In this document: positions 1 to 64,000 of the stretch, one piece after another | Numbering within the stretch: the first letter of the stretch is position 1 | Layout of the letters: each line of letters begins with the position of its first letter | DNA from: Clostridia bacterium | GTDB lineage: Bacteria; Bacillota; Clostridia; Christensenellales; Aristaeellaceae | NCBI GenBank assembly: GCA_017519405.1 | Contig: JAFWSH010000005.1 | Span: forward strand, 124,001 to 188,000 | Direction: 5' to 3' | DNA length: 64,000 bases | The notes under the pieces: model-generated | Told to the model about the DNA's origin: nothing | Seen by the model: the letters and a program-made list of their open reading frames with translations, nothing else | Databases searched by the model: none | Made by a program: the position numbers and the translations under genes

Positions 1-1162
1 CGTCCGCCTCACCGCCGCCGCCGCCCCAGGCCCTGCCCCAGCCGCCAAAGCCGGAGCCGTCGCTGCCGCCCCCGGCATTCAGGCCGTCGTCGGAAGCCAC
101 GATCCGGATATCGCCGCCGTTCACGGTGACGCTTGTGCCCTCCAGGCCCTCATAGCTCTGGACCACGTCGATGGTGCCGCCGTTCACGGTGAGGTTCTCA
201 TCCGCGTGCATGGCGTCGTCGCCGGTGCTGATGGTGAAGGTGCCTCCCAGGACGGTGACGTTCACGGCGTGGAGGCCGTCGTCCGCGCAGTCCAGGTTCC
301 AGGTGCCGTCCAGCACGGTGAGGTCCGTGGCGGCCTTCACCGCCTTCTGGGAGGTGCCGTCGTCGGAGGTCTGGGAAGCGCTGTTCCAGTCGTCCATCCG
401 GCCCCGGCCCTGGCTGTTGGCGGAGGTTTTCACGGTACCGGCGCCGCCGCCGGTGACGATGACGGCGCTGCCCCCCGCCAGCACGATCCAGCCCTTGTCG
501 TCCCGGTCGGTGCGGGTGGTGGTGATGCCGTCCCCGCCGGCGGTGACGGTCATGGTGCCACCCAGCACCAGCACGGAGTTGCGGCCCCGGATGCCGTCCT
601 TCACGGCGCTCACCGTGAGGCTGCCCCCCGCGATGATGAGGTCCGCCTTGCTCTGGATGCCGTGCTTCTGGGTGCCGTTGGCCGTGAGGCTGCCCCGGCC
701 GTTGATGGACAGGTCGTCCTCGGCGTAGAGGGCCGCGGCGATGGTGTCATCCCCGTCGGTGACGGGGGTGCCGTCGGTAAGGGTGTTCTCCGTGCCCTCC
801 GCCAAGGTGATCACCAGCTTGTCGGCCTGCTTTTCATAGATGGCCGGGCCGGCGGCGCTGGTGATGGTGACCCCGTTCAGGATCAGGCGCACCTTGGCGT
901 CCTCCGGGGCATCCACCGTCACCTGGCCCTGCATGGTGCCGGAGAGGACATAGTCCCCCGCGGCGGTGATGCTGACGCTGCAGCCGGTGACGCTGTTCAG
1001 GTCGATGGTCCGGGCCTTGTCGGCGCTCCAGCTGTCGTCCACGTCCCGGTTTTTGTAGAGGGACTCCACGTCCACCGTCTCCGCCGCCAAGGCCGGCAGG
1101 GTCAGGGTGCCCAGCGCCAGCACCAGGGCCAGCAGGACGGAAAGCATCTGCTTAAGCTTCAT
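1..1162 (-). CDS. Cthe_2159-like (DUF4353) exported beta-helix protein, partial
   Basis: About 387 codons are visible; the C-terminus lies beyond the left edge of the window. The start is the ATG at 1162, preceded by AAAGGAGGT at good spacing, and opens a signal peptide (MKLKQMLSVLLALVLALG, then PALAAE). The body has repeating short turns such as VTVDAPED, LTVNGGTIDV and VTVNGGDIRI, typical of a right-handed parallel beta-helix. The family (DUF4353, Cthe_2159 of Clostridium thermocellum) contains polysaccharide-binding cell-surface proteins. The visible C-terminal end becomes Gly-rich (GGGSDGSG, WGGGGG), probably a linker. The gene overlaps the small membrane gene upstream by 11 bp, so it is the last visible gene of a three-gene envelope operon. 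The family call is by pattern recognition; the ligand is not known. Confidence 0.8.
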   Translation of the reverse strand, partial: MKLKQMLSVLLALVLALGTLTLPALAAETVDVESLYKNRDVDDSWSADKARTIDLNSVTGCSVSITAAGDYVLSGTMQGQVTVDAPEDAKVRLILNGVTITSAAGPAIYEKQADKLVITLAEGTENTLTDGTPVTDGDDTIAAALYAEDDLSINGRGSLTANGTQKHGIQSKADLIIAGGSLTVSAVKDGIRGRNSVLVLGGTMTVTAGGDGITTTRTDRDDKGWIVLAGGSAVIVTGGGAGTVKTSANSQGRGRMDDWNSASQTSDDGTSQKAVKAATDLTVLDGTWNLDCADDGLHAVNVTVLGGTFTISTGDDAMHADENLTVNGGTIDVVQSYEGLEGTSVTVNGGDIRIVASDDGLNAGGGSDGSGFGGWGRAWGGGGGEAD

Positions 1163-1358
1163 GGGATTGACCTCCTTTGATCCAGTGCATCACGCTCTGG
1201 GCCCCGCCGCACACGCACAGGGCGGCCAGCAGCCAGCGGGAGATGCCGTTATCCACAAAATTCATCATGGGGTTGAACTGGTCCAGCACCAGGAAGACGA
1301 CGAACATCAGGGAGAGGATCATCGTCAGGTGACCGGCCAGGGACTGCAGTTTACTCAT
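1152..1358 (-). CDS. small membrane protein, 68 aa
   Basis: Unknown function. Two hydrophobic stretches are visible, roughly residues 10-27 (LTMILSLMFVVFLVLDQF) and 40-55 (WLLAALCVCGGAQSV), suggesting a two-pass membrane protein. The ATG has a GGAGGTGAACACCC ribosome site. Its first codons overlap the stop of the phosphodiester glycosidase gene by 8 bp, and its end overlaps the start of the DUF4353 gene by 11 bp. The tight overlaps on both sides make it a real, translationally coupled gene and suggest it assists one of its exported neighbours. No family is recognised. Confidence 0.7.
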   Translation of the reverse strand: MSKLQSLAGHLTMILSLMFVVFLVLDQFNPMMNFVDNGISRWLLAALCVCGGAQSVMHWIKGGQSHEA

Positions 1359-2466
1359 GGGTGTTCACCTCCGTGATCAGCAGGGCGTCGCTGCTCTCCC
1401 GGCCGCCGCCGGAGGGGTCGTTGATGACCCCGTCCTGCCACACCATGACGGAGGAGTTGCCCCCGTCCAGGTTGTAGGCCGCCGTGCAGCCCAGGTCGTG
1501 GAAGAGCTGGCTCAGATCCGGCAGGCTGATGCCCGCGGAAGCGCCCCGGCCGTCCACCACCACCATGCAGTAGTGGCCCGGCTCGTAGTAGCCGATGGCG
1601 GTGCGGGGGTTGTTGGCGATGAGGCGGCCGGTGCTGTCAAAGGCGGTCAGCACGCTGCCGTCGGTGTCCAGCAGGGCGGGGCCGAAGGTCCAGGCCTGCC
1701 AGGCGCCCTCCGCCACCGCCTCCTCCACCGAGAAGGCGGATCCGGGCATCACCCGCATCGTCCCATTATAGTATAGCACACAAACGTCACAATTGGTAGG
1801 ATTGGCCCGATAAATCACGCCGTTGCGGATCACCACGCCCTCGCCGGTGTTGCCGTAGTAGTCGCCGTTGACCGCCAGCAGCGCATTGTTCAGGGCCGCC
1901 ATGTCCGCCACGCTGTCCCGGAAGCCGGTGCCGTAGGTGTCCTTCGCCAGGGCGGACCGGAAGCAGGTGATGTCCCGCACATAGATATCCGCCAGGTAGT
2001 AGGTGGTCCGGCCCAGGGTGTTCTCCGAGACGGTGATGGCGATGTCCGGGCTGGTGTAGCTGTTCTCCGTCACCACCACGGTGTCGGTGAAGCGGTCGGG
2101 GAATTTCTCGCTCAGGGGAGTAGTGTCCGCCGCCGGGGCCGTGTCCTCCGTGTCTTCGGTGTCCTCTGTCAGGGCGCTGCCGCCCTTCTCGCCGGAGCCG
2201 GTCCTGCCGCCGCTCTGCCGGCCGCCCCGGGACGCCAGCACGGAGGCGTCGCTCACCCCCGTCGAGGCCAGCAGCAGGGCATCCTCCGGCACCGTGCTGC
2301 CGCTGTCCGGGTCCGCCGCTTCCGTCTGGTAGGGGTTGCTGATGACAATCCCCAGGCCCTGGGACTGCCGGGGCAGCACATGGTGGAAGAGGGCAAAGAT
2401 CACCAGCGCCAGCCCGGCGCAGACTATGTCAATCAGCAGATTCCGCAGAACGCTTTTCTTTCTCAT
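1351..2466 (-). CDS. phosphodiester glycosidase (NAGPA-domain) family protein
   Basis: Protein of 371 aa taken from the ATG at 2466, which follows GAGGAGGTAACCGG; the frame is open 18 codons further upstream but without a ribosome site. There is an N-terminal transmembrane or signal anchor near residues 12-30, then a Ser/Gly/Glu/Asp-rich linker with the repeat EDTEDTEDTA, then a C-terminal catalytic-like domain from about residue 150. The domain carries NGDYYG, NNPRTAIGYYEPG and NLDGGNSSVM, the hallmark blocks of the phosphodiester glycosidase / NAGPA family, which remove sugar phosphodiester caps. In bacteria these proteins are exported and linked to cell-wall glycopolymers, but substrates are mostly unassigned. 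First gene of the envelope operon. Confidence 0.82.
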   Translation of the reverse strand: MRKKSVLRNLLIDIVCAGLALVIFALFHHVLPRQSQGLGIVISNPYQTEAADPDSGSTVPEDALLLASTGVSDASVLASRGGRQSGGRTGSGEKGGSALTEDTEDTEDTAPAADTTPLSEKFPDRFTDTVVVTENSYTSPDIAITVSENTLGRTTYYLADIYVRDITCFRSALAKDTYGTGFRDSVADMAALNNALLAVNGDYYGNTGEGVVIRNGVIYRANPTNCDVCVLYYNGTMRVMPGSAFSVEEAVAEGAWQAWTFGPALLDTDGSVLTAFDSTGRLIANNPRTAIGYYEPGHYCMVVVDGRGASAGISLPDLSQLFHDLGCTAAYNLDGGNSSVMVWQDGVINDPSGGGRESSDALLITEVNTHE

Positions 2467-2627
2467 CCGGTTACCTCCTCTGCCGGCGGCGTCTCTTTTC
2501 TCCACCGGCACCCACAGCATAGCGCCGCTCTTTGAATTTCAGGCAGGGCAAACCGGGCACGGGAGGTGAATCCTTTGTGAAAAAGCGGTGAACAAGCAGA
2601 CGGAAGCTGCCCCCGCAGATTGCCCGA

Positions 2628-2655
2628 TGACAAATCCGCCGTTTCATGCTATACT
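2628..2655 (+). promoter_or_regulatory. possible promoter for mutS2
   Basis: TGACAA at 2628-2633 and TATACT at 2650-2655 are separated by 16 bp and lie about 100 bp before mutS2. The -35 box is not a strong match, so this is tentative. Confidence 0.35.
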
Positions 2656-2680
2656 GGGCGTGACGCTGTGACAGCCGGGA

Positions 2681-2737
2681 GACAATCCACAGAAAGACAA
2701 TCCACAGTAATACGATACACCGATAGACAAAACACAG
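2681..2737 (+). repeat. three imperfect 12-bp direct repeats in the mutS2 leader
   Basis: GACAATCCACAG occurs at 2681-2692 and 2696-2707, and the variant GACAAAACACAG at 2726-2737. They lie between the likely promoter and the mutS2 start. Function unknown. Confidence 0.6.
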
Positions 2738-2753
2738 AAAAAAGGATGGTTCC

Positions 2754-5123
2754 ATGATTCAGACGCCGATGCAGCAGCGCACCCTGCGGGTGCTGGAGTT
2801 TACCAAGATCCGGGAGGAGCTGGCCGGGCTGGCCCTGACGGAGATGGGGGCGGAAAAGTGCCGGGCCCTGGAGCCCTCCGACAACCTGCCGGAGGTGACC
2901 CTGTGGCAGCAGGAGACGGAGGAGGCCTCGGTGGTGCTGCAGTATGTGGGCGGCACCCCGCTGGTGGCCTTCACCGACGTGCGGCCCGCCCTCTCCCTGG
3001 CGGAGAAGGGCGCTGTGCTCTCCCCCAAGAACCTGCTGGAGGTGGCGGGGATGCTCCGGGCCGGCCGGGCCGCCCGGGACGCCCTGGTCACCGCCCGGGA
3101 GAACACCCCCCGGCTGCGGGCCTGGGCCGAGGGCCTCAGCGACCTGCGGAACATTGAGCGGGACATCACCGACGCCATCCTCTCCGAGGACGAGATCAGC
3201 GACCACGCCTCCAAGGAGCTCCTGGACATCCGCCGGCACCTGCGGGGGGCCAACGAGCGCATCAAGGAGAAGCTGAACCAGATGCTGCGCTCCTCCGTCT
3301 ACCAGGACGCCCGCCAGGACAGCATCATCACCATCCGCAACGGCCGCTACGTGATCCCCGTCAAGGCGGACCACCGCTCCATGGTGCCCGGCCTGGTCCA
3401 CGACCAGAGCGCCTCCGGGGCCACCCTGTTCGTGGAGCCCATGGCCGCGGTGGAGATGGGCAACGAGCTGAAGCAGTGGGAGCTGAAGGAGAAGCAGGAG
3501 ATTGCCCGCATCCTGGCGGCCCTGTCCGGGGAGCTGGCCCCCTATGCCGACAGGCTCCGGGAGGACGTGGAGCGCCTGGCGGAGCTGGACTTCATCTTCG
3601 CCAAGGGCCTCCTCAGCCGGCGGATGCGGGGCGTGCAGCCCAAGCTGAACAGCCAGGGACGCATCCGCATCGTCCGGGGCCGGCACCCCCTGATCCCCGA
3701 CGAGCAGGTGGTGCCCGGGAGCCTCTGGCTGGGGGAGGACTTCACCCAGCTGGTGATCACCGGCCCCAACACCGGCGGCAAGACCGTCACCCTCAAAACC
3801 ACGGGCCTGCTGTCCCTGATGGCGGCGGCGGGCCTGCAGGTGCCGGCGGACCTGGGCACGGAGCTGGCGGTGTTTGAGCAGGTTTTCGCGGACATCGGCG
3901 ACGAGCAGTCCATCGAGCAGAGCCTGTCCACCTTCTCCGGCCACATGACCAACATCGTCACCATCATGCAGGACGTGACGCCCCGGGACCTGGTGCTCTT
4001 CGACGAGCTGGGGGCGGGCACGGACCCCACGGAGGGCGCCGCCCTGGCCCAGGCCATCCTCTCCCGCCTGCTGAAGATCGGCGTGCGCACCATGGCCACC
4101 ACCCACTACTCCGAGCTGAAGGCCTACGCCCTCTCCACCCCCGGGGTGGAGAACGCCTCGGTGGAGTTTGACGTGGAGACCCTGCGCCCCACCTACCGCC
4201 TCTCCATCGGCGTGCCCGGCAAGTCCAACGCCTTCGAGATCAGCCGCAAGCTGGGCCTCCCCGAAGCCCTCATCGACGACGCCCGCACCCTGCTCTCCGG
4301 GGAGAACATCCGCTTCGAGGACGTGATCGCCAACGCGGAGTACCACCGGCAGGTGGCGGAGAAGGAGCGGCAGCTGGCGGAGGAGGCCAGCCGGGAGACC
4401 GTGCGGCTGCGGGACGAGGCGGAGCGCCTGCGCCAGGAGATGGAGGCCCGCCGGGAGAACACCCTGCGCAAGGCCAAGGAGGAGGCCCGCCGCGTGCTGG
4501 AGGACGCCCGCAGGCAGGCGGACGGCCTCATCTCGGATCTCAAGCGCATGAAGCGGGAGCAGAACGCCCCCGACGCCGGGATCCAGGAGGCCCGCAGGCG
4601 CCTGGACGCCTCCATCGGCGACCTGGCGGAAGGCCTGCGCCAGGAGGTGGACAACGGCCAGGCCCCCAGCACCGTGAAGCCCGGCGACCAGGTGGACATC
4701 CTCACCCTGGGCTCCGTGGGCACCGTCCTCACGCCCCCCAATGACAAGGGGGAGGCCCAGGTCCAGGCGGGCATCATGAAGCTGTGGGTCAGCCTGAGCC
4801 AGCTTCGCCTGCGCCAGCCCACCAAAAAGGAGAAGCCCCGCACCGCCATCTACAACGCCGGCGGCGCCCTGACCCAGTCCGTCCACATGGAGTGCGACGT
4901 CCGGGGCATGGAGCTGCCCGAGGCTCTCAGCGCCGTGGACAAGTACCTGGACCAGGCCCAGATGGCCGGGCTGGGGGAAGTCACCATCATCCACGGCAAG
5001 GGCACCGGCACCCTGCGCGCCGGCGTGCAGCAGGAGCTGCGGCGCCACCGGGCGGTGAAGTCCTTCCGCCGGGGGGTCTACGGCGAGGGCGAGGACGGCG
5101 TCACCGTGGTGACGCTGAAGTAA
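2754..5123 (+). CDS. mutS2: endonuclease MutS2
   Basis: Protein of 789 aa, the usual length for MutS2. The N-terminal MutS core and clamp lead into an ATPase with Walker A GPNTGGKTV near residue 337, signature STFSGHM near residue 395 and Walker B LVLFDELGAGTDP near residue 415. A charged coiled-coil stretch (about 515-610) follows, then a C-terminal Smr nuclease domain (about 710-789) with DVRG and HGKGTGTLR motifs. It lacks the mismatch-recognition domain of MutS1. Known roles of the family are suppression of homologous recombination and, in Firmicutes, rescue of collided ribosomes. The start follows AAAAAGGA. It appears to be monocistronic, with a separate promoter before the next gene. 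Confidence 0.97.
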   Translation: MIQTPMQQRTLRVLEFTKIREELAGLALTEMGAEKCRALEPSDNLPEVTLWQQETEEASVVLQYVGGTPLVAFTDVRPALSLAEKGAVLSPKNLLEVAGMLRAGRAARDALVTARENTPRLRAWAEGLSDLRNIERDITDAILSEDEISDHASKELLDIRRHLRGANERIKEKLNQMLRSSVYQDARQDSIITIRNGRYVIPVKADHRSMVPGLVHDQSASGATLFVEPMAAVEMGNELKQWELKEKQEIARILAALSGELAPYADRLREDVERLAELDFIFAKGLLSRRMRGVQPKLNSQGRIRIVRGRHPLIPDEQVVPGSLWLGEDFTQLVITGPNTGGKTVTLKTTGLLSLMAAAGLQVPADLGTELAVFEQVFADIGDEQSIEQSLSTFSGHMTNIVTIMQDVTPRDLVLFDELGAGTDPTEGAALAQAILSRLLKIGVRTMATTHYSELKAYALSTPGVENASVEFDVETLRPTYRLSIGVPGKSNAFEISRKLGLPEALIDDARTLLSGENIRFEDVIANAEYHRQVAEKERQLAEEASRETVRLRDEAERLRQEMEARRENTLRKAKEEARRVLEDARRQADGLISDLKRMKREQNAPDAGIQEARRRLDASIGDLAEGLRQEVDNGQAPSTVKPGDQVDILTLGSVGTVLTPPNDKGEAQVQAGIMKLWVSLSQLRLRQPTKKEKPRTAIYNAGGALTQSVHMECDVRGMELPEALSAVDKYLDQAQMAGLGEVTIIHGKGTGTLRAGVQQELRRHRAVKSFRRGVYGEGEDGVTVVTLK

Positions 5124-5135
5124 AGGCGCCGGGGA

Positions 5136-5164
5136 TTGACAGAAAATAGCGGATGCGGTAGAAT
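5136..5164 (+). promoter_or_regulatory. promoter for the DegV gene
   Basis: Consensus TTGACA at 5136-5141 and TAGAAT at 5159-5164 with a 17-bp spacer, starting 13 bp after the mutS2 stop and 50 bp before the DegV start. Confidence 0.7.
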
Positions 5165-5213
5165 GCGCCGTAACTGTTTTTTGCTGTTCCGCCACGTGAG
5201 GAGGTTTCCCTGT

Positions 5214-6107
5214 ATGGCATCCTACCTGATTTACACAGACGCCGCGGTGGATCTGCCCGATGAGGCGTACCGGCGTTTCGGCATCCGCGTGATCCCCATG
5301 GACTATATGGTCAACGGCGAGTCCTTCACCTACTATGCCGACCAGCCGGACCGGGAGGAGGTCTGCCGGGCGCTGTATGCGGCCCAGCGGCAGGGCGCCG
5401 AGGTGCGCACCTCCCAGATCAGTCCCTTCCGCTTCCGGGAAGCCTGGAAGGAGGAGCTGAAGGCCGGGCACGACATCCTCTTCATCGGCTTCTCCTCCGG
5501 CCTGTCCACCACCTGCGCCAACGCCCACACCACGGCAATGGAGCTTTCGGAGAAGTATCCGGAGCGGAAGATCCGGGTGGTGGACTCCCTGGCAGCCACC
5601 TCCGGCCAGGGCGTGTACGTCTGGACCGCCGCCCTGAACCGGGACGAGAAGGGCATGTCCCTGGAGGAGAACGCAGCCTGGCTGGAGACCCACGCCAGGA
5701 ACCTGTGCCACTTCTTCACCGTGGGCGATCTGGACTACCTCCACCGGGGCGGCCGGGTGTCCGCGGCGGTGGCCCTTATCGGCGGCATCCTGGAGATCAA
5801 GCCCCTGATGATCATCGACAACGAGGGCAAACTGCAGGTGGTGGGCAAGGCCACCGGCAAGCACATGGCCCTGCGGAGCATCGTGAAGCACTTCCGCGCC
5901 CAGATGGGCCTGGAGGGCGCGCCGAACCTGGTGTATGTGACCCACTCCGCCAACGACGAGGACCTGCCCTTCCTCAAGGAAAAGCTGGAGGCGGCCATGG
6001 GCCCCGACACCCACATCGAGTACATGCTGCAGAGCCCCATCATCGGCGCCCACACCGGCCCCTGGTTCTTCTCCGTGTGCGGCTGGGGAAAGACACGGAT
6101 TCCATGA
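5214..6107 (+). CDS. DegV family fatty-acid-binding protein
   Basis: Protein of 297 aa. The start is the ATG at 5214 (MASYLIYTDAAVDL) preceded by GTGAGGAGGT; an earlier in-frame ATG lies inside the promoter region and lacks a ribosome site. DegV hallmarks are visible: YTDAAVDLP at the N-terminus, IGFSSGLSTT near residue 88, VVDSLAATSGQG near residue 122, and a C-terminal domain with GGILEIKPL. DegV/FakB proteins bind one acyl chain and present it to the FakA kinase for fatty acid phosphorylation. No fakA-like gene is adjacent, so whether it is a true FakB cannot be told from context. Confidence 0.93.
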   Translation: MASYLIYTDAAVDLPDEAYRRFGIRVIPMDYMVNGESFTYYADQPDREEVCRALYAAQRQGAEVRTSQISPFRFREAWKEELKAGHDILFIGFSSGLSTTCANAHTTAMELSEKYPERKIRVVDSLAATSGQGVYVWTAALNRDEKGMSLEENAAWLETHARNLCHFFTVGDLDYLHRGGRVSAAVALIGGILEIKPLMIIDNEGKLQVVGKATGKHMALRSIVKHFRAQMGLEGAPNLVYVTHSANDEDLPFLKEKLEAAMGPDTHIEYMLQSPIIGAHTGPWFFSVCGWGKTRIP

Positions 6108-6130
6108 GAGAATCCGTGAGAGAACGGAAA

Positions 6131-6165
6131 AGCACCGTGTCACAGAACAGGCACGGCGCTTTTTG
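6131..6165 (+). terminator. rho-independent terminator after the DegV gene
   Basis: Stem AGCACCGTG (6131-6139) pairs with CACGGCGCT (6152-6160) with one mismatch, followed by TTTT. It lies between the converging DegV and minus-strand genes. Confidence 0.7.
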
Positions 6166-6169
6166 CGTT

Positions 6170-6709
6170 TCAGTTGTTCAGGTTCTCCAGGAGGGTGAGG
6201 CTCTTGATCTTCCACTGGCCGTTCTCCCGGGTGAGGACGGCCCGGTATCGGGCGCTCTGCCAGGCGGGGGGATAGACGGCGTTCTCCCCGCCCCGGGCCA
6301 CCAGCTCCTCCGCCCGGGAGCCCTTGGCCCGCCCGTCGATGCGGGGGATCCGCTCGGTGATCTCCACCCGGACGCTGGTGTCCCAGGGCCAGATCCAGGT
6401 GAAGCCCATGTCCAGCCGGTGGTCGATGCCCCGGACGTTGTAGTCCCGGTAGGGGGTGGTGCCCTGGGGCACCGTGGTGAGCACCGCGTCCTGCTCGATG
6501 AAGCCCGTCTGGAAATACTTGTTCAGCTCGGACATGTCCTCCATGCCCATCACCACCTGGGCCCGGCGGGCCATGCCGTCCTTGAGGACGATCTGGATGT
6601 TCGCCAGGTTCATGGCGTAGTAGAAGGTGACCACCATGAGGCCCAGCACCACGGAGACCACCAGCAGGCGGCTCACCAGCCACCAGACGAAGCGGCGAAG
6701 GTATTTCAC
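6170..6709 (-). CDS. membrane-anchored protein of unknown function, 179 aa
   Basis: One N-terminal transmembrane segment (about residues 11-33, WLVSRLLVVSVVLGLMVVTF) after a positively charged start, then a soluble extracellular domain of about 145 residues. The domain ends in RYRAVLTRENGQWKIKSL, resembling the last strands of SnoaL/NTF2-like or lumazine-binding-like folds seen in many exported Firmicutes proteins; this fold guess is weak. It is the last gene of the NYN operon, 85 bp after its upstream neighbour. No family recognised. Confidence 0.7.
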   Translation of the reverse strand: MKYLRRFVWWLVSRLLVVSVVLGLMVVTFYYAMNLANIQIVLKDGMARRAQVVMGMEDMSELNKYFQTGFIEQDAVLTTVPQGTTPYRDYNVRGIDHRLDMGFTWIWPWDTSVRVEITERIPRIDGRAKGSRAEELVARGGENAVYPPAWQSARYRAVLTRENGQWKIKSLTLLENLNN

Positions 6710-6794
6710 GGCGGCGGGCCTCCTTTCATGGTGGAATGGGTCGCATGGGGCTTCCGGTGATCAGACGAAGCGGGGGGCGGGATTCTTCCCCGGC

Positions 6795-7364
6795 TTACAG
6801 GCCCGTGGTGTCCGGCTGAGACCCCTCCGGTCCCGGGAGTTCGGGGAAATAGTCCAGGCCGATGTAGAGGATCTCGATGGTGTAGTCGTCCACCGTGAGC
6901 AAGATCCCCGTGCGGTCCGCCTGCCAGCAGGTGATCCGGGCCGGGGTGCCGGAGGAGAAGCCCCGCATCAGGCCGACAAACTCCGCCTCCTTCTCCGGGG
7001 CGGCGGGGCCGTAGAGGCTGGTGAGGGCGTCCACCAGGTAGTCGTAATCCCCGGCCGCGTCCTCAAAGTCGATGGAGTAGCCCGCCAGAAACAGCCCCTG
7101 CTCGCCCAGGACGTAGGCCAGGTACGCATGGTCGAAGCGGGAGACGGAGATGCCCTCCGTGTAGAGCAGGCCCGTCAGGCCCAGGGCCTCGTCCATGGAG
7201 GCGGTCTCGGCGTAGTTCTCCCCCTCCAGGGCGACGATGTCCTCTTTCGACGCGCCCCAGTCCAGGCCCCGGATGCCCTTCCAGGTGGGGGCTTCCTCCG
7301 CCCCGGCGGCCGTCAGGGATAGGGCCAGGCAAAGGGCCAGGCAAAGGCACAGCAGCTGTCTCAT
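6795..7364 (-). CDS. exported protein of unknown function, 189 aa
   Basis: The start is the ATG at 7364 (MRQLLCLCLALCLALSL), preceded by AAGGAGGAATGCGGGC; a longer frame exists but lacks a ribosome site. A clear signal peptide ends around AAGAEE. The mature part begins WKGIRGLDWGASKEDI, a pattern common in exported proteins that open with a short W-x-G-I/L-x-W-G-x(S/T)xx(E/D)V motif. No enzymatic motif is seen. It lies 23 bp after the NYN-domain gene, so it is probably cotranscribed with it. Confidence 0.75.
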   Translation of the reverse strand: MRQLLCLCLALCLALSLTAAGAEEAPTWKGIRGLDWGASKEDIVALEGENYAETASMDEALGLTGLLYTEGISVSRFDHAYLAYVLGEQGLFLAGYSIDFEDAAGDYDYLVDALTSLYGPAAPEKEAEFVGLMRGFSSGTPARITCWQADRTGILLTVDDYTIEILYIGLDYFPELPGPEGSQPDTTGL

Positions 7365-7387
7365 GCCCGCATTCCTCCTTCTCCAGT

Positions 7388-8392
7388 TCACAGGAGCTTG
7401 AGCATCATGGTGTTCTCCTCGTCCATCTCCACCCGGACCATGCCCTCCTTCTCCAGCTGCTTCATCACGTCGGAGAAGCGCTTGAAGCCGATGGCCCGCT
7501 CGGAGAAGTCCGGGTAGGTGGTGAGGATGTCCGCCTTGAGGATGGAGGGATTGATGCGGTCGAAGCCGCCCTCCTTGTAGGCCGCCAGCTGGGCCGCGAA
7601 GGCCTCCCGCCAGTTCTCCCGGGTGAGGTGGGCCTCCTCCTCGTCCCCCGTGTCCGCCTTGGCCGCCAGGGAGACCATCACGTTGAAGTTGCTGTTGGTG
7701 ACCTTCATGTCCCCGAACTTGGCCGCCAGCTTCTGCAGGAGCTTATAGAAGGTGGCGCAGCCATAGGTCTTCTCGTTGAAGTCGGGCCGCAGGCGCATCA
7801 GCACGCCCTTGAGCTCGGAGGCGTACATCTCGTCGGTGTCCGCCTGCTCCTCCAGCACCTCGCACAGCAGCTTGTTCAGGGCGGCCAGATCCATCTCCTC
7901 GGCGGAGGCGGGGGCGCCCTTCTGCTTCTTGTGAGCCTTGGCCTGGGGCGCCGGGCGGCTGCCCATGCTCTCCAGGAACTGGAACTCGTTGCAGGCGTTG
8001 ATGAAGATGTTGCTGGCGGCCTCGGACCGGCTGATGCCCAGCACATACTTGCCCATGGCCTTCAGCCGGCCCACCAGGGGCATGTAGTCGCTGTCGCCGG
8101 ACACGATGCAGAAGGAATCGATCAGCGGGTTGGTATAGGCCACCTCCAGGGCGTCCACCACCAGCTGGATGTCCGCATTGTTCTTCTGGGCATACCCGTA
8201 GCGGATGGAGGGCACCACGGAAAAGGTGTTGGACAGCAGGATCTGCTTCAGGTCGCTGAAGCGGTCGGTGTAGCCGTAGACCCGGCCCAGCAGGATGTCG
8301 CCCCGCATCTTCACCTTCTCGATAATGGACGCCAGGGTGGCCTCCTTGGCGCCGCAGTTCTCCAGATCCACAAACACGGCAAACTTTGCCAT
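7388..8392 (-). CDS. NYN-domain protein with C-terminal OST-HTH/LOTUS domain
   Basis: Protein of 334 aa. Residues 1-140 form a PIN-like NYN nuclease domain: FVDLENCG at the N-terminus, NADIQLVVDAL near residue 72, SGDSDYMPLVGRL near residue 98. These acidic residues form the metal site of the family. Two winged-helix LOTUS-like segments follow, near residues 165-235 and 255-330. The family is linked to RNA binding or cleavage; the bacterial substrates are unknown. The start has AAGGAGAAGTGAAAA before the ATG. It heads a three-gene minus-strand unit with two exported or anchored proteins whose link to RNA work is not obvious. Confidence 0.9.
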   Translation of the reverse strand: MAKFAVFVDLENCGAKEATLASIIEKVKMRGDILLGRVYGYTDRFSDLKQILLSNTFSVVPSIRYGYAQKNNADIQLVVDALEVAYTNPLIDSFCIVSGDSDYMPLVGRLKAMGKYVLGISRSEAASNIFINACNEFQFLESMGSRPAPQAKAHKKQKGAPASAEEMDLAALNKLLCEVLEEQADTDEMYASELKGVLMRLRPDFNEKTYGCATFYKLLQKLAAKFGDMKVTNSNFNVMVSLAAKADTGDEEEAHLTRENWREAFAAQLAAYKEGGFDRINPSILKADILTTYPDFSERAIGFKRFSDVMKQLEKEGMVRVEMDEENTMMLKLL

Positions 8393-8493
8393 TTTTCACT
8401 TCTCCTTGTATTGTCATATCGCGTGGGCGGGGGCGCTGTGCCCGCCGCCTCGTTCCAGTATACCATGATTGCGTGGAAAAATCCACCTGCATA

Positions 8494-8522
8494 TGGACAA
8501 AAAGCCTGCCAGGGGGTAAAAT
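8494..8522 (+). promoter_or_regulatory. promoter for the glycosyltransferase pair
   Basis: TGGACA at 8494-8499 and TAAAAT at 8517-8522 with a 17-bp spacer, 31 bp before the first glycosyltransferase. Confidence 0.6.
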
Positions 8523-8552
8523 GGCCCCATAGAAAGCCCAAGGAGGCCTGCC

Positions 8553-9512
8553 ATGCTGTCCGATCCCCGGGTTTCCGCCTGCATTGTGCTCTACCACGCC
8601 ACAGGCGAGGTACTGCGCACGGTGCGCTGTCTCCAGAACGCCACCACCCCGGTGACGCTCTTTGTGGTGGACAACTCGCCCCAGGAGCCCATGGCCCGGC
8701 AGATCCAGGCCCAGTGCAGGCAGGCCCGGATCATCCCCATGAAGCGCAACGTGGGCTTCGCGGCGGCCAACAACGAGGCCCTGAAGCAGCTCAGCTCCAC
8801 CTACCACCTGATCCTGAACCCGGATGTGACCTTTGAGCCGGACGTGATCCAGCGGATGGTGGATTTCATGGACGCCCACCCGGACGTGGCCATCCTGACC
8901 CCCCGGGTTTTCAACATCGACGGCACAGAGCAGTTTCTCCCCAAGCGGCGGCCCACCATCCGGTACATGGCCTCCGGGAGCCTGGCAAAGTGGGGGGAGA
9001 AAAAGGCCGCCAAGGCCCGGGCCCTGGACGCGCCCCTGCGTCTGGCGGAGGAGACCGCCGCCGCCGCCCGGCAGCGCCTTGAGGCGGAGAAGCGCAAGAA
9101 CCCCCGGGCGCTGGCCCGGTGTCTCCGCCTGGAGCGGCAGGCCAGGCGCCTGGGCCGGAAGAAACAGCGCCTGGAGGAGCGGGCAGCCGCCCTGACCCGC
9201 CTGCGGGCGGAGTACACCCTGGCGGACGATCCCCCCACGGAGCCCATGGAGGTGCAGTTTGCCACCGGCTGCTTCCTGCTGATCCGCTCCCATCTCTTTT
9301 TCCGCATCGGCGGCTTCGACCCCCGGTATTTCCTCTACCAGGAGGACAGCGACCTGTCCATGAAGGTGATGCGCTACGGGAAGATCGTCTACCACCCGGA
9401 CATGCACATCACCCACGCCTGGCACCGGGATTCCAGCCACAGCTTCCGCCACCGGATGCTGCACCTGGTGTCCACCATCCGCTTCTTCAACAAGTGGGGG
9501 TGGAAGTGGTGA
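8553..9512 (+). CDS. family 2 glycosyltransferase with a charged helical insertion
   Basis: Protein of 319 aa. The GT2 Rossmann start is ACIVLYH, with VVDNSP, KRNVGFAAANNEAL and the metal-binding block LILNPDVTF. A second conserved block, ATGCFLLIRSHLF ... FDPRYFLYQEDSDLSMK, resembles rhamnosyltransferase-type enzymes that build surface polysaccharides. Between them, from about residue 148 to 232, lies a very Arg/Lys/Glu/Ala-rich stretch (KKAAKARALDAP, AAAARQRLEAEKRKN, RQARRLGRKKQRLEERAA) predicted to be helical or coiled-coil, where relatives have a short loop. The acceptor sugar cannot be deduced. It overlaps the next glycosyltransferase by 4 bp. Confidence 0.9.
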   Translation: MLSDPRVSACIVLYHATGEVLRTVRCLQNATTPVTLFVVDNSPQEPMARQIQAQCRQARIIPMKRNVGFAAANNEALKQLSSTYHLILNPDVTFEPDVIQRMVDFMDAHPDVAILTPRVFNIDGTEQFLPKRRPTIRYMASGSLAKWGEKKAAKARALDAPLRLAEETAAAARQRLEAEKRKNPRALARCLRLERQARRLGRKKQRLEERAAALTRLRAEYTLADDPPTEPMEVQFATGCFLLIRSHLFFRIGGFDPRYFLYQEDSDLSMKVMRYGKIVYHPDMHITHAWHRDSSHSFRHRMLHLVSTIRFFNKWGWKW

Positions 9513-10444
9513 CGGCGCGGGAGATCACGGTGCTGCTGGCTACCTACAACGGGGCGCGGTTTCTGCCGGAGCAGCTGGCCAGTCTCCGGGGGCAGACCGA
9601 CGGTGCCTTCCGCGTGCTGATGCGGGACGACGGCTCCACGGACGGCACCGGGGCGCTGCTGGCCCGGGCGGCGGAGGACCCGCGGTTTGCCGTGGTGCCG
9701 GAGGAAGAGAAGCACCTGGGCGCCGCCGGGAGCTTCCTCACCCTGCTGCAGTTGGCCCGAACCCCGTACGCGGCCCTCTGCGACCAGGACGACGTGTGGG
9801 CGCCGGAGCGCCTCTCCCGATGCCGGGCGACCATGGAGGCGGCGGAGGCGAAGTGGGGCGCGGACTGCCCCATCCTGGTGCACAGCGACTGTGCCCTGAT
9901 GGACGGGGAGGGGCGCCCGATCGCCCCCAGCTTCTTCCGGAGGCAGGGCTGGCGGGGGGACGCGGTGAGCCTGCCGGAGCTGCTGGTGCAGAACAACGTG
10001 ACGGGCTGCACGGTGCTGCTGAATCGTCCCCTGGCGGAGCTGGCGGGCCGGGCAGACCCGGCAGCCGTGGAGATGCACGACTGGTTTCTGGCCCAGACCG
10101 CCGCAGCCTTCGGGCACATCGTGTTCCTCCCGGAGGCGCTGGTGAGCTACCGCCAGCACGGGGACAACGCCATCGGGGCCAGCCGGCGGAGCCTGCCGGG
10201 ACGGGTCGCGGAGGCCCTGCGGACCCCGGAGAAGGCGCGGGCCCGCATCGCCCTGACCTACCGCCGGGCGGCCCTTCTCCTGGAGACATACGGGGATGCG
10301 CTGCCGGAGGAGGGGCGGGAGACCATCCTCGCCTACCTGGCCACGGAGCACATGCCCAGGCTGCAGCGGATCCGGGCCGTGATGAAGGGCGGCTACAGGA
10401 TGCAGTCCCCCTGGGCACGGATGGGCCAGCGGATCTTCGGATAA
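9509..10444 (+). CDS. family 2 glycosyltransferase
   Basis: Protein of about 311 aa. The likely start is GTG at 9509, overlapping the previous stop as GTGA and preceded by a G-rich site at 9496-9500; GTG at 9506 or 9500 are alternatives. GT2 motifs are EITVLLATYNGARFL, RDDGSTDGT and ALCDQDDVWAPERL, where the DQDDVW block holds the metal-binding aspartates. HDWFLA near residue 190 and YRQHGDNAIG near residue 217 are typical of the rhamnosyl-/galactosyl-transferase subgroup in polysaccharide clusters. It works with its overlapping partner, presumably on a cell-surface glycan. After the stop the same frame stays open for 29 codons up to 10534. Confidence 0.9.
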   Translation: MTAREITVLLATYNGARFLPEQLASLRGQTDGAFRVLMRDDGSTDGTGALLARAAEDPRFAVVPEEEKHLGAAGSFLTLLQLARTPYAALCDQDDVWAPERLSRCRATMEAAEAKWGADCPILVHSDCALMDGEGRPIAPSFFRRQGWRGDAVSLPELLVQNNVTGCTVLLNRPLAELAGRADPAAVEMHDWFLAQTAAAFGHIVFLPEALVSYRQHGDNAIGASRRSLPGRVAEALRTPEKARARIALTYRRAALLLETYGDALPEEGRETILAYLATEHMPRLQRIRAVMKGGYRMQSPWARMGQRIFG

Positions 10445-10586
10445 GCGCGGAATCAGCGGACAAAAGGGCTGCGGCGCCTGTTCGCCGGCGTGCCCCACCG
10501 GACCATCGAGGAGGTCATCCATGACGAGGGATAAGCTGACGGCGCAACCCGGGCAGCCCTGACCCCCGCCTCTCCCCCATGGCCGC

Positions 10587-10639
10587 AAAAAGAACCCCCG
10601 GGCCTTCTCCGATGCAGGGAGAAATGCCCGGGGGTTTTT
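10587..10639. terminator. bidirectional rho-independent terminator
   Basis: Perfect 11-bp stem AACCCCCGGGC (10593-10603) with GCCCGGGGGTT (10626-10636), flanked by an A run on the left and a T run on the right. It lies between converging genes and should stop both. Confidence 0.85.
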
Positions 10640-10652
10640 GCGTTGAAGGGAA

Positions 10653-12047
10653 TCAGCTGCCCCGGTGGAGGCAGAGCATCTCGTAGCGGCGGCGGTTGGC
10701 GTTGCGGACCATGATCTCCAGCTCCTCGTCGCCCATGACGGTGTTGCGGCCCTGGGCGTAGAGCTTGTCCACCTCGGCCCGGACAGCGGCCACCAGGGGA
10801 TCGGTCTTGTCCAGCTGCTGGTCCGCCGGCAGGCGGAAGTAGCTGTTGATCCAGTGGGCCACCGCGGCCAGGCCGCCGTGGGCGTCCACCGCCACCATGG
10901 GCGGCCGGTTGAGGAGCTTCTTGGTGTCGAAGATGTTGTAGATCTCCTCGTCCTTGAGCATGCCGTCGGCGTGGATGCCGGCCCGGGTGACGTTGAAGTG
11001 GCGGCCCACAAAGGGCTGGCGGGGGCTGATCTCGATGGAGATCTCCCGCTCCATGTAGTCGGCGATCTCCGTGATGGCGGTGAGGTCCATGCCGCCGGTC
11101 TCCCCCCGCAGGGCCTGGTACTCGATGGCCATGGCCTCCAGGGGGCAGTTGCCCGTCCGCTCGCCGATGCCCAGCAGGGAGCAGTTCACCGAGGAGCAGC
11201 CGTACATCCAGGCGGCCCCGGCGTTGCTCACCACCTTGTAGAAGTCGTTGTGTCCGTGCCACTCCAGCATGTCCGAGGGCACCTCGGCATAGTGCCGCAG
11301 GCCGTAGATGATGCCGGGGACGGACCGGGGCAGGGCGGCGCCGTAGTAGGTGACGCCAAAACCCATGGTGTCGCAGGCCCGGATCTTCACCGGAATGCCG
11401 CTCTCCCGGCTCAGCTCCATCAGCTCGTTGGCGAAGGGCACCACAAAGCCGTAGAAGTCCGCCCGGGTGATGTCCTCAAAGTGGCAGCGGGGCCGGATGC
11501 CCATGGCCAGGGCGTCCTTCACGATGCCCAGGTACTTGTCCATGGCCTGGGACCGGGTGAGGTGCATCTTGTTGAAAATGTGGTAGTCGGAGCAGGAGAC
11601 CAGGATGCCCGTCTCCGCCACGCCGGCCTGCTTCACCAGTTCGAAGTCCTTCTTGTTGGCCCGGATCCAGGTGGTGATCTCCGGGAAGGGCAGGCCCAGG
11701 TCCTGGCACATGCGCAGGGCCCGCTGGTCGTTCTCGGTGTAGAGGAAGAACTCACTCTGGCGCACCAGGCCCCGGGGACCGCCCAGCCGGGCCAGGAGCT
11801 TGAAGAGGTGGACGATCTGCTCCGGGGTGAAGGGGCTCACGGACTGCTGGCCGTCCCGGAAGGTGGTGTCCGTCATCCAGATCTCGTCGGGCATGTCCTC
11901 CGGCACGTGGCGCATGTTGAAGGTGATCTTGGGCACGCTGTCGTAGGTGAAAATCTCCCGGTAGAGGTTGGGCTCCGCCACATCCTGCAGGGAGTAGTGG
12001 TACTTGTGCTGCATCAGCACGTTGTTCCGGCGGCTGAATTCTGACAT
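10653..12047 (-). CDS. DRE-TIM metallolyase, Re-citrate synthase / isopropylmalate synthase type
   Basis: Protein of 464 aa. TDTTFRDGQQ near residue 59 is the DRE-TIM signature that binds the metal and acetyl-CoA, and EWHGHNDFYK near residue 263 gives the second metal-binding histidines. The blocks GGPRGLVRQSEFFLYT, SCSDYHIF and GIRPRCHFEDITRADFYGFV resemble the Re-citrate synthase group of anaerobes rather than LeuA, and the leucine-feedback LeuA C-terminal domain is not evident. Databases often label this group 2-isopropylmalate or homocitrate synthase. If the call is right, it makes citrate from oxaloacetate and acetyl-CoA for glutamate synthesis in an incomplete TCA cycle. It follows an aminotransferase by 28 bp. 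Family sure, substrate inferred. Confidence 0.8.
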   Translation of the reverse strand: MSEFSRRNNVLMQHKYHYSLQDVAEPNLYREIFTYDSVPKITFNMRHVPEDMPDEIWMTDTTFRDGQQSVSPFTPEQIVHLFKLLARLGGPRGLVRQSEFFLYTENDQRALRMCQDLGLPFPEITTWIRANKKDFELVKQAGVAETGILVSCSDYHIFNKMHLTRSQAMDKYLGIVKDALAMGIRPRCHFEDITRADFYGFVVPFANELMELSRESGIPVKIRACDTMGFGVTYYGAALPRSVPGIIYGLRHYAEVPSDMLEWHGHNDFYKVVSNAGAAWMYGCSSVNCSLLGIGERTGNCPLEAMAIEYQALRGETGGMDLTAITEIADYMEREISIEISPRQPFVGRHFNVTRAGIHADGMLKDEEIYNIFDTKKLLNRPPMVAVDAHGGLAAVAHWINSYFRLPADQQLDKTDPLVAAVRAEVDKLYAQGRNTVMGDEELEIMVRNANRRRYEMLCLHRGS

Positions 12048-12075
12048 GTCTTTCTCCTTTCCACGGACGGGCCGG

Positions 12076-13275
12076 TCAGGCCAGGGCCGCCACGAAGGCG
12101 GCGATGCGGTCCAGGCCCCGCTGGATGCTGTCCATGCTCACGGCGTAGGACAGGCGGCAGTACCCCTCGGCCTCGAAGGCCACCCCGGGCACCACAGCCA
12201 CTTTCTTCTCCCGGAGGAGGGCATCGGCAAACTGCATGGAGTTGGTGATGGGCTTGCCGTTGCAGCTCCGCCCCAGAATGTACTGGATGTTCATCATCAC
12301 ATAGAAGGCGCCCTGGGGCTTGCGGCAGGACAGGCCGGGGATGGCGTTGATCCGGGCGCACAGGGCATCCCGGCGGCGCTCAAACTCCTGCACCATCTCG
12401 CACACGCAGGTCTGGTCGCTGTTCAGGGCCACGGCGGCGGCGTGCTGGGCCATTGCGTTGGGGTTGCTGGTGGCCTGGGACTGGAAGGCGCCCATGGCGG
12501 CGATCACGTCCCGGGGGCCGGCGGCGTAGCCGATGCGCCAGCCCGTCATGGCGAAGGCCTTGCTGACGCCGTTCACCACGAAGGTCTGCTGCTTGATCTG
12601 CTCCCCCAGCTGGGCGATGGACACGTGCTGCAGCCGGTCGTAGAGCAGCTTCTCATAGATCTCGTCGGAGACCACATAGAGCTTGCGGGCCACCGCCAGA
12701 TCCGCCAGGGCCTGGAGCTGGCCCCGGCTCCACACGCAGCCGCAGGGGTTGGAGGGGCTGGTGAGCACGATGGCCTTGGTGCGCTGGGTGATGTGCCGCA
12801 CGATCTCGTCGTAGCTGGGGATGAAGGCCTCCGCTTCGGTGGAGGGCACAAACACCGGCACGCCCCCCGCCATGCGCACCATCTCCGGGTAGCTCACCCA
12901 GCAGGGCGCGGGGATCAGCACCTCGTCCCCCGGATCGATGATGGCCTGGAATACGTTGAAGAGGCTGTGCTTGGCGCCGTTGGAGACGATGATGTCCGCC
13001 GGCTCATAGTGCAGGCCGTTGTCCCGCAGCAGCTTGTCGCAGATGGCCCGGCGCAGCTCCATGGTGCCGGAGGAGGGGGTGTAGCGGGTCATGCCCAGGT
13101 CCAGGGCCTCCTTGGCCGCCGCCACGATGTGGGGCGGGGTGGGGAAATCCGGTTCCCCGGCGCCAAAGCCGATCACGTCCTCTCCGGCGGCCTTGAGTTC
13201 TTTGGCCTTGGCGTCAATGGCCAGGGTGAGGGATGGGGCGATGTGCTGGCAGCGGTGGGAGACGGTGAGCGGCAT
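12076..13275 (-). CDS. class I/II PLP-dependent aminotransferase
   Basis: Protein of 399 aa. Fold-type I motifs are in order: GEPDFPTPPHI near residue 40, TRYTPSSGTMELR, SNGAKHSLFNV, SPSNPCGCVWS near residue 175, DEIYEKLLYD near residue 205, and SKAFAMTGWRIGYAAGP near residue 238 with the PLP lysine. This is the aspartate aminotransferase AspC/AspB group. The strong AGGAGG site precedes ATG. Cotranscription with the citrate-forming enzyme fits a role in moving amino groups between oxaloacetate/aspartate and glutamate, but the substrate is inferred. Confidence 0.93.
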   Translation of the reverse strand: MPLTVSHRCQHIAPSLTLAIDAKAKELKAAGEDVIGFGAGEPDFPTPPHIVAAAKEALDLGMTRYTPSSGTMELRRAICDKLLRDNGLHYEPADIIVSNGAKHSLFNVFQAIIDPGDEVLIPAPCWVSYPEMVRMAGGVPVFVPSTEAEAFIPSYDEIVRHITQRTKAIVLTSPSNPCGCVWSRGQLQALADLAVARKLYVVSDEIYEKLLYDRLQHVSIAQLGEQIKQQTFVVNGVSKAFAMTGWRIGYAAGPRDVIAAMGAFQSQATSNPNAMAQHAAAVALNSDQTCVCEMVQEFERRRDALCARINAIPGLSCRKPQGAFYVMMNIQYILGRSCNGKPITNSMQFADALLREKKVAVVPGVAFEAEGYCRLSYAVSMDSIQRGLDRIAAFVAALA

Positions 13276-13319
13276 GGCGTGATTCCTCCTGCACAGTAAA
13301 AATGGGAGCAGCGAGGCAC

Positions 13320-13348
13320 ATTATAATCAAATCGTCCGAAATTTGCAA
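13320..13348 (-). promoter_or_regulatory. promoter for the aminotransferase / Re-citrate synthase-like operon
   Basis: On the minus strand, TTGCAA (13343-13348), a 17-bp spacer and a perfect TATAAT (13320-13325), 45 bp before the aminotransferase start. Confidence 0.8.
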
Positions 13349-13419
13349 GGCTTTTTCCGGGTAAAATGCAAGATTTGCTGCGCGATCCTGCAATTTTCCG
13401 GGAAAAGTACAGAGAAAAT

Positions 13420-13462
13420 ACCGTCTCACCCCCGCCGGCGGGGGTGGGCTGTGCGGTTTTTT
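13420..13462 (+). terminator. terminator-like hairpin between divergent promoters
   Basis: A 20-bp perfect GC palindrome (13427-13446) with outer pairs ACCG/CGGT and a run of six T (13457-13462). The intergenic space 13276-13579 holds this hairpin and two divergent promoters and no gene. No plus-strand gene lies directly upstream. Confidence 0.6.
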
Positions 13463-13485
13463 ACAATTCCGCTTCCCGGCGCCTC

Positions 13486-13514
13486 TTGCCCCGCAGGCCG
13501 TTTCGGAGTAAAAT
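13486..13514 (+). promoter_or_regulatory. promoter for the peptidoglycan-binding lipoprotein
   Basis: TTGCCC (13486-13491), 17-bp spacer, TAAAAT (13509-13514), 66 bp before the start codon. Confidence 0.55.
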
Positions 13515-13579
13515 GAAGGTGGGGTGGTTTATCCATCCCCCGAATTAATGCACAGTACACCGGAAACGGAGATGATGAT

Positions 13580-15526
13580 ATGCACCGCACAGAAAAAGGA
13601 AGCATCGTCAGGCGCCTGGCCGTCCTGGGACTGACCCTGGTCCTGGGGCTCGGGCTGACGGGCTGCTATGCGCCGCCCGAGAGCAGCAACACCGGCAGCG
13701 GGGATGCCGTGGGCTCCTCCGCCCGTCCCTTTGAGACCATCCCCCCCACCTCCAGCCCCACCCCCAAGCCCACCGAGGTTCCCACCCCCACGGCCCAGGT
13801 CGTCTATGTGACCCCGGCCGCCAACACCGGCTGGACCCCGGCCACGGACAACCCGGGCACCCAGAACACCTGGACCCCGGCCACCACCCGGCCGGTGACC
13901 ACCGCCACCCCCGTGCCCGAATACAGCGATCCCGCCACCGCCAACCCCGCCACCGTCACCGCGCCGCCGGAGGCCACGGGCACCATCGAGAAGGGCGCCA
14001 AGGGCAACAGCGTGAAGGCGCTGCAGCAGCGGCTGAAGGACCTGGGCTACTACAAGGGCAAGGTGGACGGCGACTTTGGCGACGGCACCGAGGAGGCGGT
14101 GAAGGCCTTCCAGCTGGCCAACGGTCTCCAGGTGGACGGCCGGGTCGGCAACAAGACCACCCAGAAGCTCTACTCCACCGGCGCCGTCAGCGCCCGGGAG
14201 GCCACCCGCACCCTGCCCCCGGCGGTGACGCCCACGCCGAAGCCCACCGCCACCCCCCGGCCCACCGCCACCCCCCGCACCAACATCTACCTCTCCGTGG
14301 GGGTCCGGAACAAGAACGTCACCACACTGCAGAAGCGCCTGGTGGAGCTGGGCTACCTCAGCGGCAGCGTCACCGGCAGCTATGACGGGGCCACGGAGAC
14401 CGCGGTGAAGGCCTTCCAGAAGCGGGCGGGCCTGTGGCAGGACGGCAAGGCGGGCCCCGACACCCTCTCGGCCCTCTATGCCGCCAACGCGCCCCACGCC
14501 TCCAGCCTGGCGGCCTCCGTGGGCATTACCCTCCGGGAGGGGGACAAGAACGAGGAGGTCCGGGCCATGCAGCGGCGGCTGAAGGAGCTGGGCTACCTCA
14601 GCGGCAGCGTGGACGGCTCCTTCGGCCCGGCCACGGCGGCGGCCGTGACCACCTTCCAGCAGGTGAACGGCCTGAAGGCGGACGGCGTGGCCGGCACCAG
14701 CACCCTGGAGACGCTCTATGGCAGTGGCGCCCTGCCGGCCTCCGCAGCCACCGAATCCGGCGACTACCTGCCCATCATCACAGCCGGCCCCTCCTCCAAC
14801 GCCAATCCCCCGGCCCCCACCCCCTACCTCCCCGCCGTCACCACCTCGGTGGAGCAGGGAGACGGGTCCAGCCAGGACACCGTGAAGGCCCTCCAGACCC
14901 GGCTGAAGGAGCTGGGCTTCTACACCGGCGCGGTGGACGGCGTGTACGGCGCCTCCACCGTCAACGCGGTGATGAGCTTCCAGATGAGCCGGAACCTCCA
15001 GGTGGACGGCAAGGCGGGGCAGAAGACCCTGGACGCCCTCTACAGCGACAGCGCCCCCCGCTACACCACCCTGAAGCAGGGCTCCAAGGGCGACGCCGTG
15101 CGGAACCTGCAGTACACCCTCTATGAGCTGGGCTACTACAAGAACTCGGTGGACGGCAGCTACGGCGCCTCCACCGCCAGCGCCGTCTCCGCCTTCCAGA
15201 GCCGCAACGGCCTGGCCGCCACCGGCCAGGCGGACAGCGCCACCCTGTCGGTGCTCTACTCCTCCAGGGCCAAGGAGGCCCCCGTGGAGAAGAACAGCAC
15301 CTACGCCACCCTGCGCCCCGGGGACTCCGGCGAGGATGTGCTGGACATGAAGGACGTGCTGATCCAGCTGGGCTACATGCAGGATGACGGCTCCGACATC
15401 TACAACAGCAAGACTGAGGACGCCGTGCGCCTCTTCCAGTCCCGCAACGGCCTCACCGCCGACGGCATCGCCGGCCCCGCCACCCTGAAAAAGCTCTACG
15501 GCGCCAGCCCGGTGCCCTTTGAGTGA
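13580..15526 (+). CDS. lipoprotein with six peptidoglycan-binding domains
   Basis: Protein of 648 aa. The signal peptide ends in a lipobox LTGC with the lipidated cysteine at residue 29, so it should be anchored outside the membrane. A Pro/Thr-rich linker (about 30-135) follows. Six PG_binding_1 repeats then occupy roughly 137-200, 240-302, 317-383, 432-492, 497-563 and 577-643. Each has the pattern LQxRLKxLGYY..GxVDGxFG..T..AVxxFQ..NGL..DGxxGxxTL..LY. Pro/Thr linkers separate several repeats. No catalytic domain (amidase, L,D-transpeptidase) is present, so it is a wall-binding scaffold or spacer by inference. ATG start after GGAGATGAT, with its own promoter. Confidence 0.92.
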   Translation: MHRTEKGSIVRRLAVLGLTLVLGLGLTGCYAPPESSNTGSGDAVGSSARPFETIPPTSSPTPKPTEVPTPTAQVVYVTPAANTGWTPATDNPGTQNTWTPATTRPVTTATPVPEYSDPATANPATVTAPPEATGTIEKGAKGNSVKALQQRLKDLGYYKGKVDGDFGDGTEEAVKAFQLANGLQVDGRVGNKTTQKLYSTGAVSAREATRTLPPAVTPTPKPTATPRPTATPRTNIYLSVGVRNKNVTTLQKRLVELGYLSGSVTGSYDGATETAVKAFQKRAGLWQDGKAGPDTLSALYAANAPHASSLAASVGITLREGDKNEEVRAMQRRLKELGYLSGSVDGSFGPATAAAVTTFQQVNGLKADGVAGTSTLETLYGSGALPASAATESGDYLPIITAGPSSNANPPAPTPYLPAVTTSVEQGDGSSQDTVKALQTRLKELGFYTGAVDGVYGASTVNAVMSFQMSRNLQVDGKAGQKTLDALYSDSAPRYTTLKQGSKGDAVRNLQYTLYELGYYKNSVDGSYGASTASAVSAFQSRNGLAATGQADSATLSVLYSSRAKEAPVEKNSTYATLRPGDSGEDVLDMKDVLIQLGYMQDDGSDIYNSKTEDAVRLFQSRNGLTADGIAGPATLKKLYGASPVPFE

Positions 15527-15619
15527 GGCCCCACAGGCACTGGTGGCGGCAGGCGGCGGGATGAGGCGTACGCCTGTGCTGCCGTCAGCGGATCCCCGGA
15601 CAGCCGGGGGTGAAAAACC

Positions 15620-16000
15620 ATGACCCTGGATGAAATCATGTTTTTTGAGGGCCATTCCGCCGCGCTGCCCCTGTACGAGAAACTGAAAGGCAGGATCCTG
15701 GCAGAGGTCCCGGAGGCCCGGACCGAGGTCAGGAAGACGCAGATTTCCTTCTTCGCGAAACACATGTTTGCGGCGGTGTCCTTCACGCCCGTCCGGAGAG
15801 CGGCAGCGCGTCCGGATTCATTCCTGACCGTGACCTTCGGCCTGCGCTGCCGGAGCACTTCCCCCCGCATCGACGCGGCGGTGGAGCCCTGTCCGGGCCG
15901 CTGGACGCACCATGTCATGATCGGCTCGCCGGAAGAGGTGGATGCAGAGCTGATGGGCTGGATCCGGGAGGCAGCCGCGTCCGCATCCGGAAAGCGCTGA
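15620..16000 (+). CDS. DUF5655 family protein, 126 aa
   Basis: Small soluble protein with the features of DUF5655: an N-terminal helix (ALPLYEKLKGRIL), KTQISFFAKHMFAAVSF in the middle and WTHHVMIGSPEEVDAELMGWIREA at the end. The family has a YdhG/YdeI-like alpha-beta fold and no assigned activity. It is followed 17 bp later by a DUF2200 gene, and the two appear to form a small operon. Slightly different codon texture from the preceding lipoprotein gene. The fold assignment is from memory of the family. Confidence 0.75.
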   Translation: MTLDEIMFFEGHSAALPLYEKLKGRILAEVPEARTEVRKTQISFFAKHMFAAVSFTPVRRAAARPDSFLTVTFGLRCRSTSPRIDAAVEPCPGRWTHHVMIGSPEEVDAELMGWIREAAASASGKR

Positions 16001-16017
16001 ACAGGAGGAAGGCTGCC

Positions 16018-16353
16018 ATGCCGAGAAAAACTGTTTTTGAGATGAAGGCCTCCCAGGTCTATCCGCTGCTGGTGCAGAAAGCGGAGCGCAAGGGCCGCAG
16101 CAGGGCCGAGGTGGACCGGGTGACCGCCTGGCTCACGGGGTATGACATGGCGGCCGCCGACCTGGACGTGACCTGGGCGGAATTCTTTGAGCACGCGCCT
16201 CACATGAACCCGCGGGCCAGCCTGATCAAGGGCAGCGTCTGCGGCGTGAAGGTGGAGGAGATCGAAGACCCGCTGATGCAGAAGATCCGCTGGCTGGACA
16301 AGCTGGTGGACGAGCTGGCGAAGGGGAAGCCGCTGGACAAGGTGCTGCGGTGA
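16018..16353 (+). CDS. DUF2200 family protein, 111 aa
   Basis: The whole length matches the DUF2200 pattern: VFEMKASQVYPLLVQKAERKGRS, VTAWLTGYDMA, EFFEHAPHMNPRASLIKGSVCGV and the well conserved VEEIEDPLMQKIRWLDKLVDELAKG near the end. The family is widespread in Firmicutes and Bacteroidetes with no known activity. Strong AGGAGGAAGG ribosome site. Paired with the DUF5655 gene and followed by a terminator. Confidence 0.88.
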   Translation: MPRKTVFEMKASQVYPLLVQKAERKGRSRAEVDRVTAWLTGYDMAAADLDVTWAEFFEHAPHMNPRASLIKGSVCGVKVEEIEDPLMQKIRWLDKLVDELAKGKPLDKVLR

Positions 16354-16480
16354 AGCGGCCGGGTGGAAATGCCTGATTCCACCCTCTGCCGTCACCCCGA
16401 TCAGGAGTTTGCCGGGTGATATTGCATAGTTCGGTTCCATGGCCGTTCCGGATTGCCCATGGTTGTGCACCGTTTCCGTT

Positions 16481-16507
16481 CCGGCCCGGCTTCGGGTCCT
16501 GCTGCGG
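16481..16507 (+). repeat. left copy of a repeat flanking the RiPP cluster
   Basis: CCGGCCCGG (16481-16489) followed by CGGGTCCTGCTGCGG (16493-16507). The same elements, closed up by 4-5 bp, occur at 24387-24407 just after the cluster. The 341-bp stretch 16354-16694 holds this, a terminator and the cluster promoter, and no gene. Confidence 0.5.
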
Positions 16508-16517
16508 CCGCCGCAAT

Positions 16518-16544
16518 CCCTCCTCCGTAAGGACGAGGGGTTTT
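16518..16544 (+). terminator. terminator after the DUF2200 gene
   Basis: Stem CCCTCCTCC (16518-16526) with GGACGAGGG (16531-16539), one mismatch, GTAA loop, followed by TTTT. Confidence 0.55.
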
Positions 16545-16583
16545 GTTGTCTCCGGATAGGGAAAGGCCCTGTGCTTCCATATC

Positions 16584-16613
16584 TTGACACAGCCGGCATT
16601 CTGGCATTATAAT
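16584..16613 (+). promoter_or_regulatory. strong promoter of the RiPP cluster
   Basis: Full consensus TTGACA (16584-16589) and TATAAT (16608-16613) with an 18-bp spacer, 81 bp before the first precursor gene. Confidence 0.85.
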
Positions 16614-16694
16614 CCAACAACAGACGGCAATTTAACATCCCGGCTGTTCAGGCAAACACAACAACGACGACAGGGATCGAAGGAGGAAAACACC

Positions 16695-17084
16695 ATGGCA
16701 AACAACAGTGCGGCTATCGAGTTTCTTAAGAAGGTCCTGGCGGACGAGGCGCTGAAGGCCCGCGTGGCAAAGGACCCCGCTCAGGCGGCGGCAGTGGCGG
16801 CGGAGCTGGGCTATGAGATCACCGCAGAGGAGCTGGCGGCAGCGGAGAATGCGCTTCACGTTCCGGCCGAAGCGGAGGTTGTGGAGCTGGACGAGGCGGA
16901 CATGGACCGTGCGGCGGGCGGCGGATGCTGGAACGGAGAGGACGCGCCGGACGGCCATGAGATGGGCTGCCACATCTTCTACCACGACAATGACTACAGC
17001 CAGGCAACCGGCAATTTCTGCGAGCGGGTCTACTATGTAAAGGGCTGCCGGTCTTTCGGCTGTGTCGAAACAAGTGATCTTTGA
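16695..17084 (+). CDS. Nif11-like leader RiPP precursor A
   Basis: Precursor of 129 aa. The start at 16695 has AAGGAGGAAAACACC in front. Residues 1-75 form a Nif11-type leader: AIEFLKKVLADEALKARV, AELGYEITAEEL, then VELDEADMDRAAGGG ending in a Gly-Gly processing site. The core of about 52 residues begins CWNGEDAPDGHEMGC and continues with FYHDNDYS and five cysteines in total, ending ...SFGCVETSDL. Nif11-type leaders are known RiPP leaders cut by C39 peptidases. The core motif APDGHEM recurs in precursor B. The stop overlaps the region before the radical SAM start. The final modification is unknown. Confidence 0.92.
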   Translation: MANNSAAIEFLKKVLADEALKARVAKDPAQAAAVAAELGYEITAEELAAAENALHVPAEAEVVELDEADMDRAAGGGCWNGEDAPDGHEMGCHIFYHDNDYSQATGNFCERVYYVKGCRSFGCVETSDL

Positions 17085-17086
17085 CA

Positions 17087-18538
17087 ATGAAGTACATTCT
17101 TGACCGCCGTTACCGCCTGCGCGGCTGGCATAAGCTGCCCACGGGCGTATACGATGCGCAGAAGCACACGGCGCAGTTTTTTACGCCGGAATACTACAGG
17201 CTGCTTCTGCGCTGCGACGCGGCCCACGACATCGACCCGGACACGCTGCCGGAGAAGCAGCGGGCGTTCCTGGCGGGTCTGCAGGCGGACGGCGTCATTC
17301 GTCCCGCGGGCTGGCTGGACTTTCTGCTGCCGGAGCAGCACTACAAGGCCTACCCCGCCCGCTACCGGCGGGAGGCCCACTGGTCCATCACCGGGGAGTG
17401 CAATTTCCGCTGTGCCCACTGCTTCATGTCTGCCCCCTCAGGCAAGCACGGCAGTCCTTCCCACGAAGAGCTCATCCGCGTGGCGGACATGCTGGCCCAG
17501 TGCGGGGTCTTCCGGGTGGGCCTGACGGGCGGGGAGCCCCTGATCCGCGCTGATTTTGTGGCGCTCCTGGATGCTCTCCGGGAGCGGGAGATCGCCGTGT
17601 CCACCCTCTACACCAACGGCTGGCTGGTGGATGAACACCTGCTGGATGAGCTGGAAAAGCGGGAGATGCACCCCCAGTTCCAGCTGAGCTTCGACGGCGT
17701 GGGCTGGCACGACTTCCTGCGCGGAGTGCCGGGCGCGGAGGAGCGGACGCTGTCTGCCCTTCGCCTGCTGCACGAGCGGGGTTACAGGACAGCCGTCTCC
17801 TTCTGCCTGCACCGGAAAAACGCCCACACCCTCAGGGAGACAATCCGACTGCTCGCCTCCCTGGGGGTTTCCAGCGTGAAAACCGGCAGCATGATGGAGC
17901 TGGGGGAATGGGCCAGGGAGGAAGTGCGGGAACTCCAGCTCACGCCCGCCGAGGAGCAGGAGATCTTCGAGCACTATATTCCCCAATACTTCGAGGACGA
18001 CGCGCCGCTGTCCCTCATGCTGGGCGGTTCCTTCGTGTATACGCCGGGGGACAGCGCGTGGAGCATCTTCAACGAACGGAGATGCCCGGAGGAGGACGAG
18101 GGGACCATGCTTTCCTGCGGCGTGCTGGCGCATTCCTTCTATATCGGCGCGGACGGGCTGGTCTGCCCCTGCATGGGCATGGCGGACTGCGGCTTCACGG
18201 ATCATTTCCCCAGCCTGGAGAAGACGCCCCTCAGCGCCATCCTCACGGATTCCGACCTGATCACCTATGAATACGCCACCGTAGGCGACATCCGGAGCCG
18301 GAACGAAAAGTGCAGGCGGTGCAGGTTCGTGGACCGCTGCACCGGCGGCTGCCGGAACGCCGCGCTGATCGCGGGGGACGACTATTACGGCATCGATCCC
18401 GCCATGTGCGCGTTCTTCGAAAACGGCTGGGATCAGCGGATCCGGGACGCGGCACAGCCCGCCTTCGAGGCGTATCTGAAGCGGAACCCACCCCGCAGCA
18501 ATGGCGAAAAGAAACCGGACATCGAGATGCAATGTTGA
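17087..18538 (+). CDS. radical SAM/SPASM RiPP maturase
   Basis: Protein of 483 aa. The first ~90 residues look like a winged-helix leader-recognition (PqqD/RRE-like) domain. The radical SAM cluster motif CNFRCAHC gives Cys 105, 109 and 112, followed by LTGGEPL for SAM binding. The C-terminal SPASM region carries CGVLAHSFYIGADGLVCPC, CGF and CRRCRFVDRCTGGCR, enough cysteines for auxiliary 4Fe-4S clusters. Such enzymes install thioether, C-C or similar links in RiPP cores. There is no strong ribosome site; translation is probably coupled to precursor A, with ATG 17087 or TTG 17081 as start. It sits between the two precursor genes. Confidence 0.93.
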   Translation: MKYILDRRYRLRGWHKLPTGVYDAQKHTAQFFTPEYYRLLLRCDAAHDIDPDTLPEKQRAFLAGLQADGVIRPAGWLDFLLPEQHYKAYPARYRREAHWSITGECNFRCAHCFMSAPSGKHGSPSHEELIRVADMLAQCGVFRVGLTGGEPLIRADFVALLDALREREIAVSTLYTNGWLVDEHLLDELEKREMHPQFQLSFDGVGWHDFLRGVPGAEERTLSALRLLHERGYRTAVSFCLHRKNAHTLRETIRLLASLGVSSVKTGSMMELGEWAREEVRELQLTPAEEQEIFEHYIPQYFEDDAPLSLMLGGSFVYTPGDSAWSIFNERRCPEEDEGTMLSCGVLAHSFYIGADGLVCPCMGMADCGFTDHFPSLEKTPLSAILTDSDLITYEYATVGDIRSRNEKCRRCRFVDRCTGGCRNAALIAGDDYYGIDPAMCAFFENGWDQRIRDAAQPAFEAYLKRNPPRSNGEKKPDIEMQC

Positions 18539-18551
18539 GGAGGTATGACAG

Positions 18552-18974
18552 ATGGCGCTGGAAAACGCAAAGAAGTTTCTGGAGATGGTGACGGCCGACG
18601 CGGCGCTGGCGGAGCGGCTCAAGACCATGAAGCCGGAGGAAGTGACGGCCCTTGCCGCGGAACGGGGCTTTGAAGCAAGCGCCCGGGAACTGGAGCAGGC
18701 AGCCAGGGCGCTGCGCAGCGCAGCCCGTCCCGGAAGCGTGGAGCTGGACCCGGAGGACATGGACCGGGTCGCCGGCGGCATATTCTGGCGTGGCGATGCT
18801 GCCCCGGACGGCCATGAGATGGCTTGCTTCCTCACCTATCACAACATGGACTGGAGCCGGGAAAACAACATCTGGTGCACCAGCAATCACTTCTGGTCCG
18901 GCTGCAGCAGCAACGGGCACGTCAGCAACGGCGTACCCGTGGAGGATGAACAGAAGGTCATCCGCGTAAAGTGA
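18552..18974 (+). CDS. Nif11-like leader RiPP precursor B
   Basis: Precursor of 140 aa with GAGGAGGTATGACAG before the ATG. The leader (AKKFLEMVTADAALAERL, AAERGFEASARELEQAARAL) ends VELDPEDMDRVAGG, closely matching precursor A. The core begins IFWRGDAAPDGHEMAC and continues TYHNMDWS ... WC ... GCSS with three cysteines that align with three of those in precursor A. It ends with a polar tail VEDEQKVIRVK. The gene starts 13 bp after the radical SAM stop and is followed by a terminator. It is likely a second substrate of the same enzyme. Confidence 0.92.
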   Translation: MALENAKKFLEMVTADAALAERLKTMKPEEVTALAAERGFEASARELEQAARALRSAARPGSVELDPEDMDRVAGGIFWRGDAAPDGHEMACFLTYHNMDWSRENNIWCTSNHFWSGCSSNGHVSNGVPVEDEQKVIRVK

Positions 18975-19098
18975 CCCGCGCAGAGCAGTGACAACATCCT
19001 CCCCCACGCCCTGAAGGGTTCCCATCCAATCCGGCGGCGGCCGTTCCGGCCGGGGCGGTGTCCCGGATGCTGCCGGCAAGGGCAGTCCGATGGGCAGA

Positions 19099-19141
19099 GC
19101 CATGCGATTGACGCATCAAAATGTCCGGCGCATGGCTTTTT
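19099..19141 (+). terminator. terminator inside the RiPP cluster
   Basis: Perfect stem GCCATGCG (19099-19106) with CGCATGGC (19129-19136) followed by TTTTT. It separates the precursor/maturase genes from the export genes; the 257-bp gap 18975-19231 holds no other clear signal. Confidence 0.8.
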
Positions 19142-19231
19142 GGTGACTCAGGACGGAAAGAGGGCGGGCCCGGGGGTCCCCCGGTGGATGCTTTCATGTT
19201 ATAGCGGTTTGATCTGTGAGGAGCTGTCAAA

Positions 19232-19918
19232 ATGGCGAAGCTGTTGTTCCGAAAGAAAAGCATGGACAGGATCTCGTCCCCCGATGAGATGCGGGATTAC
19301 CTGCGCGTCACCAGCCCCAGGCTGTGGATGCTGCTGGGCACGATCATCCTGCTGCTGGCGGGCTTTGTTTTCTATGCCGCCACCAGCAGGATGGAGAGCA
19401 CCTATCCGCTGAAGATGGAATTCTACACACGGGATCTGATCAGCGGAGAAATCCCCTTCGACCGGATGGATCACTTCTCCGTGGGGATGCCCGTGCGGAT
19501 CGCAGGCGAGACGGGGAGCATCCAGAGCATCTTTGCCAGCGCCAGAGTCCGGCTGGACCTGATGCCGGACACCAGCGCGGACTTCGAGGAAGGCCTGTAC
19601 TATATGGCCATCGGGGAAGGCACGAGCGTAAGCATAGAAGATATGCACTATCTCCGATACAGCAATGGGGTGTGGACCTGCTCGAACCTGAGCCTCCAGC
19701 AGCAGCTGGAGAACCGGGACACCCGGGTGCGGATCTGGAGCGCGGAGGATGAGGCGCTGGCGGAGGGCCGCCTGGCCACCGTCAGCGACGCCGAGCCCTA
19801 TATGGTGGCCGAGGCAACCGTCATGCTGGACAGCGAGGAAACCGCCCTGCAGCCCGGCCGTTATGACGCGGAAATCGTGACGGAAAACACAACCCCCATC
19901 AGCTTCCTGCTGAACTGA
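19232..19918 (+). CDS. NHLP-type export membrane-fusion protein
   Basis: Protein of 228 aa. It starts MAKLLFRKKSMDRISSPDEM, the typical opening of NHLP bacteriocin-system HlyD-like proteins, then has one transmembrane segment (about residues 34-50, LWMLLGTIILLLAGFVFYA). The outside part is shorter than a full HlyD adaptor and lacks the long coiled coil, as expected for a Gram-positive system. It has GMPVRIAGETGSIQSI in place of the lipoyl-like hairpin. GAGGAGCTGTCAAA precedes the ATG. It is directly followed by the peptidase exporter gene, so it should bridge or stabilise that exporter. The family call rests on the N-terminus and gene order. Confidence 0.82.
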   Translation: MAKLLFRKKSMDRISSPDEMRDYLRVTSPRLWMLLGTIILLLAGFVFYAATSRMESTYPLKMEFYTRDLISGEIPFDRMDHFSVGMPVRIAGETGSIQSIFASARVRLDLMPDTSADFEEGLYYMAIGEGTSVSIEDMHYLRYSNGVWTCSNLSLQQQLENRDTRVRIWSAEDEALAEGRLATVSDAEPYMVAEATVMLDSEETALQPGRYDAEIVTENTTPISFLLN

Positions 19919-19936
19919 ATGCGGGAGGAAAACGGG

Positions 19937-22123
19937 ATGAAGGAGAAGGCAAAAACCAGGCAGCCCGTCAAAAGCGGCGTTGCCCGGGTGCCCGTGATCA
20001 TGCAGATGGAGGCGCTGGAGTGCGGCGCTGCGTGTCTGGCCATGATCCTGGCCTATTATCAGAAGTGGGTGCCGCTGGAGCAGGTGCGCCTGGACTGCGG
20101 CGTTTCCAGGGACGGCTCCCGGATGAAAAACATCTATCTGGCGGGCAAGCACTACGGCCTGGAGGCCCACGGATACCGGATGGAGCTCGAGGGGCTGAAG
20201 AAGGCCGCTTCTTTTCCCTGCATCATTCACTGGGAGTTCAACCATTTTGTGGTGCTGGACGGCTTCCGGGGCGACAGGGCCGTCATCAACGATCCCGCCC
20301 GGGGCAGGGTGCTGGTGAGCATGGAACAGTTCGACCAGTCCTTCACCGGCTTTTGCCTGACCTTTGCGCCGGGGCCGGACTTCGTCCCCTCCGGAAAGCG
20401 GAAGAGCACCCTGGATTTTGCCCGCAAACGGCTCCGGGGCGCGGGGCCTGCCGTTGCCTTCGTGACGCTGACCGGCGTGATCGCCTATCTGTTCGGCATC
20501 ATCAATCCCACCATGTCCCGGATCTTCTATGACCGGCTTCTGAGCCGGAGAGCGCCTGAATGGCTGCTTCCGTTCATCGGCGTGATGGGCGCCCTGGCCG
20601 CCTTCCAGCTGATTGTGGAGTGGACCACGGCGGTCTATTCCCTGAAGATCAACGGAAAGATGGCCATCGAGGGCAATGCCTCCTACATGTGGAAGGTGCT
20701 TCGCCTGCCCATGTCGTTTTTCTCCCAGCGGCTGTCGGGGGATATCCTGCAGCGGAAGGGGGCCAACGCCTCCATCGCCGGCACGCTGGTGAACACCGTG
20801 GCGCCCCTGGCGCTCAATACCGTCATGATGGTGTTCTATCTCATCGTCATGCTGCAATACAGCCCCGTAATGACGGCGGTGGGGCTGGGGTCCCTGGTCC
20901 TCAATCTGCTGGTGGCCCGCTACCTGTCCGCCCGGCGGGTGAACATGAAGCGCGTCCAGCTCCGAGACGCCGGAAAGCTGTCCGCCGCCACCCTCTCCGG
21001 CATCAGCATGGCGGAGACCATCAAGGCCTCCGGCGCGGAGGCCGGGTTTTTCCGGAAATGGAGCGGCTATCAGGCCTCCGTTAACAAGCAGGAGGTCAGG
21101 TTCTCCACCCTGAATGCCCGCGTGGGCCTGATCCCCCAGTTCATCAGCACGGCGTCCAACTACCTGGTGCTGTTCCTGGGGGTGCGGCTGGCCATGGAGG
21201 GCAGTTTCACCCTGGGCATGATCGCCACCTTCCAGGGGCTCCTCTCCTCCTTCATGAGGCCGGCCAGCACCCTCATCAACGCCGGCCAGGCCATCCAGGA
21301 GATGCGCACGGAGATGGAGCGGATCGAGGACGTCATGGAGTATCCGGACGACCCGGTGATCGCCCGGGATGCGCCTGTGGAGGAAGGAAAGCAGTACGCG
21401 AAGCTCCGGGGCGAAATCCGGATCACCGGGCTGACCTTCGGCTATTCCCGGCTTGATGACCCTGTGATTTCCGACTTCTCCATGCATGTGAAGCCCGGAC
21501 AGCGCGTCGCCATCGTGGGGGCCAGCGGATGCGGGAAATCCACCGTCAGCAAGCTGATCACTGGACTGTATGAGCCCTGGGCGGGGGAAATCCTGTTTGA
21601 CGGGAAGCCCATCGGGGAGATCGACCGCAGCGTGTTCACGGGCTCGGTGGCCATGGTGGATCAGGACATTGTCCTGTTTGAGGACACCATTGCCAACAAT
21701 ATCCGCATGTGGGATGACACCATCGCGGACTACGAGGTGATCCTGGCCGCCCGGGACGCGCAGATCCACGACGACATCCTGGCGCGCCCCGGCGGGTACC
21801 AGGGCAGGCTGAACGAAAACGGGCGGGACCTGTCCGGCGGCCAGCGGCAGCGGCTTGAGATCGCCAGGGTGCTGGCCCAGGATCCCGCCATCATCATCCT
21901 GGACGAGGCCACCAGCGCCCTGGACGCAAAGACGGAATACGACCTGACGAAGGCCATCAAGGACCGGGGCATCACCTGCATTGTAGTGGCCCACCGCCTG
22001 TCCACCATCCGGGACTGTGACGAGATCATTGTGCTGGACAAGGGGACGATTGTGGAACGCGGCACCCATGAGGCGCTTTTTGCCAAGGGCGGCGCCTACG
22101 CGGAGCTGGTGACCAGCGAATAA
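19937..22123 (+). CDS. C39 peptidase-ABC exporter (NHLP system, peptidase/permease/ATPase)
   Basis: Protein of 728 aa. The chosen ATG at 19937 follows GGGAGGAAAACGGG; an ATG at 19919 abuts the previous stop. The N-terminal C39 peptidase has QMEALECGAAC with catalytic Cys 29, NHFVVLDGF with the catalytic His, and INDPARG with the Asp, so it looks active. Six-helix membrane domain at about 160-440. The ATPase has Walker A GASGCGKST, Q-loop VDQDIVLF, signature LSGGQRQRLE, Walker B IIILDEATSALD and the switch His in VVAHRLS. It should cut precursors A and B after Gly-Gly and export the cores. Confidence 0.95.
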   Translation: MKEKAKTRQPVKSGVARVPVIMQMEALECGAACLAMILAYYQKWVPLEQVRLDCGVSRDGSRMKNIYLAGKHYGLEAHGYRMELEGLKKAASFPCIIHWEFNHFVVLDGFRGDRAVINDPARGRVLVSMEQFDQSFTGFCLTFAPGPDFVPSGKRKSTLDFARKRLRGAGPAVAFVTLTGVIAYLFGIINPTMSRIFYDRLLSRRAPEWLLPFIGVMGALAAFQLIVEWTTAVYSLKINGKMAIEGNASYMWKVLRLPMSFFSQRLSGDILQRKGANASIAGTLVNTVAPLALNTVMMVFYLIVMLQYSPVMTAVGLGSLVLNLLVARYLSARRVNMKRVQLRDAGKLSAATLSGISMAETIKASGAEAGFFRKWSGYQASVNKQEVRFSTLNARVGLIPQFISTASNYLVLFLGVRLAMEGSFTLGMIATFQGLLSSFMRPASTLINAGQAIQEMRTEMERIEDVMEYPDDPVIARDAPVEEGKQYAKLRGEIRITGLTFGYSRLDDPVISDFSMHVKPGQRVAIVGASGCGKSTVSKLITGLYEPWAGEILFDGKPIGEIDRSVFTGSVAMVDQDIVLFEDTIANNIRMWDDTIADYEVILAARDAQIHDDILARPGGYQGRLNENGRDLSGGQRQRLEIARVLAQDPAIIILDEATSALDAKTEYDLTKAIKDRGITCIVVAHRLSTIRDCDEIIVLDKGTIVERGTHEALFAKGGAYAELVTSE

Positions 22124-22158
22124 AGGGAGCAGGCGTTTCAGCCGAAGGGAGCAGCACC

Positions 22159-24351
22159 ATGGGTTGGTTTGACGAACAGATCCGGCAGCGCATGGAAAAC
22201 GACCAGGAGGTCCTGGAGGATTCCTTTGTCCGCATGATCAGCGTGGTGCTGGGCAAATGGGAGGCCAGCCACCTGGAGGACAGCCGTTTCACGGCCAAGG
22301 CGGCGCTGGATGAAATCCTGGGATACTATCGGCTAAAGCCCGTCGAGGTCCCGGAGGGCGCCCAGAGCCTGACGCAGAAGATGGAGGCCGTCCTGCGGCC
22401 CTCCGGCCTGATGGTGCGGGAGGTTGACCTGGAGGAGGGCTGGCAGCACGACGCCTATGGTCCGCTGCTGGGAACCTTCCGGGAGAGTGGGCAGGCGGTG
22501 GCGCTGCTGCCCTCCGGCCTGTCCGGGTACTGCTATCGGGACCCGGAGACGGGAAAACGGCGGCGGATCACGCGGGAGAACGCCGGTCTCTTCGCGCAGG
22601 AAGCCCTGTGCTTCTACCGGCCCATGCCCATGAAGCGCCTGGGGATCCCCGATCTGCTGATCTATATGAAAAACTGCATCTCCCGGGGAGATATCCTCCT
22701 GATCGTGCTGGCCACCCTGGCCATGACGGTGGTGGGCATGATTGAGCCCAGGGTCTATCATCTGATCACCGGCACGGTGCTTGAGGACAAGCGGATGAAC
22801 CTGATGCTGGGCATGGGCGTGTTCCTGCTCTGCTCGGCCTTTGCCGCCCAGCTGGTGGGGCTGATGCGTTCCCTGCTCATGGAGCGGATCAACACCAAAA
22901 TGTCCCAGAGTGTGCAGGCGTCCGTCATGATGCGCATCCTCTCCCTGCCGGTCAGTTTTTTCAGAACCTGTGCCTCCGGTGAGCTGGCGAGCCGCGCCTC
23001 CTCTGTCAGTTCCCTGTGCAGCATGATCCTGAACAACATCTTTTCCATCGGCCTGTCCAGCCTGATGTCCCTGTTGTATGTCTCGCAGATCTTCTCCTTT
23101 GCCCCGACCCTGGTGGTGCCGTCTGTCCTGATCATCCTGGCCACCGTCGTGCTCAGCGTGGCGGCCTCCCTGGTGCAGATCGGCATCGCCAGAAGGCAGA
23201 TGAAGCTGTCCGCAGAAGAGGCCGGCATGAGCTATGCCGTCCTGAACGGGGTGCAGAAAATCCGCCTGGCCGGCGCGGAAAAGCGGGTGTTTGCCCGCTG
23301 GGGACGGCTCTACGCCAAGGAGGCGAAGCTGGAATATGATCCGCCGCTCTTCCTGAAGCTCAACAGCGTGCTCATCACCGCCATCTCCCTGGTCGGCACC
23401 ATCGCGCTGTATTACCTGGCGGTCAAAACAGGTGTCGGCGAGGGCGAGTATTACGCCTTCAGCGCCGCCTACGGCCGCGTGATGGGCGCGTTTTCCGCCA
23501 TGGCGGGCATTGCGGTTTCCGTCGCCGGCATCAGGCCTGTGTTGGAGATGGCAGAGCCGATCCTGAAGGCCGTGCCGGAGACGGCCGCGGAAAAGGAACC
23601 GGTATCCCGGCTGAGCGGAAGCATCGAGATGAGCCACGTGTCCTTCCGCTATGGGGAAACCGCCCCTTATGTCCTGCATGATTTGAGCCTGAAAATCAAA
23701 GCCGGGGAGTATGTGGCCATTGTGGGCCGCACAGGCTGCGGCAAATCCACCCTGGTACGGCTGCTGCTGGGCTTTGAAAAGCCGGAGAAGGGCACGGTGT
23801 TCTACGATCAGTACGACCTGAACGGGGTCGACCCCTGCTCCGTCCGCAAGCAGATCGGCGCCGTCATCCAGAACGGGCAGCTGTTCCAGGGGGATATCTA
23901 CTCCAACATCGTGATTTCAGCCCCGGGGCTGTCCCTGGAGGAGGCCTGGGAGGCCGCCGAGATTGCCGGCATCGCCCAGGATATCCGGGAGATGCCCATG
24001 GGCATGCAGACCTTGATCTCGGAGGGCCAGGGCGGGATTTCCGGCGGGCAGAAGCAGCGGCTGATGATCGCCCGCGCCGTCGCGCCCAAGCCGAAGATCC
24101 TGATCTTCGACGAGGCCACCAGCGCCCTGGACAACAAGACGCAGCGCCAGGTGTCGGAGGCGCTGGACAAGCTGCAATGCACCCGCATCGTCATTGCCCA
24201 CCGGCTCTCCACCATCCGCAACTGCGACCGCATTCTGGTGATGGAGGGGGGCGGCATCGCCGAGGAGGGGACCTACGACGAGCTGATCCGGAAGAACGGG
24301 TATTTCGCCCATCTGGTGCAGAGGCAGCGGCTGGATCAGGCAGGGGGGTGA
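22159..24351 (+). CDS. NHLP-system ABC transporter without peptidase domain
   Basis: Protein of 730 aa. The N-terminal ~170 residues are a soluble domain unlike a C39 peptidase, with no Cys/His pair. A membrane domain lies at about 175-470 and an ATPase at the C-terminus: GRTGCGKSTLV, GGISGGQKQRLM, ILIFDEATSALD, VIAHRLS. This matches the second ABC protein of NHLP systems, which accompanies the peptidase-exporter and may form a heterodimer with it. AGGGAG precedes ATG, 35 bp after the exporter stop. Last gene of the cluster before a strong terminator. Confidence 0.9.
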   Translation: MGWFDEQIRQRMENDQEVLEDSFVRMISVVLGKWEASHLEDSRFTAKAALDEILGYYRLKPVEVPEGAQSLTQKMEAVLRPSGLMVREVDLEEGWQHDAYGPLLGTFRESGQAVALLPSGLSGYCYRDPETGKRRRITRENAGLFAQEALCFYRPMPMKRLGIPDLLIYMKNCISRGDILLIVLATLAMTVVGMIEPRVYHLITGTVLEDKRMNLMLGMGVFLLCSAFAAQLVGLMRSLLMERINTKMSQSVQASVMMRILSLPVSFFRTCASGELASRASSVSSLCSMILNNIFSIGLSSLMSLLYVSQIFSFAPTLVVPSVLIILATVVLSVAASLVQIGIARRQMKLSAEEAGMSYAVLNGVQKIRLAGAEKRVFARWGRLYAKEAKLEYDPPLFLKLNSVLITAISLVGTIALYYLAVKTGVGEGEYYAFSAAYGRVMGAFSAMAGIAVSVAGIRPVLEMAEPILKAVPETAAEKEPVSRLSGSIEMSHVSFRYGETAPYVLHDLSLKIKAGEYVAIVGRTGCGKSTLVRLLLGFEKPEKGTVFYDQYDLNGVDPCSVRKQIGAVIQNGQLFQGDIYSNIVISAPGLSLEEAWEAAEIAGIAQDIREMPMGMQTLISEGQGGISGGQKQRLMIARAVAPKPKILIFDEATSALDNKTQRQVSEALDKLQCTRIVIAHRLSTIRNCDRILVMEGGGIAEEGTYDELIRKNGYFAHLVQRQRLDQAGG

Positions 24352-24386
24352 GGCAGTCCCGGCCGGCATGTGGATGCGGGCTGTCT

Positions 24387-24407
24387 CCGGCCCGGGTCCT
24401 GCTGCGG
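24387..24407 (+). repeat. right copy of a repeat flanking the RiPP cluster
   Basis: CCGGCCCGG (24387-24395) runs directly into the 15-bp CGGGTCCTGCTGCGG (24393-24407), which is identical to 16493-16507 before the cluster. Confidence 0.5.
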
Positions 24408-24419
24408 TCTCCGGCACGG

Positions 24420-24457
24420 GAGAAGCCTGCTTTCGCAGGCTTCTCTTTCCATTTTTT
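24420..24457 (+). terminator. terminator of the RiPP cluster
   Basis: Perfect 11-bp stem GAGAAGCCTGC (24420-24430) / GCAGGCTTCTC (24435-24445) with a TTTC loop, followed by T-rich sequence to 24457. The gap 24352-24701 also holds the repeat, a promoter and a palindrome, but no gene. Confidence 0.88.
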
Positions 24458-24480
24458 CCCATGCCCACTCAATCTCTGTC

Positions 24481-24509
24481 TTGTCACCTCACAAAGAAAA
24501 TGTTACAAT
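24481..24509 (+). promoter_or_regulatory. promoter for the SpoIIE-type phosphatase operon
   Basis: TTGTCA (24481-24486), 17-bp spacer, TACAAT (24504-24509) in an AT-rich stretch. It implies an unusually long leader of about 185 bases before the start codon. Confidence 0.7.
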
Positions 24510-24519
24510 AATTTGGGTT

Positions 24520-24531
24520 GTTGTATACAAC
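24520..24531 (+). promoter_or_regulatory. palindromic operator candidate
   Basis: Perfect 12-bp palindrome GTTGTATACAAC placed just downstream of the -10 box, where a bound repressor would block initiation. No regulator gene is adjacent. Confidence 0.4.
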
Positions 24532-24701
24532 CGGTGATTGCTGCGCAAAGGGGTGGACAGGGATGCTGCGTTTTTCTTCGCTCGAGCCGGCAGGCAAGCG
24601 GTATCACTGCGCCTTTTTCGCATTCCCGTAACAGGTCGTCTGGCGGGGGCATCCCCTCCCCGCGGCGGCCTTATCTTTGATTCCCGTCAGGAGTTAACAA
24701 G

Positions 24702-26408
24702 ATGAAACACAGGCGTTTATCACTCACCGTGAAGGTGAATATCCTGCTGGTGGCACTGGTGCTGCTGACCGCCGCACTGCTGTTTTTCAGCAGCGAGAGA
24801 GCTTTCCGGCAGGCAGTGTTCGATCCCTGCGCCCATAAGCTGGAAAAGGCGGGGACTGACGCAGAAACCCTGGCGCAGTTCTGTTCCTTGATCAAGTACT
24901 ATTTGGGCACGGAGGAGCTGAACGGGGTAGTCGCCCAAAGCCAGGCGGACCAGACGCCGCTGCGGGAATGGATGGCACAGCAGCCCTCCGTGGGCTCGGA
25001 CCCGAAGGCCGCCACCCTGCTGGATGACTATGAACGGTTCTACTCCTTCGTGGATTTCCTCCGGCTGCGCGGCAATGTGGATACCTCCTTCGTCCAGATC
25101 GATAAGGACGGAACCACCTGGACGATCTGTTATAGCAACAGAGAATACCACGGCGACACGCTGGAACTCTTCGGCGTGGAGCAATATCTGCTGCCCCCTG
25201 AGGAGTTCGTCGAGGCGAACATCTTTCGGGATGGGACCTCCTACTTTATGCTGCGCTGCATCCAATTTGACATTGGGGACGGCGACTGGATGAACCTGTG
25301 GGCGATGATGGACATGACGGATGAGTTCCAGGAACACAGCCAGTTCGTCCTGCGCAACATCCTGTTCATCCTGGTCCTCACCGCGCTGACCTCCGTGGCC
25401 AGCATCCTGCTGATGCGGCGAATTGTGACTCAGCCGATCCGCAGCCTTGCCCGGGCGGCGGAGGGCTTCACGCCGGAGGAGGACGGCTCCTATTCCATGG
25501 AGAAAGTGATCTCGGTGGGGACGCGCCGCCGGGATGAGATCGGCGAGCTCAGCCGGAATATCCGCGCCATGCAGGAGGGCATCGTGGACAATACCCATCG
25601 GCTGGCCCAGCTGACGGCGGAGAGGGAGCGGGTCCAGACCGAGCTGGACATGGCCGCCGGCATCCAGGCCAGCGCCCTGCCCAGCACCTTCCCGGCCTTC
25701 CCGGACCGCACGGACTTCAGCATCTGGGCCACCATGACCCCCGCCAAGGAGGTGGGCGGCGACTTCTACGACTTCTTCCTGATCGACGAAAGCCACCTGG
25801 GCGTGGTGATAGCAGACGTGTCGGACAAGGGCGTCCCCGCTGCCCTGTTCATGATGACCGCCCGCACCCTGGTGCAGATCTACGCCAGGATGCACCTGAG
25901 CCCTGCGGAGACGCTGCGCAGCGCTAACGAGTGGCTCCGGGCCAACAACGAGGCGGCCATGTTCGTCACCATGTGGTTCGGCATCCTGGACCTCGCCAGC
26001 GGCGTTATCACCGCCGTGAACGCGGGGCATGAGTACCCCGTGCTGAAATCCGGCGGGAAGGGCTTTGAACTCCTCCGGGACAAGCACGGCTTCGTGGTGG
26101 GCGTGTCCCCGAAGACGAAGTTCACCGAGTATGAAATCCGCTTGGCCCCCGGTGACCGGCTCTTCCTCTACACCGACGGCGTGCCGGAGGCGCAGACGGC
26201 AGATAAGCACATGTTCGGGATGGAGCGCATGGTGGCGGCGCTGAACGAGGTTCCCGACGCGCCGCCGGAGCAGGTACTGGCCCATGTCCGCGCCGCAGTG
26301 GACCGCTTCATCCACGGTGCAAAGCAGTTCGACGACCTGACCATGCTCTGCCTGGAGTACCGGGGCAGCGCGGCGGAGGAACCGGCAGAGGTGGCGGCAC
26401 ATGATTGA
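24702..26408 (+). CDS. HAMP-SpoIIE/PP2C-type serine phosphatase
   Basis: Protein of 568 aa. One transmembrane helix at about 9-28, an extracellular sensor domain (about 30-220), a second helix at about 222-242, a HAMP segment (RRIVTQPIRSLARAAEGF) and a short coiled coil. A SpoIIE-type PP2C domain fills the last ~235 residues with GGDFYDFF, VVIADVSDKGVPAALFM, GHEYPVL and LFLYTDGVPEAQ. These aspartates bind the catalytic metals. Relatives such as RsbU dephosphorylate anti-anti-sigma factors, and partners are usually encoded elsewhere, as here. AGGAG before ATG. It overlaps the next gene by 8 bp. Confidence 0.93.
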   Translation: MKHRRLSLTVKVNILLVALVLLTAALLFFSSERAFRQAVFDPCAHKLEKAGTDAETLAQFCSLIKYYLGTEELNGVVAQSQADQTPLREWMAQQPSVGSDPKAATLLDDYERFYSFVDFLRLRGNVDTSFVQIDKDGTTWTICYSNREYHGDTLELFGVEQYLLPPEEFVEANIFRDGTSYFMLRCIQFDIGDGDWMNLWAMMDMTDEFQEHSQFVLRNILFILVLTALTSVASILLMRRIVTQPIRSLARAAEGFTPEEDGSYSMEKVISVGTRRRDEIGELSRNIRAMQEGIVDNTHRLAQLTAERERVQTELDMAAGIQASALPSTFPAFPDRTDFSIWATMTPAKEVGGDFYDFFLIDESHLGVVIADVSDKGVPAALFMMTARTLVQIYARMHLSPAETLRSANEWLRANNEAAMFVTMWFGILDLASGVITAVNAGHEYPVLKSGGKGFELLRDKHGFVVGVSPKTKFTEYEIRLAPGDRLFLYTDGVPEAQTADKHMFGMERMVAALNEVPDAPPEQVLAHVRAAVDRFIHGAKQFDDLTMLCLEYRGSAAEEPAEVAAHD

Positions 26409-26931
26409 GACGCCTGTTCTCCTCGGCAACCTGTTCAGCCTCTGCGCCATGGTCTCCGACTCTGTCAGCGGCACGCGGAAGAAGCACCATGAGATCATGG
26501 CCATACAGATCGTGAGCCAGTTCTTCTACGCTGCATCCTCCATCGCCCTGAAAGGATACAGCAGCACCGCACAGAATGCCGTGGCCGTGTTCCGGAACCT
26601 GGCGGCCATGAAGAACGTGAAGAGCAGGGCGCTGGAGTGGATCCTCATCCTGGCCGGCGTGGCGCTGGGGATCGCCTTCAACAACCGGGGAGCGCTGGGC
26701 TGGCTGCCCATCGTGGCCAACCTGGAGTACTCCGTCGCCGTGTTCCGCCTCAAGGACAACGAGCGGGCCCTGAAGCTGGCCTTCATCGTCAACATGGTGA
26801 TGTACGCCGTCTTCAGCATGGTGATCCTGAACTATGTGGGGGCGGTGTCCTGCACCGTGATCGCGGTGACCACGGCGGTCTCCCTGCTCAGAAAAAAAGC
26901 GAAGGAGCAGACGGACCAACCGTCCGAATAA
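26401..26931 (+). CDS. YgjV family membrane protein
   Basis: Protein of 176 aa with about six short hydrophobic segments and the YgjV-like pattern: LGNLFSLCAMVSDSVSGTRKKHHEIM, then FFYAASSIALKGYSS, VAVFRNLAAMK and GALGWLPIVANLEYSVAVF. The family consists of small inner-membrane proteins without an assigned activity. Its start lies inside the end of the phosphatase gene (8-bp overlap), so the two are translationally coupled. A role in the sensing side of the phosphatase is possible but only inferred from the coupling. Confidence 0.75.
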   Translation: MIETPVLLGNLFSLCAMVSDSVSGTRKKHHEIMAIQIVSQFFYAASSIALKGYSSTAQNAVAVFRNLAAMKNVKSRALEWILILAGVALGIAFNNRGALGWLPIVANLEYSVAVFRLKDNERALKLAFIVNMVMYAVFSMVILNYVGAVSCTVIAVTTAVSLLRKKAKEQTDQPSE

Positions 26932-26963
26932 TTACCCATGAAGAAGCGCAGGGAGGACAAGCG

Positions 26964-27542
26964 ATGAATCACGATGATCTGATTGAAGAACTGCTGCCGG
27001 TTGTGCGGGAGATCGGCGGGTATAAGCAGAGAGGCGAACCCGTCCCGGATCGGCTGATGCAGAGGCTGACTGCGCTTCACCGACTGCTGCCCGGCCAGGT
27101 CAGCCGGTTCAGGGACAATCCGGAGATGATCGACACCATGACCCGGCTGGATGCCATGCTCACGATGCTGAAGCTCACAACCCCGGTGGCGGCGGAGGAG
27201 ACGGAGGAGACGGATGATGATTACGCCGAAATCCGGCGCCTGCATCATCTGCTGGAAAAGGCGGACATCCCGCACCGTTTTCAGCCCCATATCGCCGGGG
27301 GATATCACCTGGTGTATTACGGGCACAAAGGCGCGCCCAAGCCGGAGCCCGGCCATTTTCTCGGGCCCGGTGTTGGCGCTGTCTGCTCGGCGATTCAGAT
27401 CCCGTCCAACGATGACGGCCTGATTGAGATCCAGGGGCTGCTGACGCCCCAGGAGGCGGAGCACGATTCGGTCGCCAACGGCCTCACCGCGCCGGACGTA
27501 TTTGAGCGGATCCGGCGCCACTGGCTGGAAGAGGGCAGCTGA
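26964..27542 (+). CDS. protein of unknown function, 192 aa
   Basis: The start is the ATG at 26964 preceded by AGGGAGGACAAGCG; the frame is open further upstream over the YgjV gene but that part is antisense-like noise. No signal peptide or membrane helix. The N-terminal half is helical (DLIEELLPVVREIGGYKQRG, LMQRLTALHRLLPG); the middle is acidic (EETEETDDDYAE). The C-terminal half has FQPHIAGGYHLVYYG and GAVCSAIQIPSNDDGLIEIQGLLTPQEA. No family recognised. It is the third gene after the phosphatase, 32 bp downstream of YgjV. Confidence 0.7.
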   Translation: MNHDDLIEELLPVVREIGGYKQRGEPVPDRLMQRLTALHRLLPGQVSRFRDNPEMIDTMTRLDAMLTMLKLTTPVAAEETEETDDDYAEIRRLHHLLEKADIPHRFQPHIAGGYHLVYYGHKGAPKPEPGHFLGPGVGAVCSAIQIPSNDDGLIEIQGLLTPQEAEHDSVANGLTAPDVFERIRRHWLEEGS

Positions 27543-27584
27543 CAGGCCTGCCTTCCGATGCCCTCCCCCCAACGGAACCGAAAA

Positions 27585-28167
27585 AAAGGGTTCTTCACGT
27601 TTCCTTAGGGAAAAACCCACAAAGAGGGGTTGCAAAAAGAGCACAGATGACTTCTAATTGTAGCTGCCACACCAACAAGAAGGAAGTCATGCTATGCTCT
27701 GTGAAGAAGATATCGCAATCAGCCTGAGATGTCGACAGTTTCACAGCAATTGCTACATGCGGGATCTGACTGAAGAGCGGTCGGCCCTGCTGTTTGAGAG
27801 CGATCAGGAAGCAAAGGACGCCAGCTGCCCGCATTGCCGGGGCAAGGTGTATGCAGACGGCTATGGAAGTGTTACCCTGAAAGATATGCCTGTGTGGTAT
27901 GGGATGGCACAAGAGCTGACTTTTGTGTGCCACCGGTACGAGTGCAGGCAGTGCGGAAAGAAGTTCACCGAAGAAGTGCCGCTGCGGCATCCCGGAACGA
28001 AAGTGACGGATCGGGCGGCGCGATGGATCCAGGCGATGCTTCGGTTCAAGGTGTCCATCCGGTCGATCCAGGAGCTGACCGGAATCCACTGGGAAACCAT
28101 ACGCAAGCTGCATTCCAGCGATCCCGCTGGCGCAGCTGCGGTATGGTTTTTTCTGACGGATCATTGA
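27585..28167 (+). mobile_element. truncated ISL3-family insertion sequence
   Basis: The left part looks like an ISL3 end: GGGTTCTTCACGTTTCC from about 27588, then the transposase start. No matching inverted end (GGAAACGTGAAGAACCC) is found on the right, and recognisable transposase sequence stops near 28115. The element is therefore a 5' remnant. The left boundary is estimated. Confidence 0.65.
27694..28167 (+). pseudogene. ISL3-family transposase, N-terminal remnant
   Basis: About 157 codons of a protein normally over 400 aa. The N-terminal zinc-finger part has CPHCRGKVYADGYG and CHRYECRQCGKKFTE, followed by a helix-turn-helix region VSIRSIQELTGIHWETIRKLH. That is the DNA-binding half of ISL3 transposases. 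After RKLH the family sequence ends and the frame runs into unrelated residues (SSDPAGAAAVWFF) and a stop. The catalytic DDE part is missing, so it is inactive. GC content is lower than in the neighbouring genes, consistent with transfer. Confidence 0.8.
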
Positions 28168-28295
28168 TCCGGGCAGACGGGTGGGGTCAGGGGCATCTGA
28201 AAATGCCGCCGTGTGTCCGGCGCATCCACAGTACCCTTGATTTTCCGCCGTTGTTGTGGTGTAATGGTACCATCCCACGAGAGGCGGTGGAGGCA

Positions 28296-29264
28296 ATGAC
28301 AAAGGAAGCCATCACCCGGAACGCCCTGATCGGGCAGGCAGTCGGGGATGCATTCGGTGTCCCGGTGGAGTTTTTGCCGCGCAGTACCGTGCGTGCCATC
28401 AATCTGCTGGAGATGACAGGCGCCGATTCCGAGGAGCCCCCGGATTCCAGATGGGGGACGATCATCCCGAAGGGAAGCTGGAGCGATGACACCTCCATGA
28501 CCGTGGCGTCCATGGCATCCTTCGTCTCCTGCGGCGGCCCGGATTACGAGGACCAGATGCGCCAGTTCACCCGGTGGTGGGACGGCGGCGCATACTGTTG
28601 TCTTGCTTACCCCTTTGGCCTTGGCGGCAATATCAGCGCTGCCATGGCGCGGTTCCGGCGGGGCGTTCCCGCCCTTGAATGCGGCGGAAGGCAGATCATG
28701 GATAACGGGAACGGGGCGCTGATGCGCATTCTCCCCTTCTCGCTGTACTGCATCTTCAGGGAGCTCGGCCCGGAGGAAACCGTGACCGTATCCGGCAACG
28801 GCTCTGCCATCACCCACGGTCACGAGATCAGCAGGCTGTGCTGTTTCGTGTGGACGGAGTTTCTTCGTGCACTGTTATCCGGCCGCAATGTCGGCGGGGC
28901 CATTGCCGCCATTGAGGATCTGCCGTATCAGCGCTGGTTCTCCGAGACAGCAACCTCCGCAGTTTCCTTCGTCACGGAAGGGAAAATCCGGGACCTCCGT
29001 CAGGCCGATATCGGGGAAACCGGGTACGTTGTGGACAGCCTGTACGCAGCCCTCTACAGCATGATCCGCGGTCATGACTACGAGTCCACCATCCGCACGG
29101 CGGTGAGCCTTGGCTATGACACCGACACCAACGCCGCCATCACAGGCACGGCGGCGGGCATTCTGTACGGCATCGAAGACATTCCTGCGCGGTGGCTGAG
29201 CGTCCTCCGGGGCCGCCCCCTGCTGGACGACACGGCACAGCGCTTTGCCGCGTGCTTTGCATAA
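28296..29264 (+). CDS. ADP-ribosylglycohydrolase (DraG) family protein
   Basis: Protein of 322 aa. The start is the ATG at 28296 after GGTGGAGGCA; the open frame upstream overlaps the transposon remnant and is not coding. DraG-type motifs are GQAVGDAFGVPVEF at the N-terminus, WSDDTSMT near residue 66, NGNGALMRILP near 138, and GYDTDTNAAITGTAAGILYG near 275. The paired aspartates bind two metal ions. Relatives remove ADP-ribose from arginine or other acceptors. No matching ADP-ribosyltransferase is adjacent. It lies between an IS remnant and a tRNA gene, suggesting acquisition. Confidence 0.9.
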   Translation: MTKEAITRNALIGQAVGDAFGVPVEFLPRSTVRAINLLEMTGADSEEPPDSRWGTIIPKGSWSDDTSMTVASMASFVSCGGPDYEDQMRQFTRWWDGGAYCCLAYPFGLGGNISAAMARFRRGVPALECGGRQIMDNGNGALMRILPFSLYCIFRELGPEETVTVSGNGSAITHGHEISRLCCFVWTEFLRALLSGRNVGGAIAAIEDLPYQRWFSETATSAVSFVTEGKIRDLRQADIGETGYVVDSLYAALYSMIRGHDYESTIRTAVSLGYDTDTNAAITGTAAGILYGIEDIPARWLSVLRGRPLLDDTAQRFAACFA

Positions 29265-29278
29265 ACCGCTGCATCATA

Positions 29279-29310
29279 AAGCCCCGCAAACCTTACGGAA
29301 TGCGGGGCTT
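29279..29310. terminator. hairpin between the DraG-like gene and tRNA-Arg
   Basis: Perfect 10-bp stem AAGCCCCGCA (29279-29288) / TGCGGGGCTT (29301-29310). On the minus strand it follows the tRNA and ends in GGGGCTTTAT, so it mainly serves the tRNA; the plus side lacks a T run. Confidence 0.6.
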
Positions 29311-29314
29311 CGTG

Positions 29315-29391
29315 TGGTACGCCCGGCAGGAGTCGAACCTGTGGCCTACAGAGTCGGAGTCTGTCACTCTATCCAACTGAGCTACGGGCGC
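29315..29391 (-). tRNA. tRNA-Arg (anticodon CCG), CCA encoded
   Basis: On the minus strand the cloverleaf reads acceptor GCGCCCG / CGGGCGT (first pair G-U), D-arm GCTC..GAGT and anticodon arm ACAGA-CTCCGAC-TCTGT with anticodon CCG. The T-arm contains TTCGACT; one T-stem pair is an A-C mismatch. CCA is encoded at 29315-29317. Confidence 0.92.
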
Positions 29392-29403
29392 CCGTGCGGA
29401 TGT

Positions 29404-29432
29404 ATGGTATCACGTTGGCCGCAAAATGTCAA
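29404..29432 (-). promoter_or_regulatory. promoter of tRNA-Arg
   Basis: On the minus strand TTGACA (29427-29432), 17-bp spacer, TACCAT (29404-29409), 12 bp before the tRNA 5' end. Confidence 0.7.
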
Positions 29433-29444
29433 GCTTTTGCCCGG

Positions 29445-29473
29445 TTGACTTTCCACCGTCAACGTGATAAGCT
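29445..29473 (+). promoter_or_regulatory. possible promoter for the DUF2974 gene operon
   Basis: TTGACT (29445-29450), 17-bp spacer, weak -10 TAAGCT (29468-29473), 51 bp before the start. Confidence 0.45.
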
Positions 29474-29524
29474 CGGAACAAACAGCGATTCCGGCATGAA
29501 GACGCCGCAGAGAGGAGGCAGAGG

Positions 29525-30679
29525 ATGTACGGTCTGAATGACTATCTGGACTGGCAGGGGGACAAGGATTTCGACCGCCTGCCCTTCGGGAACCCCGATG
29601 CGCTGTGCCTGTCGGAGGTCTGCTACCTGAAGCTGCCCCTGGCGTGCAAGACGGCGGAGGGTCTCACCCTGGCGGAGGCCTCGGCGGCGCTCCCCATGGC
29701 GGAGAACACCACCCGGCCCCTGGACTGCGCCCGGGTCAGCCTGCTGCGGCGGATGGCCGCCAGCCCCCGTTTTGCCCCGCTGCGCGTCTGTCTCTATGTG
29801 GACATCACCGACGCCGGGCAGCAGATCCAGTTTTCCGCCCTGTGCTGCGACCTGCCCGACGGCCGGCGGGCGGTCTGCTACCGCGGCACCGACGCGACGC
29901 TGGTGGGCTGGCGGGAGAACTTCGCCATGAGCTACGGCACCGTGCCCGCCCAGCTCACCGCTGCCGCCTACCTGGCCGCCATCTCCCGCTTCCGCGGGGC
30001 GGAGCTGCTGCTGATGGGGCACTCCAAGGGCGGCAACCTGGCCTGCTACGCCGCCGCCACGGCGGAGGAGCCCATCCTGCGCCGCATCCGGCGGATCTGG
30101 TCCTTCGACGGTCCCGGCCTCTCCGACGAGGTCCGGGCCAGTGAAGGCGGACGGCGGATCCAGCCGCTGCTGCAGGCCTTCATCCCCCAGGCCTCCGTCA
30201 TCGGCCTGCTGATGGGCCAACCCGAGCGCTACACCGTGGTGGTCTCCTCCGCCTTCGGCCTGGCCCAGCACGACGCCTTCACCTGGGGGCTCCTGCCCCC
30301 CAATATTTTCGAGACCGCCCCGGAGACCACCTTCTCCTCCCAGGTGGTGGACCGGAGCCTCCACGAGTTTCTCCGCCACGCCAGCCCGGAGCAGCGCCGC
30401 CAGTTTGTGGACGCGGTGTTCCGGGTGCTGGAATCCACCGGCGCCACCACCACGGCGGAGATGAAGACCGCCATCGTCACCGACCTGCCCAGGCTGGTCC
30501 AGGCGGCCGGCGAGCTGGAGCCGGAGACCCGGCAGATGCTGCTGCACCTGGCGGGGCGCTTCCTGGCCGTCACCGCCGCCACCACCCTGGACATGGGCCT
30601 GTCCGACGGCATCGCCCAGGCCTCCGCCCTGCTGAAAAAACTACTGACACACGAGAACGGAGGGACATCCCATGACTGA
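29525..30679 (+). CDS. DUF2974 (Mbeg1-like) alpha/beta hydrolase
   Basis: Protein of 384 aa. It starts MYGLNDYLDWQGDKDFDRLPF, typical of the Mbeg1-like/DUF2974 group, with CYRGTDATLVGWRENFAMSYG near residue 119. The nucleophile elbow GHSKGGNLACYAA near residue 164 has a catalytic serine, and FDGPGL near residue 197 is also typical. No signal peptide, so it is cytosolic. The family is lipase-like with unknown natural substrate. AGAGGAGG site before ATG. It overlaps the UPF0340 gene by 8 bp and heads a three-gene unit with gluQ. Confidence 0.88.
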   Translation: MYGLNDYLDWQGDKDFDRLPFGNPDALCLSEVCYLKLPLACKTAEGLTLAEASAALPMAENTTRPLDCARVSLLRRMAASPRFAPLRVCLYVDITDAGQQIQFSALCCDLPDGRRAVCYRGTDATLVGWRENFAMSYGTVPAQLTAAAYLAAISRFRGAELLLMGHSKGGNLACYAAATAEEPILRRIRRIWSFDGPGLSDEVRASEGGRRIQPLLQAFIPQASVIGLLMGQPERYTVVVSSAFGLAQHDAFTWGLLPPNIFETAPETTFSSQVVDRSLHEFLRHASPEQRRQFVDAVFRVLESTGATTTAEMKTAIVTDLPRLVQAAGELEPETRQMLLHLAGRFLAVTAATTLDMGLSDGIAQASALLKKLLTHENGGTSHD

Positions 30680-31253
30680 TCCGGTTTCCACGCCCCTTTC
30701 CCCCGAAGCGCTCCGCAGGGAGGCGGAGGAGGTGCTGGACGCCTGCCTCCGGGAGCTGGCGGCGGCCGCCCGCTGGCAACGCGGGGAGGCCGTGGTGGTG
30801 CTGGGCTGCTCCACCTCCGAGGTGGCCGGGGCCCGCATCGGCCACGGCAGCGTGCCGGCCTACGGTGAGTCCCTGGCCGCCGCCATGCTCTCCCGGTGCC
30901 GCGATCTGGGCATTCAGCCGGCGTTCCAGTGCTGTGAGCACCTGAACCGCGCCCTGGTGCTGGAGCGGGAGACCGCCCGGCGCCTGGGACTGACCCTGGT
31001 GCACGCCATTCCCCAGCCCAAGGCCGGGGGCAGCGTGCCCGCGGCGGCCTGGCGCCTGATGGAGGACCCGGTGCTGGCGGCCGCTGTTCAGGCGGATGCC
31101 GCCATCGACGTGGGGGACACCCTGGTGGGGATGCACATCCGCCCGGTGGCGGTGCCCCTGCGGCCCTCCCGCCCCCTGCTGGGCCAGGCCCGGGTGGTCA
31201 TGGCCTACAGCCGGCTGCCCCTCATCGGCGGCGAGCGGGCCGTCTACCGCTGA
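30672..31253 (+). CDS. UPF0340 (YwlG/TIGR01440) family protein
   Basis: Protein of 193 aa covering the whole family: VVLGCSTSEVAGARIGHGS near residue 38, AFQCCEHLNRALVLERE near residue 78, then QPKAGGSVPAAAW and DAAIDVGDTLVGMHIRPVAVP. The family is Firmicutes-specific with a known fold but no clear function. The start lies within the end of the preceding hydrolase gene. Gene order next to gluQ gives no functional hint. Confidence 0.92.
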   Translation: MTDPVSTPLSPEALRREAEEVLDACLRELAAAARWQRGEAVVVLGCSTSEVAGARIGHGSVPAYGESLAAAMLSRCRDLGIQPAFQCCEHLNRALVLERETARRLGLTLVHAIPQPKAGGSVPAAAWRLMEDPVLAAAVQADAAIDVGDTLVGMHIRPVAVPLRPSRPLLGQARVVMAYSRLPLIGGERAVYR

Positions 31254-31261
31254 GGCGCGCC

Positions 31262-32170
31262 ATGGTCACCGGCCGTTTTGCCCCCACCCCCAGCGGGCGT
31301 CTGCACCTGGGGAACATGCTCTGCGCCATGCTGGCCTGGCTCTCCGTCCGGTCGCAGAATGGCCGTTTTCTGCTGCGGATCGAGGACGTGGACCGGCCCC
31401 GCTGCCCGGACCGGCTGGCGGAGCAGTGCATCCGGGACCTGCAGTGGCTGGGCTTCGACTGGGATGAGGCGCCCGTATATCAGCACGAGCGCACCGCCGC
31501 CTATGAGGAGGCGCTGCAGCGGCTGACGGCGGCCGGCCTCACCTACCCCTGCTTCTGCACCCGGGCGGAGCTGCACCCGGAGCAGGCCCCCAACCTGGGG
31601 GACACCCAGGCGGTGTACCCCGGCACCTGTGCCCGGCTGACCCCCGCAGAGATCGCCCTGCGCAGCCGGCAGCGCTCCCCCGCCATCCGCCTCCGGGTAC
31701 CGGACCGCACGGTGGCCTTCACCGACCGGCTTCAGGGCCGGGTGGAGGAGAACCTGGCCCGGGACTGCGGGGACTTTGTGCTGCGGCGCTCCGACGGGCT
31801 CTTCGGCTACCAGCTGGCGGTGGTGGCGGACGATGCCGCTTCCGGGGTAAACGAGGTGGTGCGGGGACGGGACATCCTCTCCGCCACGCCCCGGCAGATC
31901 TACCTGCTGGAGCTGCTGGGGCACCCCGCCCCGGCCTACGTCCACATTCCGCTCCTCACCGACCCCCTGGGGCGGCGCCTGGCCAAGCGGGACCGGGACC
32001 TGGACCTGGACGCCCTGGCCCGGCGGATGGGCCCCCGGGAGATCATCGGCCTGCTGGCCTGCGCCTGCGGATTGCGGGACCGGGTGGCGCCCGCCTCCCT
32101 GGAGGAGCTGGTGCCGGACTTCAGCTGGGCGCGGATCCCGGCGGAGGACCTGCGGCTGCCGGCCTTCTGA
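31262..32170 (+). CDS. gluQ: glutamyl-Q tRNA(Asp) synthetase
   Basis: Protein of 302 aa, right for GluQRS and shorter than GluRS, lacking the anticodon-binding domain. The HIGH-like motif lies in GRFAPTPSGRLHLGN, and DVDRPR lines the active site. The zinc site has CFCTRAEL and YPGTC (Cys-x-Cys...Tyr...Cys). The KMSKS counterpart is LAKRDRD near residue 243. It attaches glutamate to the queuosine base at position 34 of tRNA-Asp. Starts 9 bp after the UPF0340 stop. Confidence 0.93.
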   Translation: MVTGRFAPTPSGRLHLGNMLCAMLAWLSVRSQNGRFLLRIEDVDRPRCPDRLAEQCIRDLQWLGFDWDEAPVYQHERTAAYEEALQRLTAAGLTYPCFCTRAELHPEQAPNLGDTQAVYPGTCARLTPAEIALRSRQRSPAIRLRVPDRTVAFTDRLQGRVEENLARDCGDFVLRRSDGLFGYQLAVVADDAASGVNEVVRGRDILSATPRQIYLLELLGHPAPAYVHIPLLTDPLGRRLAKRDRDLDLDALARRMGPREIIGLLACACGLRDRVAPASLEELVPDFSWARIPAEDLRLPAF

Positions 32171-32199
32171 CCCGCGCTCCGCCGCGGCGAAAACAGCGC

Positions 32200-32227
32200 T
32201 TGATTCTTCCGCCGGAAGGGCTATAAT
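32200..32227 (+). promoter_or_regulatory. promoter of murC
   Basis: TTGATT (32200-32205), 16-bp spacer, perfect TATAAT (32222-32227). Transcription would begin near 32234, giving a very short leader before the chosen murC start at 32247 and ruling against the in-frame ATG at 32226, which lies in the -10 box. Confidence 0.65.
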
Positions 32228-32246
32228 GGACACGGGAGGGATGGAC

Positions 32247-33662
32247 ATGGAGCAGGTACCGCACATCCGGGATTACCGGGGCAAGCGGATCCATATGATC
32301 GGCATTGGCGGGTCCAGCATGTCCGGGCTGGCCAGGATGCTGGCGGACCAGGGCTGGCAGGTCACCGGCTCGGACCGGGACGACGGCTATCTCATGGGGG
32401 ACGTGCGGGCCGCGGGGATTCCCGTGGTCATCGGCCACCGGGCAGAGAACGTCCACGGGGCGGACCTGGTAGTGTACACCGCTGCCATCCCGGAGGACAA
32501 CCCGGAGCGGCAGGAGGCGGCCCGGCTGGGCATCCCCGCCATGGAGCGGGCCTGGCTGCTGGGGCAGCTGATGGAGACCGCCCGCACCGGCATCGCGGTG
32601 TGCGGCGCCCACGGCAAGACCACCACCACCTCCATGCTGGCCCAGGTGCTCATGGCCTGCGGCAAGGACCCCAGCATCGCCATCGGCGGCAAGCTGGACG
32701 CGGTGGGGGGCTCCACCCGGGTGGGGCGGGGCGGCATCTTCCTGGCGGAGGCCTGCGAGTTCAACCGTTCCTTCCTGAAGCTGCGGCCCCGGATGGCGGT
32801 GGTGCTGAACATCGACGCGGACCACCTGGACTGCTACCGGGACATCGACGAGATCGAAGACACCTTCGGGGAGTTCCTGCACCTGCTGCCTCCGGATGGC
32901 GTGGCCATCGGCAAGGGCACCGACCCCCGCATCGTGCGCCAGCTGGGGAAGCTCGCCTGCCGCACCGTCACCTTCGGCCTGGACGAGGCCTGCGACTGGC
33001 ACAGCGCGAACCTCACCGAGGACGACCTGGGCTGCGCCTCCTTCACCCTCATGCACGGCAGTGAGCCCGTCGCCCCTGTGCGGATGGGGGTGCCTGGCCT
33101 GTTCAATGTAGAGAACGCCCTGGCGGCCCTGGCGGCGGCCGGGGAGACGGGCTGCGACATGGCGCAGGCTGCTGCCGCCATCGGGGCCTTCGTGGGCGCC
33201 CACAGGCGCTTTGAGAAGACCGGCGAGCTGAATGGCGCGGAGATCTTCCACGACTACGGCCACAATCCGGCGGAGATGCGCAACGTGCTCTCCGTCGCCC
33301 GGAAGCGCTGCAAGGGCACCCTGGTGGCGGTGATGCAGCCCCACACCTTCAGCCGGGTGAAGAGCCTGTTCGACGATTACCTCACCTGCACCCGGGAGGC
33401 GGACGTCACCCTGGTCACCGACATCTGTGCCGCCCGGGAGGTGGACCCCGGGGACATCCACAGCGGCATGCTGGTGGAGGGCATGCAGGCCCACGGCATC
33501 GACGCCCACTGGACCCCCACCTTCGACGACACCGAGGCCTGGCTCCGGGCCCACCTGAAGCCCGGGGATCTGGCCATCACCATGGGCTGCGGCGACATCA
33601 ACCTGCTCAATGAGCAGATCAACCGCCATCTGGAAGCCGAAGCCAACGGAAACCCCGGCTGA
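32247..33662 (+). CDS. murC: UDP-N-acetylmuramate--L-alanine ligase
   Basis: Protein of 471 aa from the ATG at 32247, which has GGGAGGG six bases upstream. The N-terminal UDP-binding domain has HMIGIGGSSMSGLA, then the ATP P-loop CGAHGKTTTTSML near residue 120. EACEFNRSFL and NIDADHLDCY mark the central Mur-ligase domain, and HDYGHNPAEMR starts the C-terminal domain. It adds L-alanine to UDP-MurNAc in the cytoplasm, the first peptide step of peptidoglycan synthesis. It stands alone with its own promoter and terminator, away from a dcw cluster. Confidence 0.96.
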   Translation: MEQVPHIRDYRGKRIHMIGIGGSSMSGLARMLADQGWQVTGSDRDDGYLMGDVRAAGIPVVIGHRAENVHGADLVVYTAAIPEDNPERQEAARLGIPAMERAWLLGQLMETARTGIAVCGAHGKTTTTSMLAQVLMACGKDPSIAIGGKLDAVGGSTRVGRGGIFLAEACEFNRSFLKLRPRMAVVLNIDADHLDCYRDIDEIEDTFGEFLHLLPPDGVAIGKGTDPRIVRQLGKLACRTVTFGLDEACDWHSANLTEDDLGCASFTLMHGSEPVAPVRMGVPGLFNVENALAALAAAGETGCDMAQAAAAIGAFVGAHRRFEKTGELNGAEIFHDYGHNPAEMRNVLSVARKRCKGTLVAVMQPHTFSRVKSLFDDYLTCTREADVTLVTDICAAREVDPGDIHSGMLVEGMQAHGIDAHWTPTFDDTEAWLRAHLKPGDLAITMGCGDINLLNEQINRHLEAEANGNPG

Positions 33663-33677
33663 GTCCCCAGCCGAAAA

Positions 33678-33709
33678 CCCCTGTCCGTCCAGCGGGCAGG
33701 GGCTTTTTT
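33678..33709 (+). terminator. terminator of murC
   Basis: Stem CCCCTGTCCG (33678-33687) / CGGGCAGGGG (33693-33702), one mismatch, followed by a run of six T. Confidence 0.85.
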
Positions 33710-33724
33710 GTGCGGGTGAAGGTG

Positions 33725-35053
33725 TTATCTGGCCAGCCAGGCCTCCACCATGGCGGTATGGGCGGCCGACATATACTCGCCGATGGCCAGCAGCGCGTCC
33801 TTCTGGTCGTTGGAGAAGTCGATGGCTTTCTTCACATAGCTCTCCTCAAAGCCGAAGGAGTTCAGGCAGTATCCCAGGGTCGGGGCCAGGTCGTTCAGCT
33901 CGCCCCGGGGCGCCGTGAAGCCCATGAAGAGATACACCGTGTAGGGGGCGCCGTCCACGCCGCCGAAGTCGTAGCTCATCATGTCCACCGGCTGGGCGGT
34001 CACCACGCCCTCGCAGGGCTGGCCCAGGTAGTCCTCAAAGGTGATGGCGGCGATGGTGTTGTCCTTGTAGGTATCCGGGGCGGGAATGCTGCTGGGCACC
34101 CGCTTCACAAACCGGGGATTCTTGATCTGGGGCAGCACGCTGGGCGAGACCATCAGGCCCATGGAATAGTATTTGTCCGCGTAGGTGTACGCCTCCGGGA
34201 TCACGTTCAGGAAGGCCTCCAGGGTGCAGCTTCCCATGGCCGGTGCATCGGCAAACCACTCATACATGTTGCCCTTCCCCAGGGAGTTTGCCACCCGCGT
34301 GTACTGGGCCTTGGCCGCCGATCCCTTCAGGAAGGGCTCCAGCTTCATGAGGAAGAAGATGGTGCGGTTGGGGTTGGCGGGGTCCCAAGCCTTGAAGGTG
34401 AACTCCGCATACTCGCCGGCGGTGGTGATCCGCCAGCCCTGGGGCAGCTCCACATGGAAGCGGCCGTCGGTGTAGGGGGTGGTGGGGCCCACCCGCTGCC
34501 CCGTGCCCTGCGGGGAGGCCCCGGCGTAGTTGCCCTCCCCATAGTACCGCACGGCGTTCTCCAGGGCAGCCAGGGCGGCGTCCGGGTCATTCTCCGGGTA
34601 CTTGGCGGCGTACTCCACGTCCCCCGCCTCCCGGATCTCGATCACCCGGGTCATGCAGAGGCTGTTGCCGTTGGCCTTGTAGTGGTACCGGGCCAGATAG
34701 ACGGTCTTCCCGCCCATCTCCACCTGTTGGCAAGGGTTGGTGCCCACGTCGTTGTTGTATTGCTCCTCCATGTGCTCCCGGTACACGTTGTTCAGGTAGT
34801 TCACCGGATTGTTGAATTTCTTCTCCGGGGCCCGCCGCCAGATCAGCACATTGGGCACATAGCCCGGGCCGTTCAGCCAGATTCTCAGGCCGCTCCCCTC
34901 CTCCCAGACCGCCTGAGCGTCCGCCGGATACACGGTGGAGAAATCCTGCGCCTCGCAGTACACGTCCGCCAGGGCGCCGTCCGCTCCCGCCGCCGGGATG
35001 AGTGCCCCGCACAGCAGCATCATCATCAGGGTAACGCAAAAAGCCCGCTTCAT
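33725..35053 (-). CDS. exported protein of unknown function, 442 aa
   Basis: Signal peptide MKRAFCVTLMMMLLCGALIP followed by AAGADG. The mature part contains YCEAQDFSTVYPADAQAVWEE, GLRIWLNGPGYVPNVLIWRR near residue 55 and FHVELPQGWRITT near residue 205. The latter resembles the start of a PsbP-like or DUF1795-type domain found in exported Firmicutes proteins. No catalytic motif is visible. ACAGGAGGCGATCAA precedes the ATG and a promoter lies upstream. Confidence 0.75.
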   Translation of the reverse strand: MKRAFCVTLMMMLLCGALIPAAGADGALADVYCEAQDFSTVYPADAQAVWEEGSGLRIWLNGPGYVPNVLIWRRAPEKKFNNPVNYLNNVYREHMEEQYNNDVGTNPCQQVEMGGKTVYLARYHYKANGNSLCMTRVIEIREAGDVEYAAKYPENDPDAALAALENAVRYYGEGNYAGASPQGTGQRVGPTTPYTDGRFHVELPQGWRITTAGEYAEFTFKAWDPANPNRTIFFLMKLEPFLKGSAAKAQYTRVANSLGKGNMYEWFADAPAMGSCTLEAFLNVIPEAYTYADKYYSMGLMVSPSVLPQIKNPRFVKRVPSSIPAPDTYKDNTIAAITFEDYLGQPCEGVVTAQPVDMMSYDFGGVDGAPYTVYLFMGFTAPRGELNDLAPTLGYCLNSFGFEESYVKKAIDFSNDQKDALLAIGEYMSAAHTAMVEAWLAR

Positions 35054-35133
35054 TTGATCGCCTCCTGTTGCCAGATTTATCCTTCTGGCTCAGATTGTAG
35101 CACAGCAGGAGGCGTCACGTCAAGCGGGCTTTT
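35039..35133. repeat. 12-bp perfect inverted repeat around the exported-protein promoter
   Basis: AAAAGCCCGCTT at 35039-35050 (over codons 2-5 of the exported protein) and AAGCGGGCTTTT at 35122-35133 (by its -35 box), 71 bp apart. In a transcript reading through from the esterase gene the arms could pair and be followed by U-rich sequence. Confidence 0.6.
35094..35123 (-). promoter_or_regulatory. promoter of the 442-aa exported protein
   Basis: On the minus strand TTGACG (35118-35123), 18-bp spacer, TACAAT (35094-35099), 40 bp before the start codon. Confidence 0.65.
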
Positions 35134-35143
35134 CGGGCGGGTA

Positions 35144-35911
35144 TTATTCCCGTTCGTAGGCCAGGGTCTGGATGAAGAAGGGCACCTGCTCCTCCCAGCA
35201 GGCCTCGCTGTGGTCCCCGTTGGGCACGATCCGGGCGTTCACCCACACCCCCCGCTCCATCAGCGTGGCGACGGTGAGGGTGAAGTCGTGGAGCATGTCC
35301 GCGTGGTTGGCCAGCTCCCGGGAGCCGTAGTCCATATAGACCACCGTGCCGGACGTCAGGGGGGCCTCCCGCATCAGCCTGCGCAGGCGGTGGGGGTTCA
35401 CCCAGATGGAGGGGGACAGGGCCGCCGCCCGGCTGAACACATGGTTGTAGGCCGTGATGGCGTAGAGGCTCATGAGGCCGCCCATGGAGCTGCCGGCGAT
35501 GAAGGTGTTCTCCCGCTCCGGCAGGGTGGGATAGCGCCGGTCGATCTCCGGCTTCAGCTTCGTTGTAAGCCATTGCATGAACAGGTCGCCCCGGCCCTTC
35601 ACCGCGCCGAAGGTTTCGTCCCGGAAGGAGTAGGGGGAGTACTCGCTGAGGCGCCCGTTGTCCGGGTGGTGGTTGCAGTCCACCGCCACCACCATCAATG
35701 GCACCTTATTCTCCTCCAGGAACTCCTTCATCCCCCAGCTCTTGCCGTAGGTGGCGTCCTCGTCGAAGAACACGTTGTGCCCGTCGAACATATACAGCAC
35801 CGGGAAGCGGGCCTCCGGGTCATCCAGGTATGCGTCCGGCAGATACACATAGACCTTGCGCTTCTCCCGCCCGGTGATGCTGCGGATCTGCCGGTTGAAT
35901 GTCTCGATCAT
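35144..35911 (-). CDS. esterase-D/enterochelin-esterase-like alpha/beta hydrolase
   Basis: Protein of 255 aa without signal peptide. It carries VYVYLPDAYLDDP, FPVLYMFDGHNVFFDEDATYG near residue 38 and the nucleophile elbow FIAGSSMGGLMSLYA near residue 138 with the catalytic Ser. The catalytic Asp lies in YMDYGSRE and the His in NGDHSEACWEEQ near residue 235. This is the putative esterase (Esterase_phd / YbbA-like) group acting on ester bonds of siderophores or carbohydrates; the substrate is unknown. Minus strand, upstream of the exported protein gene, which has its own promoter. Confidence 0.88.
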   Translation of the reverse strand: MIETFNRQIRSITGREKRKVYVYLPDAYLDDPEARFPVLYMFDGHNVFFDEDATYGKSWGMKEFLEENKVPLMVVAVDCNHHPDNGRLSEYSPYSFRDETFGAVKGRGDLFMQWLTTKLKPEIDRRYPTLPERENTFIAGSSMGGLMSLYAITAYNHVFSRAAALSPSIWVNPHRLRRLMREAPLTSGTVVYMDYGSRELANHADMLHDFTLTVATLMERGVWVNARIVPNGDHSEACWEEQVPFFIQTLAYERE

Positions 35912-36045
35912 GCGGTGGTATTCCCCCTCGCTTTTTCAGCCACGGAGAGTGTACCACCACCCGGAGGGAAAAACAAGGGAAATCCGCACTTTTCCCGGGG
36001 CCGTCATATGGTTCTGGTTTTATATCCGTCCGGCCGCCATTTCTC

Positions 36046-36606
36046 TCACGGCTGCGCCGCCAGATCGTCCCGGATCAGCCCCCAGATATGGTAGTCGCAG
36101 TACCGGGTGCCCATCTTGCCGTGGCGGACCGTGCCCTCCAGGCGGAAGCCGCACTTCTCCAGCACCCGGTTGGAGCCGGTGTTTCTCACGTCCGCCGTGA
36201 CCTCCAGCCGGTCCAGCTTCGTCTCCTCGAAAATGAAGGCCACCGCCCGCCGCAGGGCCTCCGTGCAAAGGCCCTGCCCCCAGCACCGGGGCGCCACGCG
36301 GTATCCCACATGGCCCATCCGGTCGTTCTCCACGTCGAAGATCTCCAGCATGCCGATCACCTTCCCGGTGCTCTTCAGCTCCATCCCCCAGATAAAGTCG
36401 TGGGAGGGCTTTCGCTTGACCCAGGGCCGCGCGTCCACGAACAGCTCCTCCGGGTTTTTCTCCCCCTTGCTCGCCGGCCGACCCCAGTACGTGTAGACCT
36501 CATCCAGGCCGAACCACTCCCGCAGGTCCTCCGCGTCCGCCGCCGTCAGCTTCCGGAGCAGGAGCCGCTCCGTCTCCAGCTCGGGGATGTACAGGCATTC
36601 CTTCAT
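36046..36606 (-). CDS. GNAT acetyltransferase, RimJ/RimL type
   Basis: Protein of 186 aa. It starts IPELETERLLLRKLTAADAEDL, the typical RimJ/RimL opening. Motif A for acetyl-CoA binding is VGYRVAPRCWGQGLCTEALRRAV near residue 104, and VRNTGSNRVLEKCGFRLEGT near residue 145 closes the fold. AGGAGGAAAACGCC precedes the ATG. The acceptor is unknown. It follows another GNAT gene on the same strand by 36 bp, so both may be cotranscribed. Confidence 0.9.
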   Translation of the reverse strand: MKECLYIPELETERLLLRKLTAADAEDLREWFGLDEVYTYWGRPASKGEKNPEELFVDARPWVKRKPSHDFIWGMELKSTGKVIGMLEIFDVENDRMGHVGYRVAPRCWGQGLCTEALRRAVAFIFEETKLDRLEVTADVRNTGSNRVLEKCGFRLEGTVRHGKMGTRYCDYHIWGLIRDDLAAQP

Positions 36607-36642
36607 GGCGTTTTCCTCCTCAGCTCCCGCTTTTCCCGGGCG

Positions 36643-37167
36643 TCACAGCCGGATCCAGTACCGCCGCATCCGGTGGTCCCCCTCGGCCCCATTGTGCGCA
36701 TCGATCACGTCCATCAGCTCCCCGCCCGCCTTCTCGCAGAGGCGGATGGAGGCGGCGTTCCCCTCGCTGACGGTGTAGAGCACCCGTTCCATGCCGTGCT
36801 CCCGGGCCTTCTCCAGGCCCAGGCGGAGAAGGGCCGTCCCGTACCCCTTCCCCCACTCCGACACCCGCACCGCCAGCCCCACGCTGCCGATATCCCGCAT
36901 CACCCGCTCCGGGAACTCCGTCCGGAGCTGGAACTCCCCGATGAAGCGCTCCCCTTCCACCGCCCACCAGTGGAAGCTGACGGGCTGCCCCTCCACCAGG
37001 CCCTGCTCCTTCCGGTCATACCAGTCCTTCGTCCGGGCAAACCAGGTTTCGTCGATGCGGTCCGGGTCCGTGGGCCGGAACCAGAGCACATGATGGTCAT
37101 ACAGTTCCCGGCAGTAGTCCCGGTATCCCGAAACGAACTCCGGGCATCGCCTGATCAGCCGCAGCAT
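36643..37167 (-). CDS. GNAT acetyltransferase
   Basis: Protein of 174 aa. Acetyl-CoA-binding motif A is VGLAVRVSEWGKGYGTALLRLGLEKA near residue 100, and LYTVSEGNAASIRLCEKAGGEL near residue 132 is the C-terminal GNAT signature. The N-terminal part (RRCPEFVSGYRDYCRELYDHH) matches a GNAT subgroup that begins with a helical acceptor region. Substrate unknown. GGGAGGCGGAC before ATG. Second of three acetyltransferase domains encoded in a row on this strand. Confidence 0.88.
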   Translation of the reverse strand: MLRLIRRCPEFVSGYRDYCRELYDHHVLWFRPTDPDRIDETWFARTKDWYDRKEQGLVEGQPVSFHWWAVEGERFIGEFQLRTEFPERVMRDIGSVGLAVRVSEWGKGYGTALLRLGLEKAREHGMERVLYTVSEGNAASIRLCEKAGGELMDVIDAHNGAEGDHRMRRYWIRL

Positions 37168-37188
37168 GTCCGCCTCCCGTTCCCTGTC

Positions 37189-37258
37189 CTACTTCAGAAC
37201 GGGGATCCACTCGTCCCCCTCCACCAGGTACTGAAACTCCGTCAGCGCCGGACCCTCA
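37189..37258 (-). pseudogene. orphan C-terminal coding scrap
   Basis: Between the fusion gene and the GNAT gene, one minus frame reads ALTEFQYLVEGDEWIPVLK and then a stop. It looks like the tail of a protein but has no start, and upstream it runs antiframe into the methyltransferase. Probably the remains of a deleted gene. Confidence 0.35.
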
Positions 37259-38578
37259 GTCCGCCGCCAGCGGCTTCCGGGCCAGCTCCAGGTCCAGGGT
37301 GTCCCCCACGGTGATGGAGCCCCCGTGCCGGAGGATGGCCTCCCCGATCTCGGCGTAGAAGGGCTCCCGGACATCCGGGTCCATGGCGATGTGGTCGGAG
37401 TAGGTTCCGATCAGCGCGACATATTCGGCGGCCGAGTAAGTGCGTGTCTGATAAAAGAGGAAATACCGGGTGTCGGCAAAGCCGTACTTCCGGGCGATCT
37501 CCGCCCGCTCCGCCGCCTGCTGTTCGCTGTATTCCGCGATCTTCCCCGGCTCTTTGCCGTAGAACGGGTAGAAGTACCTCGCGTAGGCGCGGTCGATGGC
37601 CTCCCCCAGCTCGGGCTGATCCTTCGCCCGGAAGGGGTGGTGGGCGAACCGCGCGAAGGCCCCGCCCGGCTTCAGCAGCCGGAGCACCTTCGGATACCCG
37701 ATCTCCTCCGGCACCCAGTGGAAGGCCGATGCGGAGTAGACCAGGTCAAAGGTGTTCTCCGGGAGGCTGGCCTCCTCGAACCGCCCCACCGTCACGGAGA
37801 AGCCGGGGAACGCGGCGTACTTTTCCCGGCAGATCCGGGCAAAATGCTCCCCCAGCTCCACCGCCGTCACGGCGCAGCCCGTCTGCAGTACCGGCAGGGT
37901 GGCCTGGCCCCCGCCGATGCCGATCTCCACCGCCCGGCTGGCGGCACCTACCGGACAATAGTCGAAAATGGCCCGGTACAGCTCCTCCGGATACCCCGGC
38001 CGCAGCCTCTCATACTCCGCCGCCTTCGTGTCGAATGTCCACTCCTGTCCCCGGAAAACCGGCATCCTCCCCGCCTCCCACGTTTGTCTGCTCAACTCCA
38101 TATGGCATCTGTCCCATGCCTCGTCCCGGAAAGCAAAGGCGCCGCGCTCCGTGTTCCGCCCGGAGAAGCCGATACGCTCATAGCATCTCTTTGCCCTTGC
38201 GTTCACCGGGAACACGCACAGGGATACCCGCGCCACCGACGGATTCCCGAACGCCCGTGCCAGCGCGAGGCGTAGCATCTCCCGGGCCGCCCCTTTCCCC
38301 CGGAGCGCCGGGTCGACGATGACGAATTTCAGCCTGCACACGCCCGCCTCCCGGTCTGTCGCGCAGCAGAGAAAGCCCGCCGGGCTGCCGTCCTCCGAGG
38401 CCGCCGTCAGCGGTTCGTCCCCTCTCCGGGCCATGTCCGCCAGCACGCGTGTGAAATCTTCCTGCTCCAGCGGGCAGCGGAACCGTCCGGCACACCACAG
38501 GACATGCGCCCGCTCGTCCGCCGTCCAGCTTCTGATGGCCGCGAAATCCGTCTCCGCGGCAAACGGCCTCAGCTTCAC
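37256..38578 (-). CDS. GNAT acetyltransferase fused to a SAM-dependent methyltransferase
   Basis: Protein of 440 aa. The likely start is GTG at 38578 after GGGAGGGAGCAGG (VKLRPFAAETDF). Residues 1-165 are a GNAT domain: FVIVDPALRGKGAAREMLRLAL near residue 85 binds acetyl-CoA, VNARAKRCYERIGF closes it. Residues 185-440 are a class I methyltransferase: TFDTKAAEYERLRPGYPEEL, motif I AVEIGIGGGQATLP near residue 217, then FDLVYSASAFHWV and LLKPGG. Each half is usually a separate protein; here they are continuous without stop or frameshift. Substrates unknown. Confidence 0.88.
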   Translation of the reverse strand: MKLRPFAAETDFAAIRSWTADERAHVLWCAGRFRCPLEQEDFTRVLADMARRGDEPLTAASEDGSPAGFLCCATDREAGVCRLKFVIVDPALRGKGAAREMLRLALARAFGNPSVARVSLCVFPVNARAKRCYERIGFSGRNTERGAFAFRDEAWDRCHMELSRQTWEAGRMPVFRGQEWTFDTKAAEYERLRPGYPEELYRAIFDYCPVGAASRAVEIGIGGGQATLPVLQTGCAVTAVELGEHFARICREKYAAFPGFSVTVGRFEEASLPENTFDLVYSASAFHWVPEEIGYPKVLRLLKPGGAFARFAHHPFRAKDQPELGEAIDRAYARYFYPFYGKEPGKIAEYSEQQAAERAEIARKYGFADTRYFLFYQTRTYSAAEYVALIGTYSDHIAMDPDVREPFYAEIGEAILRHGGSITVGDTLDLELARKPLAAD

Positions 38579-38696
38579 CCTGCTCCCTCCCTGTGCTTTC
38601 GCTGCTCCTGTGCCGATGGTGGGATCGTACCACACAAAACCGTTTTTTTCCAGAGACGGGGGCTGTCTCTTCCGCCTATCTTTTCCCGCACATCGG

Positions 38697-38724
38697 TTGA
38701 CATCCGCCCAAAAGGTGCTAAACT
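38697..38724 (+). promoter_or_regulatory. promoter for the Sir2 gene
   Basis: TTGACA (38697-38702), 16-bp spacer, TAAACT (38719-38724), 53 bp before the start. Confidence 0.65.
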
Positions 38725-38777
38725 GTTTTCAGAGAACCAACTGCATGCCTGTTTTGGGCGTTTCCGGAGGTGGTTTT

Positions 38778-39509
38778 ATGGACCTGCAGCAGATCATCGA
38801 CGAGTCCTCGCGCATCGTCTTCTTCGGCGGGGCCGGGGTCAGCACGGAGAGCGGCATCCCGGACTTCCGCTCCGTGGACGGGCTCTACCATCAGCGCTAC
38901 GACGTGCCCCCGGAGACCCTCCTCTCCCGGAGCTACTTCGACCGGCATCCCGAGCAGTTCTTCCGCTTCTACCGGGACAAGATGCTCCCCCTGGACGCCC
39001 GGCCCAACGCCGCCCACCTGAAGCTGGCGGAGCTGGAGCAGGCGGGGCGGCTCACGGCGGTGGTGACCCAGAACATCGACGGCCTCCACCAGAAGGCCGG
39101 CAGTAAGCGGGTCTACGAGCTCCACGGCAGCATCTGGCGCAACTACTGCATGGCCTGCGGCAAGGCGTATCCCCCGGAGTTCATCCGGGACAGCGAGGGC
39201 GTCCCCCACTGCAGCTGCGGCGGCGTCATCAAGCCGGACGTGGTGCTCTATGAGGAGGGCCTGGACAACGAGGTGGTGGCCGGGGCGGTGCACGCCATCC
39301 GCCAGGCGGACACCATGATCGTGGCCGGCACCTCCCTCACGGTCTACCCCGCGGCGGGCCTGCTGAATTACTTCCGGGGGAAGCACATCGTGCTGATCAA
39401 CCGGGACGCCACCCCCTACGACCGCCAGGCGGACCTGGTGCTCCACCGGAAGGTGGGTGAGGTCCTCTCGGCCATCCGGGTGACACCCCCGCCGGAGGCG
39501 CCGGTCTGA
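38778..39509 (+). CDS. NAD-dependent protein deacylase, Sir2 family
   Basis: Protein of 243 aa from the ATG at 38778 (after GGAGGTGGTTTT). NAD-binding [16 protein letters not shown] near residue 18, [12 protein letters not shown] near residue 98, catalytic His in VYELHGSI near residue 117. The zinc site has [10 protein letters not shown] and CSCGG, and [13 protein letters not shown] and LINRD follow. This is the standard bacterial deacetylase/deacylase class. It is followed 29 bp later by pyrimidine-nucleoside phosphorylase on the same strand, so both touch ribose or nicotinamide-nucleotide metabolism, although direct cooperation is only a guess. Confidence 0.95.
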
Positions 39510-39538
39510 CCCCATCATCTGCAAAGGAGGTTTCCCCG

Positions 39539-40867
39539 ATGAACATGGTGGAAATCATCACCCAGAAGAAACTGGGCCGGCCCCTGACCCCGGAGATGAT
39601 CCGCACCTTTGTGGCGGGCGCGGCGGACAGGAGCATCCCGGACTACCAGCTCTCCGCCCTGCTCATGGCCATCCGCCTGAACGGCATGACGGCGGAGGAG
39701 ACCACGGAGCTGACCCTGGCCATGCGGGACTCCGGGGACGTGGCGGACCTGAGCGCCATCCCCGGGGTGAAGGTGGACAAGCACTCCACCGGCGGCGTGG
39801 GCGACACCACCACCCTGGTGCTGGCGCCCCTGGTGGCCGCCTGCGGGGTGCCCGTGGCCAAGATGAGCGGCCGGGGCCTGGGCCACACCGGCGGCACCCT
39901 GGACAAGCTGGAGTCCATCCCGGGCTTCAGCGTCTCTCTGTCGGAGGAGGCCTTTGTGCGCCAGGTGCAGGAGATCGGCCTGGCGGTGATCGGCCAGACC
40001 GGCACCCTGGCCCCCGCCGACAAGACCCTCTACGCCCTGCGGGACGTCACCGCCACGGTGGACAGCCTGCCCCTCATCGCCTCCTCCATCATGTCCAAGA
40101 AGCTGGCCAGCGGGGCCGACGCCATCGTGCTGGACGTGAAGACCGGCTCCGGGGCCATCATGCAGACCCTGGAGGGCTCCATTGAGCTGGCCCGGGCCAT
40201 GGTGGACATCGGCACCCTGGCGGGGAAGCCCGTCACCGCCGTGGTCACCGGCATGGCCCAGCCCCTGGGCACCCACGTGGGCAACGCCCTGGAGGTGAAG
40301 GACGCCATCGACGTGCTCTCCGGCCGCACCAAGGGCGATCTGCTGGCGGTCTCCCTGCTGCTGGGCAGCCATATGCTGATGCTCGCCGGCGCGGCGGACA
40401 CCCCGGCGGAGGGCGAGGCAAAGCTCCGCCGGGCGCTGGAGAGCGGCGCCGGTCTGGAGAAGCTGCGGCAGATGATCCGCGCCCAGGGGGGCGACCCCCG
40501 GGTCTGCGACGACCTCTCCCTGCTGCCCCGGGCGGCGGTGCAGCGCACCGTCACCGTGGGCCGGGAGGGCTGGGTGGCCGCCATGGACACCACCGCCCTG
40601 GGGCTGGCCGCCCAGGCCATGGGCGCCGGCCGCATCCGGAAGACCGACGTGCTGGACTATGCCGTGGGCTTTATTCTCCCGGTGCGCATCGGGGACCATG
40701 TGACGCCCGATACGCCGCTGTGCACCCTCTTTGCCCGGAGCGAGGCGGAGGCGGAGACAGCCGAGGCGGCCATCCGCCGGGCCATCACCATCGGGGAGAC
40801 CCCCGTGGCGCCGTCCCCCCTGTGGTACGCCGTGGTGACCCGGGACGGCGTGGTGCGGGCGGAGTAA
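39539..40867 (+). CDS. pdp: pyrimidine-nucleoside phosphorylase
   Basis: Protein of 442 aa, full length for the thymidine/pyrimidine-nucleoside phosphorylase family. It starts MVEIITQKKLGRPLTPEMI. The phosphate-binding block is VDKHSTGGVGDTTTLVLAP near residue 82, KMSGRGLGHTGGTLDKLESI near residue 109 is the family signature, and DVKTGSGAIM follows near residue 200. It splits uridine or thymidine with phosphate to base and pentose-1-phosphate. AAAGGAGG site. No deoC or cdd is adjacent. Confidence 0.95.
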   Translation: MNMVEIITQKKLGRPLTPEMIRTFVAGAADRSIPDYQLSALLMAIRLNGMTAEETTELTLAMRDSGDVADLSAIPGVKVDKHSTGGVGDTTTLVLAPLVAACGVPVAKMSGRGLGHTGGTLDKLESIPGFSVSLSEEAFVRQVQEIGLAVIGQTGTLAPADKTLYALRDVTATVDSLPLIASSIMSKKLASGADAIVLDVKTGSGAIMQTLEGSIELARAMVDIGTLAGKPVTAVVTGMAQPLGTHVGNALEVKDAIDVLSGRTKGDLLAVSLLLGSHMLMLAGAADTPAEGEAKLRRALESGAGLEKLRQMIRAQGGDPRVCDDLSLLPRAAVQRTVTVGREGWVAAMDTTALGLAAQAMGAGRIRKTDVLDYAVGFILPVRIGDHVTPDTPLCTLFARSEAEAETAEAAIRRAITIGETPVAPSPLWYAVVTRDGVVRAE

Positions 40868-40893
40868 GCCTCCCCCTCCAGTGCCGCCTGCCG

Positions 40894-41778
40894 TTACGCC
40901 AGGAGCTCCCCGATGAGCCGGTGGGCGTCCCCGGCCAGCAGGATGGACCGGTCCTGAATCTGCTCCGGCACCGGGTCCTCCTCCATGTTCAGGCAGGCGT
41001 AAACCGCCCGGGGGTTCCGGTACACCTGCTGCCAGAAGGAGAACTTGATGATGCCGGGGGTGTTGTAGCCCACACCGATCTCCAGGTAGACCACAGCGCC
41101 CTCCCGGTGGGCCGCCAGCCAGGCCTCGTATGCCGCTGCGGCCCGGTGCCAGCCCTCGTCCTCCACAAAGGTGTCATCCGCCCGGAGGTTCAGGGTCAGG
41201 GGACGGCCGCAGTTGGGGCACCGGGGCACCAGGGTCCCGGGAATCGCCATGGCCGGCTCCCTGCCCTCCGGCGGGATCAGCTCCCCGCCCTCCCCGATGG
41301 AGAAGCCCTGGGCCAGGAGCATCTCCCGCACCATGGCTTCGTTGTCCCAGGTGGTTTGGCAGCAGGGCCTGGAACACTGGAACAGGCCGTAGTCCCCCTG
41401 GGTGTAGAACAGCCGCGCCTTGTCAAAGCCTGCCCGCTGGAAGCAGTGGTCCACGTTGGTGGTGAGGACAAAGTAATCCTTCCCCTGCACCAGGCGCAGC
41501 AGGTCCCCGTAAGTGCCATTGGGGATGCCGCTGTAGCGGTTGATCCAGATGTTCCGGCTCCAGAACGCCCACTTCTCCTCCGGGGTGGCGTAAGGGTAGA
41601 AGCCGCCGGAATACATGTCCTGGAAGCCGTACTTCCGCCGGAAGTCGGCAAAATATCGTTCAAAGCGCTCCCCGCTGTAGACATAGCCTGCCGCGGTGGA
41701 AAGGCCGGCGCCTGCACCGATGATCACGGCGTCGGCTTTTTGTATGCCGGTCCTGAGGTTCTCAATCCTCCTGTCCAT
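40894..41778 (-). CDS. class M sirtuin (SirTM), probable protein ADP-ribosyltransferase
   Basis: Protein of 294 aa. The NAD-binding start is IIGAGAGLSTAAGYVYSG instead of the deacylase GAGxSxxSGIPDFR. TTNVDHCFQRAGF replaces TQNIDGLH, and FYTQGDYGLFQC has Gln where deacylases have the catalytic His. Zinc site: CSRPC and CPNC. These changes are those of the SirTM class, whose members in staphylococci and streptococci transfer ADP-ribose to a lipoylated carrier. Its start overlaps the macrodomain gene end by 17 bp, the conserved pairing of this system. Confidence 0.9.
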   Translation of the reverse strand: MDRRIENLRTGIQKADAVIIGAGAGLSTAAGYVYSGERFERYFADFRRKYGFQDMYSGGFYPYATPEEKWAFWSRNIWINRYSGIPNGTYGDLLRLVQGKDYFVLTTNVDHCFQRAGFDKARLFYTQGDYGLFQCSRPCCQTTWDNEAMVREMLLAQGFSIGEGGELIPPEGREPAMAIPGTLVPRCPNCGRPLTLNLRADDTFVEDEGWHRAAAAYEAWLAAHREGAVVYLEIGVGYNTPGIIKFSFWQQVYRNPRAVYACLNMEEDPVPEQIQDRSILLAGDAHRLIGELLA

Positions 41779-42592
41779 GACGACTCCCTCCGCTGCCTTC
41801 CGTTTGCACCGGGCCGTTCAGCAGCTGTTCATAGATTTCCCGGTCCAGGTCCTTGAACACGTTGAACACCACCTGCATGCCGCTGCCGGTCTCCGCCTGC
41901 CAGCGCCGCACCGTCTCCACCGCGATCTCCGCCGCCCGCCGGTTGGGGAAGCAGAACACCCCGGTGGAGATGCAGCAGAAGGCGATGCCCGCCAGCCGGT
42001 TTTCCCGGGCCAGGTCCAGGCAGGCCCGGTAGCAGGAGGCCAGCAGCTGCTCGTGGGCCGGGGTCAGTTCCCCCTCCACGATGGGCCCCACGGTGTGGAT
42101 GATGTATTTGCAGGGGAGGTTGAAGCCCGGCGTGATCTTCGCCCGCCCCGCGGGCTCCGGGTGTCCCTGCTGTTCCATAAGCCGGCTCAAATGCAGCCGC
42201 AGCCCCACGCCGGCCCGGGAGCCGATGATGTTGTCGATGCAGTTGTGCAGGGGCTGGTAGCAGCCGGTCATGCCGCTGTTGGCCGCGTTGACGATGGCGT
42301 CGATGCGCAGGGTCGTGATGTCCCCCTGCCACAGGAACAGGCGGTCCGACATGGCGCAGGGGCGCAGCTTCGCCGCATCCGTGATCCCCCGGCTGCGGTT
42401 CTCCTCTGACAGATACGCGTCCTGCACCTGCAGGAACGCATCGTCCACAGGCGCCGCCTCCCGCACGTTCATCAGCGCCCGGAGCAGGTCCCTCTGCCGC
42501 TGCGCCTCCTCCGGGATCCCGACATCCTTGTACTGCGGATCCTCCGCCAGCAGGCGGCGGATCAGCCACAGCCGCTTTTCCTCCTGATTCAT
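41762..42592 (-). CDS. zinc-type macrodomain protein-ADP-ribose hydrolase
   Basis: Protein of 276 aa. The ATG at 42592 follows GGGGGAGGACAC. A helical N-terminal extension (LIRRLLAED, QRDLLRALMN) precedes the macrodomain starting at about residue 95. IDAIVNAANSGMTGCYQPLH then NCID gives the ADP-ribose pocket and the Cys-His-Cys metal site. Next come IIHTVGPIVEGEL and CCISTGVFCFPNRRAAEIAV. This is the macrodomain class linked to SirTM; it removes ADP-ribose from the modified carrier. First gene of the pair, 101 bp after coaBC on the same strand. Confidence 0.92.
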   Translation of the reverse strand: MNQEEKRLWLIRRLLAEDPQYKDVGIPEEAQRQRDLLRALMNVREAAPVDDAFLQVQDAYLSEENRSRGITDAAKLRPCAMSDRLFLWQGDITTLRIDAIVNAANSGMTGCYQPLHNCIDNIIGSRAGVGLRLHLSRLMEQQGHPEPAGRAKITPGFNLPCKYIIHTVGPIVEGELTPAHEQLLASCYRACLDLARENRLAGIAFCCISTGVFCFPNRRAAEIAVETVRRWQAETGSGMQVVFNVFKDLDREIYEQLLNGPVQTEGSGGSRHGQED

Positions 42593-42693
42593 GTGTCCTC
42601 CCCCGGCCGCCTTCTGCGGGGCGCCGCGCCGCTGTTGCTTTTCGGTGAAAAAACAGAGAGACCCGTCAGCGGCCTCCCTGTGCATTCCTGTGG

Positions 42694-43899
42694 TTATTGC
42701 CCGGCCCGCAGCGTCAGGACCCTGTCCAGGATCCGCTCCGCCACTTCCCGCTTGGTCATCATGGGCAGGGCTTCCTCCCCCTCCGCGGTGAGGAGGGTGA
42801 CGATGTTGGTATCCACATTGAAGCCGGCGCCGGGCCGGGTGACATCGTTGGCCACAATCAGGTCCAGCCGCTTTTTCGCCAGCTTTTCCGCCGCATGCTC
42901 CCCCAGGCGCTCCGTCTCGGCGGCGAAGCCCACCAGGGTCTGGCCGGGGCGCTTCATCCGGCCCACGGCGGCCGCCACGTCGGGGTTTTCCACCAGGCGC
43001 AGCACCAGGGCCTCCCCGCCGGCCTTCTTGATCTTCTGCTCCGCCACGGTCTCCGGGCGGTAGTCCGCCGGGGCGGCCGCCTGGATGATCACGTCCATTT
43101 CCCCGGCCCGGCCGGTGACGGCGTCGTAGAGGTCCCGGGTGGAGGTCACGTTCACCGTCTCCACCCCTGTGGGCTCCGGCGCCGTGGTGCAGCCCTTCAC
43201 CAGCAGCACTTGGGCGCCCCGGTCCCGGGCGGCCTCCGCCAAAGCGAAACCCATCTTGCCAGAGGAGTCGTTGCTGAGGAAGCGCACCGGGTCCAGCCGC
43301 TCCCGGGTGGCGCCGGCGGTGACCATCACCCGCAGCCCCGCCAGGTCCTGCACGGGCTCCAGCAGCTCCCGGATCCCGTCGGCGATGGCCTCTGGCTCGC
43401 TCATCCGGCCCGCTCCCTCGTCCCCGCAGGCGAGGAAACCGCCCTCGGGGCCGATGAAGTGCACGCCCCGGGCCTTCAGGGTCTCCACATTCTGCTGCGT
43501 GGCCGGGGCCGTCCACATGCCGGTGTTCATGGCCGGCGCGATGAGCAGGGGCGCCTTGGTGGCCAGGGCGGTGGTGGAGAGCATGTCGTCGGCGATGCCG
43601 CAGGCCAGCTTGGCGATGATGTTGGCCGTGGCTGGGGCGATGACGAAAAGATCCGCCGCCTTGGCCAGGGCGATGTGTTCCACCTCCCAGGTCTCCGGGC
43701 GGGCGAAGGTGTCGGTGACGACGGGGTGGTTGGACAGGGTCTCAAAGGTCAGCGGCGTCACAAACTGCGTGGCGTTGCGGGTCATGATGACATGGGTCTC
43801 CACGCCCCACTTGCGCAGCCGGGACGTGAGGGCGCAGGCCTTGTAGGCGGCGATGCCGCCGGTGACGCCCAGTACCACGCACTTCCCCTTCAGGCTCAT
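42694..43899 (-). CDS. coaBC: phosphopantothenoylcysteine decarboxylase / phosphopantothenate-cysteine ligase
   Basis: Protein of 401 aa. Start at ATG 43899 ([22 protein letters not shown]); the stop of rpoZ overlaps it as ATGA. The CoaC half (1-175) binds [36 protein letters not shown], and [11 protein letters not shown] with the catalytic Cys region following at [12 protein letters not shown]. The CoaB half (about 185-401) has [25 protein letters not shown] and the [11 protein letters not shown] block. Two consecutive steps of coenzyme A synthesis. Last gene of the yicC operon. Confidence 0.96.
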
Positions 43900-44129
43900 A
43901 CTTCCCCGTGCTCCTCCTCGGCGCTCACCGTGTCGTAGGTGATGAGATCCCGGTCGATCTCCTCCACGGCGATGCGCAGCGGCTTGGTCTCCTGGTCGTG
44001 GGCGTCCATGATCATGGGCTGGGCGCCGGCCACCAGCTGCCGGCCGCGCTTGGCGGCCACCACCACCAGGGTGTAGCGGCTGTCCACATGGTTCAGCAGT
44101 TCCAGGACGTTGGGCTCGATAATGGACAT
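43896..44129 (-). CDS. rpoZ: RNA polymerase omega subunit
   Basis: Protein of 77 aa: EPNVLELLNHVDSRYTLVVVAAKRGRQLV, then KPLRIAVEEIDRDLITY. These are the conserved omega blocks that hold the beta-prime subunit. Located between gmk (24 bp upstream) and coaBC (4-bp overlap), the order usual in Firmicutes. Confidence 0.95.
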   Translation of the reverse strand: MSIIEPNVLELLNHVDSRYTLVVVAAKRGRQLVAGAQPMIMDAHDQETKPLRIAVEEIDRDLITYDTVSAEEEHGEV

Positions 44130-44153
44130 GGTTTCTCTCTCCTTCTCTGTCGG

Positions 44154-44759
44154 TCAGTCGTCCAGGACGACGGTGCAGCGGCTGTTGGCCATCTTCTCCG
44201 CCTCCACAATGGTCCGGAGGCACTCGAAGGAGCGCTCCGGCGGGGCATAGTTCACCAGGGTGTACTCATAGCGGGACATCTCCGCCACCTCGGCCCGGGC
44301 GTTGCCCAGCCGGGTCTCGATGGCCTCCGGCGTCTCGGTGCCGCGCCCTTCCAGGCGGGCCCGCAGCTCGGCGAAGGAGGGCGGCACCACGAAGACGCTC
44401 ACCACATCCACGCCCCCCGCCATCACCTGCCGGGCGCCCTGGACGTCGATGTCCAGCAGCACGTTCTCCCCGGCGGCCAGGATCTGCTCCACCTCGCTGC
44501 GCAGGGTGCCGTAGCGGTTGCCGTGGACCGTGGCGTACTCCAGGAAGGCCCCTTCCTCCACCAGGCGGTCGAAGGCCGCGTCGTCCATGAAGTGGTAGTG
44601 GACATCCTGCACCTCCCCGGGCCGGGGCGCCCGGGTGGTGGCGCTGACGGAGAAACGGAAGCTGGGGTCGTGGCTTATGAGCATCCCGGCCAGGGTGCCC
44701 TTTCCGGCCCCGGAAGGCCCCGAGAGCACCAGCAGCATGCCCTTGCGTATCTCTTTCAT
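44154..44759 (-). CDS. gmk: guanylate kinase
   Basis: Protein of 201 aa. P-loop LVLSGPSGAGKGTLAG near residue 10, GMP-binding SVSATTRAPRPGE near residue 37 and VHYHFMDD, then LLDIDVQGARQVM near residue 98 and VFVVPPSFAELRARLEGRGTE. Phosphorylates GMP to GDP with ATP. Its start overlaps the remA stop by 4 bp. Confidence 0.97.
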   Translation of the reverse strand: MKEIRKGMLLVLSGPSGAGKGTLAGMLISHDPSFRFSVSATTRAPRPGEVQDVHYHFMDDAAFDRLVEEGAFLEYATVHGNRYGTLRSEVEQILAAGENVLLDIDVQGARQVMAGGVDVVSVFVVPPSFAELRARLEGRGTETPEAIETRLGNARAEVAEMSRYEYTLVNYAPPERSFECLRTIVEAEKMANSRCTVVLDD

Positions 44760-45037
44760 TCCGTTTCTCCTTCCTCTGTCCCGTTTCTTCGGCCGGTCTC
44801 CCCCGGCTCCGCCAGCCGGGCCGCCAGTGTCTCCGGCTGCAGGGCGGAGAGCAGCAGATGGCCGCTGTCCAGGATCAGCACGGTGCGGGTCTTGCGCCCC
44901 GCGGTGGCGTCCACGGCGCGGCCCTCCTCCCGGGCCGACTGGATCAGCCGGCGGATGGGCGCCGCGTCGGCGTTCACCAGCGCCACCACCCGCTCCGCCA
45001 TCACCAGGTTGCCAAAGCCCGCGTTCAGCAGTCTCAT
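44756..45037 (-). CDS. remA: extracellular matrix regulator RemA (DUF370)
   Basis: Protein of 93 aa from the ATG at 45037 (MRLLNAGFGNLVMAERVVAL). The whole length fits DUF370: APIRRLIQSAREEGRAVDATAGRKTRTVLI, then HLLLSALQPETLAARL. In Bacillus RemA is a DNA-binding activator of biofilm matrix genes; here only the family and its classic position between yicC and gmk are shown. The ribosome site is moderate (ACAGGGGATGACAGG). The frame is open for 12 further codons upstream but these are not conserved in the family. The tail after residue 75 is Glu/Gly-rich. Confidence 0.93.
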   Translation of the reverse strand: MRLLNAGFGNLVMAERVVALVNADAAPIRRLIQSAREEGRAVDATAGRKTRTVLILDSGHLLLSALQPETLAARLAEPGETGRRNGTEEGETE

Positions 45038-45062
45038 CCTGTCATCCCCTGTCCGGCGGCCC

Positions 45063-45932
45063 TCACTCCACATTCTGTACCTGCTCCCGGAGCTTCTCGA
45101 TCTCGCTCTTGAGGGCCACCACCCGCCGGGCGATCTCCCCGTCGTTGGCCTTGGAGCCGATGGTGTTGGCCTCCCGGTTCATCTCCTGGATGATGAAGTC
45201 CAGCTTTTTTCCCGTCTCGCCCTCCGCCGCCAGGCAGGTCCTGAACTGGCCGATGTGGCTGAGGAGGCGGGAGAGCTCCTCGTCGATGCAGCTGCGATCC
45301 GCCAGCAGAGCCACCTCCTGGGCCAGCCGCTGGGGCTCCACCGGCTCCACAGGCAGCTGGGCCAGGCGGGCGGTGAGCCGTTCCCGGTAGTCCGCCGCCA
45401 CCCGGGGCGCCAGCTCCACAATCTCCTGCCGCAGGCTCTCCACCTCCAGCAGGTGTTCCGTCAGGTCCCGCCGCAGGCTTTCCCCCTCGGCGCGGCGCAT
45501 GTCGGTAAGGCGGTCCAGGGCATCGCCCAGGGCCCGGCCGAACAGGGCGGTGACCGTCTCCTCGTCCATGGCGGACTCCCGGGTGGTCAGCACGCCCTCC
45601 ATCCCCAGGAGGGCCTCCGTGGAGAGGCCGCCCGCCGCGCCGCAGGCCTGCAGGGCATCCGCCGCCGCCAGGTACTGCCGCGCCAGGGCCTCGTTCACCT
45701 CTACCGTCGTCTCCGACGCCTGCAGGGCCCGGACCGTGATCCAGCACTCCACATGGCCCCGCCGGAGGCCGCCGCCCAGGGTCTTGCGCAGGGGCTCCTC
45801 CAGGAAATTCAGGTTCCGGGGAAGGCGGCAGGCGATGTCCAGAAAACGGTGGTTGACGCTCTTGAGCTCCACCGTGACCTCCCAGTCCATGTCCGCGGCG
45901 GTGCCTCTGCCGCAGCCTGTCATGCTCTGCAA
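45063..45932 (-). CDS. yicC: YicC/YloC family endoribonuclease
   Basis: Protein of 289 aa. Likely start TTG at 45932 (reads MQSMTGCGRG), eight bases after GGAGG and matching the conserved family start; ATG at 45923 is the alternative. Blocks: ELKSVNHRFLDIACRLPRNL near residue 22, LRRGHVECWITV near residue 57, and the C-terminal DUF1732 end GKKLDFIIQEMNREANTIGSKA near residue 240. Family members cleave RNA. First gene of the yicC-remA-gmk-rpoZ-coaBC operon. Confidence 0.95.
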   Translation of the reverse strand: MQSMTGCGRGTAADMDWEVTVELKSVNHRFLDIACRLPRNLNFLEEPLRKTLGGGLRRGHVECWITVRALQASETTVEVNEALARQYLAAADALQACGAAGGLSTEALLGMEGVLTTRESAMDEETVTALFGRALGDALDRLTDMRRAEGESLRRDLTEHLLEVESLRQEIVELAPRVAADYRERLTARLAQLPVEPVEPQRLAQEVALLADRSCIDEELSRLLSHIGQFRTCLAAEGETGKKLDFIIQEMNREANTIGSKANDGEIARRVVALKSEIEKLREQVQNVE

Positions 45933-45965
45933 TGCCTGTTCCTCCTCCCGGTTGGTATCTCATAG

Positions 45966-45994
45966 ATTATAGCACAGGGGTGCATTTCGCGCAA
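45966..45994 (-). promoter_or_regulatory. promoter of the yicC operon
   Basis: On the minus strand TTGCGC (45989-45994), 17-bp spacer, perfect TATAAT (45966-45971), 33 bp before the TTG start. Confidence 0.75.
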
Positions 45995-45998
45995 CCGG

Positions 45999-46451
45999 TT
46001 ATTGCGCCGGCGTATCCGGCCGGATGAACAGCCCCCACACTCCTCCGGCCTCATTGGCGGCGCAGCCGAAGTCCCCGGGGCCGGCGGTCTCGCTCAGGAC
46101 CCGGACAATGGTCTGCATCACGGCAGATTTCCGGGGCTCCAGGGTGAACTCCCGGGGCAGGCGGAACTCGAAGGCCAGCTGTCCGCCGGGATGGCGGCGC
46201 GCAGGTGCCGCACCAGGGCCTCCTCCGAGGGGAAGGCCAGGCCGTGGGCCGCGTACCAGTCATAGCCGCCGGCAGCCCGGGGAAGGTCCCGGAGAGCGGG
46301 CCTGCGCCGCTGGAGGCTCTCCTCGTCGGACAGGCTGAAGTAGTCGTGCCGGATCAGCCCCGGGGCGCACAGGGCCATGTCCTGGGTGATGTCCATGTGG
46401 CGGAAGCCCCGGCACGTGCTGCCGGATCCACTCGATGGGGCCTTCGCTCAT
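45999..46451 (-). pseudogene. unknown gene of about 147 codons broken by two single-base frameshifts
   Basis: The start is ATG 46451 with GAGGAGGAAAAAGCGC in front, reading MSEGPIEWIRQHVPG. Near 46409 a GGGG run shifts the frame by one base and the protein continues as FRHMDITQDMALCAPGLIR ... GGYDWYAAHGLAF ... ALVRHLRAAIP. Near 46187 a CCC run shifts it back and it goes on GGQLAFEFRLPREF, AVMQTIVRVLSE, GDFGCAANEAGGVWGLFI, ending at a stop at 45999. The pieces join smoothly, so this was one gene. The two indels are in homopolymers: either a recent pseudogene or assembly errors. No family recognised. Confidence 0.8.
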
Positions 46452-46582
46452 GCGCTTTTTCCTCCTCAGGATGATCCTGAAACCATCATAGACGGTTTTC
46501 CCTGTTTGTCAAGAAAGCCCGGCGGACCGCCCCCCACAGGGCAGACACCGGGCCGGCGCCGCGCCCCCGGGTCCGGTTTTTG

Positions 46583-46611
46583 TTGACAGCATCCATGGGC
46601 GCTGGTATAAT
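46583..46611 (+). promoter_or_regulatory. consensus promoter of the 277-aa exported protein
   Basis: Perfect TTGACA (46583-46588), 17-bp spacer, perfect TATAAT (46606-46611), 63 bp before the start. Confidence 0.88.
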
Positions 46612-46674
46612 GGCCCCAACACCACGGGAACCACACGACCACCCCTTTTTCGACCGAAAGGAGCACGTGAAAGA

Positions 46675-47508
46675 ATGAAAAGACTGCTTGCCCTTCTCCT
46701 GGCCCTGGCCCTGCTGCTGGGTCTTTGTTCCGCGGGCGCCCTGGCTGAGGAGGCCGACGGCATCCCCGCCGGCAGCCGGGTCGCCTTCCCGGCCCCCGAG
46801 GGCTGGACCATCCTGCAGATCAACCCGGAGGACAATGCCAGCCTGGCCGCCATCAAGGGCGGCGAGGACGCCTCCGCCTTCCTTTTCTGCCCCTACATCA
46901 CCGTGATGTTTATGCCCCATGGCACCATGGTGCTGGACGCCCGGGAATTCACGGACTCCTCTGAGGACATCGAGCCCTTCTCCCTGGGGGGCTACGACTG
47001 GACCGGCTACAGCTATGAAAGCATGGGCATGGCCGGCATCAGCCTCACCTCCCGGGGGGACTTCGGCACCATCGTGGTCATGCTGGTGACCAAGCCCATG
47101 CTGGGCGGGGACGACAGCGAGCCCCTCACCCTGGCCGATCCCGACGTGCAGGAGATCATTTCCGGCATCCGGGTTCAGGCCACGGTGGAGGCAGACTGGG
47201 TGGTGTTCAACGAGGACGGCAGCGTGACGGTGCAGCTGCCCGGCCGGGAGGGCTACAGCTGGGGCCAGGGCGGCACCGGCAATTTCGTCCTTCAGGAGGG
47301 AGATCCCTTCCCGGAGTGCGAGGTGGAGGAGGAGGTCGGCGCAGACGCCTACACGGCCCGCATCACCATGCAGGGCGACGGCGTGATCAGCTGCAGCTTC
47401 TCCCTGTTCAACGACGAGGAGACCGCCATGGTGGCCGGGGTATCCATCCTCTGCCGGGACGGCAAGGCCGTCTCCCTCACCGACGCCTATCTGCGGGACG
47501 GCGAATAA
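46675..47508 (+). CDS. exported protein of unknown function, 277 aa
   Basis: Signal peptide MKRLLALLLALALLLGLCSA then GALAEEAD. The mature protein begins GSRVAFPAPEGWTILQINPED, which resembles the opening of PsbP/DUF1795-like exported domains. A second segment from about residue 165 (ATVEADWVVFNEDGSVTVQLPG) is acidic. No enzymatic motif. With a full-consensus promoter and a strong terminator, it is probably a well expressed single gene. Confidence 0.75.
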   Translation: MKRLLALLLALALLLGLCSAGALAEEADGIPAGSRVAFPAPEGWTILQINPEDNASLAAIKGGEDASAFLFCPYITVMFMPHGTMVLDAREFTDSSEDIEPFSLGGYDWTGYSYESMGMAGISLTSRGDFGTIVVMLVTKPMLGGDDSEPLTLADPDVQEIISGIRVQATVEADWVVFNEDGSVTVQLPGREGYSWGQGGTGNFVLQEGDPFPECEVEEEVGADAYTARITMQGDGVISCSFSLFNDEETAMVAGVSILCRDGKAVSLTDAYLRDGE

Positions 47509-47536
47509 CCCCCGCCGCATCCCCTTCGGAAAACAG

Positions 47537-47569
47537 GCCCTCCCGTCCGCCAAGGCCGGGAGGGCTTTT
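47537..47569 (+). terminator. terminator of the 277-aa exported protein gene
   Basis: Perfect 9-bp stem GCCCTCCCG (47537-47545) / CGGGAGGGC (47557-47565) followed by TTTT. Confidence 0.85.
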
Positions 47570-47581
47570 CTGCTGCCGGGG

Positions 47582-47660
47582 TCAGCGCTCAATGTATACG
47601 TCCATCTCCCTCACCCGGCCGTCCCGGACAGCCCGGGCCGGGGCCTCCGGCGGTGTGCCT
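47582..47660 (-). pseudogene. C-terminal scrap of a second GH94-type phosphorylase
   Basis: The minus frame reads TPPEAPARAVRDGRVREMDVYIER and stop. The 1019-aa phosphorylase ends TLPETTARAVRDGRVREMDVFIRR. At DNA level 28 bases in a row are identical (47601-47628 region versus 48768-48795 region). The rest of this second copy is absent; the LRR gene occupies its place. Confidence 0.75.
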
Positions 47661-47665
47661 CCCCG

Positions 47666-48721
47666 TCACTCGTCCCGGTCCCGGAAGATGCAGTCGATGT
47701 GTTGGGTCCAGCAGTATCTGTGGGCGAAGGTGCCCCAGTCGGCGGCGATGTGCAGGACGGGGCAGCCATCGAAGGCCCCGTGGCCGATCTCCGTCACGCT
47801 GCGGGGCATCAGCACCAGATCCAGGCTGGGGCAGCCGCAAAACGCGCCGTCCCCGATGGCCGTGACACCCTCCGGGATCGACACCAGCGCCAGACGCTCA
47901 CAGCCGGCGCACAGGCCGAACGGGATCCGGTCAACGCCCTCCGGGATCAGCATGGACCCAAGCGCATCGCAGTCGGCGAAGGCATACCTTCCCAGCGCCC
48001 TCAGACCCCCGGGGAGCTGGATCTCCGTCAGGCCGCTCCTGCAGAAGGCGATGCTGCCGATCTCCATCACGCTGTCGGGTATGCCGACCCGTGTCAGCCG
48101 TCTGCAGCGGTAGAAGGCGCTGCCGCCGATCACCCGGGTGCCCTCCACGATATCGTACTCCGTCGCCTCCGGATTCCGGGGATAGCTGACCAGCCGCCGG
48201 TCCGGCCGGCTGTACAGCGCCTCGCCGTCCAGCTTCAGGACAGGGTGGCCCGGCGCAAGGCGGATCCTCTTCAGCACCGGACAGCCGCAGAAGGGGTTGT
48301 CGCCGACCAGGGCGACGCTGTCGGGGATCGTTATCTCCGTCATGGCGCAGCCGGTAAAGGCGCCGCTGCCGATGCGGGTCACGCCCCCGGGGATCGCGAT
48401 GTCCTTCAGCTGCCGGCAGTCCGCAAAGCACTCGTCCGGAATCTCCTCCAGGCCGGCGGGGAGCCTGACCGATACCAGGCGGCGGCATTTCGCAAAGGCC
48501 CGGGGCCCCAGGCGGCGCACAGGATCGGGAATCGTCACCGATGTCAGGCTGTTCCTGCCCTGGAACGCCTCCTCCCCCACGGCGGTGACCGTCAGGCCGT
48601 CCAGCCGCTCGGGGATCGACGCCTCTTCCACGTCGCCGGGGCATTCCCGGATCTGTGCCGTGCAGTCCGCCAGGCGCACATAGCCCCAGCCGCCGGAGCA
48701 CTGGATTTCTTCTTCTCTCAC
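47666..48721 (-). CDS. leucine-rich repeat protein (BspA/LRR_5 type)
   Basis: Protein of 351 aa, GTG start after AAGGAGAGAGCCT. About ten BspA-type repeats of ~23 residues follow the form SVTIPDPVRRLGPRAFAKCRRL, such as AIPGGVTRIGSGAF, TIPDSVALVGDNPF, GIPDSVMEIGSIAF, SIPEGVTAIGDGAF and MPRSVTEIGHGAF. There is no signal peptide, transmembrane helix or wall anchor, unlike the surface-exposed BspA proteins. It lies 27 bp after the phosphorylase gene on the same strand and just before a scrap of a duplicate phosphorylase. Function unknown; such repeats usually mediate binding. Confidence 0.88.
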   Translation of the reverse strand: MREEEIQCSGGWGYVRLADCTAQIRECPGDVEEASIPERLDGLTVTAVGEEAFQGRNSLTSVTIPDPVRRLGPRAFAKCRRLVSVRLPAGLEEIPDECFADCRQLKDIAIPGGVTRIGSGAFTGCAMTEITIPDSVALVGDNPFCGCPVLKRIRLAPGHPVLKLDGEALYSRPDRRLVSYPRNPEATEYDIVEGTRVIGGSAFYRCRRLTRVGIPDSVMEIGSIAFCRSGLTEIQLPGGLRALGRYAFADCDALGSMLIPEGVDRIPFGLCAGCERLALVSIPEGVTAIGDGAFCGCPSLDLVLMPRSVTEIGHGAFDGCPVLHIAADWGTFAHRYCWTQHIDCIFRDRDE

Positions 48722-48748
48722 AGGCTCTCTCCTTCCCGGCGTCCCGGT

Positions 48749-51700
48749 TCACCGGCGGATGAAGACATCCATCTCCCTCACCCGGCCGTCCCGGACCGCC
48801 CGGGCCGTGGTCTCCGGCAGGGTATCCCCCGCCACCCGCTCCCCGTCCAGGCTGTAGGCCTCAATGGCATAGCCGCCGGGGATCAGGCTCTCCCGGCCCG
48901 GGATGTGGAAGCGCACCAGGGTCTGCCCCAGGAAGACGGCCTCCACCACCCCCTCCGCCGGAATCAGCCGGGCGGGGATCATGGGGGTCAGCCGCAGGGT
49001 CAGCCTGCCCGCCTCCACGGAGAAGGGCGAAAAACCGAACATCATCTCCTGCCACATGGACAGGAACTCCGCCGTGCTGCCGGAGAGCCGGGCCACAAAG
49101 CCCCGCCCGTGGATGGCCGGCGTGGGGTTGGCGCCCGAGGCGATGAAGGACACGTTCTCATAGGTGGAGCGCCCGTACACCGCCGGGTCCATGAAGGGCA
49201 CCAGGGCCGTGTCCAGGGCCTCCTCATACGCCCCGTACAGCCCGGAGCGCAGCAACTCCAGCAGATACTTGTACTCCATGTGCAGCCAGATGGACTCGTT
49301 CTCCAGCCAGCCGGGGGTGAAGGCCTTGCAGCGCCCCGCCTCAAAGGTCAGCCCCGCCAGGCTTTCGTTCACCTTGTACATCCGCAGCTTTTCGTCGTAG
49401 AGCCCGCTTTCTTTCACCTTCTGCACCATGGCTTGTTTTTCCCCGGCAGGGGCGTCCAGCTTCAGCCAGCGCACGGGGCCCTCCAGGAAGGCGGGGGTGG
49501 GCCGGCCGGTGTCGGCGGGGTCCTCCGCCGTCTCGGGGGAGAAGATCAGGTAGGCGGGGCAGATGCCCTTCCCCAGGGCCACCGCCCGGGCCAGGCCCTC
49601 CGTCATGTCCGCCTCCATGGACCGCAGGATGGCCGCCGCCGCCCGGCAGCTCAGGCGCTCCTGCGCCCCGTCCACGCCGTCCGCCGTCCGCGCCCGGTAG
49701 TCCTCCAGCGCCGCCATGCGCGCCGTCCAGTCCGGCCGCCCGTCCATGGCCCGCAGCAGCGCCGCCATCTCCCGGTAGAGCCGGATTTCCCCGTCCTTCT
49801 CCTCCAGGGCCGCGGCGGTCCAGCCGATGAGCCGCTTCAGCTCGCAGGCGTCCGCCACCGAGGAGCCGAAGATCCCCGGCAGGCCGTTGAGGGCGTCGTA
49901 CCAGCCCGGCTTGCCTGCCTCCATCTCGATGCCGATCCCCGCCCGATCCCGGGCCGCATACTTCACCGCGCACAGCAGCACCATCTTCGCCATGAGGCTG
50001 CTCGCCGCCCGGTTCCCCTGCCCGTGGGCCTCCCGCATCCAGCGGTGGGGGGTCTCCCGCTCCCGGAGGAAGCGCACCTGGCGCAGGCCGTTCTCCGTCC
50101 GCTCCGCCCGCTGCCCCCGGGGCAGCACCGCCGCCCGAATCTCATACCAGGGGTAGTCCTCCGCCCCGAAGAGCAGCCGGTCCTTCTCCTCCGGCCACAC
50201 CGCCAGGAAGCTCTCGATCAGGTCCAGGCTGTAGGTCCAGTGGTCCGTCCAGTAGCCCTCCTTGAAGCTGGCGTTGGGCTCCCCCTCCGCCCGGGCCAGG
50301 ACCTTCTCCACAAAGGCCGGGGCGTCCAGACCACGCAGGGCCCAGCCCTCCGCCGCCATGGCCAGCTGCCCCGGGGTGAAGCTCCCCGAAAGCAGCTCCC
50401 GGGCCGCCTCCCGGTCTTTCTTTTCCACATAGTCCAGCAGCTCCGCCGGTTCCTTTGTGTGGAAAGTCATCCGGTCGATCACCAGGGGGTTGTAGCCGTC
50501 GGACTGCACCAGGCTGAAGAACAGCCGGATGCCGCTGTCCCCCACCCAGGGGTGGAAGCGCACGTCGCAGCGCCGGTTCTGGGCCACGTCCCGGAAGTTG
50601 CCGTTCCCCTGGCTGAAGTGCTCCGGGGACATGACGAAATAGTTGTACTCCCGCTCCATGTCCCCGTGCTTGCGGGAGTAGCAGTAGAAGATGTTCTGCC
50701 TGTCCCCGTCGGCAAAGCGGATGGGCTCGCCGCCCCGGAGGAGGTTGTCCAGGTAGCTCTGGCGGCTGTAGGCGTCGAAGACCGGGTCGGCGGTCTTTCC
50801 GGCGATGACGGCGGTGAGGCGCTCCGCCAGGGCGTCCGCCTCCGCCCGCTTGGCCGCGAACCAGGCGCCGTCCAGGGGGAAGCGGCGCACCAGGCCCTCC
50901 ACAAAGCGCTCCCGGCTCTCCGCCCCGCCGTAGAGCTCGTTGACGGTGAGGCTCTCCCCGGTGCCCAGCACCGCCCGGCGCCGGAAGAAGGCGCAGGGGA
51001 AGAGGTTGGACACCGCCTGCCGCTCCAACAACGCGTCAAAGTCCTCCCCCAGGAAGCCCAGGGGCCGCCCCAGGGCGGTGTCATAGCCGAAGACCGCCTC
51101 CGGGTCCACCGTCACCGGCAGCCGCTCCCCGGCCTCCGTCAGGCCCAGGGCAAAGTGGCAGGCCCGGATCTCGTGGATGGTGGCCGAGTCCTCCATGCTG
51201 TAGCGCACCCGGTAGATGGCCCAGCGCTTTTCCGCCTCGTCCGGCACCGCGTCCTCCGCCTGCATCCAGGCCTTGCAGAGCTGGGTCATGTTCTTCAGGA
51301 AATCCTGGTTCACGCCGGCGGGCACCAGGGCCGGCATGCCGTCCAGCAGGTCCACCTCTGCCGGGGCGCCCAGGTTGGTGAGGGTGACCCGCCGGGCCAG
51401 GGCGCCCACCTGGCAGCCGGGGAGGACAAAGTAGTCCACCGCCACCCGGGTCTCCCCGTTCTCCCAGCACAGGGAGAGCCCGTTGGGGCGGATGGCCATG
51501 TCCCCGCTGCCGTCGGCGAAGGCCTCCACAAAGGACCACGTCCCTTGCTTCCCGTCCGCCCCCGTCTCCCGGCGCTTCACAAAGCTGCGGAAGCCCGTCC
51601 GCTCCACGGTCTGATACGCCACATGGGCCGGGGAGAACTCCATGATGGCGTGGTCCTTGTCCGAGGTGCCGAAGCTGCACACCCCCTGGCCCCGGTTGGC

Positions 51701-51808
51701 GTAGTAGCACCACACCGGGATGCCCCACTCCCCGGCGATCCCCGGGAGGAAGCTGGCGAAGGCGGGCTTCCTTGCGTATTGCTTCATGACAAAGGTGTCG
51801 TTGCTCAT
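48749..51808 (-). CDS. large GH94-clan glycoside phosphorylase, 1019 aa
   Basis: Cytosolic protein of 1019 aa, no signal peptide. The start overlaps the upstream phosphorylase stop as ATGA. An N-terminal beta-sandwich (FLPGIAGEWGIPVWCYYANRGQG, FGTSDKDHAIMEF) precedes an alpha6/alpha6 barrel with QGNGNFRDVAQNRR near residue 390, YWTDHWTYSLDLIESFL near residue 525, and PGWYDALNGLPGIFGSS near residue 645. Length and motifs fit the phosphorylases of GH94 and related families (1,2-beta-oligoglucan or 1,3-beta-oligoglucan phosphorylases) rather than cellobiose phosphorylase. It would split a beta-glucan chain with phosphate to glucose-1-phosphate. The linkage is not determined. Confidence 0.8.
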   Translation of the reverse strand: MSNDTFVMKQYARKPAFASFLPGIAGEWGIPVWCYYANRGQGVCSFGTSDKDHAIMEFSPAHVAYQTVERTGFRSFVKRRETGADGKQGTWSFVEAFADGSGDMAIRPNGLSLCWENGETRVAVDYFVLPGCQVGALARRVTLTNLGAPAEVDLLDGMPALVPAGVNQDFLKNMTQLCKAWMQAEDAVPDEAEKRWAIYRVRYSMEDSATIHEIRACHFALGLTEAGERLPVTVDPEAVFGYDTALGRPLGFLGEDFDALLERQAVSNLFPCAFFRRRAVLGTGESLTVNELYGGAESRERFVEGLVRRFPLDGAWFAAKRAEADALAERLTAVIAGKTADPVFDAYSRQSYLDNLLRGGEPIRFADGDRQNIFYCYSRKHGDMEREYNYFVMSPEHFSQGNGNFRDVAQNRRCDVRFHPWVGDSGIRLFFSLVQSDGYNPLVIDRMTFHTKEPAELLDYVEKKDREAARELLSGSFTPGQLAMAAEGWALRGLDAPAFVEKVLARAEGEPNASFKEGYWTDHWTYSLDLIESFLAVWPEEKDRLLFGAEDYPWYEIRAAVLPRGQRAERTENGLRQVRFLRERETPHRWMREAHGQGNRAASSLMAKMVLLCAVKYAARDRAGIGIEMEAGKPGWYDALNGLPGIFGSSVADACELKRLIGWTAAALEEKDGEIRLYREMAALLRAMDGRPDWTARMAALEDYRARTADGVDGAQERLSCRAAAAILRSMEADMTEGLARAVALGKGICPAYLIFSPETAEDPADTGRPTPAFLEGPVRWLKLDAPAGEKQAMVQKVKESGLYDEKLRMYKVNESLAGLTFEAGRCKAFTPGWLENESIWLHMEYKYLLELLRSGLYGAYEEALDTALVPFMDPAVYGRSTYENVSFIASGANPTPAIHGRGFVARLSGSTAEFLSMWQEMMFGFSPFSVEAGRLTLRLTPMIPARLIPAEGVVEAVFLGQTLVRFHIPGRESLIPGGYAIEAYSLDGERVAGDTLPETTARAVRDGRVREMDVFIRR

Positions 51809-54423
51809 GTCTGCGCATCCCCTTCCAGATCAACATAAACTGTGGCGTCCCGGGCCTGGAGAATCGCCTGCCGGGGGATCAGATCCCCCCAGGCCTTCCC
51901 GTCCAGCACGGCCTGTTTCACCTTCCACCCGCCTGCGGACGGGCCGGTTTTGCGGTAGACCACCCGCAGGGGTTTCCCGGCGAAGAAGCAGCGGATCTCC
52001 GTCTTCCCCTCGCCGTCAAACAGCTCCTCCGCCAGATGGGGCGCCAGCCGGAGGTCGCCCCCCCGGCCCCGGACGCCCCAGGTCCGGGTGATGAGGCACA
52101 GCATCAGCCAGCTGCCCGCCCCGGTGAGGTAGGGGTACATGCCCCGGCCCCGGGGGTCGAAGTACTCGGGGATGCCCGGGTAGAGGCGGCTGATCCCCGT
52201 GTCCATGCTCTGGCGGATCGGGCGGGAGAGCGCCTTCCAGGCCGCCCCGTCATAGCCCTGGCCGTACAGGGCGTAGGCGTACATCACCGCCATGTGGCAG
52301 AACACCGCCCCGTTCTCTTTGTGGCCGTAGGCGAAGCCGAACTGCCGCCCCAGGGGCGGGATGTCCGCCCCGAAATCCGTGTTCAGGCAGTAGCCGCCCC
52401 GTTTTTCATCATAAAGCAGGGCGTCCGCCGCGCGGATGATCTCCTCCGCGTCCCGCCCGGCGGCCGTGTCCGACATGAGGGCGAAGACCTGGCCGGTGAG
52501 CATCATCCGCCCCCGGGCCACGGCCTCCCCGTTGTTGTCGTAGTAGCTGTTCAGCCAGCGGTGGCCGGCGCCGTCCTCCACAAACTCGTGCTCGATGAGG
52601 TGGTCCTGGAGCCAGCAGGCCATGCGCTGCAGGATGGCCGCCGTCTCCGCCATGCCCACCGCCACGGTGGCCGTCTCCGTCTCGCACACCGCCTCGTAGG
52701 CCCGCCGGGCCGCGTTGCGCCGCTCCGGGGAGACCCAGGCGGTGGAGTCCGTCTCCAGCAGTGCCGCCAGGGCTGCACTCACCGGCAGGGTCCGGGTGCC
52801 CTGCTCCGCCAGCGCGCCGCACAGGTCGGCCAGGGCGTGCAGGTTCCCGGCGTAGGCCGCGGTGAAGGCCACGCTCTCCCCCTTCTCCGCCGCCATGTCC
52901 AGGGCGTCGTTCCAGTCCGCCCCCCGCAGCCGGATGCAACCGTGGGCCCCGGCGTCGTAGAAGGCCGTCAAGTTCTGGACCAGCAGGTGCTCCAGCACGG
53001 TGCTCTCCGGGGGCGCGGCGCCCTCCTGCCCGGCCTCCGCCAGCACCTCCCCCCGGCACTTCCGCCGGTCGATGAACCAGGGCTGCCGCTCCAGGAGCAG
53101 GGAGAGGTCCCCGCTCTGCCTCACGTACTCCTGCAGCGTCACCAGGGGCCAGTAGCCGTGGTCCATCCACACCCGGACGATGTTGTTCCGGTCGGCCACG
53201 AACTCCCCGGGCCGGCTGCCGATGATGGTGGCGTTGGTGCCGTCCCGGCGCACCCCGGCGAAGTAGCGGACCAGGTCCTCCCGCACCGGGGCCGGGTCCC
53301 GGAGCAGCAGGGCCAGGGAGTCCTGCCACAGGTCCCGCCAGCCCCGGCCGCCCCGGCCGTAGTCGTGGTGGGGCAGGAAGCTGCAGCCGCAGATCCGCCG
53401 CAGCTCCGGCTGGATGGCCGCCCAGGCGAGCCACCCGTCCAGGGCCGTGTCCCCGGTGGAGAAGGCCGCCGCCCCCACCTGCTGCCAGTGGTCCTTTGTG
53501 CGGGCCAGGGCCGCGTCAAAGGCCCCGGGGGTCAGGTAGTCCTCCCCGGCGTCGTCGATGCCCAGGGCGATGTACCAGCGTTTCTCCTCCCCCGGCTGCA
53601 GGGTGACTGTGCCGAAGCGCAGCACCGCCGCCATCTCATAGCCCTCGGCCTGGTCCCCCGGCCGGAGCCAGCGCGCCTCGTCCCCGCGCAGCAGGGCCTC
53701 CGGCCAGTCCCAGCCCAGGGCGCCCACCCAGTCCTGCACCGGGCCCAGCATCCGCTCCGGTTTTTCTCCGCCATTCCCTTGCGCCGCTATGGTGTAAGTG
53801 TGGGTTCCCGGCCGGTGGCCCCGCTCGTCGAAGGTCATGGTGGGGTGCAGGGACACCCCCCGCTCCGTCACGGTGAGCCGGTTCAGCAGGCTGGTGACGT
53901 GCCGGTGGTCCCGGATGTTGTCGGCGCTGCGGCCATAGAGGGGGAAGGCGGCGGCGGGGGTGAAGGTCAGGGGCGCGTCCCCGGTGTTTGCCACGGCCAC
54001 CCGCATCAGCTCCACCGTCCGCGCGTCCGCGGGCACGAAGGACAGCACCCGGGCCGTCACGCCCAGGCGGGTGTTCTCCCGCACCGTCTCCTGCCACAGC
54101 AGGCCCCCGTACACCGCCGCGGTCTCCTCCCCGCTCCCCCGGCGCTGCTGCTGGGCCGCGGAGTTCCCCGCCGCGCTCCACAGCTCGCCCCCCGGCAGGC
54201 TCAGGAAGAAGTTCCGCCCCGCCCGGCTCTCCTGCAGGGTCTCCACGCTGGCCGGGGGCAGCAGCCAGCTGTTCTGGCCGGTCTTGGCGTCCCCCGCCAG
54301 CCGAGGGGTGATGCTGCTCATCATCCCGGCGGCGTTCACCAGGGGGAACACCATCTCCGGCGCCCGGTCGGCGTCCTCCAGCACAAAATCTCCCCGGGCG
54401 TTCAGGTATCTCAGGGAAGGCAT
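51805..54423 (-). CDS. GH94 family glycoside phosphorylase, 872 aa
   Basis: Protein of 872 aa from the ATG at 54423 (MPSLRYLNARGDFVLED) after GGAGGAAAAAGC; the open frame further upstream overlaps the promoter. The N-terminal beta-sandwich recognises substrate (TPRLAGDAKTGQNSWLLPP, LGVTARVLSFVPADA). The barrel has HDYGRGGRGWRDLWQDSL near residue 390 and GADWNDALDMAAEKGESV near residue 525, where GH94 enzymes carry the catalytic Asp, and HRWLNSYYDNNGE near 650. It resembles cellobiose/cellodextrin phosphorylase relatives. Intracellular, first gene of the phosphorylase-LRR operon. No sugar transporter is adjacent. Confidence 0.85.
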   Translation of the reverse strand: MPSLRYLNARGDFVLEDADRAPEMVFPLVNAAGMMSSITPRLAGDAKTGQNSWLLPPASVETLQESRAGRNFFLSLPGGELWSAAGNSAAQQQRRGSGEETAAVYGGLLWQETVRENTRLGVTARVLSFVPADARTVELMRVAVANTGDAPLTFTPAAAFPLYGRSADNIRDHRHVTSLLNRLTVTERGVSLHPTMTFDERGHRPGTHTYTIAAQGNGGEKPERMLGPVQDWVGALGWDWPEALLRGDEARWLRPGDQAEGYEMAAVLRFGTVTLQPGEEKRWYIALGIDDAGEDYLTPGAFDAALARTKDHWQQVGAAAFSTGDTALDGWLAWAAIQPELRRICGCSFLPHHDYGRGGRGWRDLWQDSLALLLRDPAPVREDLVRYFAGVRRDGTNATIIGSRPGEFVADRNNIVRVWMDHGYWPLVTLQEYVRQSGDLSLLLERQPWFIDRRKCRGEVLAEAGQEGAAPPESTVLEHLLVQNLTAFYDAGAHGCIRLRGADWNDALDMAAEKGESVAFTAAYAGNLHALADLCGALAEQGTRTLPVSAALAALLETDSTAWVSPERRNAARRAYEAVCETETATVAVGMAETAAILQRMACWLQDHLIEHEFVEDGAGHRWLNSYYDNNGEAVARGRMMLTGQVFALMSDTAAGRDAEEIIRAADALLYDEKRGGYCLNTDFGADIPPLGRQFGFAYGHKENGAVFCHMAVMYAYALYGQGYDGAAWKALSRPIRQSMDTGISRLYPGIPEYFDPRGRGMYPYLTGAGSWLMLCLITRTWGVRGRGGDLRLAPHLAEELFDGEGKTEIRCFFAGKPLRVVYRKTGPSAGGWKVKQAVLDGKAWGDLIPRQAILQARDATVYVDLEGDAQT

Positions 54424-54478
54424 GCTTTTTCCTCCTCTCCGTGTCACGGGAGCATAAAAACGATCATGATTCTCCTGC

Positions 54479-54525
54479 ATTCTACCATTGTTCACCCGGG
54501 ATTTCAACCGATTTCGGCTGATTTC
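54479..54525 (-). promoter_or_regulatory. promoter of the phosphorylase operon with three phased GAAATC repeats
   Basis: On the minus strand TTGAAA (54502-54507), 17-bp spacer, TAGAAT (54479-54484). GATTTC (GAAATC on the minus strand) occurs at 54500, 54510 and 54520, exactly 10 bp apart, overlapping and extending upstream of the -35 box. This spacing suggests a regulator on one DNA face. Confidence 0.6.
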
Positions 54526-54594
54526 GGCCCCATTGGGCGCCCGGGCTGCACAGATTCAATTGCAGGAATCCGGCGATGCCTGAAGAAATATATC

Positions 54595-54610
54595 CCGGGC
54601 TTCGGCCCGG
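54595..54610. other. UUCG-loop hairpin
   Basis: CCGGGC-TTCG-GCCCGG, a perfect 6-bp stem with a stable tetraloop and no T run. It lies in the 364-bp gap 54424-54787 between divergent genes, which otherwise holds only the promoter described above. Confidence 0.45.
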
Positions 54611-54787
54611 CAAATCGGGATTGGCAGAGAACATCGCGAAAGATCCCGTGATCCGGCGGGATTCCGCGTTTTTCAGGGCATGGGATGATTCCGATCGAAG
54701 CAGGCCGCATCGCAAAGGCAGTCTGTGACGGACAAAGCCCTCCAGAGGCAAGCCTCACGAACCAGATCATGAAAACGGGAGAGAAAA

Positions 54788-56146
54788 GTGGCACGGATCA
54801 AGGATATGACGTCGGGAAATCCCGTGAAGCTGATATTGTTTTTTGCATTGCCGGTCTTGGCGGGGAATATGCTGCAGCAGCTTTACAGCCTGGTCGATTC
54901 CCTGATCATCGGACAGCTGCTGGGCGTCAGGTCGCTGACGGCGGTTTCGGCGTCCGGATGGCTGGATTGGGCCGTGCTGTCGGTTCCCATGGGGCTGGCG
55001 CAGGGATACTCCATTCACGCGTCCCAGTGCTACGGCGGAAAGCAGTACGCGGAGCTGAAAAGAACCGTTGCGCAAAGCTATCTGATCTCCGCGGCGGCGA
55101 CGGTCGCGCTGGAGGTGACCAGCCAAATGCTGCTCCGCCCAGTGCTGACATGGATGAACTCGCCGGCAGATACCATCGACCTGACAGAAAACTATCTGCG
55201 GATCATTTATGCGGGCCTGCCGGTGGTGATGTGCCTGAATGTGTTCAGCGGCTATCTGCACGCGCTGGGAAACAGCAGGACGCCGCTGCTGGCTCTGGCC
55301 TGCTCCACGGCGGTCAACATTGCTCTGGACTGGTGGTTTGTCGGCTCGCTGGGTCTTGGCACCAACGGCGGCGCGTACGCGACCGTGATCGCACAGGTTG
55401 TTTCCGCCTCGATTTGCCTGGCCGCGGTGCTAAAAATCCAGGTGCTTCGCCCGCAGCGGTCGGATTATCGTCCGGATCGGCGTGTGATCCGCAAGCTGAC
55501 GAGGCTGGGATTCCCGATCGCCTTCCAGCACCTGATCATTTCGCTGGGCGGACTCGTGCTGCAGGGTGTGGTCAACGCATTCGGTTTTGTCTTTATGGCC
55601 GGATACAACGCAGCTTCCAGGCTGCAGGGACTGGTTGAAATCGCGGGTTCTTCCCTGGGGAACGCGGCGGGAACCTTCACCGGACAGAATTTCGGCGCCG
55701 GGAGAATGGACCGTATCAAGCTGGGCCTGCGGCGCTCAGCACAGATCGCTTTTCTGCTTGCGCTTGTTGTGGGAGGACTGATGATCCTGCTGGGGAAGCC
55801 CATTCTCTCGCTGTTCATCCGGGATGAAGCGGCACTGGCTGAACAGGTGCTGGCCATCGGATACGACTTTCTGCGGGTGATGGCAGACGGGCTGCCCATG
55901 CTGTACCTCCTTTTCATATATCGAACCACCCTGCAGGGCCTGGGTGATACCATGATGCCCATGGTTTCCGGTTTTCTGGAACTGGTGCTCCGCATCGGAG
56001 CGGCTCTGCTGCTGCCTGCGCTGCTGGGATACTTGGGTGTTTATCTGGCGGAGATTGCAGCATGGGTCGGTGCAGGCGTCTTTCTGATCATAGCCTGCTA
56101 TCACAGGCTGCATACACTGATCAATGCCACGGAAAAGAAGATATGA
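54788..56146 (+). CDS. MATE family efflux transporter
   Basis: Protein of 452 aa with GTG start after GGGAGAGAAAA. It shows the twelve-helix MATE layout, with family blocks GNPVKLILFFALPVLAGNMLQQLYSLVDS at the start and GVRSLTAVSASG near residue 45. The second half repeats the first with RLGFPIAFQHLIISLGGLVLQGVVN near residue 238 and NAAGTFTGQNFGAGRMDR near residue 295. Such pumps use Na+ or H+ gradients to export drugs or metabolites. The substrate is unknown. Moderately lower GC than the glycoside phosphorylases to its left. Confidence 0.93.
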   Translation: MARIKDMTSGNPVKLILFFALPVLAGNMLQQLYSLVDSLIIGQLLGVRSLTAVSASGWLDWAVLSVPMGLAQGYSIHASQCYGGKQYAELKRTVAQSYLISAAATVALEVTSQMLLRPVLTWMNSPADTIDLTENYLRIIYAGLPVVMCLNVFSGYLHALGNSRTPLLALACSTAVNIALDWWFVGSLGLGTNGGAYATVIAQVVSASICLAAVLKIQVLRPQRSDYRPDRRVIRKLTRLGFPIAFQHLIISLGGLVLQGVVNAFGFVFMAGYNAASRLQGLVEIAGSSLGNAAGTFTGQNFGAGRMDRIKLGLRRSAQIAFLLALVVGGLMILLGKPILSLFIRDEAALAEQVLAIGYDFLRVMADGLPMLYLLFIYRTTLQGLGDTMMPMVSGFLELVLRIGAALLLPALLGYLGVYLAEIAAWVGAGVFLIIACYHRLHTLINATEKKI

Positions 56147-56291
56147 CGCGACATTGCAGAATCATCGAGCATGGCAAATTCCAGTTTACCCTTCTCCCTG
56201 GCGGGACGCTGAACCCGGCCGGGGAGTTTTTCCTTGCCGTCCCCCGCCGCGCCGGCCTGTCCGGCCTTGCGGCACAAAAAGACGATCTTTG

Positions 56292-56320
56292 TTGCGCCCC
56301 GGCCCGGGGTATGGTAGAAT
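56292..56320 (+). promoter_or_regulatory. promoter of luxS
   Basis: TTGCGC (56292-56297), 17-bp spacer, TAGAAT (56315-56320), 31 bp before luxS. The 205-bp gap after the MATE gene holds no convincing gene. Confidence 0.6.
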
Positions 56321-56351
56321 AGGCACGAAACTGATCCCGGGAGGGCTTTCC

Positions 56352-56819
56352 ATGCTGAAGAAAATCGCGTCCTTCACCATCGACCACGACCTGCTGAAGC
56401 CCGGCCTCTACGTCTCCCGGGTGGACGGGGACTGCGTCACCTACGACCTGCGCCTCAAAACCCCCAACGCCGGGGACTACCTGGGCCAGGGCGCCCTGCA
56501 TACCCTGGAGCACCTCATCGCCACTTATGTGCGCTCCTCCCCCCGCTCGGAGGAGGTGGTGTACTTCGGCCCCATGGGCTGCCGCACCGGCTTCTACCTC
56601 ATCCTCCGGGACAGCGTGAGCCGGGAGGACGCCCTGGGGCTGTGCCGGGAGGCCTTCGCCTTCGCGGCGGATTTCACCGGCAGCATCCCCGGCGCCCGGC
56701 GGGTGGAGTGCGGCAACTACCGCGGCCACGACCTCCCCGGGGCGAAGCGGGAGGCAGCCGCCTATGTCCGGGTGCTCTCGGCCTGCGGCCCCGACACCTT
56801 CACCTATCCCCGGGCATGA
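56352..56819 (+). CDS. luxS: S-ribosylhomocysteine lyase LuxS
   Basis: Protein of 155 aa from the ATG at 56352 after GGGAGGG. The metal site is HTLEH (His 50, Glu 53, His 54) with Cys 120 in RRVECGNYRGHDL. The catalytic Cys 77 lies in MGCRTGFYLI. It converts S-ribosylhomocysteine to homocysteine and DPD, the autoinducer-2 precursor, completing the activated methyl cycle. No pfs (mtnN) gene is adjacent. Its stop lies next to or inside the start region of the ABC permease gene. Confidence 0.96.
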   Translation: MLKKIASFTIDHDLLKPGLYVSRVDGDCVTYDLRLKTPNAGDYLGQGALHTLEHLIATYVRSSPRSEEVVYFGPMGCRTGFYLILRDSVSREDALGLCREAFAFAADFTGSIPGARRVECGNYRGHDLPGAKREAAAYVRVLSACGPDTFTYPRA

Positions 56820-56845
56820 CGCCCCGTCCAAGGGAGGGGAAACTC

Positions 56846-58279
56846 TTGCGCAAACCGTCCCTGATCCGTTTTCTGGCCCTGTTCACCGCAGGGTTTTTCG
56901 CGCTGGCTGCCCTGCTGAGCTGGGTGCTCCGGGACGACTGGTCCCGCACCGTGGTCCTCACCGATTCCCCCTCCCGGGGCCAGGTGCTGGAGGAGCTGAC
57001 CCCCGGCCGGGCGCTCCGGCAGACCTTCACCGCCGGGATGGATGAGCTCACCTGCCTCTGGCTGGACGGCAGCGTGTGGAACGCCGCCCCCGGGGAGACG
57101 GTCTCCCTCACCCTCACCGGCGCCGACGGCGCTTTGCTCGCCGCCCTGCGCGTCCCGGCGGAGACCTTCGCCGGGGACACCCTGACCGCCGTGCCCCTCC
57201 CCCAGCCCGTGGCCGGGCACCGGGGGGAGTCCCTCACCCTGGCCCTCTCCGCCGGCGGTGGCCTGTCCTTCTGGGCCGGCACCGGGGTGAACACCGGGCG
57301 CTTCACGGTGGAGACCGGGGACTCCGGCGGCCTCACCCTGGACGGGGAGAGCCGCCCCGGGGCGCTGGTGATGCGCCAGCAGGGCGTCAACCGCCTCCGG
57401 GCCATGGCCTGGTTCTGGCCGGGGGCCCTGGCGCTCTGGGCCCTGCTCATGGGCACGTTCCTCCACGCGGCGCACTGCGAATCCAAGGGGAAATCCCACT
57501 TTCTCCTGCGCTGGCGGGACCTGTGGGGGCGCTACGGCTATCTGCTGCGGATGCTGGTGGCCCGGGACTTCCGGGTGAAGTACAAGGCCAGTGTCCTGGG
57601 AGTGCTCTGGTCCTTCCTGAACCCCCTGCTGATGACCGCCGTGTACTTCTTCGTCTTCAACACCCTCTTCCGCTCGGACATCCCCCACTTCCCCGCCTAC
57701 CTCATGAGCGGCATCATCGTCTTCAACTACTTCTCCGACGCCACCAACCTGGGGCTCCACGCCATCGTGGGCAACGCCTCCCTCATCGTGAAGGTGGCCA
57801 TGCCCCGGTTCATCTATCCCCTCTCCAAGGTGCTCTCCTCCGGGATCAACCTGGTGATCTCCCTGATCCCCCTGCTGGGGGTGATGCTCCTGTCGGGGAT
57901 CCCCCTGCGGCTCTCCATGCTGCTGCTGCCCTTCGCCCTGGCGCTGCTGGCGGTGTTCTGCACGGGCATGGCCCTGCTGCTCTCCGCCTCCATGGTTTTC
58001 TTCCGGGACACCCAGTTCCTCTGGGGACTGATGCTCACGGTGTGGAACTTCCTCACCCCCATCTTCTACCCGGAGTCCATCATCCCCGCCGCCCTGCGCA
58101 CCCTCTACCACTGCAACCCCCTGTACCAGCTGATCTACTTCCTGCGCTCCATCACCATCGGCGGCGTGGCCCCCACCCCCGTCACCTTCCTGTACTGCCT
58201 CATCGCCGCCTTCGGCACCCTGGGGGTGGGTGCCCTGGTGTTCAAAAAGACCCAGGACCGCTTCGTGCTCTATCTGTGA
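56846..58279 (+). CDS. ABC-2 type polysaccharide/polyol export permease with an extra extracellular domain
   Basis: Protein of about 477 aa. TTG at 56846 is preferred because GGGAGGGG sits seven bases upstream; ATG at 56816 overlapping the luxS stop is the alternative. Layout: one helix (about 8-28), a beta-rich exported domain of about 165 residues (ELTPGRALRQTFTAGMDELTCLWLDGS, VSLTLTGADGALLAAL), a second helix near 195-212, then a Wzm/TagG-type permease with DFRVKYKASVLGVLWSFLNPLLMTAVYFFVF and LTPIFYPESIIP. The permease half matches O-antigen/teichoic acid exporters. The usual ATPase gene is not next to it. The extra domain is unusual. Confidence 0.85.
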   Translation: MRKPSLIRFLALFTAGFFALAALLSWVLRDDWSRTVVLTDSPSRGQVLEELTPGRALRQTFTAGMDELTCLWLDGSVWNAAPGETVSLTLTGADGALLAALRVPAETFAGDTLTAVPLPQPVAGHRGESLTLALSAGGGLSFWAGTGVNTGRFTVETGDSGGLTLDGESRPGALVMRQQGVNRLRAMAWFWPGALALWALLMGTFLHAAHCESKGKSHFLLRWRDLWGRYGYLLRMLVARDFRVKYKASVLGVLWSFLNPLLMTAVYFFVFNTLFRSDIPHFPAYLMSGIIVFNYFSDATNLGLHAIVGNASLIVKVAMPRFIYPLSKVLSSGINLVISLIPLLGVMLLSGIPLRLSMLLLPFALALLAVFCTGMALLLSASMVFFRDTQFLWGLMLTVWNFLTPIFYPESIIPAALRTLYHCNPLYQLIYFLRSITIGGVAPTPVTFLYCLIAAFGTLGVGALVFKKTQDRFVLYL

Positions 58280-58292
58280 GGAGGCCTTGCCC

Positions 58293-59669
58293 GTGCGTCT
58301 CAAAAGGTTCCTGACCCTGGCCCTGCTGGCCCTGCTCCTGGTCACCGCCCCGGTGCCGCCCGCCACGGCCGCCCGCCTGGTGCGCACCACCTGCCTCCCG
58401 GCGGATCAGCTGGCCTCGGCGGAGGTGCGGCTTCCCGGCCCTGTCCGGCTCTCGGCGGAGGAGCAGGCCGCCATCCTCGCCGCCGGCAGCCTCGCCGCCC
58501 ACCCCATGCTGGACCAGGCCCTGTCGCTGCTGGAGGAGGGCAACCCCTTCCTGGTGCGCTACAACCTGATCACCGACAGCCGGGTGACGGCCCGGATGCC
58601 CTTCGGCGTGCCCTACCTCTTCGGCGGCCAGGCGGCGAACCACGTCTTCGCCAAGGAGCCGGACTATGTGGTGCAGCAGGCCGGCAGCAACAGCCCGGCC
58701 TACTACCGCAAGGGCACCTGGTACCTCTACGGCTTTGACTGTGTCGGCCTGGCGAAGTGGCTCTGGAAGCAGAATTACCAGACGGCCTGGCCCACAGTGG
58801 ACCTCCTGCTGGAGAGCCGCGCCCGCCAGCTCTGGAACAGCGCCGGCAAGCCCATGCCCGCCTGGGAGGAGCTCCCCGGCCTGCTGACCCCCGGGGACAT
58901 GCTGATCTACCGCCACCCCGGCACCCACGTGGTCTTCTACGCCGGCACCCTGCGGCAGTACGGCTATACGGAGGCGGAGGTGGACCCGGCCCTGGCCCCC
59001 TGGCTGGACTGGCCCCTGGTGATCCACTGCGGCACCAACGCCGGGGTGGCCCGGCGCTTCGCCTGGCTCATCGAAAACGGCCTGAGCAAATACCGCATCG
59101 CGGCGGACACCGACGGCGGCGTGGCGGTCTCCCTGCTGGGGGTGGACGCGGTGGAGGCCCCCTACCACATCCACCAGCAGAACCAGGACACGTCCTACTT
59201 CACCCTCCCCGACGGCACCTGGCTGACGGTGGTGCCCTGGAAAAACATCGACCGCTACGCCTGGTTCCCCCTGGGCAGCGAGGTGGCGCCGGACCGGCCG
59301 GTGCGCCGGGAGGAGCTCTTCGTCCTGCCCCTGGAGGAGGGCCTCGCCACCGTGGTGGAGAGCCCCCGGGGCGCCGTGCGGCTGGGCAGCTGCAGCGGCC
59401 GGGTGGAGAGCGCCGATTTCACCGGTGAAATCCTCCCCGGCGCTCAGCTGGCCCGGGTGGGTGAGGCGGCCTCCCTGCGCTGCTGTCTTCGGGGCACCGA
59501 CGCCGGCGGGGACGCCTGTCTGGTCTACCTGGACTGGGACGGCGACGCCCTCACCCTGCGCACGGACAGCCCGGCCCTCGCTCCCCTGGAGAAGGAGACC
59601 CTGGCCGCCGAGCTGGCGGAGGAGGACGGCGGCGCCACCCTCCGGGTCTTCCGCCTGGTGCAGGAGTAG
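58293..59669 (+). CDS. exported NlpC/P60-like protein
   Basis: Protein of 458 aa, GTG start after GAGGAGGCCTTGCCC. Signal peptide (LKRFLTLALLALLLVTAPVPPATA). The peptidase-like domain spans about residues 80-270: MPFGVPYLFGGQAANH, YGFDCVGLAKWLWKQ with the presumed catalytic Cys, LTPGDMLIYRHPGTHVVFYAG with the His, and WPLVIHCGTNAG. Order and spacing fit NlpC/P60 endopeptidases, which cut peptidoglycan stem peptides. The C-terminal ~190 residues are beta-rich with no recognised domain. It lies 13 bp after the permease stop, so the two are probably coexpressed and may serve wall-glycan export or remodelling. Confidence 0.8.
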   Translation: MRLKRFLTLALLALLLVTAPVPPATAARLVRTTCLPADQLASAEVRLPGPVRLSAEEQAAILAAGSLAAHPMLDQALSLLEEGNPFLVRYNLITDSRVTARMPFGVPYLFGGQAANHVFAKEPDYVVQQAGSNSPAYYRKGTWYLYGFDCVGLAKWLWKQNYQTAWPTVDLLLESRARQLWNSAGKPMPAWEELPGLLTPGDMLIYRHPGTHVVFYAGTLRQYGYTEAEVDPALAPWLDWPLVIHCGTNAGVARRFAWLIENGLSKYRIAADTDGGVAVSLLGVDAVEAPYHIHQQNQDTSYFTLPDGTWLTVVPWKNIDRYAWFPLGSEVAPDRPVRREELFVLPLEEGLATVVESPRGAVRLGSCSGRVESADFTGEILPGAQLARVGEAASLRCCLRGTDAGGDACLVYLDWDGDALTLRTDSPALAPLEKETLAAELAEEDGGATLRVFRLVQE

Positions 59670-59688
59670 CCCCGTTTCCGGCGCCGTG

Positions 59689-59717
59689 TTGCATTTTTCG
59701 GCGTACCGGCTTATAAT
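59689..59717 (+). promoter_or_regulatory. promoter of the 160-aa exported protein
   Basis: TTGCAT (59689-59694), 17-bp spacer, perfect TATAAT (59712-59717), 45 bp before the start. Confidence 0.75.
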
Positions 59718-59762
59718 GGCATCGCCCTTCGGGGCATCCCACAGGAAAAGGAGAGATGAACC

Positions 59763-60245
59763 ATGAAGAAGATTATCGCATTGCTGACCGTGCTGTGCCT
59801 GCTGTGCGCGGCCTGCTCCGCCATGGCCGACATGGGAACGCCCACCTGGGACGCCATGCCCGCCGCGGTGATGGAGGATGAGGATACCCACGTGGATGAG
59901 GCGGCGTTCCAGGGCGACTGGATGCCCAGCGCGGCCTTCCTGGGCACCGAGTACATTTCCCCGGAGGAGCTCCTCAACACCTACGGCTATGTGTTCACCC
60001 CCATCCGCATTGCCGACGGCAAGCTGATGATGGACTATCAGCAGGAGAACGGCGAGTTCGTGACCCTGGAAGCGCCCTATGTCTTCGAGGCCGGCCAGCT
60101 CCAGAGCGTGGAGGGCAGCGAGGATAACTTCGCCGTCGACCTGCTGGAGGACGGCACCATCGCCCTGGCCATCTTCCTGCCCGGCGAGGGGGACACGCTC
60201 CAGTGCCTGACCCTGTTCATGGTGCGCCCCACGGTGGTTGAATAA
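59763..60245 (+). CDS. small exported protein or lipoprotein, 160 aa
   Basis: N-terminal signal MKKIIALLTVLCLLCAACSAMAD. LCAAC could be a lipobox (Cys 18), or the protein may be cut after AMA. The mature part is acidic with GTEYISPEELLNTYG near residue 62, VTLEAPYVFEAGQLQ and AIFLPGEGDTLQCLTLFMVR at the end, probably a small beta-barrel-like domain. No family recognised. Has its own promoter and a strong terminator. Confidence 0.75.
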   Translation: MKKIIALLTVLCLLCAACSAMADMGTPTWDAMPAAVMEDEDTHVDEAAFQGDWMPSAAFLGTEYISPEELLNTYGYVFTPIRIADGKLMMDYQQENGEFVTLEAPYVFEAGQLQSVEGSEDNFAVDLLEDGTIALAIFLPGEGDTLQCLTLFMVRPTVVE

Positions 60246-60248
60246 CAA

Positions 60249-60330
60249 AAAACCGCAATGAAAGGCCGGGGCATCAACCGGCGGCCCTTCCGGGTCCCCG
60301 TGATGCTCCGGCTTTTCTTATGCGGTTTTC
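60249..60330 (+). terminator. large two-part terminator
   Basis: Outer stem AAAACCGCA (60249-60257) / TGCGGTTTT (60321-60329) encloses an inner stem GCCGGGGCATCA (60265-60276) / TGATGCTCCGGC (60301-60312) with one mismatch. T runs follow both stems. It may act in both directions between converging genes. Confidence 0.75.
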
Positions 60331-60366
60331 TTCATCCGGTCTCCCGGTCTCCCCGGAGGGATGCCG

Positions 60367-61245
60367 TTACTCCCCGATGGTGAAGATCGCGCAGCTGTAG
60401 CCCTCCAGGGGCGCTTCGATGATCTCCTTCACGGCCGCCTCGTCCGCGTTCACCACGGCGCTGTAGCCCTCGCCCTCCGCGTCCTTCAGCTCCGTGTAGC
60501 CGGCGATGAACGCCTCCCAGCCCTTGGGCTGCAGGACCTTGACCGCGCTGGTAACCGCCTGGAAGGCCAGGTCGTCCAGCGCGCCGTACTCCATCACCAG
60601 GAACTGGGCGCCATCCGCGTTGCCGTTGGCCACCATGCTGATCTTTCCGAAGTTGATGGCGCGGCTGAGGTAGGTCTCGCCGTAGGGCTCGTAATCGTTC
60701 TGCTTCAGGACATCCTCCGTCAGCACAAAGGAGTCCAGGTCCGGCATCTCATAGGGGCCGGCCACGCTGAAGCCGATCCGGACGGTTCCATCCTCCTCCT
60801 GCCGGTAGGAGACGAGTTCGGTTTCCTTCCCGGCCATCTGCGCGGCGGAGATGTAGCCGTTGAACAGCGCGGTGTTGACGCCCTGGGCGGACACGGCGGC
60901 GTTCATGACGATCTGGGCCATGGCCACGCCCATGTAATCCGAGGGCGCCAGGGTGACGGTGAGGAAGTCCCCCTCCTGGACGAACTGCCAGACGGCGGAT
61001 TCCACAAACTCGCTCTCAGAGGTCTGGGTGATGGTGATCCCGTTGTCCTCCAGGGCCGCTTCCAGGGTCACGCCCTCGAAGTACTGGGCATACATGTCCC
61101 TGCTCTGGTTGAAGTTGGAGCCCTCTGCCGTCAGCGCGTCGTAGACAGCCCGGAGCTGGTCGGAAGGCTCGGCCAGGGCGGTCCAGGACACCGTCAGAAT
61201 CAGGGCCATCACAACCAGGGCCAGGCGCAGCGTCAGCTTCTTCAT
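60367..61245 (-). CDS. exported protein of unknown function, 292 aa
   Basis: Signal peptide MKKLTLRLALVVMALILTVSWTALAEP. The mature protein starts SDQLRAVYDALTAEGSNFNQSRD and has acidic, soluble character; KVLQPKGWEAFIAGYTELKDAEGEGYSAVVN lies near residue 240. No catalytic motif, repeat or anchor is recognised. The ribosome site is GAGAGGGAACTGAAGC. A palindromic operator candidate lies about 130 bp upstream. Confidence 0.75.
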   Translation of the reverse strand: MKKLTLRLALVVMALILTVSWTALAEPSDQLRAVYDALTAEGSNFNQSRDMYAQYFEGVTLEAALEDNGITITQTSESEFVESAVWQFVQEGDFLTVTLAPSDYMGVAMAQIVMNAAVSAQGVNTALFNGYISAAQMAGKETELVSYRQEEDGTVRIGFSVAGPYEMPDLDSFVLTEDVLKQNDYEPYGETYLSRAINFGKISMVANGNADGAQFLVMEYGALDDLAFQAVTSAVKVLQPKGWEAFIAGYTELKDAEGEGYSAVVNADEAAVKEIIEAPLEGYSCAIFTIGE

Positions 61246-61372
61246 GCTTCAGTTCCCTCTCTTCAAGATCTAACGCATTTTGTATAATTCCCGTGCGTTG
61301 TCGTCCAGGTGGCTGCTCCGAATATCTGTGATCTTTCTGTTCCACTGCCTCTACCGCCTCCGGTTATCATTT

Positions 61373-61391
61373 TGTTATCAGGGTGATAACA
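61373..61391. promoter_or_regulatory. inverted-repeat operator candidate
   Basis: Perfect arms TGTTATCA and TGATAACA separated by GGG, with a further half-site GGTTATCA at 61362-61369. It sits in the 226-bp gap before the 292-aa exported protein gene, which holds no gene. Confidence 0.4.
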
Positions 61392-61471
61392 GGGGGCTGG
61401 CTGCTGTGGCGGATAGGGTTATTCCGCAGGGATATTATACTGCAAATCGGTGGCGGCGGCAAGGGGTACGA

Positions 61472-62491
61472 TTAATCCTCATCCTCGTAGTACCCCAGTT
61501 CGTCCTCGTACCAATCGTGCTCTGTTGGGCCGATATCCGTAAAGGCTGACTCATCAGCAAAGGCAACCGTATCCACGTTGATCTGTACAAGCCATCTGCC
61601 GTCCGGACATTTGCCAATCAACCACAGCCGGGTGCTGCTTTCATCTGTTTCGATATCAACATCAGGAAAAACACTGTCCAGGTTTTCGAAAACATCCCAG
61701 TTATATGACGGGAAGGAACAAACAACGTATTCCGTCTCTTCTCCAAAGACAAGATCCTCGGTGTGATACCAGCCCTGCAGACCGGTCTCAGGCGAGCCAA
61801 TTTGCAGGCAGGTCCAGCCATCGGTCTGTTCAATGACTGTGCCGGCAACGCGCAGGGGGCAAGCTGCAATCGGTTCGCCATCCGGAGCATCATACAGGAT
61901 CGCGCCTTCAACATGGACACAGGCCCAGCCGTCCGGATCAAGAATCGGATTGAATACACCTGTATATGGCGGAAGAAGCTCCAAATTGACATCCTCCAGC
62001 GCCAGTGAGACCCGCAGGCTGCCATAGTGGAAATCATCATTGTTGTCGCGATGAAAAATGCAGGTCTCTACAATATAGGGGACATCCTGGCGGAGAAAGC
62101 AGCCATCCAGCTCTCCGAGATACCAAGCCCCTGTCTCATCAGGAACAAGATAAAAGGAAACAAACAGTTCTTCCTCATCCAAATCATATCCCAACTCGAT
62201 CCATTCATCATTGGAATGATAATCGTTCATCCAAATGGGCAGCGCCATCCACGGCGAAGACTGCAGGATCCATGATTCATCCGCTGCTTGATGCGCAACC
62301 CGGATGCAGCGCTGGCCTTCATCGTTTTCTACGACGGCTGCTTTGACTCTATAGGCTTCCATCAGGTCTTGCGTTTTCTCTTCTGCGGTGATCTGCAGAA
62401 TCGTCTCAGAATTCTCCGCCTTCGATAGATTGAAGCACAACATGAGACACAGCATCATCACCCAAACCAGCATCAGGCGTTTCATGGTCAT
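61472..62491 (-). CDS. exported protein with a bacterial SH3-like domain
   Basis: Protein of 339 aa. Signal peptide MTMKRLMLVWVMMLCLMLCFNLSKA. After an N-terminal domain of unknown fold, residues about 185-250 look like an SH3_3 domain: GWACVHVEGAILYDAPDGEPIAA, VIEQTDGWTCLQIG, GLQGWYHTEDLVF. Such domains usually bind cell-wall peptides. The end is strongly acidic (EHDWYEDELGYYEDED). Either ATG at 62491 or 62485 can serve AGGAGGAGCG. GC is clearly lower than in the main part of the window. Confidence 0.75.
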   Translation of the reverse strand: MTMKRLMLVWVMMLCLMLCFNLSKAENSETILQITAEEKTQDLMEAYRVKAAVVENDEGQRCIRVAHQAADESWILQSSPWMALPIWMNDYHSNDEWIELGYDLDEEELFVSFYLVPDETGAWYLGELDGCFLRQDVPYIVETCIFHRDNNDDFHYGSLRVSLALEDVNLELLPPYTGVFNPILDPDGWACVHVEGAILYDAPDGEPIAACPLRVAGTVIEQTDGWTCLQIGSPETGLQGWYHTEDLVFGEETEYVVCSFPSYNWDVFENLDSVFPDVDIETDESSTRLWLIGKCPDGRWLVQINVDTVAFADESAFTDIGPTEHDWYEDELGYYEDED

Positions 62492-62566
62492 CGCTCCTCC
62501 TGTACAGCATGATTGAGCAGTATGTCTTTGATCAGGCTGCTTTGCCTGACTGATTGGGCATGGCGC

Positions 62567-63175
62567 TCAATTCGACTTGTCTTGACCGGCCAATGTAATG
62601 TTGCGAAGCCGTAAACCGATGACCTCTTCCTCATCCCATTTATGCAAAAGCACCATTGCATCAGCATCGCGATCGTACCAATAAAGGCAGCAAGGAGTCC
62701 ACAGATTTACATTCAGTTCAAGGTAAACAAATGTCTGGTTTCCTGTTTCGATCAAGCGAATAGGGAACATGTCATGTTCCAGCTCGGCTATATGCTGGAA
62801 AACCCTTGCATGTGTTTCGCTCACAGGCACCTGATTCCCTGCCTCATCCTTCAGAGCCATATGGTCAAGTCGGTTCAGAACCTTGTTTCTATCCCTGTCA
62901 ATGTATGATTCAAAACAACCATTTGGAATCGTGTAGAATGTGGCTGGATCAGGCTCAAACGGCTCTGATAAGCAGATGCGGTCACCACTGGCAAGCGAAT
63001 AATACCTCGTTTCAGATTCTTCTCGGTTGCTCATGATTGATTTGCCAGCGATGACGATGACATCGACAATACCTTCCTTTTCCACATCGAATTGATCGTA
63101 ATGATATCCCCTTGTGCAGCCTGTCATTGAAAGCGCCATGAGTACTATACATAACAACAACGCGATTCGTTTCAT
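62567..63175 (-). CDS. lipoprotein of unknown function, 202 aa
   Basis: The start is the ATG at 63175 (MKRIALLLCIVLMALSMTGC) after GGAGATTGCAAAA; earlier in-frame ATGs lack a ribosome site. The lipobox SMTGC gives lipidated Cys 20. The mature protein has FDVEKEGIVDVIVIAGKSIMSNREESETRYY, SFTIP-type strands (ATFYTIPNGCFESYI), VYLELNVNLWTPCCLYWYDRDADAMVLL. No family recognised. Lower GC; second of four consecutive minus-strand exported protein genes. Confidence 0.75.
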   Translation of the reverse strand: MKRIALLLCIVLMALSMTGCTRGYHYDQFDVEKEGIVDVIVIAGKSIMSNREESETRYYSLASGDRICLSEPFEPDPATFYTIPNGCFESYIDRDRNKVLNRLDHMALKDEAGNQVPVSETHARVFQHIAELEHDMFPIRLIETGNQTFVYLELNVNLWTPCCLYWYDRDADAMVLLHKWDEEEVIGLRLRNITLAGQDKSN

Positions 63176-63246
63176 TTTTGCAATCTCCATATTAGTCAGC
63201 AATGAAATCAGCACCATGCATTTACGACGCATAAAAGGCTCCTCCG

Positions 63247-63684
63247 TCAATAGTGGGCTTCATAATAGAAAAAATGGTTTCCGAGAGGCTCCACGTAATA
63301 TCGCTTATTGCTTTCAGAAAAAGGTGGCACATATATAAAACCCGGTCCTTGATGCTGCAATTCTTCACGTGATCCCAGAGAGACATTGACTGCGAAAAGA
63401 TCATCCGAATCAGAATAGAATATGCCGTAATAGCTTGTGCCGGATCCGAAGCCAATGCCGCCGCAAAGCATGTTGATGCACCGCTCTTCTGCCTCAATTC
63501 GTTCGATTCCGTTGATTTCCGAAAGAGCCTCCCAATCTCCGGTTTCAGAAGCTCTGCGGAAAGCTCCTGCGTTTTCCCTATACAGGCTTACAATGCTCTC
63601 TCGGTTGGTTAATCCTCTGCATGAAGTCAGGCAGAAAATGCAGGCAGCCATCATAAAGGGGAACAGCAGAAATCTATGTCTCAT
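63247..63684 (-). CDS. lipoprotein of unknown function, 145 aa
   Basis: Signal peptide MRHRFLLFPFMMAACIFCLTSC with lipobox LTSC (Cys 22). The mature part reads RENAGAFRRASETGDWEALSEINGIERI, then CINMLCGGIGFGSGTSYYGIFYSDSDDLFAV and a Tyr-rich end (KRYYVEPLGNHFFYYE). The pattern of a short helical part followed by a strand-rich part with YGIFYS resembles other small Firmicutes lipoproteins of unknown role. It lies just after the DUF5412-like gene on the same strand. Confidence 0.72.
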   Translation of the reverse strand: MRHRFLLFPFMMAACIFCLTSCRGLTNRESIVSLYRENAGAFRRASETGDWEALSEINGIERIEAEERCINMLCGGIGFGSGTSYYGIFYSDSDDLFAVNVSLGSREELQHQGPGFIYVPPFSESNKRYYVEPLGNHFFYYEAHY

Positions 63685-63703
63685 GATTCACTCCCCCTGG
63701 AAA

Positions 63704-64000
63704 CTAACGATAATCAAATGACTCATAGTACTCTGTATGGATATTCAGCGTGATGTCATTGATCTGCACATGTTCATCGTCCAACCAGCTAATGGAATTC
63801 GGCTCATATTCATGATAATGAAAGTAAACATTCCTCTCGTGTCCAGTGGCGATTTCCACTACAGAAATAGTTGTGGACCAGTCCACGGTCGCACCGCCGT
63901 CATTTCGATAGACATTCATTTTGTATGCTCCGTCCGGTGAGGGGATGGATCGGGTCAGAAGCTCTCTGGGCCTGCCGCGCTGGCTGAAGCACCCGCTGAC
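63704..64000 (-). CDS. DUF5412-like protein, partial
   Basis: The last 98 codons of a gene whose start is beyond the right edge. The visible part opens VSGCFSQRG, possibly a lipobox region, then SIPSPDGAYKMNVYRNDGGATVDWSTTISVVEI, followed by NVYFHYHEYEPNSISWLDDEHVQIND and LNIHTEYYESFDYR. The SPDG..YRNDGGAT.D pattern and the closing strands match the DUF5412 family of Firmicutes lipoproteins. Function unknown. Confidence 0.72.
   Translation of the reverse strand, partial: VSGCFSQRGRPRELLTRSIPSPDGAYKMNVYRNDGGATVDWSTTISVVEIATGHERNVYFHYHEYEPNSISWLDDEHVQINDITLNIHTEYYESFDYR

Follow-up and report, generated by a model that had tools for sequence, protein, structure and literature searches.

Between positions 16584 and 24447 of the window (the whole stretch of DNA that was analysed, 64,000 nucleotides), a set of genes probably forms a RiPP operon in which cysteine-based thioether crosslinking, C39 cleavage at Gly-Gly and export would yield two related peptides, a reading that we hold with moderate confidence. 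The parts, their motifs, their conservation and their co-occurrence are established from the sequence; the modification, cysteine as its donor and the identity of the acceptor are what we infer. The architecture is known, and the enzyme family and core family are apparently uncharacterised. The cluster adds an enzyme family for which no characterised or curated member was found, together with a natural substrate series in which the core type varies and the enzyme clade stays constant. Such a series lends itself to studying how donor and acceptor residues are chosen by a radical SAM maturase.

Organization of the cluster

The window belongs to a genome assembly (2.27 Mb, contig 22, 80% complete). 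The cluster lies on the forward strand in the order promoter, precursor A, radical SAM/SPASM enzyme, precursor B, accessory protein, ABC1, ABC2 and terminator, with the following features:

16584..16613, +, sigma-70 promoter TTGACA-18-TATAAT, 12/12 consensus positions
16695..17084, +, 129-aa precursor A with Nif11-type leader, residues 75–76 Gly-Gly (PF07862 35.9 bits, TIGR03798 34.9 bits)
16923..17081, +, precursor A core, type I, GCWNGEDAPDGHEMGC...FC... (alignment A1; D86, G87, E89, C92 and C109 invariant)
17087..18538, +, 483-aa maturase of the radical SAM/SPASM type, first ~95 residues conserved (PF04055 and SPASM over cut-off; 23-row clade)
18552..18974, +, precursor B, Nif11-type leader, 140 aa (PF07862 48.4 bits, TIGR03798 55.7 bits)
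18780..18971, +, precursor B core, type I, IFWRGDAAPDGHEMAC...WC... (alignment A1; 127-nt direct repeat with A)
19096..19139, +, hairpin with a long loop and a T run, perhaps a weak terminator or an attenuator (fold z −1.5; absent from the terminator scan)
19232..19918, +, small accessory protein of the exporter, HlyD-like, 228 aa, with a single hydrophobic stretch seen by eye (TIGR03794 N-terminus, E 0.054)
19937..22123, +, NHLM ABC1: C39 peptidase, permease and ATPase (TIGR03796 916 bits against a cut-off of 853; PF03412; motifs)
22159..24351, +, NHLM ABC2: permease and ATPase (TIGR03797 724 bits against a cut-off of 709; motifs)
24418..24447, +, intrinsic terminator, 13-pair stem, loop of 4, T run

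The single run described in the initial annotation was located in full, including its consensus promoter and the terminator at its end, and every catalytic motif named there (CNFRCAHC, the SPASM cysteines, C39 Cys-His-Asp and the ATPase motifs) is present. The promoter is the top of four sites in 9 kb, shuffled sequences giving a mean of 1.7. Two bases separate the stop of precursor A from the enzyme gene and 13 separate the enzyme gene from precursor B, which is followed by a 257-base gap before the small accessory-protein gene. A terminator had also been claimed after precursor B; the terminator scan of this gap found none, leaving the hairpin at 19096–19139 (−25.9 kcal/mol over the 71 nt folded), which 19 of 200 shuffles equal in energy. 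Rfam gave nothing at gathering score over 16000–25000, and PADLOC returned weak viperin-like matches only. A foreign base composition and carriage by phage or plasmid were rejected: cluster windows have a GC content of 0.61–0.65 against 0.59–0.70 in adjoining windows, there is no phage match at E 1e-20, and the single plasmid match has 27% identity over 70%.

Exporter and accessory protein

ABC1 and ABC2 both score above the curated cut-offs and both carry complete ATPase motif sets, which upholds the proposed C39 peptidase-ABC exporter and second NHLP ABC protein. In ABC1 the C39 residues are Cys29, His103 and Asp119 (numbered from 19937); an alternative start, ATG at 19919, would add six residues. 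The window's genome, 80% complete, holds one ABC2 over the cut-off.

The 228-residue protein had been called a membrane-fusion protein, which is a weak assignment. No Pfam model passed on it, and the HlyD-like model TIGR03794 matches residues 13–43 only, at 12.4 bits against a cut-off of 156.2. Many relatives have a related small protein (118–253 residues, measured from stop to stop) encoded ahead of ABC1, so it is probably part of the exporter.

Precursors and the type I core

Both precursors are Nif11-type, as had been proposed: A and B exceed the cut-offs of the Nif11 model PF07862 (23.8 bits) and of TIGR03798 (32.3 bits), and their leaders end in Gly-Gly, which is found in 24/24 precursors compared. 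They account for all Nif11 matches in the 80% complete genome. Their cores had been treated as separate sequences; alignment puts both in one family, type I, with the short form W-x-G-E-D-A-[PS]-D-G-H-E-M-G-C-x3-[YFW]-H...W-C and, in alignment A1, the rough consensus x-W-x-G-[ED]-[DE]-A-[PS]-D-G-H-E-M-G-C-x3-[YFW]-H-x3-[YW]...N-x-W-C-x3-[YFHWN]. A 127-nt direct repeat (74%) at 16881–17007 and 18738–18864 spans the leader end and core start of A and B.

D86, G87, E89, C92 and C109 (A numbering) do not vary in the 24 type I precursors compared. Left out of this set are L016, which holds copies of L017, and the variants found at L070, L080 and L081. Of the other positions, H88 is kept in 22, Trp79 in 20, H97 in 19 and Trp at 108 in 19 of the 24. 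Position 96 is aromatic in all 23 rows of A1 and in L013 (SPIDGHELFC), which A1 additionally omits. Mean entropy across the 24 is 1.52 bits in the leader, 1.63 at residues 77–115 and 2.99 after residue 115. The second conserved cysteine is absent from two outlying copies that resemble type I. One is an orphan precursor in genome G287 (L118 179–628) with Arg at that position and no enzyme within the 9 kb fetched; the other (L070 5525, genome G267) keeps DGHE and the first cysteine and adjoins a 42% identical enzyme.

The radical SAM/SPASM enzyme

With PF04055 and SPASM over cut-off, CNFRCAHC at residues 105–112, CX12GX4C at 344–362 and CX2CX5CX3C at 409–422, the enzyme is the SPASM radical SAM protein that the initial annotation had named. 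Both CX3CX2C and the SPASM cysteine set are present; the seven SPASM-region cysteines, C441 included, are invariant across 49 aligned enzymes.

Among the 25 best of 75 NCBIfam models, none reaches its cut-off with this enzyme. The top match is ScmE, with 106 bits against a cut-off of 400; a score of this size for a radical SAM model indicates the fold only. TIGR04103 (nif11 maturase 3) scores 70.1 of 725 bits, the sactipeptide maturase models StsB (81.3 of 625) and AlbA (52.1 of 850) miss widely, and TIGR04064 (nif11 radical SAM maturase) is not among the 25. The StsB model matches all 49 aligned members of the enzyme family at E ≤ 1e-10. Placement in a known maturase clade was rejected on the models examined; a characterised clade with the same core, which would have spoken against the initial annotation, was found neither there nor in the literature searched (see below). 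By profile, the closest solved structure is SkfB, the maturase of sporulation killing factor, a distant match at 96 bits. SkfB forms a thioether, and as nearest structure it may lend mild support to thioether chemistry. The profile of the first ~96 residues retrieved no credible recognition-element relative among solved structures.

Core types and the enzyme tree

Two further core types occur beside related enzymes. Type II reads R-D-W-x3-G-C-A-A-T-V-E-x2-S-x-C-W-x2-D-x-C (alignment A4, 12 rows, other type II cores from L070 and L117 being omitted) and type III reads C-x3-[FY]-x-D-x-E-N-C-W-x2-D-[GA]-C-D (A5, 15 rows, without L008 14670). They have C-x9-C-x3-D-x-C-x6-Y in common, small gaps aside, and match by profile in hhalign (83%, E 8e-6). 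A shared origin of type I and the other two types was rejected, hhalign giving 1.6 and 2.1% only against II and III, and on these values the D-x5-C spacing that types I and II share by eye is a mere resemblance.

In a tree of 57 enzymes, from which L016 and L019 are excluded, the window's enzyme falls in a 23-row clade with support 100/100. Type III is seen with this clade only, type I likewise bar the L070 variant, and type II elsewhere too; other subclades have cores of their own, e.g. C-x-C-x2-G-G-G-G or C-F-A-D-Y-D-C. Core type tracks the enzyme tree: it changes eight times over the 36 labelled of 57 tips, against at least 17 (mean 21) in 300 label shuffles. Loci with several types carry one label each (L003, L005, L006 and L008 as I, L070 as II), and L056 is labelled I from core fragments. 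The 21 uncounted tips include L083 and L084, which have cores outside all of the types.

Within the 23-row clade a single enzyme often adjoins several core types, with I, I, II and III at L003, I, II and III at L005, I, I and II at L006, and ten precursors (two type I and eight type III) at L008. The genome that is apparently that of L006 (G299, 83% complete) has one enzyme of the family at E 1e-60. This neighbourhood suggests that the enzyme may be promiscuous, as ProcM is for prochlorosins.

Several arrangements of precursors were noted alongside. In a sister subclade (L065, L066, L071, L072, L076 and L078) the Nif11 precursors carry repeated C-x-C-x2-G-G-G-G-like cores, and at L071 eight such precursors surround one enzyme. 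In one genome, two precursors with different leaders (L008 15454–15594 and L119 1–141) are identical over 141 bases that start at VVKATGG, take in the core and run up to the end of the contig; this is a core cassette behind two leaders, and its exact length may reflect the assembler. Some type II precursors carry a zinc-ribbon-like CxxC...CxxC tail after the core (L005 125–652, L006 7618–8118, L022 9649–10041, L055 5191–5694 and L068 7437–7895); by pattern such tails occur in 8 of 103 precursors, not all of type II, and their Pfam matches are below cut-off where scanned.

Cysteine conservation and the proposed modification

Over all enzyme subclades at least two cysteines are found in 89 of 90 cores, with a mean of 4.83 cysteines per core against 0.13 per leader; this set drops 5 of 95 precursors for an unclear Gly-Gly or a short core and excludes Nif11 matches below 30 bits. 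In type I, Cys-x3-[Tyr/Phe/Trp] and Asp-x5-Cys are each present in 25/25 cores (shuffle means 10.9 and 5.9), Cys-x3-Asp/Glu in 3/25 (11.4) and Cys-x3-Asp in 0/25 (6.2), the shuffles ignoring kinship. Cys-x3-Asp is not enriched across all 90 cores (33, shuffle mean 30.8). It is carried by types II and III, for which alignments A4 and A5 are the independent evidence: the 17/17 count for type III is circular, its selection pattern containing Cys-x3-Asp, and so is the 9/9 count of D-x5-C in type II, selected by a pattern containing D-x5-C. In PMC9413430, PapB is described as linking Cys to the beta carbon of Asp in a Cys-x3-Asp motif, giving a thioether. The PapB-type motif was rejected for the window's own cores; as type I lacks Cys-x3-Asp, PapB chemistry is not transferable to it.

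The simplest reading would be a cysteine-based ring closure with a type-specific acceptor. In this scheme the radical SAM/SPASM enzyme, with the core presented to it by the Nif11 leader, would probably join C92 and/or C109 of A, and their counterparts in B, to carbons of nearby residues to form thioether rings. Candidate acceptors are the aromatic residue at position i+4 and D86, six residues before C92. ABC1 would then cut after Gly-Gly with its C39 domain, and ABC1 and ABC2 with the small accessory protein would export two related peptides, which may serve as bacteriocins, signals or metal binders. No immunity gene stood out in the annotation.

The conserved cysteines could equally be disulfides or metal ligands, and two alternatives build on such roles. 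In one, which we judge unlikely, the enzyme makes a cyclophane-like C–C or ether crosslink from an aromatic residue (Trp79, Tyr96, His97 or Trp/Phe108) to a neighbour and the cysteines form only disulfides or bind metal. The conservation of Trp79, of Trp at 108 and of an aromatic residue at 96 described above speaks for this, as do the weak TIGR04103 match and the cores at clade-1 loci, of which 43 of 44 contain Trp; against it, the curated cut-off of that model is far off, and over all subclades 15 of 90 cores have no Trp whereas one has no Cys. In the other, slightly less likely, the Asp-Gly-His-Glu...Cys...Tyr-His...Trp-Cys block would be a metal- or cofactor-binding peptide tuned by a small radical-enzyme change and exported for metal handling. 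The five invariant residues together with H88 and H97 would suit such a site, and CxxC...CxxC tails occur in some sister-type precursors, but the zinc-ribbon matches fall below the Pfam cut-offs.

Radical SAM/SPASM enzymes are chemically diverse as a group, and no curated model among those examined identifies this one, so that another radical reaction (backbone splicing, epimerisation or methylation) with incidental cysteine conservation is conceivable; we regard it as improbable given that cysteines are concentrated in the cores and nearly absent from the leaders in the sampled subclades. A decayed or unexpressed cluster without product is highly improbable. The sequence comes from a metagenome assembly only and the enzyme is patchy, occurring in 2 of the 12 listed genomes of the genus, but the frames are open, the promoter is perfect, the catalytic motifs are complete and the core block is kept in divergent relatives.

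Relation to known systems

As the initial annotation recognised, the class of Nif11 leader plus radical SAM maturase is already known: PMC2887384 and PMC3023750 describe Nif11 precursors together with the exporter trio, and present radical SAM proteins as the sole candidate maturase, the link of these precursors to the NHLM exporter appearing in PMC2887384. The TIGR04064 system (Haft 2011, PMC3023750) resembles the window in leader family, single radical SAM maturase and NHLM exporter. The TIGR04064 model is not among the best 25 of 75 for the window's enzyme, and the window's core family is absent from the literature searched. Six strings taken from these cores occur in no paper of that literature, which is weak evidence as most subscription journals lie outside it, and no description of a Nif11/radical SAM/NHLM system with these cores was found there. 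The proposal in the initial annotation that the cluster probably makes a new modified peptide is thus supported, the modification itself being inferred.

The freyrasin ranthipeptide system PapA/PapB (PMC9413430) likewise pairs a Cys-rich core with a radical SAM maturase, and its Cys-x3-Asp recurs in the sister types II and III; type I differs as detailed above, and the likeness is by motif, not by PapB sequence. Sactipeptides (SkfB, StsB; ruminococcin C, PMC8188230) also depend on radical SAM maturases of Cys cores, with SkfB as the nearest solved structure, whereas the window has a Nif11 leader and an NHLM exporter and its enzyme widely misses the StsB and AlbA cut-offs. Prochlorosins (PMC10783134) similarly combine many Nif11 precursors of differing cores with one enzyme, as at L008; there the enzyme is the lanthionine synthetase ProcM rather than a radical SAM enzyme, the window has only two precursors, and its promiscuity is read from gene neighbourhood. 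A bolder proposal, which we find doubtful, is that the family is a radical SAM counterpart of the prochlorosin system: one promiscuous family, mostly within one gut Clostridia family, would form i to i+4 Cys rings with the acceptor set by core type (Asp in II/III, aromatic in I), its core cassettes being duplicated and re-joined to other leaders. If true, the aromatic residue of type I would represent a novel sort of acceptor for a thioether.

Distribution

A pattern-based enzyme scan of 84,980 species genomes gave 21 loci, whose titles name a ruminant gut site for eight, "RUG" assemblies for eight and no habitat for five. We take RUG to mean rumen, which makes 16/21 loci ruminant by title. 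The source bacterium is probably from a ruminant gut, and the family would offer ring scaffolds of uncultured gut bacteria, a large share of which live in ruminants.

In the window's own family, 43 of 300 genomes (17 of 50 genera) have the enzyme family at E 1e-60, and ten have the enzyme at ≥58% identity. At E 1e-80, 6 of the 396 genomes sampled from the order have it; five of the six belong to the window's family, its own genome among them. In the class it is found in 2 of 391 genomes, one again the window's own; it is rare in the sampled genomes outside the window's family. The type I core profile is found in 8 of the 300 family genomes, all eight among the 43 with the enzyme family (one of them, G267, through its weak core variant and 42% identical enzyme only), and in the 396 genomes of the order in the window's own alone. 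By eye, all 13 loci with a type I precursor (from the 24-row set or the copy L016) have the enzyme, and seven (the window, L003, L005, L006, L014, L016 and L017) have both exporter ABC genes, several of the other six being short contigs. The enzyme is also on contigs filed as Erysipelotrichaceae (L013) and Coriobacteriales (L021). As the neighbours at L021 resemble Tat-signal flavoproteins by eye, horizontal transfer to this locus is plausible, with mis-binning as the alternative.

Neighbouring genes

In all three loci of one subclade the radical SAM gene and the type I precursor are separated by a Fic/DOC gene with an HPFxDGNGRTLR motif, whose product is possibly a further modifying enzyme:

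L061 6738–7505, −, Fic/DOC (PF02661)
L062 3388–4551, +, Fic/DOC (PF02661)
L063 518–1582, −, Fic/DOC (by similarity)

Partner-switching genes (SpoIIE phosphatase, STAS and RsbW-like kinase) are present on 10 of the 21 loci at which both ABC genes score at least 600 bits: the window (24702–26408), L007, L014, L016, L017, L019, L059, L076, L078 and L086, of which L014, L016, L017 and L019 are close kin. The window's genome has four SpoIIE matches in all, and no papers linking NHLP to anti-sigma were found in the literature searched. At L086, SpoIIE, STAS and kinase genes stand directly before the exporter. A sigma-70 family (ECF-like) gene directly precedes the radical SAM gene at L014 (8491–8985, by Pfam) and, by similarity, at its relatives L016, L017 and L019.
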